Below are positions 1-64,000 of a stretch of DNA of 64,000 nt, one piece after another; within the stretch, counting starts at the first letter, position 1; each line of letters starts with the position of its first letter. This DNA comes from Flavobacterium sp. (GTDB lineage Bacteria; Bacteroidota; Bacteroidia; Flavobacteriales; Flavobacteriaceae): NCBI GenBank assembly GCA_025351785.1, contig JANXVF010000139.1:1-64000 (forward strand), in the 5' to 3' direction. The position numbers were made by a program, and so were the translations under genes. Below the pieces are notes generated by a model. That model had not been told where the DNA came from and did not search any database. It was given only the letters and a program-made list of their open reading frames with translations.

Positions 1-2
1 CA

Positions 3-1310
3 TTACACATCGATGTTTATTCGCCAGATTTTACCGCTTTTAGAATTAAATTGGAAGCTGTAAATGGCTCTAACGTTGAATTGGATGTTCCTGGAGCACA
101 CACTCAAAATGCATGGAATTCGTATGATCTGGATTTGAGTACCTATGCAGGTGTTGATTTAGCACACTTAAAATGGATTGTTCCAGTAACCTACAATCCA
201 CCAGGAAGAACATTATATATTGATAATGTATATTTTTTCAGACCACCAACAGCTGGTCCGTCACCTACTTTTAACCCATGGTCAATACCAGATGCCTTAA
301 CAGGAGCGGCAGATTTCTCAATTCCACCTGCAACAAGTAATAGTAATGGAGCAATTACCTACTCAAGTTCAAATACTAGTGTAGCTACAATAATAGGAAA
401 TACAACAATACATGTTGTAGGACCTGGAGTTTCAGTTATTACTGCATCTCAGGCTGCATCTTCGCCTTATTTAGCAGGAAGTACTACAACTAATTTTACG
501 GTTTCAAATCCTATTCCCGCGGCACCAACTCCGCCAGCCAGACCTGCTGCAGATGTAAAATCAATTTTTAGTGATGCTTATACTCCAATAGCAAATTTGG
601 GTTATGCAGGTTCAGGAGATGATAATACTTATAACACATCTTGGTGTCCAGGAAACACAACCTTGGTACAATTGTTTGGGAATAATACAAATAAAGTTAC
701 TGATTTAGGATGTGAAGGTGTTGCTTTTCTATCAGCTCGATTTGACGCTACACAGTTTACTTATTTCCACATGGATATTTACACAGATACTCCAACACAG
801 GATAAATCGTTTGTTGTAAAATTTTCAAACTGGAATAATGGTAATGCAGAATCTAACGCAATATTATACAATTTTACAAATGCAAACTTCTTGACAAATC
901 CAAATCCTGGTTCGTGGATTTCTTTAGACATTCCATTGTCTAGTTTTTCAATCGCAGGTGGAGGAAATGCAGATAGAAACGATTTAGCTCAGTTTATAAT
1001 TTCGTCAGACTTAGGAACAGTTTATTATGATAATCTTTATTTACACAAAAATACTTTGTTAGGAAATTCTACCTTTGACCAAAGTAAAGTAAAAATGTTT
1101 CCAAACCCTACAAAAAATTTATTAAACATAGAAGCTGGTTCAAACATAGAAAAAGTTGTAATATATAACGTCTTAGGACAACAAGTATTAAATACTTCTC
1201 CTAGTTTACAATCAGTATCTTTAGATGTTTCTAATTTTGAAGTTGGTATTTATATTGTTAAAACAACTATTGGAGGTATTACCTCGTCATCAAAATTCAT
1301 AAAAGAATAA
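3..1310 (+). CDS. Secreted glycan-binding protein, 3' part only (Ig-like plus carbohydrate-binding-like module plus type IX secretion C-terminal sorting domain)
   Basis: Frame is open to the left window edge (LHIDVYSPDFTAFRIKLEAVNGSN...); the ORF-track start is an internal TTG. C-terminus KMFPNPTKNLLNIEA...GIYIVKTTIGG...KFIKE is a T9SS type A sorting domain. Confidence 0.8.
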   Translation, partial: LHIDVYSPDFTAFRIKLEAVNGSNVELDVPGAHTQNAWNSYDLDLSTYAGVDLAHLKWIVPVTYNPPGRTLYIDNVYFFRPPTAGPSPTFNPWSIPDALTGAADFSIPPATSNSNGAITYSSSNTSVATIIGNTTIHVVGPGVSVITASQAASSPYLAGSTTTNFTVSNPIPAAPTPPARPAADVKSIFSDAYTPIANLGYAGSGDDNTYNTSWCPGNTTLVQLFGNNTNKVTDLGCEGVAFLSARFDATQFTYFHMDIYTDTPTQDKSFVVKFSNWNNGNAESNAILYNFTNANFLTNPNPGSWISLDIPLSSFSIAGGGNADRNDLAQFIISSDLGTVYYDNLYLHKNTLLGNSTFDQSKVKMFPNPTKNLLNIEAGSNIEKVVIYNVLGQQVLNTSPSLQSVSLDVSNFEVGIYIVKTTIGGITSSSKFIKE

Positions 1311-1333
1311 CATTATCGAAATTTAAACTTAAA

Positions 1334-1362
1334 AACACGCTCAAACAGAGCGTGTTTTTTTT
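1334..1362 (+). terminator. Rho-independent terminator
   Basis: AACACGCTC-AAACA-GAGCGTGTT followed by a T run, just after the stop at 1310. Confidence 0.8.
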
Positions 1363-1407
1363 CGATTACTGATTTATATTTTTATCTTTAACAAATTCAT
1401 AATTAGT

Positions 1408-4218
1408 TTGAAAGTGTCTAAATTTTTTTCATTCCTTTTTTTCTCATTTACTTTTTTTAGTTTTTCGCAAGAATTACCACCAATTGTTAAATATCCTTCG
1501 ACAGTTTACGGAGCTGGAAATCAAAATTGGATGATTTCTCAAGATAAAAATCATTTCTTATTTTTTGCTAATAATGATGGTTTACTAGAATATAATGGTT
1601 CTAATTGGACTTTATACCCATCACCCAACGAAACTATTTTGCGATCTGTAAAGGTTATTGACGATAAAATTTATACAGGTTGCTATATGGAATTTGGTTT
1701 TTGGAAGCGAGATCCAAATGGTAAATTAAAATACAAATCTTTATCACAGCTTATAAAAAATAAAATACAAGATGATGAGCAATTTTGGAATATTCTTAGT
1801 TATGAGCAGTGGGTAATTTTTCAATCGTTAGATAGAATTTATATTTATGATATCAAAACTGGAAAATTTAAAATAATAGTTTCAAAGTATAGCATATTTA
1901 GATCCTTTGGTACTCAAAATGCCCTATTTTTTCAAACTTTAAAAGAAGGACTTTTTGAGATAGAAAACGGTAAAAGTAAATTAGTATCTGATTCTCCAAT
2001 TCTAAAGTCTAATAAAATTGTAAATGTTTTTTCTACAGATGATGGGTTGTTGATACAAACGCAACTTAATGGTTTTTACAAATTAGAAAATTCAGTTATA
2101 TCAAAATTTGTTACAGAAGCCGATTCTCAATTATCTGAAAGCAGTATATATAGCAGTCAAATGTTAGCTGATGGAAGTTTTGCTCTAGGCACAATTTCTG
2201 ATGGAATTTTTATTATTTCTAATGATGGAAAAATTAAATATCATATCTCACAAAATAAGGGATTAAGCAATAATACTGCCTTGTCAATGTTTGAAGATTT
2301 CGATAAAAACCTTTGGGTAGGACTTGATAACGGAATAAATTGTATCAATTTACAATCGCCAGTTAAAAGTTTTTTTGATGATACTGGGGCTTTGGGAACT
2401 ATTTACACCTCAATATTAGACAATGGCAAGCTATATGTTGGGACAAATCAAGGTTTGTTTTATAAAAATTATTTTAGCAATGATCCATTTCAATTAATCT
2501 CAGGTACAAAAGGACAGGCTTGGTCATTATTTAAGTATCAAAATACCCTTTTTTGCGGTCATGATTCTGGCACATTTATAATTGAAAATAATGTTGCAAA
2601 AAATATTTTTAACCAATCTGGAACTTGGAAGTTTGCAACTATTCCTGGCAAAAAAACAATGTTGCTACAAGGAAATTATTCTGGAATATCAGTTTTAGAA
2701 TTTAAAAATAATCAATGGGTTTTTAATAATAAAATTGAAGGTTTTAATTCGTCATCTAAATATTTTGAGATTACAGATGCAAACGAAATAATTGTAAGTC
2801 ATGAGTATAAAGGAATTTTTAAATTACAAGCTGATCCCAATTTTTTAAAATTTATCTCAGTCTATAGATACAAATCGCCCTTGAAAGGAAAAAATGCTTG
2901 TTTGACTAAATTTAATAATTCAATTTACTATGCATACAAACAAGGCATTTTTAAGCTTGATAATAAAACTAAAATTTTCAAAAAAGATAATTTATTAAGT
3001 TCAGTTTTTGAAAAAGATGAATACACATCAGGTAAACTAATCGTTGATAATTCAAATAAAATATGGTTGTTTTCTAAAAATTATATTCATTATTTTACCC
3101 TAAGCAAACTAAGTTATCAGCTAAAACAAAATGTAATTCCTATTCCTGCATCGTTAACAAAATCTATGTTGGGATATGAAAATATAAGCCAAATTTCTAA
3201 TTCAAGTTATTTAATAGGTTCTACAGACGGTTATTATACAGTAAATATTAAAGACTTAAGTTTTAAAAATTATAGTGTATCTATTTCAAATATTTCTACA
3301 AATAAAATAAACAATCAAACTGTAAGTAAATCTATATATGAAAAAGGAAATTTTAATTATGACGATAACAACATAATAATAGATTACACCGTTCCTGAAT
3401 ATAATAAATATATTAATGCAGAATATCAATATTTGTTACAAGGAGTGCAAGAAGAATGGAGTGAATGGAGTGCAAAATCGTCGGCAAATTTTAAAAATCT
3501 ACCAGCAGGCGAATATGTTTTTAAAGTTAGAGCTCGAATTGCAAACTCTACACCCGAAAATACAGCAACTTACTCTTTTAAAATTTTAAAACCTTGGTAT
3601 ACTACTAATATTGCCTTGTTTATATATCTAATTTTAATGTTGATTAGTGCTTTTTATGTAAACAAAGCCTATAAAAATTTTTATAAAAAACAAGAACAAA
3701 AACTTATAGAAGAAAATAATTTGTTGCTTGAGATTAAAGAATTAGAAAACAATCAACAATTAATGAAAGTTACAAACGAGCAATTATCGCAAGATGTTGA
3801 TTCAAAAAATAGAGAATTGGCTGTATCAACAATGAGTTTGATTAAAAAAAATGAATTATTAGCATTGATTAAAGAAGATTTAAAAAAATCATCTGATGAA
3901 ACATCTTCAAAGAGTATAAAATCGGTAATACTAACTATTACAAAAAACATTTCTGATGAGGATACTTGGAATGTATTTAAAGAAGCTTTTGATAATGCGG
4001 ATAAAGATTTTCTGAAAAAAGTTAAGCTAGCACATGCTTCGCTTACCCCAAATGATTTAAGGCTCTGTGCTTATCTGAGATTAAACCTTTCGTCGAAAGA
4101 AATTGCCCCATTATTAAACATTTCTGTAAGAAGTATAGAAATAAAGCGATATCGTTTGCGTAAAAAGATGGAATTACCTCATGAACAAGGTTTGGTAGAA
4201 TATATTTTATCTATATAA
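1408..4218 (+). CDS. Sensor/regulator with beta-propeller repeats, Y_Y_Y domain, one TM helix, coiled coil and LuxR-type HTH
   Basis: Signal peptide, propeller-like repeats, Y_Y_Y-like YINAEYQYLLQGVQEEWSEWS, TM ALFIYLILMLISAFYV, C-terminal HTH LTPNDLRLCAYLRLNLSSKEIAPLLNISVRSIEIKRYRLRKKM. TTG start (GTG at 1414 possible). Confidence 0.85.
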   Translation: MKVSKFFSFLFFSFTFFSFSQELPPIVKYPSTVYGAGNQNWMISQDKNHFLFFANNDGLLEYNGSNWTLYPSPNETILRSVKVIDDKIYTGCYMEFGFWKRDPNGKLKYKSLSQLIKNKIQDDEQFWNILSYEQWVIFQSLDRIYIYDIKTGKFKIIVSKYSIFRSFGTQNALFFQTLKEGLFEIENGKSKLVSDSPILKSNKIVNVFSTDDGLLIQTQLNGFYKLENSVISKFVTEADSQLSESSIYSSQMLADGSFALGTISDGIFIISNDGKIKYHISQNKGLSNNTALSMFEDFDKNLWVGLDNGINCINLQSPVKSFFDDTGALGTIYTSILDNGKLYVGTNQGLFYKNYFSNDPFQLISGTKGQAWSLFKYQNTLFCGHDSGTFIIENNVAKNIFNQSGTWKFATIPGKKTMLLQGNYSGISVLEFKNNQWVFNNKIEGFNSSSKYFEITDANEIIVSHEYKGIFKLQADPNFLKFISVYRYKSPLKGKNACLTKFNNSIYYAYKQGIFKLDNKTKIFKKDNLLSSVFEKDEYTSGKLIVDNSNKIWLFSKNYIHYFTLSKLSYQLKQNVIPIPASLTKSMLGYENISQISNSSYLIGSTDGYYTVNIKDLSFKNYSVSISNISTNKINNQTVSKSIYEKGNFNYDDNNIIIDYTVPEYNKYINAEYQYLLQGVQEEWSEWSAKSSANFKNLPAGEYVFKVRARIANSTPENTATYSFKILKPWYTTNIALFIYLILMLISAFYVNKAYKNFYKKQEQKLIEENNLLLEIKELENNQQLMKVTNEQLSQDVDSKNRELAVSTMSLIKKNELLALIKEDLKKSSDETSSKSIKSVILTITKNISDEDTWNVFKEAFDNADKDFLKKVKLAHASLTPNDLRLCAYLRLNLSSKEIAPLLNISVRSIEIKRYRLRKKMELPHEQGLVEYILSI

Positions 4219-4458
4219 TAGTAAAAATAACTATACATTGACTCAACAAATTTTAATTAGAAAATATATTTTGTTAGTTAATAAATTGATAAACAATTTT
4301 ATACAGAAAAATTAATATAAAATTATGATGTATATATTTTGTATTATAAAAATCAAATTTTGATAAACATATTTTTATAAATTTATAATGTTAGTTTATA
4401 ATTAAATCCATAATTCCTTTCAAAACAAATATATCAACCAAAAACTAAACACTAAATT

Positions 4459-7400
4459 ATGAATAAAAAATTTATTTTATTTTTTTTGCTCAACAGCTTA
4501 AACTTCTTGAATGCGCAATCTCAGAGCGTCACAATTCAAAAAAATTCAGACGGTTCTAAACTTATCGTTAACGGAAAAGACTTTATGATTAACGGGATGA
4601 ACTGGGACTATTTTCCTATAGGAACTAATTATAATTATAGTCTTTGGAAACAATCAGATGAGGTAATAAAAGCTGCGCTTGATAATGAAATGTCACTGTT
4701 AAAAAATATGGGTGTAAATACAATTAGACAATACACGGGTATACAACCTAAATGGATTCAATACATATATGAAAAATATGGAATTTATACTATGTTGAAT
4801 CACACCTTTGGACGGTATGGATTAACTCTAAATGGTGCATGGGTTCCAAATACCGAATATTCAAATAAGCTAACTCATGATTTACTTATTAAGGAATCTA
4901 AAGAAATGGTCGAAACTTATAAAAATACACCGGGATTACTTTTATTTTTATTGGGTAATGAAAATAATTACGGTCTGTTTTGGGACGGTGCTGAAACAGA
5001 AAACGTTCCTATGCAAGATAGAAAGTCTACAAAAAGAGCTGCAGATTTATACAAGCTTTTTAATGAAGCAGTTTTAGCAATGAAAACTGTAGACAAATCT
5101 CATCCTATTGCTATTTGTAATGGAGATTTATTGTTTTTAGACATTATAGCAAAAGATTGTAAGGACATTGACGTTTTAGGAGTAAATGCTTACAGAGGTT
5201 CATCTTTCGGTGACGTTTTTGATAAAGTAAAACAATCTCTTGATAAACCGATGCTTTTTAGCGAATTTGGTTCAGATTCATATAATAACATCGATAGTAA
5301 AGAAGACCAAAAATCGCAAGCCAATTATTTAGTTAGTAATTGGAAAGAAATTTATGAAAATGCTGCAGGTTTAGGAAAAGCTGGAAACTCATTAGGCGGA
5401 TTTACGTTTCAGTTTAGCGATGGTTGGTGGAAATTTGGACAAACAAAGAATTTAGATATTCATGATACAAACGCTTCTTGGTCAAATGGTGGATATCAGT
5501 TTGATTACATACAGGGACAAAATAATATGAACGAAGAGTGGTTTGGTATTTGTGCAAAAGGAGTAACTAGCGATCGAGGATTATATGATTTATATCCTCG
5601 CGCGGCATATTATAGTTTGAAAGAAGTTCACAATGTAGATCCTTATTCTAAAGGTGCAACTCTAAGTTATGTAGACAATGCGTTTGCAAACATAAATGTG
5701 ATGGATGGTGTTTTAAGAGCTCGTGGCGATAAAGCATCATCTGGAACTGCTAGTAGCGAAATGATTAAATTAAGTAATTTGAGAGCAGAATTTACAACCT
5801 TTAATACAGGAGGAACTTTGCTAACAACGCCAACAACAGCTGATCCTGCAAACCCAGTTTATCCAAATAAACTTGGATTTGATCATATGCAATCTTATTT
5901 TATTGGTGTTGAGGGACATCCATCATCAAACATGCGTGCAAATATAAATTTTAATATTCTTGGTCATGTTGCCGAAAATCCAATTGACGAAATATTTTAT
6001 GAAAATAGAGGACGTCCATTAATTGTTAATTCTGGTTCTGGTACAACAACATTGACTGATAATAACAGAGTTCAAATTTATAATTCAAAATACGAATGGA
6101 ATGCAAAAGATTTTGACTTGCGAGGATTTTATAGAACAGGTCATTATCATTGGGGTTACGAAGGCGATTTTTTTGGTTTGTATCCTGAAGCAAATTACGG
6201 TCCTAATTTAGATATTTATAATGGTGAAATTTTAGGTTTTGAAATCGACGGAAAAAGAAGCATTCAAGGTTTAAAAGCTGCTTTTGGTCCTCAATTATGG
6301 TGGGGAGCGAATCCAGCTGTATTATTTAAATATAGCCGTACTTTTAGTAAATTTGATTTCACTGCTGTTTATCATGAAGATATCGCCGATGCAGGAAAAG
6401 CAAACACTTCTATTGCTATACCACTACCAAAAACTAGAAGAGTAACATTGCACGTTAAAAGAAAATTTGGTTCTCTAGGTATTGAAGCTGGTGGAATTTG
6501 GGGAGGACAACCTTTAAATGGTAGAGATTTCCAATATACAACTGGTGATGCTGGCAATTATGTTGTTTATAATGATAAAATCAAATCAAGCGACAACTGG
6601 GGCGGAAAAGGTAAAATTACCTTTTCTAAAGGTGCATTTAATTTTTATGCGCAATCGGCAGTGATGGGGTTGGTTGCAAATGGCGGAGCAGATAACACTA
6701 AAACTTTCACAGGTTGGCGATTAAAAGATTCTGGAAGCGGTAATCAAACAAATTTTCTTTCTGGTTTTACTTATTTGATAGGTAATTTTCAAATTGCACC
6801 AAACTTTTTATGGCAAAAACCACTTGTAGGCCCGATGCCAAATGATGTTCAAACACCAGGAAGGTTAAGAAATATTCAAGATGATCCTTTTGCAGTAAGA
6901 GTTAATAGAGAAACTATTGCAGGTGAACTTTTATTGACTTACGACCCAACGCCAGGGACATGGTTTTACGAATGGGATAATGATATGTCAGAAGATGCAA
7001 AATTTGCGATGAATACCGATATAGTTATTCGACACCAACCAACAGCCCAAGATGCTGCAATAGGATTTTTAAGTAATCGAACAGCTTTTGCATTTCCAAA
7101 TTCTGTTCCAGCACACGATTTGTGGGAATCAAATACTAGAATAGTTTCAAAATTGACTCCTGATTTTGGTTTGATAACAAATTTTTACTTTGGAAATGCA
7201 CAATCAAATGGAAGCAATGCCAGATTGATAGAACGAATTGGAGGTGATTTAAGAATAATTTACAAGAAAGTAAAAGTTGTGAGTTCTGCAAAAATTAACG
7301 ATTGGGGTCCGTTTGATTATCATCGAGATTTTAATTTGACCTATCCTTTACAATTAATGCTAGATTTATCTACATCAATAGGAAAACAAGATTGGTTTAT

Positions 7401-7584
7401 ATTACCAAATACAAAAATCGGAATTAGAGGAACCTACCGAACGCTAAATCAATATTCTGCGCGATACAGTCCTAACCAAACTTCGGGAGTTTTTGTTACT
7501 GACCCAACAATTAGTCCAGTTGGTTTTCCGAATGGTACCGAATGGGAAATTAGAACCTATGTTCACATAAATATTGGAAAATAA
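4459..7584 (+). CDS. Clan GH-A-like TIM-barrel glycosidase fused to a C-terminal outer-membrane beta-barrel-like domain
   Basis: Signal peptide MNKKFILFFLLNSLNFLNAQ; LLFLLGNENN (candidate acid/base E168) and MLFSEFGSD (candidate nucleophile E269); from about residue 480 alternating amphipathic strands to terminal EWEIRTYVHINIGK. Confidence 0.7.
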   Translation: MNKKFILFFLLNSLNFLNAQSQSVTIQKNSDGSKLIVNGKDFMINGMNWDYFPIGTNYNYSLWKQSDEVIKAALDNEMSLLKNMGVNTIRQYTGIQPKWIQYIYEKYGIYTMLNHTFGRYGLTLNGAWVPNTEYSNKLTHDLLIKESKEMVETYKNTPGLLLFLLGNENNYGLFWDGAETENVPMQDRKSTKRAADLYKLFNEAVLAMKTVDKSHPIAICNGDLLFLDIIAKDCKDIDVLGVNAYRGSSFGDVFDKVKQSLDKPMLFSEFGSDSYNNIDSKEDQKSQANYLVSNWKEIYENAAGLGKAGNSLGGFTFQFSDGWWKFGQTKNLDIHDTNASWSNGGYQFDYIQGQNNMNEEWFGICAKGVTSDRGLYDLYPRAAYYSLKEVHNVDPYSKGATLSYVDNAFANINVMDGVLRARGDKASSGTASSEMIKLSNLRAEFTTFNTGGTLLTTPTTADPANPVYPNKLGFDHMQSYFIGVEGHPSSNMRANINFNILGHVAENPIDEIFYENRGRPLIVNSGSGTTTLTDNNRVQIYNSKYEWNAKDFDLRGFYRTGHYHWGYEGDFFGLYPEANYGPNLDIYNGEILGFEIDGKRSIQGLKAAFGPQLWWGANPAVLFKYSRTFSKFDFTAVYHEDIADAGKANTSIAIPLPKTRRVTLHVKRKFGSLGIEAGGIWGGQPLNGRDFQYTTGDAGNYVVYNDKIKSSDNWGGKGKITFSKGAFNFYAQSAVMGLVANGGADNTKTFTGWRLKDSGSGNQTNFLSGFTYLIGNFQIAPNFLWQKPLVGPMPNDVQTPGRLRNIQDDPFAVRVNRETIAGELLLTYDPTPGTWFYEWDNDMSEDAKFAMNTDIVIRHQPTAQDAAIGFLSNRTAFAFPNSVPAHDLWESNTRIVSKLTPDFGLITNFYFGNAQSNGSNARLIERIGGDLRIIYKKVKVVSSAKINDWGPFDYHRDFNLTYPLQLMLDLSTSIGKQDWFILPNTKIGIRGTYRTLNQYSARYSPNQTSGVFVTDPTISPVGFPNGTEWEIRTYVHINIGK

Positions 7585-7591
7585 TAAAAAA

Positions 7592-9463
7592 ATGAAAATG
7601 AAAAATAGAAAATTTGATTATTTAAAAATCACATTAATGTCGATGTTGATTTTTGGTCTAAATGTATCTTGCAACAGAAATTTATCAGAAGATGCACAAT
7701 TAGCAACTTATCCTAAAACTGCTGAAGTATTTATTGACGGATTTAGTGCTGGGTTAGGTTACGGCGCTTTTGGCAACACTTTATTAACAGGTTTTAATGT
7801 TGATATGGATGTAAAATATAAAGGTACAGCATCTATGAGATTTGATGTTCCAAACGTAGGTGATCCTGCAGGTGCTTATGTTGGTGGAGTTTTTATTGAT
7901 GCAGGCGGTCGCGATCTTACCGGTTATGATGCCTTAACTTTTTGGGCAAAAGGTTCTCAATCTGCAACAATTAATGAATTAGGTTTAGGAAACGATTTTA
8001 ATCAGAACAAATATTTAGTTTCTATGACAAATGTTCCTTTAGCAACTTATTGGAGAAAATATATTATTCCAATTCCTGATGCTTCAAAGTTAAAAATCGA
8101 AAAGGGAATGTTTTGGTATTCAGAAGGACCCGAAAATGGTCATGGTTATACTTTCTGGATTGATGAATTAAAATTTGAAAAATTAGGAACACTAGCTTAT
8201 CCTACACCAAAGATTTATGATGGAGTAAACAAAACAGAATCAAGTTTTATTGGTTCAAATTCTACTGTAACTGGATTGACTCAAACTTTTAATTTGGCTA
8301 ATGGTATAAATCAAACAGTAAATGTTGCACCCTCTTACTTTAAATTTAAATCGTCAAACGAAAGTGTAGCTACAGTTAGTGAACTAGGAGTTATATCAAT
8401 AATAAGTTCAGGTACTGCTGTTATCACAGCAAAATTAGCCGATGTTGACGCAATTGGGTCATTAACAATTAATTCTTTAGGTACATTTACCCCAGCACCC
8501 ACGCCAACTCGAGATCCATCAAATGTAATTTCCATTTTTAGTAACGCTTATACAAATGTTCCTGTTGAATATTATAATGGATATTATGCTCCCTATCAAA
8601 CTACACTTGGCGCAGATGACATTCATATAAATGGTGATGATATTATTAGATACACGCAACTTAATTTTGTAGGAACACAGTTTTCTCAACCTACTGTAAA
8701 TGCGTCACAAATGACCTATTTTCATGTTGATATACAAGTTCAAGAGGCGATGACTGCCGGTGATCATATTAAAATTCAATTAGGCGATTTTGGTGCAAAT
8801 GCTGTTTATGGCGGTGGTGACGATTCTAACGGAACCATAAATTATACAAACACAAGTCTCTCAAGCAATAGCTGGGTAAGTTTTGATATACCATTGTCTA
8901 GCTTTTCTGGCTTAACAAGTAAAAGTCATTTAGCTCAAATACTATTTATTTCAGATGCTACTATTTCAAATATTTTAGTGGATAATATGTATTTTTATGC
9001 ACTACCAAATGCCCCAACAGTTGCCGCTCCAACACCTACAGTGCCTGCCACAAATGTAATTTCAGTTTTTAGTAACGCTTATACTAATATTGCTGGCACA
9101 GACTTAAACCCAAATTGGGGACAATCAACTGTAGTTACACAACCTCTTATTGCAGGAAATACAACTTTAAAATATGCAGGATTAAATTATCAAGGGATAC
9201 AACTAGGAAGTAGTCAAAATCTTACCGGAATGACATTTTTACATATCGATTATTGGACCTCAAATTCTTCTTTATTAAAAACCTATTTGATAAGTACAGG
9301 TCCTGTAGAGAAAGCAAAAGCTTTAACAGTTCCTACTTCGGGTTGGCAAAGTGTAGAGATTCCTATAAGTAATTTTTTACCCGTTAATTTAGCTGATGTA
9401 ATACAAATGAAGTTTGACGGTAATGGTGATATATATTTGGATAATATATATTTTCATAATTAA
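7592..9463 (+). CDS. Surface glycan-binding lipoprotein, multimodular
   Basis: Lipobox MLIFGLNVSC; Ig-like segment (SSNESVATVSELGVISIISSGTAVITA); two C-terminal modules starting NVISIFSNAYT and NVISVFSNAYT. The ORF-track start at 7574 overlaps the upstream gene; 7592 or 7598 are alternatives. Confidence 0.75.
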   Translation: MKMKNRKFDYLKITLMSMLIFGLNVSCNRNLSEDAQLATYPKTAEVFIDGFSAGLGYGAFGNTLLTGFNVDMDVKYKGTASMRFDVPNVGDPAGAYVGGVFIDAGGRDLTGYDALTFWAKGSQSATINELGLGNDFNQNKYLVSMTNVPLATYWRKYIIPIPDASKLKIEKGMFWYSEGPENGHGYTFWIDELKFEKLGTLAYPTPKIYDGVNKTESSFIGSNSTVTGLTQTFNLANGINQTVNVAPSYFKFKSSNESVATVSELGVISIISSGTAVITAKLADVDAIGSLTINSLGTFTPAPTPTRDPSNVISIFSNAYTNVPVEYYNGYYAPYQTTLGADDIHINGDDIIRYTQLNFVGTQFSQPTVNASQMTYFHVDIQVQEAMTAGDHIKIQLGDFGANAVYGGGDDSNGTINYTNTSLSSNSWVSFDIPLSSFSGLTSKSHLAQILFISDATISNILVDNMYFYALPNAPTVAAPTPTVPATNVISVFSNAYTNIAGTDLNPNWGQSTVVTQPLIAGNTTLKYAGLNYQGIQLGSSQNLTGMTFLHIDYWTSNSSLLKTYLISTGPVEKAKALTVPTSGWQSVEIPISNFLPVNLADVIQMKFDGNGDIYLDNIYFHN

Positions 9464-9498
9464 AACTTGATTTTACAATAATTATTAAATAAAAATTT

Positions 9499-10314
9499 AT
9501 GAAAAAAACAATTTTATTCGCTACAATAAAACTTTTAATGTTATGTTTATTCATAACAATATTAGGTTGTTCAAAAGATGAGAAACAGACTGTGACTACT
9601 TTAAACAATTTAGTTATGCAAGATGAATTTGAAATTGATGGCACTCCCAATAGTACAATTTGGGGATATGATATAGGATCAGGATCAAATGGATGGGGAA
9701 ATAACGAGTTAGAATATTACACATCTCGACCAGAAAATGTGAAAGTCGAAAATGGAATGTTAAAAATAACCGCAAGAAAAGAATCTTACATGGGTTCAAG
9801 TTATACTTCTGCTAGGATATTGACCAAAGGAAAATTTTCACAAAGCCATGGTCGTTTTGAAGCACGTATTAAAATGCCTTTTGGACAGGGAATGTGGCCT
9901 GCGTTTTGGTTACTTGGTGATGATATTCCTAATACTTCTTGGCCTCAAATTGGGGAAATTGACATAATGGAATATAAAGGACAAGAACCTACAGTAACTC
10001 ACGGCACTGTTCACGGACCAGGTTATTCAGGATCAAATGCTGTAACAAAAGCATTTAGTTTGTCAAACAGTCGTTTTGATACCGATTTCCATATTTTTGG
10101 TGTAGAGTGGGGCGATAATTTTATCAATTTTTATGTAGATGATGTTTTGTACAATCAAATTACTCCCGAAAAAGTAAGTGGACAATGGGTTTTTGATCAC
10201 CCTTTTTATATCATTCTTAATCTAGCCGTAGGAGGAAATTATGTTGGTTCACCTAGTAGCGAAACAACTTTTCCACAAACTATGTATGTTGATTATGTAA
10301 GAGTTTACAATTAA
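9499..10314 (+). CDS. GH16 endo-beta-1,3-glucanase (laminarinase-like) lipoprotein
   Basis: Lipobox FITILGC; GH16 catalytic motif GEIDIMEYKG; WPAFWLLG; C-terminal YVDYVRVYN. Confidence 0.92.
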   Translation: MKKTILFATIKLLMLCLFITILGCSKDEKQTVTTLNNLVMQDEFEIDGTPNSTIWGYDIGSGSNGWGNNELEYYTSRPENVKVENGMLKITARKESYMGSSYTSARILTKGKFSQSHGRFEARIKMPFGQGMWPAFWLLGDDIPNTSWPQIGEIDIMEYKGQEPTVTHGTVHGPGYSGSNAVTKAFSLSNSRFDTDFHIFGVEWGDNFINFYVDDVLYNQITPEKVSGQWVFDHPFYIILNLAVGGNYVGSPSSETTFPQTMYVDYVRVYN

Positions 10315-10341
10315 TTTTCATATTGAAATATAAAACAAACT

Positions 10342-10387
10342 AAATAACATGAAGTGACTTTACCCTCAAAGTCTCTTCGTGTTATTT
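10342..10387 (+). terminator. Long intergenic hairpin between GH16 and the phosphorylase gene
   Basis: AAATAACATGAAGTGACTTT-ACCCTC-AAAGTCTCTTCGTGTTATTT: 20-bp stem with one G-T wobble and one T-T mismatch. No long U run. Confidence 0.6.
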
Positions 10388-10424
10388 ATATAATAAAATT
10401 AAAACAAATCTTACTAATTACAAA

Positions 10425-13400
10425 ATGAGTAACAGTCAAGACCTATTTACTAAAAGCGAAATAAAAACCAAATCAGTTGATATGAAAATTATCTCAATTA
10501 ATGGAGAAAATTTTTATCAAATTACAAACAACGATTTACTTCGCCCTTTTTTTATGAGCATTGTGAGCGATTCAAATCATTGGATGTTTATATCAAGTAA
10601 TGGCGGATTAACTGCTGGTAGAAAAAATTCAGAATTTGCACTTTTTCCTTATTATACAGACGATAAGATTACAGAATCATTCGATATTACTGGAAGTAAA
10701 TCTATTTTTCAAATTTATTTAAATAATCAAATTCAAATCTGGGAACCTTTTTCTGAACGATTTTCTCATAATATGTTTAACGTTTCTAGAAATTTGTATA
10801 AAAATCTGTATGGAAATAAAGTCATTTTTGAAGAGGTAAATCACGATTTAAAAATTACGTATCGATACGAGTGGAGCTCAAGTAATAAATATGGTTTCGT
10901 TCGCAAATCAGAATTAATCAATCATTCTGATACTAATTATCAAATAAATTTAATCGATGGTATTCAAAATATCTTGCCTTATGGAGTTGCTAGTGATTTA
11001 CAAAATTCAGCCAGCAACCTAGTAGATGCTTACAAAAGAAGTGAATTACATCTACAAAGTGGCTTAGGGATATTTGCTTTAAGCGCAATTATAGTTGATA
11101 AAGCCGAACCTAGCGAAGCTTTAAAATGCAATATAGTGTGGTCGTTAAAAATGAAAAATCCATCCTATTTAGTTTCATCACTTCAACTTTCAAAATTTAG
11201 AAACAAACAAAATGTAATTTTAGAAGAAGATATTAAAGGCGAAAAAGGAGCTTATTTTTTAAATTCAGAAATTACCTTAAAAGAAAATTCAAAACAAGAA
11301 TGGACAATTGTTGCCAATGTAAATCAAGATCATTCAGATATTGCTCAAATTATTCACACCATTCAAAATGAAAAAAATCTTGAAGAATTAATAAACCAAG
11401 ATATTGAAATAGGCACAAAAAAATTAATACAACTTAACGCTTCGACAGATGCCTTGCAAGCAACCAATGATAATTTAAGAGATACGCGTCATTTTGCAAA
11501 CACACTTTTTAATATTATGCGTGGTGGAATTTTCGATTTCAATTATCAAATTGAAAAACAAGATTTCCTAAAATATAGCAATAAAGCCAATAAAATAGTT
11601 TTTCAAAAATTAGAAAAAAATCTAAATCAATTACCCGAATTATTTTCAATAGAAACATTAAAAGAATTTGCATCTAAACAAAATGATGCCGATTTTGAGC
11701 GATTAAGTTATGAATATTTACCATTAAAATTTAGCAGAAGACACGGTGATCCTAGCCGACCTTGGAACAAGTTTTCAATAAATACCCAAAGTGAAATAGA
11801 TGGGACAAAAATTTTAGATTATCAGGGAAATTGGCGCGATATTTTTCAAAATTGGGAAGCTTTAGCCCATTCTTTTCCCGAGTTTATAGAAAATATGATT
11901 CATAAATTTCTAAATGCAACTACATTCGACGGTTACAACCCATATCGAGTAACCAAAGATGGATTTGATTGGGAAATTATCGAGGAAGATAATCCTTGGT
12001 CATACATAGGATATTGGGGTGATCATCAAATTATTTATTTATTAAAATTTCTTGAATTTATTGAAAATCATAAACCTAAAAAGCTAGAAAACTATTTTAA
12101 CACCGATATTTTTGTGTATGCCAATGTACCTTACATTATCAAATCGTACCATGATATTTTAAAAAATTCAAAAGATACAATCGAATTTGATTATGAATTA
12201 GATGAAAAAATTAGAGAAGAAAGGACAAAAATTGGTGCTGATGGAACTTTATTAAAAGATGCAAATGGCGAGATATATAAAGTCAATTTTATTGAAAAAA
12301 TATTAGCAACAGTTCTAGCCAAAATGTCAAATTTTATTCCCGAAGGAGGAATTTGGATGAACACGCAACGCCCAGAATGGAATGATGCAAATAACGCATT
12401 AGTGGGAAATGGCGTTTCAATGGTTACATTATATTATCTGAGAAGGTTTTTAAATTTCTTTCAAAAAATAGTAACTAATTCAGATGTTGAAACTATAAAA
12501 ATATCTAATGAAATTGTAGAATTTTATCATTCAATAAGAGAAACTTTGATACAATTTGAATCTTCATTAAACGGAAGATTTAATGATGCTGAGCGAAAAA
12601 AAATTTTAGATTCACTCGGTCAATCAGCTTCAGATTACCGTAATCATGTATATCAAAATGGTTTTTGGGGCAAAAAAAGAACTGTTACAACCAATGGCTT
12701 AAAACGATTTATTGAGGTGAGTTTAAAATTTATTGACCATTCAATAGATGCCAATAAAAGAGAAGATAATTTATATCACGCTTATAATTTAATGACTGTT
12801 GCTAATGAAAAAGAAGTTTCAATATCACATTTAAGCGAAATGCTCGAAGGTCAAGTTGCCGTTTTGAGTTCTGGTTATTTGTCTTCAAAAGAAGCTTTAA
12901 AAGTTTTAGATAATTTGAAAAAGAGCAAACTTTTTAGACAAGATCAATACAGTTATATTTTATATCCAAATAAAAATTTGCCCAAATTTCTTGATAAAAA
13001 TAATATTTCGACAGAAATTGTCTCAAAATCAGAATTGTTGACTAATTTAATAAAAGCAAATAACACACAAATAATAAAAAAAGATTGCAACGGGAATTAT
13101 CATTTTAATGGAAATTTTAAAAATGCTAGTGATTTAGAAGTTGAATTACAATTACTTTTAAAAACTTCTTTTGCAACACAAGTTGAAAAAGAAAAGAAAT
13201 CAATACTTCAAGCTTTTGAAGATGTTTACAATCACAAATCGTTTACAGGTCGTTCTGGGACTTTTTATGGATACGAAGGTCTGGGCTCAATTTATTGGCA
13301 CATGGTTTCAAAACTGCAATTGGTTGTTCAAGAATGTTGCATAAAAGCAGTTGAAGAAAATGAATCTGATGAGTTAATCGGCAAATTACTTGAACATTAT

Positions 13401-13895
13401 TATGAAATTAATGAAGGAATTGGCGTACATAAATCACCCGAATTATACGGAGCTTTTCCAACCGATCCTTACTCACATACACCTGCAGGAAAAGGGGCGC
13501 AGCAACCAGGAATGACAGGTCAAGTTAAAGAAGATATTTTATCACGATTTGGCGAATTGGGAGTTTTTGTAAAAAATGGAAATCTATATTTTAATCCTTG
13601 TTTATTGCGCAAAAATGAATTTCTGACACAAGAAAAAACGTTTAATTATGTTGATGTAAATTTTAGCAGCAAAACTATTCAATTGCATCCTAACTCACTA
13701 TGTTTTACCTATTGTCAAATACCTATTATTTATACAATTTCAAATCATAAAGAAATCGAAATTATTTACAACGATGGTGCAAATTTGAAAATCGAAGAAT
13801 TGGTGTTAGAAAATACCATTAGCGACCAAATTTTTAAAAGAACAAATAAAATCAATCATATTATTGTGAGTATTTTAGAAAAAGATTTGAAATAA
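10425..13895 (+). CDS. Cytosolic GH94/GH149-like beta-1,3-glucan (oligo)phosphorylase
   Basis: 1156 aa without signal peptide; GH-Q-like NDNLRDTRHFANTLFNIMRGG, RRHGDPSRPWNKF, DYQGNWRDIFQNWEALA, NPWSYIGYWGDHQIIYLLKFLE. GH149 is inferred from length and locus context. Confidence 0.75.
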   Translation: MSNSQDLFTKSEIKTKSVDMKIISINGENFYQITNNDLLRPFFMSIVSDSNHWMFISSNGGLTAGRKNSEFALFPYYTDDKITESFDITGSKSIFQIYLNNQIQIWEPFSERFSHNMFNVSRNLYKNLYGNKVIFEEVNHDLKITYRYEWSSSNKYGFVRKSELINHSDTNYQINLIDGIQNILPYGVASDLQNSASNLVDAYKRSELHLQSGLGIFALSAIIVDKAEPSEALKCNIVWSLKMKNPSYLVSSLQLSKFRNKQNVILEEDIKGEKGAYFLNSEITLKENSKQEWTIVANVNQDHSDIAQIIHTIQNEKNLEELINQDIEIGTKKLIQLNASTDALQATNDNLRDTRHFANTLFNIMRGGIFDFNYQIEKQDFLKYSNKANKIVFQKLEKNLNQLPELFSIETLKEFASKQNDADFERLSYEYLPLKFSRRHGDPSRPWNKFSINTQSEIDGTKILDYQGNWRDIFQNWEALAHSFPEFIENMIHKFLNATTFDGYNPYRVTKDGFDWEIIEEDNPWSYIGYWGDHQIIYLLKFLEFIENHKPKKLENYFNTDIFVYANVPYIIKSYHDILKNSKDTIEFDYELDEKIREERTKIGADGTLLKDANGEIYKVNFIEKILATVLAKMSNFIPEGGIWMNTQRPEWNDANNALVGNGVSMVTLYYLRRFLNFFQKIVTNSDVETIKISNEIVEFYHSIRETLIQFESSLNGRFNDAERKKILDSLGQSASDYRNHVYQNGFWGKKRTVTTNGLKRFIEVSLKFIDHSIDANKREDNLYHAYNLMTVANEKEVSISHLSEMLEGQVAVLSSGYLSSKEALKVLDNLKKSKLFRQDQYSYILYPNKNLPKFLDKNNISTEIVSKSELLTNLIKANNTQIIKKDCNGNYHFNGNFKNASDLEVELQLLLKTSFATQVEKEKKSILQAFEDVYNHKSFTGRSGTFYGYEGLGSIYWHMVSKLQLVVQECCIKAVEENESDELIGKLLEHYYEINEGIGVHKSPELYGAFPTDPYSHTPAGKGAQQPGMTGQVKEDILSRFGELGVFVKNGNLYFNPCLLRKNEFLTQEKTFNYVDVNFSSKTIQLHPNSLCFTYCQIPIIYTISNHKEIEIIYNDGANLKIEELVLENTISDQIFKRTNKINHIIVSILEKDLK

Positions 13896-13899
13896 TAAA

Positions 13900-15186
13900 A
13901 TGAAAAGAAAAAGTCTATTTTGTTCAGAATTTATATTAAAATCTATTGCATTTTTTGTGTTGATTTTAATTATTTCTTCTTTCAAAATAGCATCCAAAAA
14001 ATATAAACATATTGTTAAAGTAAAGGTGACTGCAAAAGATATCTTAGGAAATCCAAATTATTTAGCAATTTCTTATGGTGGCTATAGAAAAAATACTAGG
14101 GATATTCAACCTACTATTGAAGAAGTTAAACAAGATTTAAAAATTTTAGCATCGCTCAAAATCAAAATAATAAGAACATACAATGTGCATTTTGAAGAGG
14201 TCAATACGGTTTTAAAAGCTATTGAAATTTTAAAAAAAGACAACAAAAATTTCGAAATGTATGTCATGCTAGGCACCTGGATAGATTGTAAAAATGCGTG
14301 GACAAACCTTGAGCCAAATCATAATGAGGAAAGTGAGCGTAATGAAGACGAAATTAATGAAGCAGTTAGATTAGCAAATAAGTATCCTGATATTATTAAA
14401 ATTATTGCAGTAGGAAACGAAGCTATGGTAAAATGGGCAACTAGCTATTATGTTCAACCCAAAGTGATTTTAAAATGGGTTAATTATTTACAAAATTTAA
14501 AGAAAAACAAAAAACTTTCAAAAGATTTATGGATAACTTCATCTGATGATTTTGCTTCTTGGGGTGGAGGAGATGAAAGTTACAAAACAAAAGATTTAGA
14601 GAATTTGATTAATGCTGTAGATTATGTTTCTATGCATACCTATCCTTATCATAATTCCCATTATCACCCAGATTTTTGGATGGTACCTCAGGAAGATAAC
14701 TCACTTCCAGAAGTTGATAAAGTCATTTCGTCAATGAATAGGTCAATAGAATTTGCAAAAATGCAATACAATGCCGTTAAGAATTATGTAAATAGTATCA
14801 ATCCTAAAAAATCTGTTCATATTGGCGAAACGGGTTGGGCTTCAAGTTCGGATGGATTGTATGGAAATGAAGGTTCTAAAGCATCTGACGAATACAAGCA
14901 AGCGCTTTTTTATGATGCAATGAGAACTTGGACAAACAAAGATAGAATTTCATGTTTTTTCTTTGAGGCGTTTGATGAAATCTGGAAAGACAACAAAAAT
15001 CCATCGGGTTCTGAAAATCATTTCGGATTATTTACAATAAATGGAAAAGCAAAATATACATTATGGAAAAATGTGGATAAAAAAGTTTTTCAAGGTTTAA
15101 AACGAAATGAAAATACTATAATAAAAACATATAACGGAAATTCTGTCGAACTCATGAAAACTGTTTTAAGTCCGCCTAGTAAATAA
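13900..15186 (+). CDS. GH17-like beta-1,3-glucanase/glucosidase
   Basis: IIRTYNVHFEEV, VGNEAMVKW, SMHTYPYHNS, HIGETGWASSSDG, FFFEAFDEIWK. N-terminal hydrophobic anchor. Confidence 0.85.
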   Translation: MKRKSLFCSEFILKSIAFFVLILIISSFKIASKKYKHIVKVKVTAKDILGNPNYLAISYGGYRKNTRDIQPTIEEVKQDLKILASLKIKIIRTYNVHFEEVNTVLKAIEILKKDNKNFEMYVMLGTWIDCKNAWTNLEPNHNEESERNEDEINEAVRLANKYPDIIKIIAVGNEAMVKWATSYYVQPKVILKWVNYLQNLKKNKKLSKDLWITSSDDFASWGGGDESYKTKDLENLINAVDYVSMHTYPYHNSHYHPDFWMVPQEDNSLPEVDKVISSMNRSIEFAKMQYNAVKNYVNSINPKKSVHIGETGWASSSDGLYGNEGSKASDEYKQALFYDAMRTWTNKDRISCFFFEAFDEIWKDNKNPSGSENHFGLFTINGKAKYTLWKNVDKKVFQGLKRNENTIIKTYNGNSVELMKTVLSPPSK

Positions 15187-15190
15187 TATT

Positions 15191-16687
15191 ATGAAGATTT
15201 CAAAAAAAATATTTTTTATACTATTAATTTTAACCATGTTTGAAACAGTAGCACAAAAAAATGCGTTAAAAATTGAAGTATTTGAAACCTCGGCTTCTGG
15301 TAATGCCTTAACTAAAATAAATGAATTTTCAACAGATATTAATTTAGTAAAAGTAAAAATTAATCCTGATGAGAAATTTCAAACTATTACAGGTTTTGGA
15401 GGTGCTTTTACCGAATCTTCGGCTTATTTACTCAATCGATTGAGTAAAAAAAATCAAAAAAAAATTATGCAAGCCTATTTTAGTAAAGCTGGTGCAAATT
15501 ATTCTTTAACGAGAACACATATTAATTCATGCGATTTTTCGCTAAAGCATTATGCTTACGATATGGTTGATGGGGATAAAAATTTAGATAATTTTTCAAT
15601 TGAAGAAGACAAGAAAAATAATTTAATTCCGATGATTTTACAAGCCAAATCTATTTCAAAAGATGGGTTTAAAATTATAGCTTCACCTTGGACTGCACCA
15701 CCTTGGATGAAAGATAATAAAGCATGGATTGGAGGAAAGCTTTTGCCAGATTATAATGATACATGGGCTTTATATTTTTCAAAATATATTGATGCTTACA
15801 AAAAAGAAGGTGTTGATATTTGGGGTGTTACTGTCGAAAATGAGCCACACGGTAACGGGAATAACTGGGAAAGTATGTTGTTTTCTCCAAAAGAAATGAC
15901 AGATTTTGTTCAAAATTATTTAGGACCAAAACTCGAAAATGATGGCAAAGCAAATGTAAAGATTTTAGGTTACGATCAAAATAGAGCTGGATTAAAAGAA
16001 TGGGTAGATGAAATGTTTAGAGACGAGAAATCGTCAAAATATTTTGCGGGAACAGCCATTCATTGGTATGAAAGCACCTATGATTATTTTCCTGATGCTC
16101 TTCGATATGCTCACAATAAAGCACCAGACAAATATTTAATTCAGACCGAAGGTTGCGTAGATTCTGAAATTCCAAAATGGAACGACGATGCTTGGTATTG
16201 GAAGAAAGAAGCTACAGATTGGGGTTGGGATTGGGCAAGTGAACAAGACAAACATTTACATCCAAAATATGCTCCTGTAAATCGTTATGCCACTGATATT
16301 ATTGGTTGTTTGAATAATTGGGTAGACGGATGGATAGATTGGAATATGATTTTAGACAAACAAGGTGGCCCAAATTGGTTTAAAAATTGGTGCGTTGCGC
16401 CAATTATTGTAGATGATAAAAATGATGAGGTTTATCTCACACCATTATATTATACAATGGCTCATTTTAGCAAATTTATGCGTCCAGGAGCTGTAAAAAT
16501 TGGGTGTAAAATTGATAACAATGATTTAATGGCAACAGCTGTAAAAAATTTAGACGGAAAAATAGTATTGGTAGTTTTTAATCCTACTGAACAATCACAA
16601 TCATTAGAAATAGATATTAATAACCAAACTAAAATGATTTCCATTGATGGCAAAGCCTTGCTAACAGCTGTAATCAAAATTAAATAA
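15191..16687 (+). CDS. GH30 beta-glucosidase/beta-glucanase
   Basis: Signal peptide; FQTITGFGGAFTESSAYLL; ASPWTAPPWMK; VTVENEPHGNGNNWESM; IQTEGCVDSE. Confidence 0.9.
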   Translation: MKISKKIFFILLILTMFETVAQKNALKIEVFETSASGNALTKINEFSTDINLVKVKINPDEKFQTITGFGGAFTESSAYLLNRLSKKNQKKIMQAYFSKAGANYSLTRTHINSCDFSLKHYAYDMVDGDKNLDNFSIEEDKKNNLIPMILQAKSISKDGFKIIASPWTAPPWMKDNKAWIGGKLLPDYNDTWALYFSKYIDAYKKEGVDIWGVTVENEPHGNGNNWESMLFSPKEMTDFVQNYLGPKLENDGKANVKILGYDQNRAGLKEWVDEMFRDEKSSKYFAGTAIHWYESTYDYFPDALRYAHNKAPDKYLIQTEGCVDSEIPKWNDDAWYWKKEATDWGWDWASEQDKHLHPKYAPVNRYATDIIGCLNNWVDGWIDWNMILDKQGGPNWFKNWCVAPIIVDDKNDEVYLTPLYYTMAHFSKFMRPGAVKIGCKIDNNDLMATAVKNLDGKIVLVVFNPTEQSQSLEIDINNQTKMISIDGKALLTAVIKIK

Positions 16688-16695
16688 ACCCAATT

Positions 16696-18141
16696 ATGAT
16701 GGATTTGCAAACAAATAAAACACCAATAATTATAAAAAATGATAAAGTTCCTTTCGGACAAAAAGCTGCTTTTGGTGCCGGACATTTAGTAAATAATTTA
16801 TTCCCTGGAGCCTTAGGAGTTTTTTCTTTTTTTCTATTAACTGCTTTTGGTATGGATCCTATCTATGCAGGAATTTTGGGCGGTTTACCTCGAATTTATG
16901 ATGCTATAATTGATCCTATTATTGGACATCTATCTGATAACTCAAATTCTAAATGGGGAAGAAGAAGACCCTTTATTTTTGTCGGAGCCATATTAAGCGG
17001 TCTGTTTTTTATTGTTTTGTGGCAATTAGACCCAAAAGATTCTCAAACATATAATTTTTGGTATTTTTTAATTTTTTCGTTAGTTTTTCTAACCGGTAAT
17101 GCCATGTTTGCGACACCATTAATAGGTTTAGGATATGAAATGACCTCAGATTATAAGGAAAGAACTAGGCTCATGGGTTTTTCTCAAACTATTGGCCAAG
17201 TTGCCTGGATGATTGTTCCATGGTTTTGGGTAATTATTGCAGACCCAACAATATTTAAAACTCAAGCAGAAGGTGTAAATAAATTGTCAGTCATAGTAGG
17301 TATCGTTTGTATGTTACTCGGAGTTTTACCAGCATTATTTTGCAAAGAAATGAATCAAACTAATTTAGAAAATAAAACTCACAAAAAAGGAAATATTTTC
17401 AGTGAATTAACAAGTTTATTTAAAAGTATAAGATTAATTTCTAAAAATAAATCTTTTATGAAATTGTGTGCCGCCACATTTTTAGTTTTCAACGGTTTCC
17501 AGATGGTTGCTTCATTTAGTTATTTTATTATAGTTTTTTACATGTTTAAAGGCGATTATAGTTTAGCAGGATCATGGCCAGCATGGTTTTCTACAATTAC
17601 TGCTGTCGTTACTGCATTTTTAATTATTCCAATTGTAACTGTAATTTCAAATAAATTTGGTAAAAAAAATGCCTTTATAATTACTACATTTCTATCAATA
17701 ATAGGATATTCTTTAAAATGGTGGGGTTTTAGCCCAGGAAATCCGTGGTTAATGTTCATTCCGGTACCTTTAATTGCTTTTGGTCTAGGCGGATTGTTTA
17801 CTTTAATGATGAGTATGACCGCAGATGTTTGTGATTTAGATGAACTTGAAAACGGAATGCCTAGAAAAGAAGGAACATTTGGCGCAATTTATTGGTGGAT
17901 GGTAAAGTTAGGTCAAGGAATTGCGTTGTTACTTGCAGGTTGGGTTCTCAAAGTAATCGGTTTTGATGCAGGTAAAGCTACACAAAGTGTTCATACAATG
18001 ACAAGTTTAAGACTTTTTGACATCTTTGTACCAGTAATAACTGCAGCAATTGCAATTTGGGTAATGAGAGATTACAATCTTTCTGAAGATAAAGCTAAGG
18101 CAATTAAAGCAGAGTTAGTGGCTCGAAGAGGGGAACTATAA
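16696..18141 (+). CDS. MFS transporter, glycoside-pentoside-hexuronide (GPH) cation symporter type
   Basis: Multi-TM; YDAIIDPIIGHLSDNSNSKWGRRRPFI; TADVCDLDELENGMPRKEGTFGAIYWWMVKLGQGIALLLAG. Confidence 0.9.
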   Translation: MMDLQTNKTPIIIKNDKVPFGQKAAFGAGHLVNNLFPGALGVFSFFLLTAFGMDPIYAGILGGLPRIYDAIIDPIIGHLSDNSNSKWGRRRPFIFVGAILSGLFFIVLWQLDPKDSQTYNFWYFLIFSLVFLTGNAMFATPLIGLGYEMTSDYKERTRLMGFSQTIGQVAWMIVPWFWVIIADPTIFKTQAEGVNKLSVIVGIVCMLLGVLPALFCKEMNQTNLENKTHKKGNIFSELTSLFKSIRLISKNKSFMKLCAATFLVFNGFQMVASFSYFIIVFYMFKGDYSLAGSWPAWFSTITAVVTAFLIIPIVTVISNKFGKKNAFIITTFLSIIGYSLKWWGFSPGNPWLMFIPVPLIAFGLGGLFTLMMSMTADVCDLDELENGMPRKEGTFGAIYWWMVKLGQGIALLLAGWVLKVIGFDAGKATQSVHTMTSLRLFDIFVPVITAAIAIWVMRDYNLSEDKAKAIKAELVARRGEL

Positions 18142-18240
18142 AATTAATATTCCTAAAATACCTCATCAAAATGCATTGAAAACTTTATCGGGAAGGTTAC
18201 CTAATAAATATTTATTAAATCATATGAGTATTAGGTTTAA

Positions 18241-18500
18241 TATTTAGCAAAAGGAAAACGAGTAATCATTACAGAAACACGTTGGCCAACCGAAGATGGA
18301 ACTTTGAAAGGAGTAATTGCATCAAATGAAAATGACAAGATATATTTATTGAAACTATATCTTGGTGTGAACAAAATGAAATTGAATTTTTTTTCTTCAT
18401 CGTTTGATGAATTTTGAAAAATTTGGACTCGTGTGAGAAGTTCGTGCATCTTGAGGATTTTGGGATAAAAATAAAAAGGTAAAATTTATAAAAAATATGT
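18241..18500 (+). pseudogene. Frameshifted remnant of a GH17 C-terminal region
   Basis: Fragments in three frames in GH17 order: YLAKGKRVIITETRWPTEDG (18241), ETISWCEQNEIEFFFF (18351-18398), SSFDEF*K (18397), EVRAS*GFWDKNKKVKFI (about 18437-18490). Confidence 0.7.
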
Positions 18501-18545
18501 TTCAGTAAATAACTTGGAGCAAAGTAATTTAAAACAATTTCAATC

Positions 18546-20243
18546 ATGAAAAATTTTAAAATAGTTCAGATATTTTTGTTGCTTTTTTTTGTTTTTGAAT
18601 ATGCAAATTCTCAAGTCGATGTTACCTATACTGATTTGGTTTGGTCAGATGAATTTAATACAGATGGTGCACTAAATACAAACAATTGGTTTCATCAAAC
18701 TCAATTACCTGCTGGAGGAAGCTGGTTTAGTGGCGAATTACAACATTATACTAACCGAATTGAAAATTCATATATAAATTCTGGAATTTTGAATATTGTT
18801 GCAAAAAGTGAAGTATTTACAGATCAAGGCGTAACAAAAAATTATACATCAGCAAGATTAAATTCAAAATTTTCTTTTAAATATGGGAGGGTAGATGTAA
18901 GAGCAAAAGTACCCATAGATTCAGGGACATGGCCAGCAATTTGGATGTTAGGAAAAAATATTAACGAAAATGGTGCCTATTTTGACACAGCTTTTGGGAC
19001 ATTAAATTGGCCTGCTTGTGGTGAAATTGATATAATGGAACACGGAATTTTCCCATCTCAAAATGTAAATTACATTCAAGGAACTTTACATACACCTTCA
19101 TCTTATGGAAACTCAATTAATAACGGTGGCATTTTAGCATCCGATTTGCAAAATAGTTATCATATTTATTCAATGAATTGGTCTCCGTTTCAAATATCTT
19201 TTTTGATAGATAACGTGGTTTATTACACCTATAATCCTGCGGTAAAAGATGCTACTACTTGGCCATTTGATAATGAGCAATATTTATTATTAAACATAGC
19301 AATGGGAGGAACTGCGGGTTCAATTCCTTCTGGTTTTACTCAAGCTTCAATGCAAGTTGACTATGTGAGAGTATACCAAAATAACATGATTGATATCCAA
19401 AGCCCAACAAATTTTACAGCAAGCATTGGTGCTGTTACAAGTTCATCGGTAGAATTACTTTTAAATGCATATGATAACTCCGGTAATGTTGTATATTCAA
19501 TTTCAAATGGATCAACAAATCAAACAGTTACTAGTACTTCGGGCGTTCAAAAATCAGTTGTAATTTCAAATTTGAACTCAAATACTACTTATACTTTTAC
19601 TATATCAGCTACTGATTTGGCTGGAAATGCCTACACAAATAATCCTTTGATAAGGAGTGCAACAACAACTGAAACTACAGCTTGTTCAGGAACCGATAGT
19701 GTTGCGACTCAAGGTACCTTTACCACTGGATATAATTATACATTTGAAACTATCGGTACCGATGTTAAAATTACTTTCAACTTGTTAGATACAGATAAAG
19801 TTGGAGTTGTTGCTTATTTATGGAAACAAAATCCTTTTTCTGAGGCTCAAATGACAAATGTTTCTGGTAATACGTTTACAAAAACAATTTCTAACCAATC
19901 TATAGGTTCTATAATTAATTATGCAGTAAAATTTGCGTTTGCAGGAGGATTTTCTGTTACAAAATATGTTACCTATAATGTAGGCAATAATTGCGCATTG
20001 ATTACAGATAATTTTTTTGACGATAAACAATTTACTTTTAATAATCCAGCTAATGATTATATATTGATTAATTCAAAATCTGCCATTGATAAAGTAGAAA
20101 TTTATAATTTGCTCGGTAATTTAATTTTGACATCAACAGTTAATACTAACAAAGTTGATGTTAATAATCTTTCAAAAGAGTTGTATCTTCTTGTTATTTA
20201 TTCGGGTAAAAACCGAACTACTAAAAAATTAATTATTAACTAA
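18546..20243 (+). CDS. GH16 endo-beta-glucanase with FN3-like and accessory module and T9SS sorting domain
   Basis: Signal peptide; CGEIDIMEHG; MQVDYVRVYQ; FN3-like segment; C-terminal IDKVEIYNLLGNLILTS...LYLLVIYSGKNRTTKKLIIN. Confidence 0.9.
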   Translation: MKNFKIVQIFLLLFFVFEYANSQVDVTYTDLVWSDEFNTDGALNTNNWFHQTQLPAGGSWFSGELQHYTNRIENSYINSGILNIVAKSEVFTDQGVTKNYTSARLNSKFSFKYGRVDVRAKVPIDSGTWPAIWMLGKNINENGAYFDTAFGTLNWPACGEIDIMEHGIFPSQNVNYIQGTLHTPSSYGNSINNGGILASDLQNSYHIYSMNWSPFQISFLIDNVVYYTYNPAVKDATTWPFDNEQYLLLNIAMGGTAGSIPSGFTQASMQVDYVRVYQNNMIDIQSPTNFTASIGAVTSSSVELLLNAYDNSGNVVYSISNGSTNQTVTSTSGVQKSVVISNLNSNTTYTFTISATDLAGNAYTNNPLIRSATTTETTACSGTDSVATQGTFTTGYNYTFETIGTDVKITFNLLDTDKVGVVAYLWKQNPFSEAQMTNVSGNTFTKTISNQSIGSIINYAVKFAFAGGFSVTKYVTYNVGNNCALITDNFFDDKQFTFNNPANDYILINSKSAIDKVEIYNLLGNLILTSTVNTNKVDVNNLSKELYLLVIYSGKNRTTKKLIIN

Positions 20244-20322
20244 AGTCAAAAAAAGTTACAATTTAAAATGTGAAAAATGTTAAACTTTCAATTTTTATTT
20301 GTTTGTTAAGAAAATTTTGTGT

Positions 20323-20330
20323 TACATTTG
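20323..20330 (+). promoter_or_regulatory. Bacteroidota-type -7 element upstream of the sigma-factor gene
   Basis: TTTG (20302-20305)-N17-TACATTTG matches TTTG/TAnnTTTG. Confidence 0.5.
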
Positions 20331-20422
20331 GCTAAGATTAATCTTAATTTAACAGTTGCCTATAAACAAAACTACTTTTTAGAAAAAAAATATAATTTTC
20401 AACCCAAACTAAAAAGTTTTAT

Positions 20423-21007
20423 ATGGCTACTACAAACCTTCCAGATTCTCTGTTAGTACATAATTATATTTCTGGCGATGAAAGTGCTTTATTAGATTTA
20501 ATAAATCGTCATCAATCAAAAATTTATGGATTCATCTATTCAAAATTAGATAATAGACAATTTGCAGACGATATTTTTCAAGAAACTTTTTTGAAAGTTA
20601 TTAGAACTTTAAAATCAAATTTGTATAATGAAGAAGGTAAATTTTTACCCTGGGTAATGCGGATTGCTCATAATTTGATAATGGACGAATACAGAAAAGT
20701 AAAAAAACAATCTTTATTATATGATACTGAAGATTTTTCAATATTTTCAATTTTAAAAGATAATTCTTTAAATGTTGAAGATAAAATGATTGAAGAAATG
20801 ATAAATCAAGATGTCAAGAATATAATTTTAAAACTACCTGAAGATCAAAAAGAAATTCTTATGATGAGGTATTATCAAAAACTAAACTACAACGAGATTG
20901 CAGAATTAACAGGGCTTGGAATCAATACTGCAATAGGAAAAATGAGATATGCTATTATAAATCTTAGAAAAATTATTAAAAAAAATAAAATTAGTTTGGT
21001 TGCTTAA
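20423..21007 (+). CDS. ECF-type RNA polymerase sigma factor
   Basis: DDIFQETFLKVIRTLK; PWVMRIAHNLIMDEYRK; LPEDQKEILMMRYYQKLNYNEIAELTGLGINTAIGKMRYAIINLRK. Confidence 0.93.
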   Translation: MATTNLPDSLLVHNYISGDESALLDLINRHQSKIYGFIYSKLDNRQFADDIFQETFLKVIRTLKSNLYNEEGKFLPWVMRIAHNLIMDEYRKVKKQSLLYDTEDFSIFSILKDNSLNVEDKMIEEMINQDVKNIILKLPEDQKEILMMRYYQKLNYNEIAELTGLGINTAIGKMRYAIINLRKIIKKNKISLVA

Positions 21008-21058
21008 GCAATATTTTTGAAATAGGTACGTTATAGATGTATAACTTTTTTTAAATCT

Positions 21059-21202
21059 ATGGCAAAACTTTACACTAAACAAAACTTAGCAATTTCAAAA
21101 ATGAATCCTTCAAAAGAAACGGTTAATTTTATTATTAATTTTTCAAAAGCATTTAAAATTATTAAAGTAGGAAATAAAAAATTTGAGTTTATTGCAAACT
21201 AA
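21059..21202 (+). CDS. Putative 47-aa small protein, missed by the ORF track length cutoff
   Basis: ATG...TAA encodes MAKLYTKQNLAISKMNPSKETVNFIINFSKAFKIIKVGNKKFEFIAN, directly followed by a terminator. Confidence 0.55.
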   Translation: MAKLYTKQNLAISKMNPSKETVNFIINFSKAFKIIKVGNKKFEFIAN

Positions 21203-21205
21203 AAA

Positions 21206-21238
21206 ATCCTGTCAGCTAACTGTTGACAGGATTTTTTT
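21206..21238. terminator. Terminator between convergent small ORF and nth
   Basis: ATCCTGTCA-GCTAACTGT-TGACAGGAT followed by a T run, with an A run on the other side; overlaps the nth stop codon. Confidence 0.8.
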
Positions 21239-21881
21239 TATAATAGTTGATTATAACTAATTTTCTACCAATACTTTTTGTAATTATATCATCTTCTAGA
21301 TTCCAACCTCGTGCAGGCGAATATTGGCGTCCGTACCATATTATTTGTAAATGTAAATCATTCCAAACCTGTTCTGGGAAAAGTCGTTTTGCGTCTTTTT
21401 CTGTCTGAATTACATTTTTACCATTTGTTAAATTCCATCTATACATAAGTCGATGAATATGAGTATCAACTGGAAATGCAGGAAACCCAAAGGCTTGACT
21501 CATAACCACACTTGCAGTTTTATGTCCCACAGCAGGCAACTGCTCTAATGCTTCAAAACTTTGAGGCACTTCGCCGTTATATTTATCGATTAAAATATGA
21601 GATAAGCCATGAATTCCTTTAGATTTCATTGGCGATAAACCACAAGGTCTAATAATTTCTTTAATTTCTTCTACCGACATTTTTATCATATCAAATGGGT
21701 TATCTGCTTTTGCAAAAAGTAAAGGTGTGATTTGATTTACGCGCACATCTGTACATTGTGCCGAAAGTAAAACGGCAATTAAAAGTGTATACGGATCTTT
21801 ATGATCTAGAGGAATTGGAATTGTAGGATATAATTTTTTTAACGTATTAATAACAAATGTTACGCGTTCTTTTTTAGTCAT
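21216..21881 (-). CDS. nth: Endonuclease III
   Basis: LLSAQCTDVRVNQITPLLF; LEQLPAVGHKTASVVMSQAFGFPAFPVDTHIHRL. The C-terminal Fe-S cysteines are not seen. Confidence 0.92.
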   Translation of the reverse strand: MTKKERVTFVINTLKKLYPTIPIPLDHKDPYTLLIAVLLSAQCTDVRVNQITPLLFAKADNPFDMIKMSVEEIKEIIRPCGLSPMKSKGIHGLSHILIDKYNGEVPQSFEALEQLPAVGHKTASVVMSQAFGFPAFPVDTHIHRLMYRWNLTNGKNVIQTEKDAKRLFPEQVWNDLHLQIIWYGRQYSPARGWNLEDDIITKSIGRKLVIINYYKKNPVNS

Positions 21882-21956
21882 TTTTGGTTAAATTTGAATG
21901 TAAATATAATAACTTTAAATAAAAAACAAACGTTAAACTAACTCAAACAATTTAAA

Positions 21957-22409
21957 ATGACAACATTAAAAAAAGGAGATAAAGCACCAAATTTTTCTGG
22001 TGTAGATCAAGACAACAAATCGCATAAACTTTCAGATTATGAAGGTAAAAAACTTGTTGTTTTCTTTTACCCAAAAGCAAATACTCCAGGTTGTACTGCC
22101 GAAGCTTGTGACTTGAGAGATAATTTTGAAAAATTTCAAATAAATAATTATGCTTTATTAGGAGTCAGTGCAGATAGCGCAACAGCACAAGCCAAGTTTA
22201 AAAATAAATTTAATTTCCCTTTTCCTTTGTTGGCAGACGAAGACAAATCGGTTATCAATGCATTTGGAGTTTGGGGTCAAAAAAAATTTATGGGAAAAGA
22301 ATATCAAGGAATCCACCGGACAACTTTTGTTATTGATGAAAATGGCTTCATAGATGAAGTAATTTCAGATGTAAAAACTAAAATACATGCTAGTCAAATT
22401 TTGGGCTAA
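21957..22409 (+). CDS. bcp: Thioredoxin-dependent peroxiredoxin (Bcp type)
   Basis: FFYPKANTPGCTAEACDLRDNF; GVSADSATAQAKFKNKFNFPFPLLADED. Confidence 0.93.
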   Translation: MTTLKKGDKAPNFSGVDQDNKSHKLSDYEGKKLVVFFYPKANTPGCTAEACDLRDNFEKFQINNYALLGVSADSATAQAKFKNKFNFPFPLLADEDKSVINAFGVWGQKKFMGKEYQGIHRTTFVIDENGFIDEVISDVKTKIHASQILG

Positions 22410-22438
22410 AAATTTTGAATAATTATAAAGTATTTATT

Positions 22439-23209
22439 TTAAGATATATATCGCTTTCTTATGGCTATTATAACAAATAGTAAAAAAGTGTAGATTATAA
22501 AAAACGGGATAATATATTCAATTAATCCTAGAGGTAACATTATGGCTATTATCAGTAACTGAAATCCTAAACCATAAACCGAAAGTAAAGTCATAAACCA
22601 GTTTGGAAACGTTTTTACTTTGTATGCATTTTTGTCTAAATAGTGGATTATTTTATCAAAAATTCCATATACAACGGTATAAATTCCAAATAAAATAGAA
22701 ACTGTTTTTTGACTTTCCCCTGGTAACGCTTTTGGAGTTTTGTATTCAAAGATTTTGCTTGTGCTATCACCACCAACAGATTTTGTTCTTAATATAACAT
22801 AATAATAATTATACAAAGTTCCCTGAAGCTGAATTCCAATGAAGGCAAGGATTGTAAACCATATTGTGCTTTTAGAAACAAAACAAATGGTCATGAAAAA
22901 CATAAAATTTAGAAAAATGTCAAAAACGCTATCAAGGTATCGTCCAGAATACGAAGGGGTTTTTTTTAATCGCGCTAATTCTCCATCAGCAGCATCGATT
23001 ATCGATTTTAAAACTATAAAAAAAGAGGCGAAAATATAGTGGTTTACTAAAATACAATAAATCGCAATTAGACCTGAGATTCCAAAAAGTAATGTTACAT
23101 GAATTGGAGTAAATTTTGTATTTTTTAATTGGTGAGCAAAAATTCGACCAAGCGATCTTCCATAATCTGATAAATCTAAAAATTTATCTTGTGCAGCAAG
23201 TTTAGACAT
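22439..23209 (-). CDS. CDP-alcohol phosphatidyltransferase family membrane protein
   Basis: Motif D-G-x2-A-R-x8-G-x3-D-x3-D: DAADGELARLKKTPSYSGRYLDSVFD. Start set to MSKLAAQDKF, downstream of the putative promoter. Confidence 0.88.
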   Translation of the reverse strand: MSKLAAQDKFLDLSDYGRSLGRIFAHQLKNTKFTPIHVTLLFGISGLIAIYCILVNHYIFASFFIVLKSIIDAADGELARLKKTPSYSGRYLDSVFDIFLNFMFFMTICFVSKSTIWFTILAFIGIQLQGTLYNYYYVILRTKSVGGDSTSKIFEYKTPKALPGESQKTVSILFGIYTVVYGIFDKIIHYLDKNAYKVKTFPNWFMTLLSVYGLGFQLLIIAIMLPLGLIEYIIPFFIIYTFLLFVIIAIRKRYIS

Positions 23210-23239
23210 TAAAACTAAAACCTTATAATATATGACAAT

Positions 23240-23259
23240 ATAGTCGGATTGCAAAAATA
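23240..23259 (-). promoter_or_regulatory. Putative -7 and start region (TATTTTTGCAATCCGACTAT, minus strand)
   Basis: Minus strand reads TTTG-N19-TATTTTTG; the 20-mer is identical to 41934-41953. Confidence 0.55.
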
Positions 23260-23406
23260 GTATTTATTTACAATTTCACAAATATGTAGTCACAATAAAT
23301 TTACATTTAAAGGGATAAACAGAAGTTAAATTTATTTGATTTGGTTTTAATTAGTTTCAAATTTTTTAATTTTACATTTAAAAAAAATAATTTAAATTAA
23401 GATAAT

Positions 23407-23883
23407 ATGGCTATTCCAAGTTTAAAAATTATAGATGCTTTGCGCAAAACGGCTCGTCAATTAGAAAATGGTCACCGTTATGAGTGGGGAAATATGGGTA
23501 GTTGTAATTGCGGAAATTTAGCTCAAACAATTACTTCATTCTCTCGGGGCGAAATTCAAAGATATGCTATTGAGAAACGCGGAGACTGGAGTGAGCAACT
23601 GATGGAGTATTGTCCTAGTAGCGGTTATCCGATGGATTTAATTATCGAAAAAATGATTGATTTTGGATTTACAAAACAAGATTTACGCCATTTGGAATGG
23701 CTTTCTGATACTGAAATACTTTCTCAAATAGAAACTAAAAAGCACCTAAACAGAAATTTAAAATCAGATACTATTTTATATATAAAAACTTGGGCTACCA
23801 TTTTAGAAGATAAAATGTTACATGAAGTAAAGTTGCCAAAAAATATTTCAGAAATTGATTCTTATGCCATAGTTACCAATTAA
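23407..23883 (+). CDS. Conserved-looking protein of unknown function
   Basis: 158-aa ORF MAIPSLKIIDALRKTARQLENGHRYEWGNMGSCNCGNLAQTI; good gene context. Confidence 0.7.
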   Translation: MAIPSLKIIDALRKTARQLENGHRYEWGNMGSCNCGNLAQTITSFSRGEIQRYAIEKRGDWSEQLMEYCPSSGYPMDLIIEKMIDFGFTKQDLRHLEWLSDTEILSQIETKKHLNRNLKSDTILYIKTWATILEDKMLHEVKLPKNISEIDSYAIVTN

Positions 23884-23885
23884 TT

Positions 23886-24431
23886 TTATTGATCGATAGT
23901 ATTTACAACTATAAAATTCAATTTTACATTATCTGAAAGAACTAGGCTGTTACTACCAACCTTAAAATTTCTTCGGTTTATTTCTAAAGCTCCTTTTAAG
24001 GTAACTTTAGAATTATTGTTGGTTATAATACTTTCAAATTGTACTGATTTTGTAGTTCCTTTTATAGTTAAATTTCCAGTGATTTGATATTTATTCAATC
24101 CTTCTTTTTTTGTGATTTTTGTGCTCACAAACAAAATTTTAGGAAATTTTTCTACATCAAAGTAATCCTCTTTTTTTAAATGTTTATCCCGCTCTTTATT
24201 ATTTGTGTTTACACTTTCACTATTTAAAGAAAGAGATATTTCTGATTTTTCTACATTTTTAATATCATACAAAACGTTCCCTTTAACTCCAGAAAATGAG
24301 CCATCAACTGTTAATCCGAAGTTTTTTATTGTAAATTTAATTTTACTTTCAGTTTCTATAGGAACAAATTTTTGTGCAAATAAAGCGTTTGACATAAGTA
24401 TTGTAAATAAAATTAATCTAAATTTTTTCAT
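23886..24431 (-). CDS. YceI-like periplasmic protein
   Basis: Signal peptide; KFVPIETESKIKFTIKNFGLTVDGSFSGVKGNV; YFDVEKFPKILF; ITGNLTIKGTTKSV. Confidence 0.9.
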   Translation of the reverse strand: MKKFRLILFTILMSNALFAQKFVPIETESKIKFTIKNFGLTVDGSFSGVKGNVLYDIKNVEKSEISLSLNSESVNTNNKERDKHLKKEDYFDVEKFPKILFVSTKITKKEGLNKYQITGNLTIKGTTKSVQFESIITNNNSKVTLKGALEINRRNFKVGSNSLVLSDNVKLNFIVVNTIDQ

Positions 24432-25446
24432 TTTGAGTTTGATAGTTGTTTTCTAGAATTAAGTAAAACTGAACCCCAAAAAGAATCGAGGCTAAAGCTA
24501 AATGAATTGGTTGGGAAGCAAAAGGGAAATCTAAATAATACATTGCCATTCCTGTTAAAATCTCCAATACAAGAATAAAAATCACCCAATTTAGTTTATA
24601 AAACCCTAATTTTAGTTTTTTGTTTTGTGTAAATAAATAGATATTTAAACCTAGAATTATAAGAGATGATGATCTGTGAATGTAAAACAGAATAGTTGGA
24701 TTTTGTAACCACATAATACTAGCAGTAACTCCGTTTTGAACTTCGTTATCAATATATTGTCTTACTTGTGTTCCCATAATTATTTGAATTATAGTAAATA
24801 GTAGCACAATCCAAAGTAATTTTTTAAATTTTACATTGCTTTTTTGTTTAAAAACAGAAGTTGATGAACGACTAATAACATATAAAATCAATCCTACAAT
24901 AAGTAATGCTACAACCATATGGGTTGTTATTTTAAACGGATTTAAAACTGAATCTACAACAGTCTTACCAAGCCAAGCTTGAAATCCCATCATGAAAACT
25001 ACAATCCATGAAAAAAGGGTTATTTTTTTATTTAATTTCCAAAACCAAATTGAAAGTATTGCCATTGCAAGACAGGCTAACCCAGAAAGTGCTCCTATTA
25101 ATCTGTTTAAATATTCAATCCAAGTGTGGTAAACATTAAAAATAGCGTAATCATGTTTTGTATATTTTTCCCAAAATGAACCGTCAAATATTTTCCCAGT
25201 TTTAAAATTTTTAGTTGCAACAAATAAAGTTTCATCTTTAATAATTACCTGACCTTTTTCAAAATCATGATTTTGAGCCCAAGTTAATTCCGAAATCTCA
25301 GTAGGAGGAATGTAATATCCAAAACATTTTGGCCAGTCTGGACATCCCATTCCAGATCCTGTCATGCGTACTAAAGCACCTGCAACTATAACGAGATATA
25401 CTAAAATTAAGGCTGTTTTTGCTATTGGTGTAAAATATTTATTCAT
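24418..25446 (-). CDS. ctaA: COX15/CtaA heme A synthase family protein
   Basis: Multi-TM; VAGALVRMTGSGMGCPDWPKCFGYYIPP; IEYLNRLIGAL; IHRSSSLIILG. Confidence 0.9.
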   Translation of the reverse strand: MNKYFTPIAKTALILVYLVIVAGALVRMTGSGMGCPDWPKCFGYYIPPTEISELTWAQNHDFEKGQVIIKDETLFVATKNFKTGKIFDGSFWEKYTKHDYAIFNVYHTWIEYLNRLIGALSGLACLAMAILSIWFWKLNKKITLFSWIVVFMMGFQAWLGKTVVDSVLNPFKITTHMVVALLIVGLILYVISRSSTSVFKQKSNVKFKKLLWIVLLFTIIQIIMGTQVRQYIDNEVQNGVTASIMWLQNPTILFYIHRSSSLIILGLNIYLFTQNKKLKLGFYKLNWVIFILVLEILTGMAMYYLDFPFASQPIHLALASILFGVQFYLILENNYQTQNEKI

Positions 25447-25493
25447 TTTTTTAAAAGAAAATTCATTTAAGTTTTAATAGATCAATTGTTATT

Positions 25494-26306
25494 TTATTTT
25501 TTAAATTCATCAACTACTTTTCGTACACTTCCAAATTGTTTTAATAATCCAGAAGCATCATTATAAGTCACATTAATTTCGCTCATAATCATTTTTATAC
25601 CTCTATCTACGAGTTTGTCGTTACTCAACTGCATATCGACCATTTTGTTCCCTTTTACTTTTCCTAATTTTATCATTGTAGCAGTTGATATCATATTTAA
25701 AATTAGTTTTTGAGCAGTACCCGCTTTCATTCGAGAACTTCCTGTAATAAATTCAGGACCAACAACTACCACAATTGGAAATTTTGCTGTTAAAGCTAAC
25801 GGACTATTTTCATTACAAGTAATACAAGCTGTTGTGATATTATTTTCGTTACATTTTTTTAAGCCTTCAATTACGTAAGGAGTTGTTCCAGATGCTGCAA
25901 TACCAATTACAACATCTTTTGTGTTGATGTTTTGATTTTCTAAATCTAACCATGCTTGGGTAACACTGTCTTCGGCATTTTCTACAGCTTTTCGAATGGC
26001 TAAATCACCTCCAGCAATAATTCCGTTTACTAAATCAGATGGTACTCCAAAAGTGGGCGGACATTCTGAGGCATCAACTATCCCTAGTCTGCCAGAAGTT
26101 CCCGCGCCAATATAAAACAATCGACCACCCAGTTCTAGTTTTATGACTATCTCATTAATTAATGTTTCTATCTCATCAATTTTTTTTTCTATAGCAAGAG
26201 GAACAGTTTTATCTTCTTTATTAATATTTTTCAATAATTCATTGACTGACATTTTTTCTAAATGTTCATATTTTGATGATTGTTCAGTGGTTTTAACGAA
26301 ATTCAT
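25494..26306 (-). CDS. murQ: N-acetylmuramic acid 6-phosphate etherase
   Basis: GGRLFYIGAGTSGRLGIVDASECPPTFG; SIS-domain residues; TGSSRMKAGTAQKLILNMISTATMI. Confidence 0.95.
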   Translation of the reverse strand: MNFVKTTEQSSKYEHLEKMSVNELLKNINKEDKTVPLAIEKKIDEIETLINEIVIKLELGGRLFYIGAGTSGRLGIVDASECPPTFGVPSDLVNGIIAGGDLAIRKAVENAEDSVTQAWLDLENQNINTKDVVIGIAASGTTPYVIEGLKKCNENNITTACITCNENSPLALTAKFPIVVVVGPEFITGSSRMKAGTAQKLILNMISTATMIKLGKVKGNKMVDMQLSNDKLVDRGIKMIMSEINVTYNDASGLLKQFGSVRKVVDEFKK

Positions 26307-26555
26307 TTTTTTGTAGTAATTGTGGTTTTGTATATATTGTGTTGCAAACTTCGAAACAAAATATCATTGAGTAAAGATAAAATTTCTTGCGGAAAATAAA
26401 GGTGAACATATTACAAAATTTACAGTTGGGAGAAACCGATGTTACAACAAATATTTTTCGTTCAAATTTATTTTGAATTTCTTGCAAAACTGAATTTCAA
26501 TTTCTGTTTGCATTTATTATAAATATAAAAATACCAATAATTTGATGTTTACTTT

Positions 26556-27224
26556 TTACAAAAAATAAGCTAAAACTATCCCAAAAACAATCATCGAAAT
26601 TTTTGCAATATTAAATTTATGACCCTCGCTACTTTCAAAAATTATAGTTGATGAAATATGAAATAAAATCCCAATAACAACAGCTGTAATTTCTGTATAA
26701 TAGTCATTAAAAATAGGTTGACTATTAGAAATTAAAGTGCCAAGTGGCGTCATTATTGCAAAGGTTATCATAAAAACAGACAAAGCCACTTTATTTAAAT
26801 TTGCATTTATAAAAAAAGTTGTCAAAATTATTGCTATCGGAAAGTGATGAATAGCAATTCCTAAAGCTAACTCGTTTTGATGACTTACAGGAAATCCTTC
26901 TAAAAATGCGTGTATGCAAAGACTAATAAACAACAACCAAGGAATTTGAGTAATTTTTTCATACCCATGAACATGTCCGTGCTCGGCTCCTTTTGAAAAA
27001 AATTCTAAAATAATTTGGAATAAAATTCCCAACATTATATAAAGTCCTATTTTTGTATTATGGCTTTTATAAACATCAGGTAATAAATGCATTACAGTTA
27101 ATGAAAGTAAAAATGAACCACTGAATGCTAATATTAGTTTAAGATTAGTTTTGTCTTTTGGTTTGAAAAATAAAGTCAAAATATATCCTAAAAGTACTGA
27201 TAGTAAGGGTAGTATATAATTCAT
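26556..27224 (-). CDS. ZIP family metal transporter
   Basis: Multi-TM; HAFLEGFPV and ALGIAIHHFPIAIILTT. Confidence 0.88.
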   Translation of the reverse strand: MNYILPLLSVLLGYILTLFFKPKDKTNLKLILAFSGSFLLSLTVMHLLPDVYKSHNTKIGLYIMLGILFQIILEFFSKGAEHGHVHGYEKITQIPWLLFISLCIHAFLEGFPVSHQNELALGIAIHHFPIAIILTTFFINANLNKVALSVFMITFAIMTPLGTLISNSQPIFNDYYTEITAVVIGILFHISSTIIFESSEGHKFNIAKISMIVFGIVLAYFL

Positions 27225-27257
27225 TTTGATATAAAAAATAATTATAAAATTTTATTT

Positions 27258-28022
27258 TTATTTGAAAATTAAAATCAATCGCTCACTATCTTTTTTCTGA
27301 AACTTTTTTAATTTATAATCTCCAAAAATATCTAGCAAAAAAATTCCGGTTTGTTCCATCATATTTTTAAAATCATCTAATGTAAAAGCTCTAACACGCT
27401 CGATAAATTTATGTTTTTCGCCTTTATCTTCAAATTCAATTTCTTTAAAAATATGCCCGTTTTCGTAATAACGTTTGATGTGAAATTCAATAGTGTCTAC
27501 AATTTTTGTTTCTTTAGCTATCAAATCTTCTAAAACACGATTAACATTCATAAAATCGATTACTGCAAAACCGTATTCTGAAAGACTTTCTTTAATAGAT
27601 TTTAAAGTGGTTATATTATCTTGATCGTTTTCGAAATATCCAAAACTTGTAAATAAATTAAAGATGGCATCAAATTTTTCATCAAAAGGAAATCGCATGT
27701 CATGAACATTAAAATGCAAGCTTTCATTTTCATTTTTCTTAGCTTCGATAATACTGTTTTCTGACAAATCTACGCCCGTTACTTCAAAACCAAGTTGATT
27801 TAAATAAATCGAATGTCTGCCTTTGCCACAAGCTAAGTCTAGCACCTTTGCTTTTTCGGGCAAATTTAAATATCGAGTTAAATTGTCCATAAATATTTGT
27901 GCCTCTCGATAGTTTCTATCTTTATACAAAATATGATAATAGGGAGAATCAAACCACGATGCATACCAAGTTTTAGATTCGGTATTTTGGTTATCATTAT
28001 TTAGGAATTCAGGATTTGACAT
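27258..28022 (-). CDS. Class I SAM-dependent methyltransferase
   Basis: KVLDLACGKGRHSIYLNQLGFEVTGVDLS; FDAIFNLFTSFGYF. Confidence 0.88.
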   Translation of the reverse strand: MSNPEFLNNDNQNTESKTWYASWFDSPYYHILYKDRNYREAQIFMDNLTRYLNLPEKAKVLDLACGKGRHSIYLNQLGFEVTGVDLSENSIIEAKKNENESLHFNVHDMRFPFDEKFDAIFNLFTSFGYFENDQDNITTLKSIKESLSEYGFAVIDFMNVNRVLEDLIAKETKIVDTIEFHIKRYYENGHIFKEIEFEDKGEKHKFIERVRAFTLDDFKNMMEQTGIFLLDIFGDYKLKKFQKKDSERLILIFK

Positions 28023-28139
28023 TTATAAACAATCAAAAATATTTATCCTGCAAATTTAGTGTATTTTTGTCAAGTAATTTAAATTTTGGAGTATACAGCC
28101 TAAATAATACATTACGTCAGATTATTAGATTGATATTAA

Positions 28140-29303
28140 ATGGAAAATTTTAAAATGATTGCCAAAACTTTTTTTGGTTTTGAAGAAATATTAGCAAGAG
28201 AACTTCAAATTCTTGGTGCGCAAGATGTAGAAATGGGAGTTAGAATGGTTAGTTTTAAAGGCGACAAAGGTTTTATGTATAAAGCTAACTTGTCTTTGAG
28301 AACGGCACTCAAAATTCTTAAACCTATTTATTATTTCCGTGCAAATAGTGAGATCAATTTATACAAAGGAATTCAGGGAATTAATTGGTCAAAATATCTT
28401 AATACAAATCAAACATTTGTTATAGATTCTACGGTACATTCTGATATTTTCAAGCATTCGCAATTTGTATCTCAAAAATGTAAAGATGCCATTGTAGACC
28501 AGTTTAGAGATAGAACCGGACAACGACCAAGTGTCGATAAAGATTTTCCAGATTTAAGAATAAACATCCATATTGATAAAGATCAGTGTTCGGTAGCGTT
28601 AGATACTTCTGGAAATTCATTGCATCAACGAGGATATAAAACAGCAACTAATATTGCACCCATCAACGAAGTTCTCGCTGCGGGAATGTTATTACTTTCG
28701 GGTTGGGAGGGAAAATCTGACTTTATAGATCCTATGTGTGGATCGGGAACAATTTTGGCAGAGGCTGCAATGATAGCTTGCAATATTCCTGCAAATATTA
28801 ATAGGAAAGAGTTTGCTTTTGAGAAATGGAACGACTGGGATAACGAGTTATTTGATCAAATAATTGAAGCACTTTTAAAAAAAACACGCGAATTTAGATA
28901 CACAATTACAGGTTATGATAAAGCGCCAAGTGCGGTCGAAAAAGCTAAAATGAACATTAAAAATGCTAATTTAGATGAGTATATAAACATTAATCAAACT
29001 AACTTTTTTGATTCTAAAAAAGAAAACTCTGGTCCTTTGCACATGGTTTTTAATCCACCTTATGGCGAAAGATTAGATATAGAAATGGAACGTTTTTACC
29101 GTGAAATAGGCGATACCCTAAAAATAAATTATCCTAATACAAACGCTTGGTTTATAACTGCAAATTTAGAAGCGTTAAAATTTGTAGGATTAAAACCATC
29201 TAGAAAAATAAAATTATTTAACGGAAGCTTAGAGGCAAGATTTGTAAAATATGAGATGTATGAAGGAAGCAAGCGAACAAAATTTCAAACCCCACAAGAA
29301 TAA
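28140..29303 (+). CDS. THUMP-domain RlmL/YcbY-like RNA methyltransferase
   Basis: FIDPMCGSGTILAEAAMIA; catalytic NPPY in MVFNPPYGERLDIEMERFYREIG. Confidence 0.92.
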   Translation: MENFKMIAKTFFGFEEILARELQILGAQDVEMGVRMVSFKGDKGFMYKANLSLRTALKILKPIYYFRANSEINLYKGIQGINWSKYLNTNQTFVIDSTVHSDIFKHSQFVSQKCKDAIVDQFRDRTGQRPSVDKDFPDLRINIHIDKDQCSVALDTSGNSLHQRGYKTATNIAPINEVLAAGMLLLSGWEGKSDFIDPMCGSGTILAEAAMIACNIPANINRKEFAFEKWNDWDNELFDQIIEALLKKTREFRYTITGYDKAPSAVEKAKMNIKNANLDEYININQTNFFDSKKENSGPLHMVFNPPYGERLDIEMERFYREIGDTLKINYPNTNAWFITANLEALKFVGLKPSRKIKLFNGSLEARFVKYEMYEGSKRTKFQTPQE

Positions 29304-29313
29304 TTTCCTCTAT

Positions 29314-29991
29314 TTATTCTTCTAATAAGTCGGGTCTTCTATTTTTTGTATGTTGATATGCCATTTCGTCTCGCCATTTATCTATTTTTGCAAAATGACC
29401 ACTTGTTAAAACTTCGGGAACTTTCATTCCTTTATAATCGGCTGGTCTGGTGTAGATAGGTCCAGAAAGTAAATTGTCTTGAAAACTATCTGTTAAAGCC
29501 GATGTTTCGTCAGATAATACTCCTGGAATCAATCTTATCAAGGCATCGCTTAAAACTAAAGCACCAAGTTCCCCACCAGAAAGCACATAATCGCCAATTG
29601 AAATTTCTTTAGTAATAAATTGATCTCTAACACGTTGATCTACACCCTTGTAATGTCCGCATAAAATAATTATATTTTTAAGCATCGACATTTTATTTGC
29701 CATTTTTTGATTTAGTGTTTCACCGTCGGGTGTCATGTAAATTATTTCATCATACTCGCGTTCTGATTTTAATTTTGCGATACAATCGTCAATAGGTTGT
29801 ATCATCATAACCATTCCAGCTCCACCACCAAAGGGATAATCGTCAACACTTTTTTGTTTGTTTGTTGTATAATCTCGCAAATTATGAAAATATACTTCTA
29901 CTAATCCTTTATCAATAGCACGTTTTAATATTGAGGCTTGAAATGGACTTTTTAGCAAATCGGGTAAAAGTGTAACAATGTCGATTCTCAT
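29314..29991 (-). CDS. trmD: tRNA (guanine-N1)-methyltransferase
   Basis: [70 protein letters not shown]. Confidence 0.97.
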
Positions 29992-30017
29992 CTATATTTT
30001 TTTTGATAATTTTGATA

Positions 30018-30854
30018 TTAATTTGATGATTTTTGGGTGTGATTTTGTATTCCAAACTCGGTCCAAGTTTTTTTCAATGCTTTGGTTTCTTTTCTGATTT
30101 GCAGATTTTTTTCAATCATTTCTGGCTTTACATATCCACGCGCATGGTCCAAATGAATACAAACTGTAGAATATCTAATTTGTTTTGCTTTGACACCATT
30201 ATTAACCAATCGCTCTCCAAATTCTCTATCCTCTCCACCATATTGCATGCGCTCATCAAAGCCATTTACAGCTAAAAAATCTGATTTCCAACCCGATGCA
30301 TTATGTCCGTTCCAGCTTGGTGTAGTTGGTGTAACTAAATTTAAAAACCAACTTTTTATGCCACTTGCAATAATTTTATTATTTTTGAAAGATATTTTTA
30401 TGCCGTTTTTTTTAAGCCAATTGAGTTCAAAACATTTCCCTGAATAAATATCGTTTTTATCAATTTTATTTGATAAATCCATCGGAAGTTTAAAATAACC
30501 ACCCGAAATAAAATGATTTTCTTCTCTAAATTTGATGTGTTGTTCGACAAAATCTTCTCTTGGAATACAATCACCATCTGTCATTAAAATATAATTTGTT
30601 TTTGAAGCTAAAATTGCTTTATTGAGAATTACCGTTTTTTGAAACCCATTATCTTCATGCCAAACGTGAATTATCGGAAAAAAAAGTTCTTTTCTAATTT
30701 TTTCTAGACAGTCTAAAGTTTGATTATCAGACCCATCATCGGCAATAATAACTTCAAAATTTCTAAATGTTTGAGTGTTGAATCCATATAAAACTTTTTC
30801 CAACCAATGTGGAGAATTGTAAGTGCTTATAATTATTGAAATATCTTTCTTCAT
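30018..30854 (-). CDS. Family 2 glycosyltransferase
   Basis: KDISIIISTYNSPHWLEKVLYGF; IIADDGSDNQT; LMTDGDCIPREDF; GGEDREFGERL. ATG at 30854 preferred over 30896. Confidence 0.88.
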   Translation of the reverse strand: MKKDISIIISTYNSPHWLEKVLYGFNTQTFRNFEVIIADDGSDNQTLDCLEKIRKELFFPIIHVWHEDNGFQKTVILNKAILASKTNYILMTDGDCIPREDFVEQHIKFREENHFISGGYFKLPMDLSNKIDKNDIYSGKCFELNWLKKNGIKISFKNNKIIASGIKSWFLNLVTPTTPSWNGHNASGWKSDFLAVNGFDERMQYGGEDREFGERLVNNGVKAKQIRYSTVCIHLDHARGYVKPEMIEKNLQIRKETKALKKTWTEFGIQNHTQKSSN

Positions 30855-30905
30855 TATATTGCAAAGATAAAATATTTTTTTTATGTTTGATTTCAATCTA
30901 ATTTA

Positions 30906-31646
30906 TTGATGCAAACACTTACTGTTATCATTCCTACTTTTAACGAAGAAAATTATATCGAAGATTGTCTCATTTCGGTTTCGTTTGCAAATCAAATTAT
31001 TATAGTCGACTCTTTTAGTACCGATTTCACAGTTAAAATTGCTGAAAAATACAACTGTAAAATTTTAGAGCGCAAGTTTGATAATTTTTCAAATCAAAAA
31101 AATTTTGCAATTAAAGATGCAACTAGTGATTGGATTTTATTTTTAGATGCTGATGAAAGGGTTACCGAAAAACTTAAATTAGAAATTTTAAAAAATATTA
31201 ATAAAGATAAATGTGAGGCATTCAAAATAAAATTTCCTCATTTTTATATGAATCGGTTTTTATACCACACAGAAAATAAAGTAATTCGACTTGTAAAAAA
31301 TAAAAATATTCATTTTGAAGGATTGGTTCATGAAAAATTAATTCATGAAGGAAATGTAGGACTTTTAAAAAATTTTATGTTGCATTATACCTACAAAGGA
31401 TTGTTTCATTACATAAAAAAGAAAGATTCTTACGCTTGGTTTCAAGCAAAAATGGCACGAGAGAAGAAAAAAAGAGCAAGCTATTTTCATTTAATTTTTA
31501 AGCCAACTTATAGATTTTTACATACTTATATAATTAGAAAAGGATTTTTAGACGGCGTTCCAGGACTAGCTGTGGCAGCAATTGATGCTTATGGAGTTTT
31601 TTCTAGATATGTTAAAATGATTCTAATTGAGCGCGATTTAAAATAA
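30906..31646 (+). CDS. Family 2 glycosyltransferase
   Basis: LTVIIPTFNEENYIEDCL; IIVDSFSTDFT; WILFLDADERV. Confidence 0.92.
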   Translation: MMQTLTVIIPTFNEENYIEDCLISVSFANQIIIVDSFSTDFTVKIAEKYNCKILERKFDNFSNQKNFAIKDATSDWILFLDADERVTEKLKLEILKNINKDKCEAFKIKFPHFYMNRFLYHTENKVIRLVKNKNIHFEGLVHEKLIHEGNVGLLKNFMLHYTYKGLFHYIKKKDSYAWFQAKMAREKKKRASYFHLIFKPTYRFLHTYIIRKGFLDGVPGLAVAAIDAYGVFSRYVKMILIERDLK

Positions 31647-32363
31647 TTTTAGCTTCCCAAACTTCAATTTTAGTTTAAATTTCAAAAGGCTTTCATGACC
31701 TTTTACATCTATTCGCTGAATTTCGTATTTGTTTTTTAAAGGAAATGTATTTATTTTATTTCCTATTCGAAATCCCATTTTTATTGAATTTTCTTCTAAA
31801 GTTTTAAAAAATTGGTTTTTTTTAGGATTTTTTTTCGGAAAATTTCCATAAGGATAAGCTAAAGAATTTGTAACTTTCAAATTACTTTCAGAAATTATTT
31901 TGAAACTAGCGTCAAAATCTTTTTTTATTTCTTCAGTAGTTAATGAATCATATTTTTTGTGCAAAAAAGAATGATGTCCTAACTCGATATAATTAGAATT
32001 TAAGGATTGAAGTTGTTGTATCGACATTATTTTATTTCCAGAATTTTCTGAAGAAACATTCCATAAATCTGTTTTATTGATATATCCAAAAGGGACAAAA
32101 AAAGTAGCTTTAAAATTATATTTTTCTAAAAGGGGAACAGCATAAACCAGTTGATTTTCTGTAACATCGTCAAAAGTTAAAACAACACTTTTTGTATTGA
32201 TATCCTTTAAATTTTCAAGTTCTGAAACAAAATAAGTTGAATATTGTTTATCATATAAATACTGTAACTGTTTTTCAAATTTAGCAACAGACAGTGTAAG
32301 TCCAAAACTTAAAACAGAGTCTTTACAAAAATTATGATACATTAAGATGGGTAATTTCGACAT
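31638..32363 (-). CDS. Polysaccharide deacetylase family protein
   Basis: LPILMYHNFCKD; SVVLTFDDVTEN; KATFFVPFGYI; ELGHHSFLHKKY. ATG at 32363 preferred. Confidence 0.88.
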   Translation of the reverse strand: MSKLPILMYHNFCKDSVLSFGLTLSVAKFEKQLQYLYDKQYSTYFVSELENLKDINTKSVVLTFDDVTENQLVYAVPLLEKYNFKATFFVPFGYINKTDLWNVSSENSGNKIMSIQQLQSLNSNYIELGHHSFLHKKYDSLTTEEIKKDFDASFKIISESNLKVTNSLAYPYGNFPKKNPKKNQFFKTLEENSIKMGFRIGNKINTFPLKNKYEIQRIDVKGHESLLKFKLKLKFGKLKLF

Positions 32364-32436
32364 CGTTTTATTGCTATTTTTTAAATCATAAACTAGCTGT
32401 AAAAATACTACCTTTGTATATAATTTCATCAATTAT

Positions 32437-33207
32437 ATGACTGAAAATAATAATATCCCAAAAATTACAGCCCTTGCAATTACTTATAATGAAGAAGAAA
32501 ACGTAAAACGATATGTTGAGGGTTTGAATTTTGCCGACGAAATTATTTTTGTAGATTCCTTTAGTACAGATAAAACAGTTGCATTAGCAAAAGAGATGAA
32601 TGTTTTAGTTTTAGAACGAAAATTTGATAATTTTTCTGATCAAAGGAATTTTGCTATTAGTAAAGCTCAAAACGATTGGATATTATTTTTTGATTTGGAC
32701 GAAATAATATCGGCTGATTTAGAGTCAGAAATCAAGAATGTTTTAAAAAATCCTTTAAATAATGTTGCCTATTTTGTTAAAAGGAACTTTTTTTTTATGG
32801 GCAAATACATAAAATTTGGAGGTTGGCAAAATGATAAAGCTGTAAGGCTTTTTAATAAAAATTACTGCAAGTATAATGGTAATTTAGTTCATGAAGAAGT
32901 TCAGTCTTCTGGAAAAATTGGAATTTTGAAAAATGGTGTTAACCATTATAGTTATAAAAGTTTCGACAATTATAATGACAAACTCAACCTGTATAGCAAA
33001 CTACAAGCCACAAATTTATATAATCAAAAAGTAAAACCAAACGGTTATCATTTGATTTTTAGACCCACTTATAGATTTGTATGGCAGTATTTATTTCGTT
33101 TTGGTATTTTAGATGGTAAAGAAGGATTTATTTTAGCTTATGTTCATTCTTTTTCTGTATTTAAACGCTATTTGCAACTTTGGATGATGTATAGAAAAAT
33201 AGAATAA
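32437..33207 (+). CDS. Family 2 glycosyltransferase, paralog of 30906-31646
   Basis: ITALAITYNEEENVKRYVEGLNFADEIIFVDSFSTDKT; WILFFDLDEII; C-terminal HLIFRPTYRF as in the 30906 gene. Confidence 0.92.
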   Translation: MTENNNIPKITALAITYNEEENVKRYVEGLNFADEIIFVDSFSTDKTVALAKEMNVLVLERKFDNFSDQRNFAISKAQNDWILFFDLDEIISADLESEIKNVLKNPLNNVAYFVKRNFFFMGKYIKFGGWQNDKAVRLFNKNYCKYNGNLVHEEVQSSGKIGILKNGVNHYSYKSFDNYNDKLNLYSKLQATNLYNQKVKPNGYHLIFRPTYRFVWQYLFRFGILDGKEGFILAYVHSFSVFKRYLQLWMMYRKIE

Positions 33208-33209
33208 AC

Positions 33210-34070
33210 TTATTTTAAGATAAATTTAAACCACTGTCCTAAATTTTTAAAAACAATTTTAGTTTTCAAATTTTTCAAATTTGAATTATTTATGAGTTGT
33301 TTTATTTTGTTTAAATCTTGACTCGGGAAATAGGCTAATTTTTTCCATCTAGATGGTTCGATGTAATAAAAATTGCTATAATTCATATAATTATTTTCAT
33401 CAATCATTTTCCATTTTTCTAAAAATTCATTGTTTATTTCATCTTTATGTCCCCAATTATTTACTTTAAAAGCTAATTCTTTTTCATCTCTTGACAATGA
33501 TTCGTGCATAACAATATTATTTGTATAAATTACTCTCTCATCTGTTCGTCTAGCGCAAGTATAATTTGGATAATTTGTTGCAAAAATGGCTTTCATAGGT
33601 TTATCAACATATAAAATTCCTTCTGTAGTATATTTATATATGATAATCCAATAACAAGCAATTTGAATTTTATTTTTTTCTGGATTGTCTAAATAAGCAT
33701 CATATTTTCTAATGTCTGAAATAAATTTTTTAAAATCTATAAAATACTCATCACTATCAACTTGAATTAACCAGTTTCCAATTCCCATTTTTAAAGATAA
33801 AAGGTGACGCTCTCTGGTATCATTTTCAAGTGCCGTAAGTTCTGAAACATAAAAATCATCTTCATAAATTTCAATTTTAGTATCAGTATCAAACTCTTTC
33901 AGCCAGTTAAAAAAAGATTCATTTATAAGAAATTTTTGCCCAGACCATGTTCTGTTATTTATGTCTTTGGCTAGGAAAATCTTGTCAGAATTTTGATAAA
34001 CAGCTGGGATTGATAATTTTAATTTTTCATAATCATATGAAAGTAAGAAACCTACATGAATTTTTTTCAT
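33210..34070 (-). CDS. Glycosyltransferase-like protein
   Basis: VGFLLSYDYEKLKLSIPAVYQNSDKIFLAKDI; WLIQVDSDEYFIDF. Confidence 0.65.
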   Translation of the reverse strand: MKKIHVGFLLSYDYEKLKLSIPAVYQNSDKIFLAKDINNRTWSGQKFLINESFFNWLKEFDTDTKIEIYEDDFYVSELTALENDTRERHLLSLKMGIGNWLIQVDSDEYFIDFKKFISDIRKYDAYLDNPEKNKIQIACYWIIIYKYTTEGILYVDKPMKAIFATNYPNYTCARRTDERVIYTNNIVMHESLSRDEKELAFKVNNWGHKDEINNEFLEKWKMIDENNYMNYSNFYYIEPSRWKKLAYFPSQDLNKIKQLINNSNLKNLKTKIVFKNLGQWFKFILK

Positions 34071-34220
34071 TTCTCGAAAAATATGAATTTTTGATATTTA
34101 CAAATTTACGAATAATAATTTGACCAAAAATTTATATAAATACTATGGTAATCATAGAATTTAAGGATTATGATAACAAAAAAAAAAAATCTACTTTTGT
34201 TTAGAGTTACTATTTGAGAT

Positions 34221-35180
34221 ATGAAAATTTGCATTATTAGTTTTGACCACTGGCATTATGACTCATATATAAATGAGGCCTTGCAGAAAAAAGGAATAAT
34301 TTCATACCATATAAACACTGGCAATTTTAAATATATTTACCCCAATTTTTTTTATAGGATTTTAAATTTTCTTCAAAAATTAATTTTTAAAAGAAACATA
34401 AAAAAAATAAAACAATACGAATTTATTTTAAAAAAACTAGATCAACTTGGTCATCAAGATAAAATTTTGGTAATAAATCCTGATTTGATTCCGCTCAAAA
34501 TACACCATCAAATAAAAAAATATACCCAGAGTTACATTGCTTATTTATATGATAGTTCAAAGAGGTACAAAATAGATCACTTATTAGAGAATGTTTTTGA
34601 TAACGTGTTTTCTTTTGATAACGATGATGTTCAAAAATTCGGTTTTAAACCTATTAGTAATTATATTTACAAGCAAAAAAGAGAATTAAAATCGAATGAA
34701 AATTTCAAATATTCTGTTTTTATTATTCTTTCGGTCGATGAGCGATTAGAATTATTAAATAAAATTTCGTTGCAATTAGATGCTTTGGAAATATCTTATA
34801 AATTTATTTTGGTAGGCTCTCATAAACCGTCAAATTTAAATCCAAAAATTAGTTTTCAAAAAAATAAAATAAATTTGGTAGAAATGGAAAATTACCTTGA
34901 TGAATCAGAGATTTTTTTAGATTTGGTTCGAGATCATCAGGTAGGATTGAGTTTTAGAGTTTTTGAATCGTTAGCCTATCAAAAAAAACTCATCACGAGT
35001 AATACATCAATTTTAGAATATGATTTTTATAATCCCAAAAATATTTTAGTTTTAGATTCTCAGAATTTAGAAATTAATCGAGAGTTTTTCAGTATAAATT
35101 ATGCGCCACTCTCTGATGAGGTTTATAATTTTTATACTATCGACAACTGGGTATCGAGAATTTTTGATTTAAAAAACTAA
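34221..35180 (+). CDS. Putative glycosyltransferase, CgeB-like fold suspected
   Basis: MKICIISFDHWHYDSYINEALQKKG; DLVRDHQVGLSFRVFESLAYQKKLITSNTSILEYDFYNPKNILVL. Confidence 0.6.
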   Translation: MKICIISFDHWHYDSYINEALQKKGIISYHINTGNFKYIYPNFFYRILNFLQKLIFKRNIKKIKQYEFILKKLDQLGHQDKILVINPDLIPLKIHHQIKKYTQSYIAYLYDSSKRYKIDHLLENVFDNVFSFDNDDVQKFGFKPISNYIYKQKRELKSNENFKYSVFIILSVDERLELLNKISLQLDALEISYKFILVGSHKPSNLNPKISFQKNKINLVEMENYLDESEIFLDLVRDHQVGLSFRVFESLAYQKKLITSNTSILEYDFYNPKNILVLDSQNLEINREFFSINYAPLSDEVYNFYTIDNWVSRIFDLKN

Positions 35181-35198
35181 TTTCAAATTATTTATCAA

Positions 35199-36173
35199 AT
35201 GAAAATTTCGGTAGCAATGTGCACTTACAATGGTGAAAAGTATTTGAAAGAACAATTAGATTCAATTATAAATCAAACGCACCAAGTTCATGAAATTATT
35301 ATTTGTGATGATTTATCAAACGATAGAACATTGGCAATTTTGAATAATTATCAACAAAAATTTCCAACAATTATTAAAATTTATAAAAATGAAATCACCC
35401 TAAAAAGTGTTAAAAATTTTGAAAAAGCCATTTCATTGACAACAGGCGATATTGTTTTTCTTGCCGATCAAGATGATATTTGGGTTTTAAATAAAGTTGA
35501 AGATTATAAAAATTATTTTCAAGAAAATCCAAGAATCCAAGTTATTGCTTCAAATGGATATTGTATTGATGACAAATCAAAAGTACACGAAAAGCACTCG
35601 TTATGGGATATTCCTCAATTTTTAAGAGAAATTGGGGTCGAAATAGATTATTTAAAACTCATAACCTACAGCTCAAATATTGCGACAGGCGCAACAATGG
35701 CTTTTAAAAGAACTATAATTCCCGAAATAATTCCGTTTCCTGAAATTGATGGTTTTCATCACGACGAATGGATTGCTATAATTGCATCTTACAAAAAAAG
35801 TTTTGAATTAATAAACGGGAAGTATTTATATTATAGAATTCACGATAAACAACAAGTAGGTGGTGTTTTTTTTGAAAAAAATTCAAAACAAAAAGCTAAG
35901 TTGATTAAAAATTATAATTTAATTGATAATTCCTTAAAAAATTTTAACTACCTAAAAAAAAAATTAAAAATTTTAATTGAGATTTATGATAAGAATACCA
36001 AGTTTCTCTTTTTCAATACAAATCACAACGAATTATTTAAAAAAAATTTGAAGGATATCAAAAAACAATATTTTGAAACCGCTATATTATTAGAGAAAAA
36101 GTATCCTTTTCATTATTTTATTTTAAAAAAAATAGATAAACTTAGGAACAAGCGAAAGCCAAATTTCAATTAA
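35199..36173 (+). CDS. Family 2 glycosyltransferase
   Basis: KISVAMCTYNGEKYLKEQLDSIINQT; IICDDLSNDRT; VFLADQDDIWV. Confidence 0.93.
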   Translation: MKISVAMCTYNGEKYLKEQLDSIINQTHQVHEIIICDDLSNDRTLAILNNYQQKFPTIIKIYKNEITLKSVKNFEKAISLTTGDIVFLADQDDIWVLNKVEDYKNYFQENPRIQVIASNGYCIDDKSKVHEKHSLWDIPQFLREIGVEIDYLKLITYSSNIATGATMAFKRTIIPEIIPFPEIDGFHHDEWIAIIASYKKSFELINGKYLYYRIHDKQQVGGVFFEKNSKQKAKLIKNYNLIDNSLKNFNYLKKKLKILIEIYDKNTKFLFFNTNHNELFKKNLKDIKKQYFETAILLEKKYPFHYFILKKIDKLRNKRKPNFN

Positions 36174-36191
36174 CATTAAAATTATTTTACC

Positions 36192-36950
36192 ATGCTCAAA
36201 AAATTAGTTCTATTTAAATTATTGAAAAACCATTTCGGTTTTAAAGACGCACTTGTAATCACACGGGCTTTACTTTCTAAAAAAAGTGTTATTAAATTAC
36301 CATCAAAAAAAATTGAAATTTGTTTGAGACCTAATACCAAAGATTTAGAAACTTTTGAAGAAGTCTTTATATCAAATATATATGATATTAATTTACCTTT
36401 TAACCCAGTAAATATTGTTGATGCTGGGGCAAATGTAGGGTTAGCGTCTTTGTTTTTTAAATTAAAATATCCAAATTCTAAAATAGTTGCCATAGAAATA
36501 GAGTCTAAAAATATTGAAATGATTTTAAAAAATACAAAATCGTTTAACGATATCACAGTTTTAGAAAGAGGTTTGTATAATAAAAATACTTTTTTTAAAA
36601 TAACCGATCCTTACAATGCAACTAATAGTTTTCAAATTGAAGAAGTATCTGGTAATCAAGATTATGATATTCAATCAATAACTTTAGATGAAATTTTAGT
36701 TACTAATGATTGGAAAACAATTGATATATTAAAAATTGATATTGAAGGCGCTGAAAAACAACTTTTTGAAGAAAATTACCAAAATTGGTTGCCAAAGGTT
36801 AAAGTATTAATGATTGAAACTCACGATCGCATGATTTCAAAATGTTCTTACACCGTGATGAAAACTATAAACGAGTATAATTTCATTTTATACACCACAA
36901 CCGAGGGTACTTTAATTTACTTTAATTTATCTTTAATTTCAATAAATTAA
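36192..36950 (+). CDS. FkbM-family methyltransferase
   Basis: NIVDAGANVGLASLFFKLKYPNSKIVAIEIE; IDILKIDIEGAEKQLF. Confidence 0.92.
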   Translation: MLKKLVLFKLLKNHFGFKDALVITRALLSKKSVIKLPSKKIEICLRPNTKDLETFEEVFISNIYDINLPFNPVNIVDAGANVGLASLFFKLKYPNSKIVAIEIESKNIEMILKNTKSFNDITVLERGLYNKNTFFKITDPYNATNSFQIEEVSGNQDYDIQSITLDEILVTNDWKTIDILKIDIEGAEKQLFEENYQNWLPKVKVLMIETHDRMISKCSYTVMKTINEYNFILYTTTEGTLIYFNLSLISIN

Positions 36951-36957
36951 TATTTTA

Positions 36958-38103
36958 ATGTTTTCAACTTTTTATTATTGTTTATTGCCAATTTTTGTTG
37001 TCTTATTTATTTCTTTAGTTTTAATAAATAAAATTGTAAAAATTGAAAATGTTACTATAAAATATCCCGAAATTGACGGAATAAGAGGTTATTTAGCTTT
37101 TTTTGTTTTTTTACATCATAGTTATATTTGGTACTTTTTTTTGAGAACAAATAAATGGGAAGAGCCAAAATCTAATTTATATAATTTGTTTGGTCAGGCT
37201 AGTGTAGCTTTATTTTTTATGATTACAGCATTTTTGTTTACAAATAAATTGATACAATCAAAAGAGAAAATTTTAGATTGGAATAAATATTTGATTTCAA
37301 GAGTTTACAGATTACTTCCAGCTTATGTTTTTTCAATAATTTTTGTATTCAGTATTGTTTTAATACTCTCAAATTTTAATATATATAATTCTATTACAAC
37401 TATTTTTTATGAGGTATTAAATTGGATATTTTTTACTTTTGCAGGGCCATTAGAAATTAATTCTATAAAAAACACATATTTAATCGATGCTGGAGTTACT
37501 TGGTCATTGCCATACGAATGGATGTTTTATTTAGTTTTACCATTAATTGGTTTGTTTTTTAAAATTAAAATTGGTCTTAAAAATTTTTTTATTTTTATTG
37601 TATTATTCATGTTGATTGCATTTTTAAATCATGCTTCTTTAAAACTTTTTATACCATTTTTTGGGGGAATCATGACTGCATTTTGTGTTGAAAATAAATT
37701 TCTAAATTTTAATTTCAAAAAATACCATTTCTCATTATTATTAATTGGTTTGGTTATATTAATCATAACTTTCTTTCATTCTGGACGTGAGTTATTGCCG
37801 TTACTCTTTATTATGTCTATATTTTTTATAATAGCTAGTGGCAATTCTGTTTTTGGATTATTATCAAACTCCTTATCTAGAAAATTTGGGCAAATAACGT
37901 ATAGTTTATATTTGTTGCATGGTATTGTCTTATTTATAGTTTTTAAATTTTTAATCGGATTTGAAAAAGCTTCAAAATTAACAATTACACAGCATTGGGC
38001 AATTATTACATGTTGTATATTTCCGATAATTCTTATTAGTCAGCTAAGTTATAAATATATAGAATTACCATTTTTAAATAAACAAAAACAAAAAAACAAG
38101 TGA
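36958..38103 (+). CDS. Acyltransferase family 3 membrane protein
   Basis: EIDGIRGYLAFFVFLHHSYIWYF; multi-TM; GQITYSLYLLHGIVLFIVF. Confidence 0.92.
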   Translation: MFSTFYYCLLPIFVVLFISLVLINKIVKIENVTIKYPEIDGIRGYLAFFVFLHHSYIWYFFLRTNKWEEPKSNLYNLFGQASVALFFMITAFLFTNKLIQSKEKILDWNKYLISRVYRLLPAYVFSIIFVFSIVLILSNFNIYNSITTIFYEVLNWIFFTFAGPLEINSIKNTYLIDAGVTWSLPYEWMFYLVLPLIGLFFKIKIGLKNFFIFIVLFMLIAFLNHASLKLFIPFFGGIMTAFCVENKFLNFNFKKYHFSLLLIGLVILIITFFHSGRELLPLLFIMSIFFIIASGNSVFGLLSNSLSRKFGQITYSLYLLHGIVLFIVFKFLIGFEKASKLTITQHWAIITCCIFPIILISQLSYKYIELPFLNKQKQKNK

Positions 38104-38660
38104 ATACTGAAATCCAAAATGCCTTTGAGGTTATTCAAAACGGAGGGATAATTCTTTATCCAACAGATACCGTTTGGGGAATAGGGTGTGACGCTACAAA
38201 CCCTGAAGCTGTCGCTAAAATTTATGAATTAAAAAAACGTGCCGAAACTCAAAGCATGATTGTGCTCATGAATGGTGAAAAAATGTTGTATAATGTTTTT
38301 AAGGATATCCCAGAAGTTGCCTGGCAAATTATGGATTTATCTGAAAATCCCACTACAATAATTCTTGATAATCCTAGAAATGTAGCTACAAATTTAATTG
38401 CATCAGATAAATCACTCGGAGTTAGAGTAGTTAAAGACCCTTTTTGTTTTAAACTTTTAGAACGAATGAAAAAACCTTTAGTTTCTACTTCGGCAAATAT
38501 TTCGGGACAACCTACACCAATTGCTTTTAAAGATATTAACCCAGAAATTATTAAAGGTGTAGACTATGTTGTAAATTTGCATCAAGATAGAATTGCAGGA
38601 AAACCATCAACAATAATTAAGCTGACCAATGATAGTCAGGTTAAAGTTTTAAGAAAATAA
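38100..38660 (+). CDS. L-threonylcarbamoyladenylate synthase (Sua5/TsaC-like)
   Basis: GTG start overlapping the previous stop; GGIILYPTDTVWGIGCDATNPEAVAKIYELKKR; PLVSTSANISGQPTP; STIIKL. Confidence 0.95.
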   Translation: MNTEIQNAFEVIQNGGIILYPTDTVWGIGCDATNPEAVAKIYELKKRAETQSMIVLMNGEKMLYNVFKDIPEVAWQIMDLSENPTTIILDNPRNVATNLIASDKSLGVRVVKDPFCFKLLERMKKPLVSTSANISGQPTPIAFKDINPEIIKGVDYVVNLHQDRIAGKPSTIIKLTNDSQVKVLRK

Positions 38661-40079
38661 ATGAATTATAAAAAAGCATTAGAAAATCCAATATTTCAAA
38701 TAATTGCAAAAGCTAGTAATGAACTTACTATCGAAAGCTACGTTATTGGGGGTTTTGTGCGCGATTATATATTAGAAAGAGACTCTAAAAAAGATATCGA
38801 TATTGTTGCAATTGGTTCTGGGATTGAACTGGCTTTGCAAGTTTCAAATTTATTGCCAAATAAACCAAAGGTTCAGGTTTTTAAAAATTATGGCACAGCA
38901 ATGTTGCGCTACAAAGATATTGATATTGAGTTTGTTGGAGCCCGAAAAGAATCTTATAAAACCGAAAGCAGAAATCCAATTGTGGAAAATGGTACTCTCG
39001 AGGATGATCAAAATCGTAGAGATTTTACAATAAATGCTTTAGCTTTTTCGTTAAATCAAAATAATTATGGGGATTTAATTGATCCATTTAACGGTATTAA
39101 TGACCTTAACAATAAAATTATAAAAACACCATTAGATCCAGATATTACTTTTTCTGATGATCCTTTACGAATGATGAGAGCCATCAGATTTGCAACACAA
39201 TTGGGGTTTGAAATTGAACAAAGTTCATTAAATTCAATCAAAAATAATTGTGATCGAATTAAAATAATTTCTGGCGAACGTATTGTAGAGGAACTCAATA
39301 AAATTTTAGAAACTAATAAACCTTCTGTGGGTTTATTACTTTTGTACAAAACTGGTTTATTAAATTTGATTTTGCCCGAATTAACCACGTTAAATACTGT
39401 TGAAGAAATAGAAGGGCAAACGCATAAAAATAATTTTTATCATACGCTAGAAGTGGTTGATAATATTTGCAAAAACACAAACGACCTATGGTTGCGTTGG
39501 GCCGCATTATTGCACGATATAGGAAAAGCACCAACAAAAAAATTTACAAAAAAACAAGGCTGGACTTTTCATGGTCACGAATTTTTAGGAGGGAAAATGA
39601 CTAAAAAAATATTTGAGAGATTACACATGCCTATGAACCAAAAAATGAAATTTGTTCAGAAAATGGTTGTCATGAGTTCTCGCCCCATTATTTTGTCAGA
39701 AGATATTGTTACAGATGCTGCAGTAAGAAGATTAGTTTTTGATGCTGGTGCAGATGTCGAAAACCTGATGACACTTTGTGAAGCCGACATTACAACTAAA
39801 AATCCAACAAAATTTAAAAAATATCATAATAATTTTGACTTAGTGCGCAAAAAAATTGTTGAAGTTGAAGAAAAAGATTCTATCAGAAATTTTCAACCTC
39901 CTATCACTGGCGAAGAAATAATGAAGTTATTTAACTTAAAGCCTTCAAAAGAAATCGGAGTATTAAAAGAAGCCGTAAAAGAAGCAATTTTAGAAGGGGA
40001 AATTCCAAATGATTATCAGGCCGCTTATAATTTTGTTTTAAATCGTGCTACCAAGCTAGGTCTCAAAAAAGCAAATTAA
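38661..40079 (+). CDS. CCA tRNA nucleotidyltransferase/poly(A) polymerase with HD domain
   Basis: YVIGGFVRDYILERDSKKDIDIV; RRDFTINALAFSLN; DDPLRMMRAIRFATQLGF; AALLHDIGKAPTK. Confidence 0.95.
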   Translation: MNYKKALENPIFQIIAKASNELTIESYVIGGFVRDYILERDSKKDIDIVAIGSGIELALQVSNLLPNKPKVQVFKNYGTAMLRYKDIDIEFVGARKESYKTESRNPIVENGTLEDDQNRRDFTINALAFSLNQNNYGDLIDPFNGINDLNNKIIKTPLDPDITFSDDPLRMMRAIRFATQLGFEIEQSSLNSIKNNCDRIKIISGERIVEELNKILETNKPSVGLLLLYKTGLLNLILPELTTLNTVEEIEGQTHKNNFYHTLEVVDNICKNTNDLWLRWAALLHDIGKAPTKKFTKKQGWTFHGHEFLGGKMTKKIFERLHMPMNQKMKFVQKMVVMSSRPIILSEDIVTDAAVRRLVFDAGADVENLMTLCEADITTKNPTKFKKYHNNFDLVRKKIVEVEEKDSIRNFQPPITGEEIMKLFNLKPSKEIGVLKEAVKEAILEGEIPNDYQAAYNFVLNRATKLGLKKAN

Positions 40080-40097
40080 TTTGTAAATACATCAAAA

Positions 40098-40325
40098 ATG
40101 CCAGTAAATCAGAATTTTATTAATAAAGGAATAAAGTATTTATTTATAGCTTTACCACAAATGTTTATAGGACCTGCAGTGATGTATAACGCATTTATGA
40201 ATAAACAAACCAATTGGCATTATTTAGTATTAATTATAGGAATTGGGCTTTGTTTAGGAGGAGTATATTTTGCTTTTCAGGGAATTAATACCATTGTAAA
40301 AGGACTTTTTAACGATCAAAAATAA
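40098..40325 (+). CDS. Small two-TM membrane protein of unknown function
   Basis: 75-aa ORF in operon-like spacing. Confidence 0.7.
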   Translation: MPVNQNFINKGIKYLFIALPQMFIGPAVMYNAFMNKQTNWHYLVLIIGIGLCLGGVYFAFQGINTIVKGLFNDQK

Positions 40326-40336
40326 TTTTTTAATAA

Positions 40337-40714
40337 ATGAAAAAGCAAATACTATTTTTAGGTTTCATATTTTTTATGTTAATATCGTGTTATAAACAAG
40401 AACGAAATTGTAGCGATTTTAAAACAGGAAAATTTGAATTTTCTCAAGTTATTGATGGTAAAAAGCAAACAACAATCTTTCAAAGAACAGATAAATTTCA
40501 AATAGAAACCTACAATGGGAAAACAGACACTGCATCGGTCAGATGGGTAAGTGATTGTGAGTTTGTTCTCGAAAAATTGCACCCAAAATCAATGCAAGAT
40601 AAAAAGCAAATTTCGATGAAGATACTCTCTACGAAAGATAAAACTTATACTTTTGAATACTCTTTTGTAAATGATGAAAAAAAGCAAACTGGAGTTGCAA
40701 CAAAAACAAATTAA
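40337..40714 (+). CDS. Small lipoprotein of unknown function
   Basis: Lipobox FIFFMLISC; 125 aa. Confidence 0.7.
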   Translation: MKKQILFLGFIFFMLISCYKQERNCSDFKTGKFEFSQVIDGKKQTTIFQRTDKFQIETYNGKTDTASVRWVSDCEFVLEKLHPKSMQDKKQISMKILSTKDKTYTFEYSFVNDEKKQTGVATKTN

Positions 40715-40747
40715 TTCGTGTTTAAAATTATAAATTAAATAACCTAA

Positions 40748-41605
40748 ATGGAAATTTTAACAAACCCAAATGCCTGGATAGCCTTATTAACATTAACTTT
40801 TTTAGAAATAATTTTAGGAATTGATAACATCGTTTTCTTATCTATTGTTTCAGGAAAACTAGATCAAGGGCAACAGCCAAAAGCACGCAGAATAGGATTG
40901 TTGCTGGCAATGGCATTTAGAATAATTTTACTTTTTGGTATTAGTTGGGTTTTAAGTCTTCAAGAAAGTATTATTGATATTAAATTGAATTTTTTTGAAG
41001 CTCACATTACAGGACAAAGTTTAATAATTTTTGGTGGTGGATTGTTTTTACTATACAAATCAGTATCTGAAATCCATCATAAAATGGAAGGAGCTGAGGA
41101 AGGAACAAAGGGAAAATCTACATCTAGTTTAGCAAACGCAATTATTCAAATTGCAGTTTTAAATTTAGTTTTTTCGTTTGATAGTATTTTAACAGCAATT
41201 GGAATGATTAGTATGAAAAGCACAACCGAAGGAGGTTTTGGACCAGTTGGAGCAATCGAAATTATGATAGCAGCAGTAGTAATATCTATTTTAATCATGA
41301 TGGTTTTTGCAGGACCAGTTTCAAAATTTGTAAATAATCATCCAACAATTCAAATTTTAGGTTTATCATTTTTGATATTAATTGGTGTCATGCTACTTGC
41401 CGAAGGGTCGCATTTAGCTCACTTTAGGTTTGGAAATGATACCGAGGTAACAAGTATTCCAAAAGGATATTTATATTTTTCAATCTTCTTTTCACTTTTT
41501 GTAGAATTCCTAAACATCAGAATGCGCAAAAAAAGCAAATCTGTGCATTTGAAGAATAATAAAATTATAGATAAAAATTTAGAAGATAATGATCCCATAA
41601 ATTGA
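40748..41605 (+). CDS. TerC family integral membrane protein
   Basis: WIALLTLTFLEIILGIDNIVFLSIV; VLNLVFSFDSILTAIGMI; FSLFVEFLNIRMRKK. Confidence 0.93.
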   Translation: MEILTNPNAWIALLTLTFLEIILGIDNIVFLSIVSGKLDQGQQPKARRIGLLLAMAFRIILLFGISWVLSLQESIIDIKLNFFEAHITGQSLIIFGGGLFLLYKSVSEIHHKMEGAEEGTKGKSTSSLANAIIQIAVLNLVFSFDSILTAIGMISMKSTTEGGFGPVGAIEIMIAAVVISILIMMVFAGPVSKFVNNHPTIQILGLSFLILIGVMLLAEGSHLAHFRFGNDTEVTSIPKGYLYFSIFFSLFVEFLNIRMRKKSKSVHLKNNKIIDKNLEDNDPIN

Positions 41606-41654
41606 TTTGTAAGGTTTTAGTCTAATAAATATATTTAAACATATAGAAACATTG

Positions 41655-41800
41655 AAAATAGAACTTACAAAAGAGCTTCTCTTGATAAAGATTGGTTAGT
41701 TATGTGAAAAATTAAATTTCTAAAAACTTCCTTTTCAGTAGCATAATCTAAGGCTCTATGTGGTTTAAAAAATAAATTTACATTTAGGACTAAAGCCATT
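41655..41800 (-). pseudogene. Short degenerate coding remnant
   Basis: Minus strand reads MALVLNVNLFFKPHRALDYATEKEVFRNLIFHITNQSLSREALL*; HRALDyA resembles a DnaQ-type ExoIII motif or a DDE transposase tail. No intact ORF. Confidence 0.3.
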
Positions 41801-41933
41801 TGTAACTATTCAAAAACTTTTATTTTTAGATTATTTTAAGTAGAAAATCAAGCTAATTTTTATGTGAAAGCTAAACAAGAATTAAAAAAAATAAATTACA
41901 TCAATAATATTTTTACATCTACTATCAATATCT

Positions 41934-41953
41934 TATTTTTGCAATCCGACTAT
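41934..41953 (+). promoter_or_regulatory. Putative -7 and start region for pdhA
   Basis: TATTTTTGCAATCCGACTAT, exact match on the opposite strand to 23240-23259. Confidence 0.5.
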
Positions 41954-42036
41954 TGGGAACGCAAACTTGTGTGAGTAAACAATTTTGTAAATTTATTACA
42001 ATAATTAAATAGTAACACATTAGCAATCAAGAAACA

Positions 42037-43035
42037 ATGAAAGAAATTACTAAAGAAGTTTACCTAAACTGGTATGAATGTATGCAGTTTTGGAGAAAAT
42101 TTGAAGACAAGTTAGCTGCAGTATATATTCAGCAAAAAGTTAGAGGATTTTTACACTTATATAACGGTCAAGAAGCTGTGTTAGCTGGTGCACTCCACGC
42201 AATGGATTTATCAAAAGATAAAATGATTACAGCATACAGAAATCATGTACAACCAATAGGAATGGGGGTAGATCCTAAAAAAGTAATGGCCGAACTTTAT
42301 GGGAAAGTCACCGGAACCTCGAAAGGAATGGGAGGATCAATGCACATTTTTTCTAAAGAACATGGCTTTTTTGGCGGACACGGAATTGTAGGTGCTCAAA
42401 TACCAGTTGGAGCAGGAATGGCTTTTGCCGATAAATATTTTAACACAGGTGGAGTAACATTAACCTATTTTGGCGATGGTGCTGCTCGTCAAGGTTCTCT
42501 TCACGAAGCTTTTAATATGGCTATGTTATGGAAGTTACCAGTAGTATTTATTTGTGAAAACAATGGGTATGCCATGGGAACTTCTGTTGAGCGAACAGCA
42601 AACCATACAGATATTTGGAAACTTGGTTTAGGCTATGAAATGCCTTGTGGTCCTGTAGATGGAATGAATCCTGTAAAAGTTGCAGAAGCAATGACAGAAG
42701 CAATTGACCGAGCTAGACGTGGCGATGGACCTACTTTTTTAGAAATGAAAACGTATCGATACAGAGGACATTCAATGTCCGATGCTCAACTTTATAGAAC
42801 AAAAGATGAGGTAGAAGAATATCGAAAAATTGATCCAATAACACAAGTTTTAGATGTTATTAAAGAAAAAAAATATGCTACAGCTGATGATATTCAAGCC
42901 ATTGATGAGAAAGTAAAAGCTCTTGTTGACGAATGTGAAAAATTTGCAGAAGAATCTCCGTTTCCCGAGCCACAACAACTTTATGATGTAGTTTACGAAC
43001 AAGAAAATTATCCATTTATTTCTCACAAAATATAA
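42037..43035 (+). CDS. pdhA: Pyruvate dehydrogenase E1 component subunit alpha
   Basis: GKVTGTSKGMGGSMHIF; FGGHGIVGAQIPVGAG; FGDGAARQGSLHEAFNMA; ENNGYAMGTSVER; YRYRGHSMSD. Confidence 0.96.
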   Translation: MKEITKEVYLNWYECMQFWRKFEDKLAAVYIQQKVRGFLHLYNGQEAVLAGALHAMDLSKDKMITAYRNHVQPIGMGVDPKKVMAELYGKVTGTSKGMGGSMHIFSKEHGFFGGHGIVGAQIPVGAGMAFADKYFNTGGVTLTYFGDGAARQGSLHEAFNMAMLWKLPVVFICENNGYAMGTSVERTANHTDIWKLGLGYEMPCGPVDGMNPVKVAEAMTEAIDRARRGDGPTFLEMKTYRYRGHSMSDAQLYRTKDEVEEYRKIDPITQVLDVIKEKKYATADDIQAIDEKVKALVDECEKFAEESPFPEPQQLYDVVYEQENYPFISHKI

Positions 43036-43037
43036 CC

Positions 43038-44726
43038 ATGGCAACAGTAATAAACATGCCTCGTTTAAGCGATACCATGACCGAAGGAACGGTTGCAACT
43101 TGGCTTAAAAAAGTAGGTGACGTCATAAAAGAAGGCGATATTTTAGCAGAAATTGAAACAGATAAAGCTACTATGGAGTTTGAATCATTCAATTCTGGAG
43201 TGCTATTATATATTGGGATTCAAGAGGGTAATACCGCTCCTGTAGATTCTCTTTTAGCAATCATCGGTTCAGAAGGCGAAGATATTACAGCATTAATATC
43301 TGGTGTAACTTCAGCAAAAGAACCTCAAAAAGAAAATGCTGAACAAGAAAAAATTAGTTCTAAACCTGTTTCAGAATCTGCAAGTCCAGTTTCTGAGTCT
43401 GCTGGTTCAGAAAAACCAAAACAAACAGCTACAAAGTCTTTACCGGCTGGGGTAGTAGTTGTAACCATGCCGAGATTGAGCGATACCATGACAACTGGAA
43501 CAGTCGCTACTTGGTTGAAAAAAGTTGGAGATATAATCAAAGAAGGCGATATTTTAGCAGAAATAGAGACAGACAAAGCTACAATGGAATTTGAATCCTT
43601 CAATGCAGGTACCTTATTATTCATTGGAATAAACGAAGGCGAATCGGCTTCTGTTGATAGCGTGTTAGCTATTATTGGTCCAGCAGGAACTGATGTTTCT
43701 GGCATTGCAGAAAACTTTTCAAAAGATGAAAGTACAACAGTTTCAGACTCAAATGTAACTCAAAGTAAACCTAGTACTACTGAAACTACTGCTATAAAAA
43801 CAGAAGATAATTCTATTTTAAATAATGCTGATTCAAGAATTTTTGCATCTCCTTTAGCTAAACAAATTGCTAAAGATAAAGGCATAAACATAGCGCAAGT
43901 TAAAGGTTCGGGAGAAAATGGTAGAATTGTAAAAAGTGATGTTGAAAATTATACTTTACCATCACAAAATGTTGTAAACCAAAGCGCAGTCGAGGAAATC
44001 AAATTAGCTTCCATACCCGTTACTCCTTTTGTTCCAGCCGGAGAGCAGTTTTCTGAGCAAATTAAGAATTCTCAAATGCGAAAAATAATTGCAAAACGAT
44101 TATCAGAATCTGTTTTTACTGCGCCGCATTTTTATTTAACAATTGAAGTCGCAATGGACGAGGCAATCAAATCTAGAACAACTATAAATACTATACCAAA
44201 CACCAAAGTTTCTTATAACGATATGGTGATAAAGGCCTGTGCGATGGCATTAAAAAAACATCCACAAGTAAATTCGCAGTGGAGCGAAGATGCAATTACG
44301 ATAAATCATCATGTAAATATCGGAGTTGCTGTAGCTGTCGAAGATGGTCTTGTTGTACCCGTTTTAAAATTTACAGATCAAATGAGCTTGTCTCAAATAG
44401 GAGCGAGTGTAAAAGATCTTGCAGGACGTAGCCGAAATAAAAAGTTACAACCTAGTGAAATGGAAGGCAGTACGTTTACAGTTTCAAACCTAGGAATGTT
44501 TGGTATTACAGAGTTTACTTCAATTATTAATCAACCTAATGCAGCAATTTTATCGGTAGGTGCAATTGTAGAAAAACCAGTGGTTAGAAATTCTGAAATT
44601 GTTGTAGGAAACACTATGAAAGTTACTCTAGCCTGCGATCATCGATCAATTGATGGAGCAACGGGTGCTCAATTTTTACAAACTTTGAGAACTTTTCTTG
44701 AAAATCCAGTAACTATGTTAGCCTAA
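43038..44726 (+). CDS. pdhC: Dihydrolipoamide acetyltransferase, pyruvate dehydrogenase E2, two lipoyl domains
   Basis: Two lipoyl domains with IETDKATMEFESFN; peripheral-subunit-binding domain; catalytic ACDHRSIDGATGAQFL. Confidence 0.95.
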   Translation: MATVINMPRLSDTMTEGTVATWLKKVGDVIKEGDILAEIETDKATMEFESFNSGVLLYIGIQEGNTAPVDSLLAIIGSEGEDITALISGVTSAKEPQKENAEQEKISSKPVSESASPVSESAGSEKPKQTATKSLPAGVVVVTMPRLSDTMTTGTVATWLKKVGDIIKEGDILAEIETDKATMEFESFNAGTLLFIGINEGESASVDSVLAIIGPAGTDVSGIAENFSKDESTTVSDSNVTQSKPSTTETTAIKTEDNSILNNADSRIFASPLAKQIAKDKGINIAQVKGSGENGRIVKSDVENYTLPSQNVVNQSAVEEIKLASIPVTPFVPAGEQFSEQIKNSQMRKIIAKRLSESVFTAPHFYLTIEVAMDEAIKSRTTINTIPNTKVSYNDMVIKACAMALKKHPQVNSQWSEDAITINHHVNIGVAVAVEDGLVVPVLKFTDQMSLSQIGASVKDLAGRSRNKKLQPSEMEGSTFTVSNLGMFGITEFTSIINQPNAAILSVGAIVEKPVVRNSEIVVGNTMKVTLACDHRSIDGATGAQFLQTLRTFLENPVTMLA

Positions 44727-44744
44727 AATTTCACCATACTAGAT

Positions 44745-44786
44745 AAAAAAACTACAAATTCATTTCATAGAATGTGTAGTTTTTTT
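44745..44786 (+). terminator. Rho-independent terminator after pdhC
   Basis: AAAAAACTACAaATTC...GAATgTGTAGTTTTTTTTTT. Confidence 0.7.
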
Positions 44787-44831
44787 TTTGGTAATGTGGT
44801 CAAAACATTCTTGGTTATTTTTTTGTGCAAT

Positions 44832-45956
44832 TTAATCTTCCGACTTATTTTTCAATTTCATTAATAAAGTATAAGCACCTTTTGTGACAATTTTGCTTTT
44901 TTCAAAATAAGATTCATTACTTATTTCAATATAACCCTTTTCATGATTTCCAGTTTTTACCTCGCTCATCAAAAAATTATTTTTATCTTTTGCAATAAAT
45001 AAATAACTTTTACCTTCAAAATCTACAACAGATTCCTCTGGCAAGGCATATGAGTTGTTTTTTTCAATTTCAATTTCTGCATTCATATACATTCCGGGCA
45101 ATAAATTTTTATCATATTTTTCAAAATGACAATGTACATTAGCCGTATGATCTTCGGTTAAATCTTTGCTAATCAACAATATTTTACAGTCATATTTTTT
45201 TTTAAAATCATTATTAGTATAAGCTAATAATTTCTGACCTATAAAAAGATTAGTAACATCTTTCTCAAAAATTTTTAAGTTCAAATGGATATCAGACGGG
45301 TTGATTAATTCAAATAAAACATCCGATGGGTTAACATATTTTCCAATATTTACATTTACTCTAGACACAAATCCGTTTATCGGAGCATAAATATTGACAC
45401 TTTTAGATATTGATTTTTCTGTTAATCGATCCGGATTCACATTTATCAACCGAAGTTTTTCTGCAAGCGAAACTAATGTAATTCTCAAAGTTTTATAATC
45501 AGCTTCGGCAAGTTGAAATACTTTATCGCTACTGGCTTGGCTCGAGTTTAATTCTTTTTGACGCACAAATTCTTTTTCAGCAAAATTCAGTTTCGATTTA
45601 GTAATTAAATAATCTTGTTGCAACTGTATGTACTGTTGGTCTTCCATAACAGCAATAATTTCACCCTTAGAAAAATGCAAGCCGGGTAATAATTTTGTTG
45701 ATTTTAAATAGCCACCTAGTGGCATGGAAACAGAAACCATGTTTTGAGGCGGTACATCAATTTTCCCATTTACTTTTAATAGTGATGACATACTTCTTTT
45801 TTCTAAATATCCAATTTTGATTGTGGTATTTTTAAGCTGTTCGTTTGTTAAAACAATTGTATTTTCATTTTTAGAAACAGCTTTTTCAGGTTCATTATTT
45901 TTAGTATTGCATGAAGCAATTACTAGCATCAGCATTAATTTATATATATTTTTCAT
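44832..45956 (-). CDS. Efflux RND periplasmic adaptor (CzcB/CusB-like) lipoprotein
   Basis: Lipobox MLMLVIASC; VNGKIDVPPQNMVSVSMPLGGYLKSTKLLPGLHFSKGEIIAVMEDQQYIQLQQDYL; NIYAPINGFVSRVNVNIGKYV. Confidence 0.9.
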   Translation of the reverse strand: MKNIYKLMLMLVIASCNTKNNEPEKAVSKNENTIVLTNEQLKNTTIKIGYLEKRSMSSLLKVNGKIDVPPQNMVSVSMPLGGYLKSTKLLPGLHFSKGEIIAVMEDQQYIQLQQDYLITKSKLNFAEKEFVRQKELNSSQASSDKVFQLAEADYKTLRITLVSLAEKLRLINVNPDRLTEKSISKSVNIYAPINGFVSRVNVNIGKYVNPSDVLFELINPSDIHLNLKIFEKDVTNLFIGQKLLAYTNNDFKKKYDCKILLISKDLTEDHTANVHCHFEKYDKNLLPGMYMNAEIEIEKNNSYALPEESVVDFEGKSYLFIAKDKNNFLMSEVKTGNHEKGYIEISNESYFEKSKIVTKGAYTLLMKLKNKSED

Positions 45957-48900
45957 TTTGTTTGCAAATAATTTAATTCGATTATTGTTTGATTATATGC
46001 CGTTACAGCTTCAATATAGTTGCTTTTAATAGCAATATTTTGATTGATTAAAAGTGTCCATTCTAAATAGTTAATAGCTCCATTCAAAAATTGTTTGTTT
46101 GCTGTATCTTCAATTATTTTTGAATTTATCAACCCTGTCTTTTCAAAATAATTTACTTTTTCTTTATTTGTCTGATATTGAATTAGCAAAGATTTATAAA
46201 GATTTTTTAGTACTTTTTTTTGATTTTCATAGTCATTATTAGCTATCGATTCTCCTATTTTCGATGCATTAATTTTAGCTTTTTGCGAGCCTCCAAACAA
46301 CGGAATCCCAAGTCCGAGCTGTGCCGAGTGAAACCTATTTGAAGCACCATAAACCTTATTGTCAGCTCCCGTCCCTACAAATGAATTGTTATTATATCCA
46401 ATTGTAATACTGGGCAAAAGTTTTGTCTTTTCAAGTTTTGTATTGGCCTCAGATATCTTTTTATATTGGGCAAATAATTTCACAGTCGGATGTTCATCAA
46501 ACCAGCTTGTGTCTATAGTTTTTGTATATTTTATCTTCAAAGGATTTGAATTTACTTCAACATTTTCATCTTCGTTTAGAAGCAATTTAAACCTACTTTT
46601 AGCAATCTCTAAGTCTTCTTTCAGTTGCAACAGTTGTATTTGAATGTTTCCCTTTTGGGTTTGTGCCGTTGTGTTTTCCAAAATATTACTTTCTCCTTTT
46701 TTATAACGGAGTTCTGATTTATTCAAAAATTCCGTAAAAATCGAGTCGCTTCTTGTCAATAATTTTTGCTTCTCATTCAAATAAACTAATAAATAAAAAT
46801 TTTGTGAAACAGCTTTTTTAAGCTCATTTTCCTTCATCGAAACGTTCAAAACAGCTCCTTTCCAAACCTCTGTAAATAGTTTTTTTTGATTAGAATATAC
46901 CATCGGAAAATTCAATAATTGAGAAACTCCAAGTTTAGAATCGTTATTATAACTATTAATTTGTCCGTAGTCGCCAGAAATTTGAGTAGGCACAATAGTC
47001 AAAGACGACTTTATAAGTTGTTTTTGATAATCAGATTTTAAACGTTCACTTTTCAAATCCACATTGTTTTTAAGTGCTAGTTCTATTGCTTTTTCTACTG
47101 TAATTTTAGATTGCGCACCAGCATTATTAAATACTATGCAAAACAAAATCACAATTGCAGAAATAGGTAGCTTAGGTACTTTTATTTTCAACCCTTTCTC
47201 AAATTGAATATACAAAATGGGCAATACATAAAGCGTCAATAAAGTGGCTATCAATAATCCTCCTATAACAACTGTTGCTAGTGGGCGTTGCACTTCAGCA
47301 CCGGCACCATTGCTCAATGCCATGGGCAAAAATCCTAGCGATGCTACAAAAGCTGTCATCAATACAGGACGTAATCGTAACTTGGTTCCCGTCATAACTA
47401 TTTTTTTTAAATCGGTTAAACCCTCATTTTTCAATCTATTAAATTCCGAAATCAACACAATTCCATTCAAAACAGCAACTCCAAACAAGGCTATAAATCC
47501 TACTCCAGCACTTATGCTAAATGGCATTCCTCTAAGGGCTAAAAAGAAAATCCCTCCAATTGCCGAAAGCGGAATGGCAGTATAAATAAGTAATCCATGT
47601 TTTACCGATTTAAACGCAAAAAATAACAAAACAAATATCAAAAATAAAGAAACTGGAACTGCTATAAACAACCGTTGCTTTGCTTTATTCAAATTTTCAA
47701 AAGCACCGCCATAAGTTGCATAATACCCCGCCGGAAACTTAATTTTTTCAGCTACTTTTTGTTGCAGTTCCGTCACAATGCTTTGTACATCTCTATTTTT
47801 AACGTTAAATCCTACTATAATTCTACGTTTTGCATCTTCTCGTTGTATCTGGTTTGGACCATCTTTAATACTTACTTTTGCCAATTGCGACAGCGGAATT
47901 TGAATTCCTTGAGGCGACGGAATCAATAAATTTTGAACATCTTCTATATCCTTTCGTTGCAAAGTATCTAGTCTAACAACCAAATCAAATCGCTTTTCAC
48001 CTTCAAACACCAATCCTGTACTTTGCCCTGCAAAAGCAGCGTTAATAACCTTGTTTATATCCATAATAGACAAATTATACTGGGCAATAGTAGCTCGGTT
48101 AAATTCTATAATTACCTGTGGCATTCCTGTTACGGGTTCAATAAATAAATTTTGCGATCCTTCGACTTTCGAGATTATTTTCCCCATTTTATTAGCATAC
48201 AAAGCTAATGTATCGAGGTTTTCTCCAAAAATTTTACAGACCACATCTTGCCTTGCACCAGTCATCAATTCGTTAAACCGCATCTGAACAGGATATTGAA
48301 ATCCAGCAGTTATCCCAGGCACATCTTCCAGAGCCACACTCATCTTCTCAGACAATTCGTTAAAAGTCCTTGCCGATGTCCACTCAGATTTGTCTTTCAA
48401 AATCACCATCATATCGCTAGCATCCATAGGCATAGGATCGGTAGGAACCTCGCCACTTCCTATTTTTGTTACAACCATTTTAACTTCAGGAAATTTTGTT
48501 TTCAATATATGCGCTGCTTTTTGTGTACTTTCAATAGTTGTTTTCAAATTGCTCCCGGTCAAAACTCTCGTGTCAACGGCAAAATCGCCTTCTTCAAGCG
48601 CAGGAATAAATTCGCCTCCCAAAAACGAAAGAATCACAACTGCCAATACAAACATCCCGATTACTGCACTTATCACAACTTTAGGAATCGCCAATATTCT
48701 ATTCAAACTCTTTTGATATCGCTCTTCGATTTTCGACATCAATCGGTCAGAAAAATTGGGTTTATGTACCATCTTTTTACTCAAAAACACAGCACTCATC
48801 ATCGGGATATAGGTCAACGACAAGATAAAAGCACCCAGCAAAGCAAAAGCAACTGTCTGAGCCATCGGTCTAAACATTTTTCCTTCAATACCTTGCAAAG

Positions 48901-50338
48901 TAAAAATAGGTAAATAAACAATCAAGATAATTATCTGACCAAAAACGGCACTATTCATCATTTTTGATGCCGATTTTTGCACCTCCTCATCCATTTCTAC
49001 AACTGTCAGTCGTGTCCCGTTCATAGTTGTTGTATCGCCACTAGCTTGTACAGTTTGCAAACTCAATTGCTTACTACGATTCGCCAAACTATGCATCACG
49101 GCTTCCACAATTATCACAGCTCCATCTACAATCAACCCAAAATCCAACGCTCCCAGACTCATCAAGTTGCCGCTTACGCCAAATGTATTCATCAATATAA
49201 TTGCAAACAGCATCGCCAACGGGATTACTGATGCCACAAGCAAACCAGCTCTAAAATTTCCCAAAAACAAAACCAATACAAAAATCACAATCAAAGCACC
49301 TTCCATAAGGTTTTTTTCTACCGTCCCGATAGCGTTATTCACCATTTTCGATCGATCTAAAAACGGTTCTATCACAACCCCTTCGGGCAGTGTTTTCTGA
49401 ATTTGAGCCACTCTATCTTTCACATTTTTTATCACATCGCTACTGTTTGCTCCCTTCAGCATCATCACCACAGCGCCAGAAACTTCCCCTTTATCATTAT
49501 AACACATCGCTCCATACCTCGTCGCATAACCCGTTTTTACCTCGGCTATATCTCTTATAAATAGCGGATTCCCCTTCTCTCGTAACGATATGTTTTCAAT
49601 ATCCGCAACACTTCCTATCAAGCCCTCACTTCTTATAAAAAGCGCGGTTGCTCCCTTTTCAATATATGCCCCACCCGTATTCTGATTATTTTTTTCAACC
49701 GCATTAAAAACATCATTTATAGATATTCCATACGATTGTAGTTTATTCATATTTATCGAAATTTCATATTGCTTCAATTTCCCGCCAAAACTACTCACCT
49801 CAGCAACACCCTTCACTCCCAGCAATTGCCGTCTCACGATCCAATCCTCAATAGTACGCAAATCTGTCTCGTTATATTTTGTTTCATAACCCTCCTTAGC
49901 ACGCACAACATACTGATATATTTCTCCAAGTCCTGTCGATACGGGTCCTAATTCTGGTGTGCCAATGCCTTGCGGAATCTGAGTTTGCACTTTCTGTAAT
50001 CGTTCAGAAACCTGTTGCCTTGCCCAATAAATATCCGTATCATCGTCAAAAACAATCGTCACTAGCGATAAACCAAAACGCGAAAAACTCCTAATTTCCT
50101 TTATCCCAGAGATATTAGTATTCGCCTGCTCAACAGGAAAAGTCACCAATCGCTCAATATCGGTAGCCCCAAACGATGGCGCTATAGTAATTACCTGAAC
50201 CTGATTATTTGTAATATCCGGTACAGCATCAATAGGCAACTGCGTAGTTTCATAAACCCCATAACCTAACAAACCAAAAGTAAACAATGCAATGAGAAGC
50301 TTATTCTGAATAGAAAAAGCTATTATTTTATTTAGCAT
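45953..50338 (-). CDS. CzcA/CusA-type RND heavy-metal pump fused to a TolC/CzcC-like outer-membrane factor
   Basis: N-terminal IIAFSIQNKLLIALFTFGLLGYGVYETTQLPIDAVPDITNNQVQV; CusA-like core; after about residue 1035 a second signal-like stretch VILFCIVFNNAGAQSKITVEKAIELALKNNVDLKSERLK and a TolC-like domain. Confidence 0.93.
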   Translation of the reverse strand: MLNKIIAFSIQNKLLIALFTFGLLGYGVYETTQLPIDAVPDITNNQVQVITIAPSFGATDIERLVTFPVEQANTNISGIKEIRSFSRFGLSLVTIVFDDDTDIYWARQQVSERLQKVQTQIPQGIGTPELGPVSTGLGEIYQYVVRAKEGYETKYNETDLRTIEDWIVRRQLLGVKGVAEVSSFGGKLKQYEISINMNKLQSYGISINDVFNAVEKNNQNTGGAYIEKGATALFIRSEGLIGSVADIENISLREKGNPLFIRDIAEVKTGYATRYGAMCYNDKGEVSGAVVMMLKGANSSDVIKNVKDRVAQIQKTLPEGVVIEPFLDRSKMVNNAIGTVEKNLMEGALIVIFVLVLFLGNFRAGLLVASVIPLAMLFAIILMNTFGVSGNLMSLGALDFGLIVDGAVIIVEAVMHSLANRSKQLSLQTVQASGDTTTMNGTRLTVVEMDEEVQKSASKMMNSAVFGQIIILIVYLPIFTLQGIEGKMFRPMAQTVAFALLGAFILSLTYIPMMSAVFLSKKMVHKPNFSDRLMSKIEERYQKSLNRILAIPKVVISAVIGMFVLAVVILSFLGGEFIPALEEGDFAVDTRVLTGSNLKTTIESTQKAAHILKTKFPEVKMVVTKIGSGEVPTDPMPMDASDMMVILKDKSEWTSARTFNELSEKMSVALEDVPGITAGFQYPVQMRFNELMTGARQDVVCKIFGENLDTLALYANKMGKIISKVEGSQNLFIEPVTGMPQVIIEFNRATIAQYNLSIMDINKVINAAFAGQSTGLVFEGEKRFDLVVRLDTLQRKDIEDVQNLLIPSPQGIQIPLSQLAKVSIKDGPNQIQREDAKRRIIVGFNVKNRDVQSIVTELQQKVAEKIKFPAGYYATYGGAFENLNKAKQRLFIAVPVSLFLIFVLLFFAFKSVKHGLLIYTAIPLSAIGGIFFLALRGMPFSISAGVGFIALFGVAVLNGIVLISEFNRLKNEGLTDLKKIVMTGTKLRLRPVLMTAFVASLGFLPMALSNGAGAEVQRPLATVVIGGLLIATLLTLYVLPILYIQFEKGLKIKVPKLPISAIVILFCIVFNNAGAQSKITVEKAIELALKNNVDLKSERLKSDYQKQLIKSSLTIVPTQISGDYGQINSYNNDSKLGVSQLLNFPMVYSNQKKLFTEVWKGAVLNVSMKENELKKAVSQNFYLLVYLNEKQKLLTRSDSIFTEFLNKSELRYKKGESNILENTTAQTQKGNIQIQLLQLKEDLEIAKSRFKLLLNEDENVEVNSNPLKIKYTKTIDTSWFDEHPTVKLFAQYKKISEANTKLEKTKLLPSITIGYNNNSFVGTGADNKVYGASNRFHSAQLGLGIPLFGGSQKAKINASKIGESIANNDYENQKKVLKNLYKSLLIQYQTNKEKVNYFEKTGLINSKIIEDTANKQFLNGAINYLEWTLLINQNIAIKSNYIEAVTAYNQTIIELNYLQTK

Positions 50339-50373
50339 ATTAAAATGTATTAATTCAAATGTTTATATAAATC

Positions 50374-50391
50374 AATGTTGGTAAACATTGT
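50374..50391. promoter_or_regulatory. Palindrome upstream of the efflux operon
   Basis: CAATGTT-GGTA-AACATTG: perfect 7-bp arms, 36 bp upstream of the pump start codon. Confidence 0.45.
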
Positions 50392-50649
50392 TGTCCGACA
50401 AAAATCCAATACTATATTTTAAGTTTTGATAATGACAAATTTTCACAATTTAATTATAGAGATTACCCTGTTTTAAATTATAAAAAATCGAACACTTTTT
50501 TTACAGATAAAATAGATTTCCAAAGATAAAACCCTTAAAATCTGTGTTAATCTATGGCAAAAAATATCACAATGTGAATAATTAATATTTTTATCAGACA
50601 TGAATATTTTCTAAACAATTATTTAGAAAAAAAAGATAAAACAATCAAA

Positions 50650-51102
50650 TTAACAAATTTTGGGCGGTTGCCAAATAGATTTTAAAGGACTAGGAGTAAT
50701 TAAAAACGAATAATAATTAGCTTCTTTTTTAATCGATTCAAAAAAAGCCGTACTATAAAATAAATACAAATCTGGCAAAGTCACCAGCACAGGATTCGAG
50801 CTAAAACAAAGCGAGTGCGATTTAAAAGGAAGCTTCATATCTTTATCCTTATCGCCATCATGATCATCATATTGAGCATAATGCATACACAAAAACTCAA
50901 AAAAAGAAAGACTAACATTCAAAATTTTATGCTCTTTATAATGCTCTATCAAAACAGGCAACTTCAAAAACTCCTTAAGTTCAGTAGTGCTCATCAAGTA
51001 CATCAGGACAATCGCAATAATAAAATATCTTCTCACCCCACAAAAATAATCAAAATGCCAACAATTTTGTTTTTTTAACTTTAATTTAGAATCGATATAC
51101 AT
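50650..51102 (-). CDS. Small membrane/exported protein of unknown function upstream of the efflux operon
   Basis: TM RYFIIAIVLMYLMST; HYAQYDDHDGDKDKDMKLPFKS; co-oriented with the RND genes. Confidence 0.6.
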   Translation of the reverse strand: MYIDSKLKLKKQNCWHFDYFCGVRRYFIIAIVLMYLMSTTELKEFLKLPVLIEHYKEHKILNVSLSFFEFLCMHYAQYDDHDGDKDKDMKLPFKSHSLCFSSNPVLVTLPDLYLFYSTAFFESIKKEANYYSFLITPSPLKSIWQPPKIC

Positions 51103-51228
51103 TCAATTTCAAACTACTGCTACCTCTCTATCCCTCAATTTAGAAACCTAAGCAATATAAAACTCAACTAAATGCAATAAAGAAATTTAAACATGCTACC
51201 CAAACATATATCTAACAACTTACTTTGT

Positions 51229-51648
51229 ATTTTTAATATAATTATTTAGATTTATGATTTAATTATTTAGTTTTATAATAGAGCATTTTAGTTTTTTAAT
51301 ATAGTTATTTAGTTTTATGATAAAGTATTTTAGTTTTTAAATATAGTTATTTAGTTTTTAAATATAGTTATTTAGTTTTTAAATATAGTTATTTAGTTTT
51401 ATGATAGAGTATTTTAGTTTTATGATAGAGTATTTTAGTTTTTTAATATAATTATTTAGTTTTTTAACATAATTATTTAGTTTTTTGATATAATATTCTT
51501 GTTTAATAATATAGTATTTTTGTTTAATAATATAGTATTTTAGTTTAATGACAAAACAATTTTGTTTAATAATGCAGTAACTTTGTTTTATTAAATAATA
51601 TTTTAATTTTATTGAATGACAATTTTATTTTATCAAATAATAATTTAA
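51229..51648. repeat. Array of 20 tandem 21-bp AT-rich repeats with no indels
   Basis: Manual segmentation gives 20 consecutive 21-bp units, e.g. TTTTTAAATATAGTTATTTAG at 51334, 51355 and 51376 and TTTTATGATAGAGTATTTTAG at 51397 and 51418. The next 21 bp end with the ATG at 51667-51669. Confidence 0.95.
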
Positions 51649-51666
51649 TTTTTTTAAACCATAACA

Positions 51667-52017
51667 ATGCTAACACTCAATCCAACTCCCATTTTCAATG
51701 CCCGAGGAATCACAAAGCCCTATACATTTTTAGTAAAATCGGGATTCACTCCACATGCCGCAAATATAATTATCAACAGCAACACTCGAGTTTTTAGGCT
51801 AGATCACATCGAGTTATTATGCACAGTCCTAAATTGCGAACCAAATGATCTACTTAGATTCACACCCAACAAAGGTCAAAATTATCCCGAAAATCATCCG
51901 CTAGCAAAGCTAAAACAAGATGATATCAACCACGACTTGCAAGATACTCTAGCAAATATGTCCTACAAACAGTTAAAAGAATTCTCAAACAACTTCATAA
52001 AATCCAAAATCGAGTAG
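51667..52017 (+). CDS. Small Cro/C1-type HTH transcriptional regulator
   Basis: ITKPYTFLVKSGFTPHAANIIINSNTRVFRLDHIELLCTVLNCEPNDLLRFTPN; basic-acidic C-terminal tail. Confidence 0.85.
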   Translation: MLTLNPTPIFNARGITKPYTFLVKSGFTPHAANIIINSNTRVFRLDHIELLCTVLNCEPNDLLRFTPNKGQNYPENHPLAKLKQDDINHDLQDTLANMSYKQLKEFSNNFIKSKIE

Positions 52018-52062
52018 AACAATAATGTATACCTATATATATTAAACAATAAACACCAAAAA

Positions 52063-52099
52063 AAATCGAGAATTATGAAATTTTCATAACTCTCGATTT
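52063..52099. terminator. Bidirectional terminator between the convergent HTH gene and cphA
   Basis: AAATCGAGAATTATGAAA-T-TTTCATAACTCTCGATTT, 18-bp arms with one mismatch. Confidence 0.75.
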
Positions 52100-52147
52100 C
52101 CCATTTTCAGATAAAAGATTTGAAAATACTATTTTAACACATCAATA

Positions 52148-54772
52148 TTAAGCAACGCCACCCTCATTTTCTTTATCCAAATATTCTTGAACAATGTTAA
52201 TAGCATTGGTCACAACATCGCTCAGCGCAGTAATAAAAGTACCTTCTTGAGCGTTATTTATAGCATGTTTTATAGCCTCAACTTCTTTAGAAATTATTTC
52301 GTGAGTCACGTTTCTGCCACTCTCTGCAATACCTTCCAAAATTAAATTTATAATTTCATCTTCGGTCCGACCACGCAAATACTTTTCTTGTCTTATAATA
52401 ATGTGGTCAAACATCCGACCTGCAATTTTAGCACATTCCTTTATATCTTCGTCTCTACGATCGCCTACTCCAGCAATAATTCCTATTTTTTTTGATGCCT
52501 CTACGCTTTGCAGATATTCTTCCACACCGCGATATCCCGATGCGTTATGAGCAAAATCGATTAATACCTTAAATTTTTTAAATTCAAATATGTTCATTCG
52601 TCCAGGTGTTTGTGCTGCACTAGGAATAAATGTTTGAAGTGATAAACTTATATCTTCTGTTTTAAAACCCCATAAATAGCTTGCTAAAGTTGCTGCTAAA
52701 ACATTGGCAATCATAAATTTTGCTTTTCCGCCAAGTGTAAGTGGCACATGTACTGCGCGTTCTACGCGAATTTTCCATTCACCTTTTTTTATGGTAATAA
52801 ATCCGTTTTCATAAACTGCAACAATTTTTCCTTCTTTTGCAAACTTTTGAACCATCGGGTTATTTTCGTCCAAACTAAAATAGGCAATATTGCAACTTAA
52901 ATCGTTTGCGATTTTTAAACAGTGTTCGTCTTCTGCATTCAAAATCGCCCAACCATCTTTTTTAATACTTTTTACAACAGTACTTTTAACTCGAGCCAAA
53001 TCCTCAAGCGTATGAATATCATTCAAGCCCAAATGATCCTCCTGAATATTTGTAATTATTCCAATATCACATCTACTAAATCCCAATCCCGATCTAAGTA
53101 TTCCGCCTCGAGCAGTCTCTAAAACAGCAAATTCTACTGTTGGATCTTTCAATATATATTCAGCAGAAACAGGTCCAGTTGTATCTCCTTTTTCCATCAT
53201 ATGGTTTTGAACATATATTCCGTCCGAAGTTGTAAATCCTACTTTAAAGCCATTATTTTTTACAATATGAGCTAAAAGTCTAGTAGTAGTTGTTTTTCCG
53301 TTGGTTCCTGTAACTGCAATTATCGGAATTCTACTTGGTTTTCCAGGTGGATAAAGCATGTCTATAACAGGTGCAGCAACATTTCTTGGCAAACCTTCAG
53401 AAGGAGCAAGGTGCATTCTAAATCCTGGAGCCGCATTAACCTCGAGAATGCAACCTCCGTTTTCTTTCAAAGGTTGCGTTAAGTTTTGAGCCATAATATC
53501 TACACCACAAATATCTAAACCTATAACTCGAGAAATTCGCTCGCATAGAAAAATATTTTCGGGATGCATCATATCGGTAACATCTACAGATGTACCACCC
53601 GTACTTAAGTTTGCAGTTGATTTTAAATAAACCGTTTCTCCTGCTTTTGGAATTGAGGTTAGCGTATAATTTAATTTTTCTAACAAATCGGTAGTGTCTC
53701 TATCTACATCTATTTGTGTCAAAACATTTTCGTGGCCATAACCTCTTTTTGGGTCAAGATTTGTAATGTCTATAAGCTCTTGAATTGTATTTTTTCCATC
53801 GCCAACTATATGTGCTGGCTCACGTTTTGCTGCGGCCACAAGTTTGTTATCGATTATCAAAACTCTAAAATCATAACCTGTAATAAATTTCTCGACTATT
53901 ACCCGATTGCTGTATGTTTTAGCATAAATAAGTCCTGCTCGTGCATCGTCAATATTTTTTACATTGATCGAAGCACCTTTTCCATGGTTTCCATCCAATG
54001 GTTTAATCACTATTGGATAACCAATTTTGGCAATAACGCTATCTAAATCTTCGTTGTCAACACAAATACCTCCATTTGCCACAGGTATAGATGCTAAATC
54101 TAACATGCGTTTAGTTTGCTCTTTGTTGCAAGCTATATCAACTGCTATACTACTGGTTTTGCAAGTTATTGTGGCTTGAAAACGCATTTGATTTACGCCA
54201 TAACCAAGTTGAACCAACGAGTTTGTTCCTAACCGAATCCAAGGAATATCTCTAGCAACGGCTTCTTCTACAATGCTTCCAGTGCTTGGACCAAGTCGAA
54301 CGCGTTCTCTTATTTCACGCATTTTTTGAATATCAGCATCTAAATCGTAGCTCTTATTTGCAATTAAAGATGCCGCAATATTAACTGCAGATGTTGCTGC
54401 AAACATCCCAACATTCTCTTCGGTATAGCTAAAAACTACATTGTAAACTCCAGGTGTTTTGGTTTCTCTCGTGCGTCCAAATCCAGTTTCCATCCCTGCC
54501 AATGTTTGTATTTCTAGAGCAATATGTTCTATCACATGACCCATCCAAGTACCACGTTCTATTCGCGAAAAAAATCCGCCACGTACTCCTTCAGAACAAC
54601 GATGTTCTATCATCGATGGAAACATCTGTTCTATTCGTTCTCGAAAACCTTCTATTAAATTTGTCGGAAATTGTTCCATTTCCTGTAAGTCTAATCTCAT
54701 TTGGATTAGCTTTTTGCGTTGAACACTCCATATATTTGGTCCTCGTAATGCTTGTATTTTTAAAATTTCCAT
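52148..54772 (-). CDS. cphA: Cyanophycin synthetase
   Basis: MEILKIQALRGPNIWSVQRKKLIQMRLDL; ATP-grasp HGKGASINVKN; Mur-ligase-like VTGTNGKTTTTRLLAHIV; LIDFAHNASGYRGVEEYL. Confidence 0.95.
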   Translation of the reverse strand: MEILKIQALRGPNIWSVQRKKLIQMRLDLQEMEQFPTNLIEGFRERIEQMFPSMIEHRCSEGVRGGFFSRIERGTWMGHVIEHIALEIQTLAGMETGFGRTRETKTPGVYNVVFSYTEENVGMFAATSAVNIAASLIANKSYDLDADIQKMREIRERVRLGPSTGSIVEEAVARDIPWIRLGTNSLVQLGYGVNQMRFQATITCKTSSIAVDIACNKEQTKRMLDLASIPVANGGICVDNEDLDSVIAKIGYPIVIKPLDGNHGKGASINVKNIDDARAGLIYAKTYSNRVIVEKFITGYDFRVLIIDNKLVAAAKREPAHIVGDGKNTIQELIDITNLDPKRGYGHENVLTQIDVDRDTTDLLEKLNYTLTSIPKAGETVYLKSTANLSTGGTSVDVTDMMHPENIFLCERISRVIGLDICGVDIMAQNLTQPLKENGGCILEVNAAPGFRMHLAPSEGLPRNVAAPVIDMLYPPGKPSRIPIIAVTGTNGKTTTTRLLAHIVKNNGFKVGFTTSDGIYVQNHMMEKGDTTGPVSAEYILKDPTVEFAVLETARGGILRSGLGFSRCDIGIITNIQEDHLGLNDIHTLEDLARVKSTVVKSIKKDGWAILNAEDEHCLKIANDLSCNIAYFSLDENNPMVQKFAKEGKIVAVYENGFITIKKGEWKIRVERAVHVPLTLGGKAKFMIANVLAATLASYLWGFKTEDISLSLQTFIPSAAQTPGRMNIFEFKKFKVLIDFAHNASGYRGVEEYLQSVEASKKIGIIAGVGDRRDEDIKECAKIAGRMFDHIIIRQEKYLRGRTEDEIINLILEGIAESGRNVTHEIISKEVEAIKHAINNAQEGTFITALSDVVTNAINIVQEYLDKENEGGVA

Positions 54773-55008
54773 GTAAGTATAAGGTTGAATTTTGTATGAT
54801 TATGAATGTAATTGTTAAAAATAATAAAAATATATTATGATTTTACTTTTTTTTAAGAAGATTTGATTTTAATCGATTCATAAATAAAATAAAAAAATGA
54901 TATAGTTTGATTTTCAGATAAATAAAATGTAAACGGTCGAAAATTAATTTAATCTATCGCATAAAATTATAATTTAGTTCAAGTGTTGTAACTGTTTTGT
55001 TAAAGCCT

Positions 55009-55016
55009 TATATTTG
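55009..55016 (+). promoter_or_regulatory. -7 element of the thrS promoter
   Basis: TTG (54986-54988)-N20-TATATTTG followed by CAATCC. Confidence 0.55.
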
Positions 55017-55036
55017 CAATCCATAAATTTTCAGGA

Positions 55037-56983
55037 ATGATAAATATTACGTTACCAGATGGTTCGGTTAAGGAGTTTGTTTCAGGTGCAACTCCATTAG
55101 ATATTGCAAAAAGCATAAGCGAAGGATTGGCTAGAAATGTAATTTCGGCTTCTTTTAATGGCACTACTATCGAAACTGCAACAAAATTAACTAGCGATGG
55201 TGCTTTAGTTTTATTTACCTGGAACGATAAAGATGGTAAAAAAGCGTTTTGGCATTCGACTTCTCATGTTATGGCGCAAGTCTTAGAAGAACTATTTCCT
55301 GGAATCAAATTAACACTTGGTCCTGCTATTGATAACGGTTTTTATTATGATGTAGATTTTGGTGAAAATAAAATTACAGATACCGATTTTAAACGAATTG
55401 AGGATAGAGTATTAGAAATAGCAAGAGAAAAATTTGAGTTCAAAATGCGACCAGTTTCAAAAGCTGAGGCATTAGATATATATAAAGATAACGAATATAA
55501 AACCGAATTAATTTCAAACCTCGCCGACGGAACGATTACCTTTTGCGATCATGCAAACTTTTTTGATTTGTGTCGTGGCGGTCATATTCCAAATACTGGA
55601 ATAATAAAAGCTATGAAAATTATGAGTGTTGCTGGAGCTTACTGGCGTGGTGATGAGAAAAACAAACAACTTACTCGTGTTTATGGAATCTCGTTTCCGA
55701 AGCAAAAAGATTTGACAGATTATTTAGAATTACTAGAAGAAGCCAAACGTCGTGACCACAGAAAGTTGGGCAAAGAATTAGAATTGTTTGCATTTTCATC
55801 TAAAGTAGGAGCAGGATTACCTTTATGGTTGCCAAAAGGCGCAGCATTAAGAGACAGACTTGAACAATTTTTGAAAAAAGCACAAAAAAAAGGCGGTTAC
55901 GAACAAGTTGTAACACCACATATAGGTCAAAAAGAGTTATATGTTACTTCGGGACACTACGCAAAATATGGTGCTGACAGTTTTCAGCCAATTCACACTC
56001 CAGCAGAAGGTGAAGAGTTTTTGCTAAAACCTATGAATTGTCCACACCATTGTGAAATTTTTAATGTACGACCATGGAGTTATAAAGATTTACCAAAAAG
56101 ATATGCTGAATTTGGAACAGTTTACAGATATGAACAGTCTGGAGAGTTACACGGATTAACTAGAGTTCGAGGATTTACTCAAGATGATGCCCATATTTTT
56201 TGTACACCAGATCAATTAGATCAAGAGTTCAAAAATGTTATTGATTTAGTTTTATATGTTTTTGGTTCGTTAGGATTTGAAAATTTTACAGCTCAAATTT
56301 CATTAAGAGATCAAGAAAATAGAGACAAATATATTGGTAGCGACGAAAACTGGGAAAAAGCAGAAAATGCAATTATTAATGCAGCCAAAGATAAAGGTTT
56401 AAATACTGTTGTTGCTTACGGCGAAGCTGCTTTCTATGGTCCAAAATTAGATTTTATGGTAAAAGATGCTCTGGGCAGAAGTTGGCAACTTGGCACGATT
56501 CAGGTAGATTATAATTTGCCAGAGCGTTTCGAATTGACTTATAAAGGATCTGATAATGAGTTGCATACACCAGTAATGATACATAGAGCTCCTTTTGGAA
56601 GTATGGAACGATTTATAGCAATTTTGATAGAGCATACCGCTGGAAATTTCCCCCTTTGGTTAATGCCAGAGCAAGGATTAATTTTATGTTTAAGCGATAA
56701 ATATGAAAATTATGCTAAAAAAGTTTTAAATCTGCTAGAAAATCACGACATTCGCGCCCAAATTGATAATAGAAATGAAACAATTGGTAGAAAAATTAGA
56801 GATGCTGAAATGCAAAAAACACCATTTATGTTAATAGTTGGTGAAGAAGAACAAAAAAATAATACAATTTCCATTCGCCGTCACGGACAAGAAGGTAAAG
56901 GAAATATAACAGTTACAATTGAAGATTTTGTAAAAATTGTAAATGATGAAGTTGCAAAATCATTAAAAACATTTGAAGTTTAA
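55037..56983 (+). CDS. thrS: Threonyl-tRNA synthetase
   Basis: TGS domain [88 protein letters not shown]. Confidence 0.98.
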
Positions 56984-56999
56984 TTAAAATAATATAGCC

Positions 57000-57554
57000 A
57001 TAGCAATTAGAAACAACAGAGGTTATCAACCTCGAGTAGAAAAAAAAGATGAACATAGAATAAATAATTTTATTCGTGTGCCCGAAGTTCGCCTTGTTGG
57101 AGATAACATTGAACCCGGAATTTTTAAAACTGCAGATGCTATGCGTCTTGCCGATCAGTTCGAGTTAGATTTAGTTGAAATTTCACCAAATGCTGAACCA
57201 CCTGTTTGTAAAATAATGGACTATAAAAAGTTTGTTTACATGCAGAAAAAGCGTGATAAAGAATTAAAAGCTAAATCGACGCAAATCGTGGTAAAAGAAA
57301 TTCGTTTCGGGCCACAAACAGATGAACATGATTATGATTTTAAACGTAAAAATGCAGAAAAATTTTTAAAAGAAGGTGCAAAATTAAAAGCGTTTGTATT
57401 TTTTAAAGGTCGTTCAATTATTTATAAAGAACAAGGGCAAATTTTATTATTGCGTTTAGCTCAAGATTTAGAAGACCACGGAAAAGTAGAAGCATTGCCA
57501 GTACTCGAGGGTAAAAGAATGATAATGTATATTGCACCTAAAAAGAAGAAATAA
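57000..57554 (+). CDS. infC: Translation initiation factor IF-3, probable AUA start
   Basis: The frame continues 26 codons upstream of the tracked GTG as (ATA)[41 protein letters not shown]; no ATG/GTG/TTG in that stretch. Confidence 0.85.
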
Positions 57555-57671
57555 GTCATAAAGAATAAGTTTATAAAGTGAAAAAAGTAAAAACTTTTCA
57601 ACTTTAAAACATTAAAAACTTTAGACTAAAAGATAGTAAGTAAGTTAAATATAAATTAAATTAGGGAAATT

Positions 57672-57869
57672 ATGCCTAAAATGAAAACAAAATCTAGTGC
57701 CAAGAAACGTTTTAAAGTTACTGGTTCTGGAAAAATTAAAAGAAAGCACGCTTTCAAAAGCCACATCTTGACAAAAAAGTCTAAGAAGCGTAAATTAGCT
57801 TTAACTCATTCTGCTTTAGTTCATAAAACAGATATGAAAAGCATCAAACAACAATTAAGAATTATTTAA
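57672..57869 (+). CDS. rpmI: 50S ribosomal protein L35
   Basis: [44 protein letters not shown]. Confidence 0.98.
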
Positions 57870-57870
57870 T

Positions 57871-57926
57871 AGTCGAAAGTTAGAAAGTCCAAAAGTTAGA
57901 AAGTCCTAGACTTTTGACATTCGACT
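57871..57926 (+). repeat. Nested inverted repeats in the rpmI-rplT spacer
   Basis: Outer arms AGTCGAA (57871-57877)/TTCGACT (57920-57926); inner hairpin AAAGTC-CTA-GACTTT (57900-57914). Confidence 0.6.
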
Positions 57927-58046
57927 TTAAAAAACTTTAGACTAAAGAGTTCTTTAGGTTAAAACAATTTAAAATAACCTTGGAGTATGGCTTTAAAGTT
58001 TCCTTGATTAAATTCGGAACGCCTGCTACAAAAAAACAGAAAAATT

Positions 58047-58391
58047 ATGCCAAGATCGGTAAATTCAGTTGCTAAAAGAGCACGAAGAAAAAAAATAATG
58101 AAGCAAGCCAAAGGTTTCTTTGGTCGTCGTAAAAACGTTTGGACAGTTGCAAAAAATGCAGTAGAAAAAGCGATGGTTTATGCTTATCGCGACAGAAAGC
58201 AAAACAAGAGAAATTTCCGTGCCTTATGGATTCAACGTATTAATGCTGGAGCTAGACTGGAAGGAATGAGTTATTCTCAGTTTATGGGAAAAGTTAAAAA
58301 ACACGGTATCGAATTAAACCGTAAAGTATTAGCTGATTTAGCAATGAATCACCCAGAAGCTTTTAAAGCTGTATTTAACAAAGTAAAATAA
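58047..58391 (+). CDS. rplT: 50S ribosomal protein L20
   Basis: [42 protein letters not shown]. Confidence 0.98.
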
Positions 58392-58430
58392 ACGTTTTAT
58401 CAACACTTTTTAACTTACTTACAAATAAAA

Positions 58431-58460
58431 AATCCCAATCGAAAGGTTGGGATTTTTTTG
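58431..58460 (+). terminator. Terminator after rplT
   Basis: AATCCCAATC-GAAA-GGTTGGGATT followed by a T run. Confidence 0.9.
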
Positions 58461-58836
58461 CGTTTTTTTTTACAATTATATTTTTGAGTTATATGTAAGA
58501 TAAATCATTAATAATCAGATAATCTTTTAAACCCTATGAATATTTTTTATTTTTTTTTGAATCTAAATTTTATTTTTATGATTGATGTAAATTTTGAAAC
58601 CCAATAAAATCAATCAATATTTTGTAAACAATCACTAAAATTTAATATGTGTTATTTTATAAATTAAATGGATAAATAAATAATTGTGGAATTCTTATAT
58701 AATTTTTAATACTAAAACAGTAACTTTAAAATGTTTATAATCAAGGTTTTATTTTAAATTTATTAAAAACAGGGCATCATAGGGTAACAAAACTCAAATC
58801 TACTTGATATGTTATAAATCTTTAAATATATAAATC

Positions 58837-60255
58837 ATGAAAAAATTAGTACAATTATCAGTTTTTATTTTGTTATTTACAACAGTATCTTTTGGGCAAG
58901 TAGGTTCTGTACCTTGTTGGCGAGAAATTTCTGCTGGCCAAAATTTTACTTTAGCAATAAAAGGCGATGGCACTCTTTGGGGCTGGGGATTAAACGGAAA
59001 CCAATTAGGATTAGGATTTTCTGGAAATCAAAATCTTCCAATACAAATAGGTGTTGCAAACGATTGGGCAACAGTTTCTGCTGGTGATAATCACTCGCTT
59101 GCTGTCAAAACTAACGGAACTCTGTGGGCTTGGGGAAGTGGACTTTTTGGTCAACTTGGAAACGGATCTTTTAATAATGCTACCTGGACAGTAACTCAAG
59201 TTGGTACTGCTACAGATTGGTTTAAAGTTTCATCTGGAACTCAATTTAGCCTGGCAATAAAAACAAACGGAACGTTATGGTCGTGGGGATTAAACAATTT
59301 AGGACAACTTGGTAATGGGACTATAATAAATACAAATCTTCCCAATCAAGTTGGTACGGCAACAAATTGGTCAAAAATAGATGCAGGAAATCAACATTCT
59401 TTAGCAATTGATAGTAGTGGCGTTTTATATGGTTGGGGTGACAATACTTTTGGGCAACTTGGTAACGGAACAAATATCAGTAGTTTATCACCTATAATAC
59501 TTTCGACTTTAAATAATTGGATGGAAATTTCTGCAGGATATGATCACAGCATGATTTTAAACACCAATGGTTTTCTATTTACAGCTGGAAATAATGCGAA
59601 TGGGCAATTGTGTTATGGAAATAATACATCTTCAAACACTTTTTTACCGGGAACTTTTGGTGGTGTTCAATATTTTTACATAAAAATATCAGCTGGAAAC
59701 GGACATTCTATGGCTGTAAAAAATGATAATACGCTCTGGACTTCGGGTCTTAATAATTATGGTCAACTTGGATTGGGAATAGTTTCAAATACTAATATAC
59801 TAACACAAGTAGGAACTAGTAATACTTGGTTTTTAATTTCAGCTGGATATATACATTCTCAAGCTTTAGAATTTACATCAAATTTATGGTCGGCTGGAAG
59901 AGGATTAGAAGGACAATTAGCAGTAGGTAGTTATACAAACTCAAATACTATTGTACTGGTAAATTGTCCCACAACACTAAGTAAATCTAATTTTTCTGCT
60001 AATAATTTAGAATTAAGTTTAGCTCCAAATCCGACATCTGGAATGGTAAATATTAATTATAATTTGCAGAATTTTGAAAAGATAAATTTTAGAATAACAA
60101 ATATTCAAGGTCAATTAATTTATGAAATGAAAGTAGAGGCTTCGATAGGATTTCAAACTCAAAATTTGGATTTATCTTTTCAAACGAATGGATTATATTT
60201 TTTGACAATGAGTTCTGATAGTGGATCGGTTGTTTTAAAAATTTTAAAAAATTAA
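58837..60255 (+). CDS. Secreted RCC1-repeat protein with T9SS sorting domain
   Basis: Signal peptide; repeats of the form W..ISAG..HSLAIK.NGTLW.WG.N..GQLGNGT; C-terminal LSLAPNPTSGMVNINYNLQ...GLYFLTMSSDSGSVVLKILKN. Confidence 0.9.
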   Translation: MKKLVQLSVFILLFTTVSFGQVGSVPCWREISAGQNFTLAIKGDGTLWGWGLNGNQLGLGFSGNQNLPIQIGVANDWATVSAGDNHSLAVKTNGTLWAWGSGLFGQLGNGSFNNATWTVTQVGTATDWFKVSSGTQFSLAIKTNGTLWSWGLNNLGQLGNGTIINTNLPNQVGTATNWSKIDAGNQHSLAIDSSGVLYGWGDNTFGQLGNGTNISSLSPIILSTLNNWMEISAGYDHSMILNTNGFLFTAGNNANGQLCYGNNTSSNTFLPGTFGGVQYFYIKISAGNGHSMAVKNDNTLWTSGLNNYGQLGLGIVSNTNILTQVGTSNTWFLISAGYIHSQALEFTSNLWSAGRGLEGQLAVGSYTNSNTIVLVNCPTTLSKSNFSANNLELSLAPNPTSGMVNINYNLQNFEKINFRITNIQGQLIYEMKVEASIGFQTQNLDLSFQTNGLYFLTMSSDSGSVVLKILKN

Positions 60256-60275
60256 AAACAATTAAATTAGTTTTA

Positions 60276-60305
60276 AATCCCAATCGAAAGGTTGGGATTT
60301 TAGTT
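60276..60305 (+). terminator. Terminator after the RCC1 gene, same core as 58431-58454
   Basis: AATCCCAATC-GAAA-GGTTGGGATT. Confidence 0.85.
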
Positions 60306-60318
60306 TTTAAAATAATTA

Positions 60319-61161
60319 TTACTCAAAAACTCCTTGATTTTCCCCGTCAAACCAGGCAAAAACCATACGAGGATGTGAATCTTGATGAAAAATAGTTCCG
60401 AATTTGTCAATTCCTATAGCTCCAGCAAACCCGTCAAAAGGTTTTAACTCATCAAATGTTTTTTCAAATGCTTTTTGTATCGAAAAGCCATCAGTTACTC
60501 GGGTCACAATTTTTGAGGCCACGGCACCGCTAACTATATCTTCGCCAACACCTGTTAAGCTTACGCCACAAAATTTATTTGCATAATTTCCAGCTACGGT
60601 TGCAGAGTCTGAAATGCGTCCAGGAATTTCAAAACCTTTTCCTCCAGTAGATGTTGCGACTGCAAGATTTCCATTTGCATCTAAAGCTACACAACCTACG
60701 GTTCCTGTTCTGAGTGATTTTACTTTTGCTTCATATTCGGCTCGGCGTTGAGGAATTTCTGTAGAATATTTCTCAAAACCATGTTGCCTTGCAAAATTAG
60801 TTGCACCACTGCCACCTAGAACTTTATCGTCTTGATTTAATAAAATCTGAGCAACTTGAATTGGATTTTTCACTTCTTCAATATTGATAACACCACTAAA
60901 TTTTTGGGTTGTACCATCCATCAAAGAAGCACTCATTCGTATTTTTCCATCACTTTGAATTTGAGAACCGATACCTGCATTAAATAATTTGTCGTTTTCC
61001 AATTGTGAAACTGCATAAACTACAGTTTCTAATGCAGAATGATTTTTTAAAAAAGTATATGAATCTTTTACAATTTGTTGTAATGCCTCTTGTTTTGCTA
61101 CTTTTGTTTCATGATTTGTAGCCGATTCTGAAAAAAAACCACCGTGAATTATTATTTTCAT
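60319..61161 (-). CDS. iaaA: Isoaspartyl peptidase / L-asparaginase (N-terminal nucleophile family)
   Basis: KIIIHGGFFSES; KLFNAGIGSQIQSDGKIRMSASLMDG; autocleavage site GTVGCVALDANGNLAVATSTGG. Confidence 0.92.
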   Translation of the reverse strand: MKIIIHGGFFSESATNHETKVAKQEALQQIVKDSYTFLKNHSALETVVYAVSQLENDKLFNAGIGSQIQSDGKIRMSASLMDGTTQKFSGVINIEEVKNPIQVAQILLNQDDKVLGGSGATNFARQHGFEKYSTEIPQRRAEYEAKVKSLRTGTVGCVALDANGNLAVATSTGGKGFEIPGRISDSATVAGNYANKFCGVSLTGVGEDIVSGAVASKIVTRVTDGFSIQKAFEKTFDELKPFDGFAGAIGIDKFGTIFHQDSHPRMVFAWFDGENQGVFE

Positions 61162-61179
61162 TTAAAATAGTACTTAAAT

Positions 61180-62052
61180 TTAAATATATTGTGAACTTTT
61201 AATAGTCATTTTAAAAGTTTGTAAATTAAAAGTATCGTGCATACTTAAAACATGGGTAACCAGATGGTTAATTGAAATTGGCTGTCCTAACTCTACCTGA
61301 GTTAAATTGGTATCTTTGATTTCTCTTCCGTCCACCAATATTACAAGCCCAGAACCGATAGCTTCCATTTCATTATTGTTTTTTATCAATAATCCAGTAT
61401 CTTCTCCTAGACCTATGCCAAGAACTTTTGGATTGCCAACTACAGATTGAAATAATCTGCCAATTCGCCCGCGTTGAACAAAATGGGTGTCGATTATAAC
61501 TCCGTCAATTAGTCCTAAACCACTTGTAATTTTAACTTCGCCTTTCAGCAAAGCTTCGCTACTACTGCCTTGATAAATCATATTATTACTAGCAGCTGCG
61601 GCACCAGCACTTGTTCCTGCATAAATAAATTCTTCATTATGATACTTGTCTAATAATATATCATGAAAAGGTGTTCCACCAAGAATTGAAGTTAGTCTAA
61701 GTTGATCGCCACCAGTAAACATGACAACATCAGCCGCTTTTAACCGCGTTAAAATCTCGTTATCCATGGCTTGTTCTCGGCTTATAATATCTAAAATAGC
61801 AACATTTTCTGCTCCTAAATAGTGTAAGGCTTTGACATATTCTGGACCTATTTCTTTTGGAATTTTTGAGGCTGTGGTAACAACTTCAATTCTTGAATTT
61901 TGTTTGTGTTTTGCTTCACCAATTATTCTTTTTAAAATTCCTGTTTCAAAAAAATTTAAATTTTTTGTTGCATTTTTATCTAAATCGGTTTCACTAAAAC
62001 TGCCTTTATCAACAGCTCCGCCTATAATTATTAGTTTTCCGTGTATTTTCAT
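61180..62052 (-). CDS. cphB: Cyanophycinase
   Basis: GKLIIIGGAVDKG; VVMFTGGDQLRL; FIYAGTSAGAAAASNNMI; VIIDTHFVQRGRIGRLF; GIGLGEDTGLL. Confidence 0.94.
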   Translation of the reverse strand: MKIHGKLIIIGGAVDKGSFSETDLDKNATKNLNFFETGILKRIIGEAKHKQNSRIEVVTTASKIPKEIGPEYVKALHYLGAENVAILDIISREQAMDNEILTRLKAADVVMFTGGDQLRLTSILGGTPFHDILLDKYHNEEFIYAGTSAGAAAASNNMIYQGSSSEALLKGEVKITSGLGLIDGVIIDTHFVQRGRIGRLFQSVVGNPKVLGIGLGEDTGLLIKNNNEMEAIGSGLVILVDGREIKDTNLTQVELGQPISINHLVTHVLSMHDTFNLQTFKMTIKSSQYI

Positions 62053-62170
62053 TTTGTAAAAATAAAAAAAAGTATAGCTAAACCAAGTTTAAATGAATTT
62101 GTTTTTAAAAAAATAGTCTTATTTTGATATTGTCGTTTCAGTAAATTGGTAGTAGATTTAAAAAAATAAA

Positions 62171-62178
62171 CTAAATTT
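62171..62178 (+). promoter_or_regulatory. -7 element of the carA promoter
   Basis: TTG (62145-62147)-N23-TAAATTTG, 39 bp upstream of the ATG at 62217. Confidence 0.5.
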
Positions 62179-62216
62179 GCAACACAACAACAACTTACTT
62201 CTTTTACTAACTAAAA

Positions 62217-63329
62217 ATGAATTACACTACGCGACCTCAAGCCATTTTATTATTAGCTGACGGAACAATTTTTTATGGAAAATCTATTGGAATTTCTGGA
62301 ACAACTTTTGGAGAAGTATGCTTTAATACAGGAATGACGGGTTATCAGGAAATTTTTACAGATCCTTCCTATTTCGGTCAAATCATGGTTACAACAAATC
62401 CTCACATTGGAAACTACGGGGTAAATGTTGAAGAAGTTGAGTCAGACATAATAATGATTTCGGGTTTAGTCTGTAAAAATTTTAGTTTTAATCATTCACG
62501 TCCAGACTCTGAAAGTAATTTATTTGATTATTTTCAAAAACAAAATCTTATATGTATTTCAGATGTTGATACAAGAGCTCTGGTAAGTTATATTAGAGAT
62601 AATGGAGCACAAAATGCAGTTATTTGTACTGATGAAACTTCAATTGATGATTTAAAAAATCAATTATCAAGAATCCCAAATATGAAAGGATTGGAACTGG
62701 CATCAAAAGTTTCGACTTCTGAGCCCTATTTTTTTGGTGATGAAAACGCAACCTATAAAATTGCGGCTGTCGATTTAGGTATCAAAAAAAATATTCTTCG
62801 TAATCTTTCAAAAAGAGATTGTTACATAAAAATATTTCCTTTTGACGCTACTTTTGAAGAATTAAAATCGTTTAATCCTGATGGATATTTTTTGTCAAAT
62901 GGACCTGGCGATCCTGAACCATTAGTAGAAACAATTGAAGTTGCAAAAAAAATAATTGAAAATAATTTACCACTTTTTGGAATTTGTCTCGGACATCAAA
63001 TTATTGCATTAGCAAATGGAATAGCAACTTATAAAATGTTCAACGGTCACCGTGGAATAAATCATCCAATAAAAAATTTAATAACAGGAAAAGGAGAAAT
63101 AACTTCTCAAAATCATGGTTTTGCGGTAGATAGAGTTGCCTTAGAAAATAATTCTGATTTTATAATAACTCATGTACATTTAAACGATAACACAATTGCT
63201 GGGATGAAGATGAAATCTAAAAACTGCTTTTCGGTACAATATCATCCCGAAGCAAGTCCAGGTCCACATGATTCATCTTACCTTTTTGATGATTTTATTA
63301 AAAACATTAAATCTTCTAGTAAACTCTAA
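62217..63329 (+). CDS. carA: Carbamoyl-phosphate synthase small subunit
   Basis: QAILLLADGTIFYGKSIG; FNTGMTGYQEIFTDPSYFGQI; LPLFGICLGHQIIALANG; SVQYHPEASPGPHDSSYLF. Confidence 0.97.
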   Translation: MNYTTRPQAILLLADGTIFYGKSIGISGTTFGEVCFNTGMTGYQEIFTDPSYFGQIMVTTNPHIGNYGVNVEEVESDIIMISGLVCKNFSFNHSRPDSESNLFDYFQKQNLICISDVDTRALVSYIRDNGAQNAVICTDETSIDDLKNQLSRIPNMKGLELASKVSTSEPYFFGDENATYKIAAVDLGIKKNILRNLSKRDCYIKIFPFDATFEELKSFNPDGYFLSNGPGDPEPLVETIEVAKKIIENNLPLFGICLGHQIIALANGIATYKMFNGHRGINHPIKNLITGKGEITSQNHGFAVDRVALENNSDFIITHVHLNDNTIAGMKMKSKNCFSVQYHPEASPGPHDSSYLFDDFIKNIKSSSKL

Positions 63330-64000
63330 TCAGTGTTTGCAAATCGTTCGTACAGGTTTTCAAATTCGATGTTGTGTTTTAGAAAGTCACTATTTGTAAT
63401 ATACCAACGATTTATTAAGTCTTTTTTCTTGATTTGATTTGCATAAACAGTATCGAAAAATGTGTTTTTAGATTTATTGAATTTTTTTACTTCCATGTTA
63501 TACTCATCAACAGAAACCAACTCATTATTTTCGACAAATTTTGATTTTATCTTTTGAAAATCGGCAGTAACTTTTAAATAGTCTTCAAACAAAGGTATAA
63601 TTTCTTGCTTTTGTTTAAGCATGAAATTTATAAATTCAATATTAGCATCGTTCAACGAAGTATCGGTAAAATCATTTTTGTATAAACTTGTTTTTAAAAA
63701 ACCATCCTGACCTTGACTTACAATATAGTTCATACATTCATTAGCTTTTGTTATGTCAGTGCCTTTAAGTAAATCGGTCAATTTATCATCAAGAACATTG
63801 AGTTTATAAAAAATTAAATTTTCGTATGCATTGTATTCAAAAACATTTTTTTTGTTATATGCTCTTATCAGAACATTATATTTCAATCCAAACTCACGTT
63901 TAGAATTTTCATAAGCTAAAATTTCTGAATAATAATTTGAAATTTGAAGCTCCTTATAACTAAAATTTTTGAAAATCTCTTGATAATCTAATGCACTTTG
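63326..64000 (-). CDS. Hypothetical protein, N-terminus beyond the right window edge
   Basis: Minus-strand frame is open through position 64000 (...YKELQISNYYSEILAYENSKREFGLKYNVLIRAYNKK...); the tracked start is an internal TTG. Confidence 0.6.
   Translation of the reverse strand, partial: QSALDYQEIFKNFSYKELQISNYYSEILAYENSKREFGLKYNVLIRAYNKKNVFEYNAYENLIFYKLNVLDDKLTDLLKGTDITKANECMNYIVSQGQDGFLKTSLYKNDFTDTSLNDANIEFINFMLKQKQEIIPLFEDYLKVTADFQKIKSKFVENNELVSVDEYNMEVKKFNKSKNTFFDTVYANQIKKKDLINRWYITNSDFLKHNIEFENLYERFANTD

Follow-up and report, generated by a model that had tools for sequence, protein, structure and literature searches.

What is a tandem array of strictly constant period doing directly in front of a small regulator gene? 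The question is raised by positions 51229-51648 of the window (the whole 64,000-nucleotide stretch of Flavobacterium sp. DNA analyzed here). The original prediction described this segment as 20 consecutive 21-bp units free of indels, and the unit table bears it out: 20 abutting units, 0 indels and an unbroken register, with 18 bp between the end of the array and the ATG of a gene for a Cro/C1-type helix-turn-helix (HTH) protein (Table 1).

The array and its neighbor gene

Self-identity of 51229-51669 is 0.77 at lag 21, 0.73 at lag 42 and 0.74 at lag 63, and lag 21 stands out against shuffled sequence (n=500), in which no lag exceeded 0.51. Tandem Repeats Finder (TRF), which had been proposed as a check on the period, recovered period 21 across 51230-51612 (score 304) and a higher-order period of 84 bp (score 366); a single row of the TRF output lists 1% indels, the 21-bp register in the unit table being unbroken nevertheless. 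In 21-bp steps farther out than the two degenerate ones at the array edges, consensus matches drop to 5-8. The array is AT-rich (12% GC), with T-tracts recurring every 21 bp. Its three gene-proximal units are of an older type, as if a newer unit variant had filled the rest of the array and left the older one at this edge. As predicted, there are no spacers between the units, which abut directly, and the unique spacers of a CRISPR array are thus missing. Within the 64-kb window, no other tandem array with a period of 15-30 passed the threshold, and no second copy of this one was found in its own genome.

The open reading frame beside the array is a real gene, because its product scores 30.6 bits against HTH_26 (cut-off 22), the sole Pfam domain above its cut-off, and because dN/dS against the closest orthologue is 0.18. 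An AlphaFold model, of moderate confidence in its C-terminal third, places the HTH helices at residues 18-24 and 29-36, strands at 2-4 and 63-65, and C-terminal helices at 87-96 and 100-115. Structural neighbors in Foldseek are HTH proteins only (CylR2, SinR, C.AhdI and Stl2), and NCBIfam returned no match for the protein. A role as a defense system was rejected: PADLOC recognized nothing in the window protein and gave the homologue at locus L010 a single weak, unnamed match. The gene stands alone, with a divergent 150-aa ORF and a czcA-like gene upstream and a convergent cphA-like gene downstream; to judge from its sequence, the inverted repeat between the two convergent genes is probably a bidirectional terminator. 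A CzcA-like RND pump ORF in the window (45953-50338, 1461 aa) carries, in a single frame, a C-terminal part that resembles an outer-membrane factor of the CzcC/TolC type.

Table 1. Features of the window and of related loci (entries without a locus prefix are window positions)
Feature	Position	Strand	Details
Degenerate distal unit	51208..51228	+	11/21 consensus matches
Array of 20 tandem 21-bp units	51229..51648	+	Consensus TTTTATAATATAGTAATTTAG; 84-bp higher-order pattern inside; TRF and unit table
TATTTTTG, TAnnTTTG match inside array	51515..51522	+	Candidate promoter element, from sequence
TAACTTTG, second TAnnTTTG match inside array	51578..51585	+	Candidate, from sequence
Three gene-proximal units of older type	51586..51648	+	Resemble units of orthologous locus L062
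Last 21-bp step, degenerate, ending on ATG	51649..51669	+	11/21 consensus matches; register to ATG kept family-wide
116-aa Cro/C1-type HTH protein with C-terminal helices	51667..52017	+	Pfam HTH_26; AlphaFold model
Inverted repeat AATCGAGA...TCTCGATT	52062..52101	.	Between HTH gene and convergent cphA-like gene; by eye
21-bp array without local HTH gene	L111:4422-4649
21-bp array without local HTH gene	L112:4762-4971
21-bp array without local HTH gene	L113:100-290
21-bp array without local HTH gene	L117:3028-3452
21-bp array without local HTH gene	L118:2951-3297
Array + gene copy	L047:5860-6596
Array + gene copy	L048:4562-5304
Array + gene copy	L049:4803-5546
Member of ~310-aa family	L047:6734-7678
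Member of ~310-aa family	L050:5000-5935
Member of ~310-aa family	L060:108-1064
Member of ~310-aa family	L061:2214-3170

A family of gene-array pairs with fixed period and register

Homologues of the HTH protein, separated from generic XRE proteins by a clear score gap, were present in 10 of the 150 genomes from the genus and in 7 of the 398 that sample the phylum (one genome per species). When about 85,000 species genomes were scanned with a narrower group-1 alignment and two peptide patterns, which favors the window's subfamily, 41 loci emerged, every one of them Bacteroidota-named and drawn from the Flavobacteriales, Chitinophagales, Saprospirales, Sphingobacteriales and Bacteroidales. The upstream regions of HTH orthologues, to which the original prediction had pointed as a check, nearly all carry a 21-bp array: it is clear, with about 6-22 units, at 55 of 61 distinct loci, weak at five (L058, L059, L089, L092 and the truncated L093), and absent at L022. 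Of 64 upstream regions, 62 had their strongest autocorrelation at 21, 42 or 63 bp, compared with 6 of about 63 downstream controls, where top lags were otherwise scattered. Moreover, 302,578 bp of flanks held 31 tandem arrays of period 15-30 at threshold, all directly upstream of the HTH gene. The exceptional L022 gene (1501-1848) follows the 3' end of a gene with an S1 domain, has a TAnnTTTG box close upstream, and offers a natural control for protein function without an array. The DUF2975-linked XRE genes at L004 and L005 were set aside as a separate family without arrays.

Neither a conserved partner gene nor an operon was found beside the family's HTH genes, synteny being conserved locally only. 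The family tree mixes bacterial families and the distribution is patchy. An origin in phages or plasmids was rejected, since the HTH protein had no matches in phages, plasmids or viral contigs; the L092 member sits on a complete chromosome record. In the open-access papers searched, no description was found that links 21-bp repeats to Flavobacterium, to Bacteroidetes or to XRE proteins. In combination with the constant unit length and register set out below, the pairing of a lone HTH gene with an array points to a gene switch that reads itself, or to a DNA system resembling satellites, of a kind not described in those papers.

The period is 21 at every array, and the unit sequences are wholly different between species (for example, TTTTTTAATATAGTTATTTAG in the window, AGTGTCCGTCCATAGGGCAAT at L060, TTTTGGGTTGTCAAATAACAA-like at L010 and TTTGTTTTGATATCTAACGAC at L003). 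Across 569 units we counted 2,983 mismatches to the local consensus, versus one candidate off-register unit. Copy number does vary, as had been proposed: orthologous L062, with a protein 88% identical to that of the window and alignable flanks, has about 13 units versus 20, and a different consensus. Units also differ among L003 and L055, which have their upstream and downstream neighbors in common, and L019, which shares the downstream one. Units may be amplified and homogenized like satellite DNA, with selection purging every length change. Coding heptad repeats were rejected, as the open frame and strand vary by locus, any one frame is open in at most 6 of 49 arrays, and there is no mod-3 signal; the long open frames of some arrays, such as L118, arise because 21 bp is seven codons.

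The array of the window was predicted to be in phase with the start codon, and this proves to be general in the family rather than a coincidence. Thirty loci below 62% protein identity, anchored at the ATG only, agree in their 21-bp phase as far back as -231: the period-21 power was 332, with a median of 6 over periods, and random shifts reached at most 153 (0 of 300 as high). The window's group keeps a single phase, which 19 of 30 representatives match exactly, and other subfamilies have phases of their own. A neutral leader would not have kept such a register among loci this divergent, and the finding suggests that there is one exact position at which the lattice has to meet promoter or leader. 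Translation through the array does not account for it, because most arrays contain stops in the ATG frame, nearly every window unit carrying one. The Bacteroidetes -7 promoter consensus is TAnnTTTG. Such a box lies between array and ATG at 11 of 52 loci (3.2 expected; shuffle maximum 9); a box fixed relative to the array was rejected, as its phases are not clustered.

What the array may do

Unit similarity between loci follows the DNA-binding half of the protein. With residues 46-110 controlled for, the partial Mantel correlation with residues 2-45 was 0.368 (0 of 1,000 permutations), and the reverse test gave 0.024 (376 of 1,000), figures for loci related by descent in which kinship is controlled solely through the identity of the protein's other half. 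The covariation with residues 2-45 persists among locus pairs below 55% identity. It peaks at residues 1-10, 14-20 and 33-45, which map to the strand at the N-terminus, to where the first HTH helix (18-24) begins, and to the last part of the recognition helix together with the loop after it. This is indirect evidence, drawn from sequence comparison, that the protein may read its own array.

We consider it reasonably probable that the array is the operator of the adjacent HTH protein, bound cooperatively by one copy per two-turn unit and autoregulatory, with array and DNA-binding domain co-evolving. The phased, multi-copy operator first suggested for this locus gains support from the arrays carried by homologues and from their covariation with the DNA-binding half. 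The lack of comparable arrays elsewhere in the flanks, the near-total retention of the 21-bp step, the shared register to the ATG and the purifying selection on the gene also speak in its favor. Each 21-bp unit would hold one copy of the protein, probably a dimer, and because the unit amounts to two helical turns, all copies would lie on one face of the helix. They would stack into a cooperative nucleoprotein array running into their own promoter and leader; a filament nucleation site, also suggested originally, is compatible with the data. Control would most likely be repression, probably autorepression with a sharp threshold set by unit number, and array and DNA-binding domain would co-evolve as lock and key. 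From the regularities described above we infer that the protein physically binds its array and does so cooperatively, that it regulates its own gene and in which direction, and that it acts in trans on gene-less arrays.

Several observations count against an operator. Ten to 20 operators far exceed the need of simple autorepression. A family gene without an array exists (L022), and the arrays at L058, L059, L089 and L092 are weak. A -7 box is recognizable between array and ATG in just the minority of loci given above. A classical symmetric dimer site is not evident, because the units are no more palindromic than column-shuffled controls, and a palindromic site was rejected on that ground. A regulon elsewhere in the genome was rejected: there is no second array in the window's own genome, and in genome G009, searched with its own unit, the unit occurs only within the array itself, single sites being absent; this confinement of the unit speaks for the operator. 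When genomes were searched with the unit of their own array, a single array came up in that of the window and in two of four others (G009 and G559).

The main reservation about a promoter operator comes from arrays without a local gene. In Flavobacterium aquatile (G013), the L010-type unit is also arrayed at C5:496448 (L111), next to what by eye is a short stump of the HTH gene, and at C6:61777 (L112), without a gene. Flavobacterium terrigena (G558) has one full-length family gene and three arrays, and G289 has one array at a contig start and another on a 238-bp contig. In F. terrigena, the L117 array lies between convergent genes, where a promoter role is unlikely, and that of L118 lies about 80-140 bp upstream of a lipase-like gene. 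tblastn detected no remnants of the HTH protein at the gene-less arrays (L111, L112, G558 and G289). Arrays at unrelated loci had been named as evidence against a link with the gene. Such arrays do exist, but the genomes that hold them encode a family member with the same unit, and the arrays imply either action in trans or persistence without the gene.

Several gene-less arrays lie directly behind a neighbor gene's intrinsic-terminator-like hairpin. In one genome, three copies of array and gene (L047, L048 and L049) have 731-744 bp in common at 92-94% identity. The edges of this segment are sharp and its flanks unrelated, so that it looks moved as one cassette, and no obvious terminal repeats were seen. 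Away from any intact copy, L047:10306-10452 encodes 49 C-terminal residues of an HTH family gene, with 71% identity to L010. At L096:4001-4344 and L045:2067-2372, family genes are apparently broken by a frameshift or stop, with the 21-bp arrays still there. A family of ~310-aa proteins (MNxxQExKLSMY...), the L047 member of which has no NCBIfam match, is encoded divergently beside four arrays, in Flavobacterium and another family of the class. REP-associated (Y1-type) transposase-like genes occur near three loci (L052:4957-5529, L076:1053-1607 and L096:331-885), and F. aquatile contains many GATAGCGCGGATTTGCAATCCG palindromes; these genes and palindromes are possible agents of dispersal.

A wider reading, which we entertain tentatively, is that of a bacterial satellite-DNA system in which solitary HTH proteins across the phylum each coat their own fast-evolving 21-bp satellite in a two-turn lattice. 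They would act at their own promoter and, in trans, at dispersed arrays, to organize or mark the chromosome or to drive their own persistence.

That the arrays are centromere-like or chromosome-organizing, coated by the HTH protein to position, bridge or condense DNA with control of its own gene secondary, seems unlikely to us. A small DNA-binding protein with a long tandem array directly upstream is the architecture of type II/III partition systems (PMC5016525), the gene-less arrays are intergenic (one between convergent genes), and F. terrigena has one HTH gene for three arrays. Yet no motor NTPase or conserved partner adjoins the gene, three of the genomes searched hold a single array, and occurrence in so few genomes of the genus is too patchy for a core chromosome function.

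Quite improbable, in our estimate, is a selfish satellite pair, in which the protein protects the array or helps to copy it (for example, through replication pausing or recombination) at small benefit to the host. The solitary gene in changing contexts, the three copies with a shared segment and unrelated flanks, the homogenization of units and change in copy number, the arrays without genes, and the patchy distribution with a tree that mixes families would all suit such a pair. However, the protein is under strong purifying selection (dN/dS 0.02-0.21 in the family), the exact register between array and ATG is of no obvious use to a parasite, no conserved mobility gene lies alongside, and no phage or plasmid copy was found.

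Curved or nucleosome-like DNA, in which 21-bp-phased A/T tracts bend the promoter and the HTH protein is incidental, is very unlikely because of the GC-richer arrays. Many arrays, that of the window included, are AT-rich with a T-tract once per 21 bp, but at 18 of 52 arrays A/T4 tracts occur in fewer than half of the units, several (L060, L044, L085 and L090) have almost none, and array GC reaches 0.47. The curved-DNA element of the original prediction therefore fails as a family-wide principle, phased tracts in each unit being wanting, and it leaves the covariation with the DNA-binding domain unexplained. An ordinary slippage repeat retained as harmless, to which we give next to no credence, would explain only the multiplication of units (the 42-, 63- and 84-bp higher-order periods and the degenerate units at the edges are traces of amplification) and is refuted as a full explanation by the phylum-wide tie to one gene family, the fixed period and near-absence of indels despite total sequence turnover, and the ATG register and covariation with the protein.

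Comparison with known systems

More than 50 natural protein-array pairs are now at hand in which unit sequence has turned over and unit length and gene register have not. With them one can test directly how the specificity of a DNA-binding protein and that of its multi-site array shift together, and why 10-20 sites persist when two or three suffice for most regulators. The gene-less arrays raise the possibility of bacterial satellite-like DNA with its own binding protein, and the pairs are a ready source of orthogonal phased operator arrays.

Among Cro/C1-type HTH regulators, to which the protein belongs by its HTH_26 score, the best PDB match is the SaPI2 master repressor Stl2, in the HTH part only (E 0.006; Foldseek E 0.01). 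Stl2, at about 230 aa, is a protein of a phage satellite and has other partners, and the resemblance ends with the HTH. Xre/Cro-C1 autoregulators of phages, restriction-modification controllers and antitoxins have few operators, usually palindromic. The family described here has the HTH fold in common with SinR, CylR2 and C-proteins (HTH_26; Foldseek CylR2, SinR and C.AhdI), but it has 6-22 direct units and no toxin, restriction enzyme or phage partner.

In function, iterons and the partition systems built on ParR or TubR would come closest to these pairs. Iteron plasmid origins carry tandem repeats of about two helical turns before the gene of their binding protein, a layout shared by the pairs described here, in which binding is putative. 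Iteron replicons encode a Rep domain, whereas here only HTH_26 exceeds its cut-off in Pfam and NCBIfam gives no match; there is no plasmid or origin evidence, and the unit sequence is not conserved even among orthologues.

In the parC/ParR and tubC/TubR partition systems, tandem repeats in front of the gene of a small protein are coated by that protein, which represses its own promoter, ParR binding as one dimer per iteron (PMC5016525). Here, too, tandem direct repeats lie directly upstream of the gene of a DNA-binding protein. Type II/III systems have a motor NTPase (ParM or TubZ) in the operon and are borne by plasmids or phages, whereas the present gene stands alone, has no plasmid or phage match, and in one member sits on a chromosome record. 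ParR is an RHH protein and TubR a winged helix, in contrast to the Cro/C1-type HTH here, and their units are about 10-12 bp rather than 21 bp of rapidly changing sequence. By analogy, the family may work like ParR/parC, TubR/tubC or iteron arrays, yet it falls outside each of these classes.
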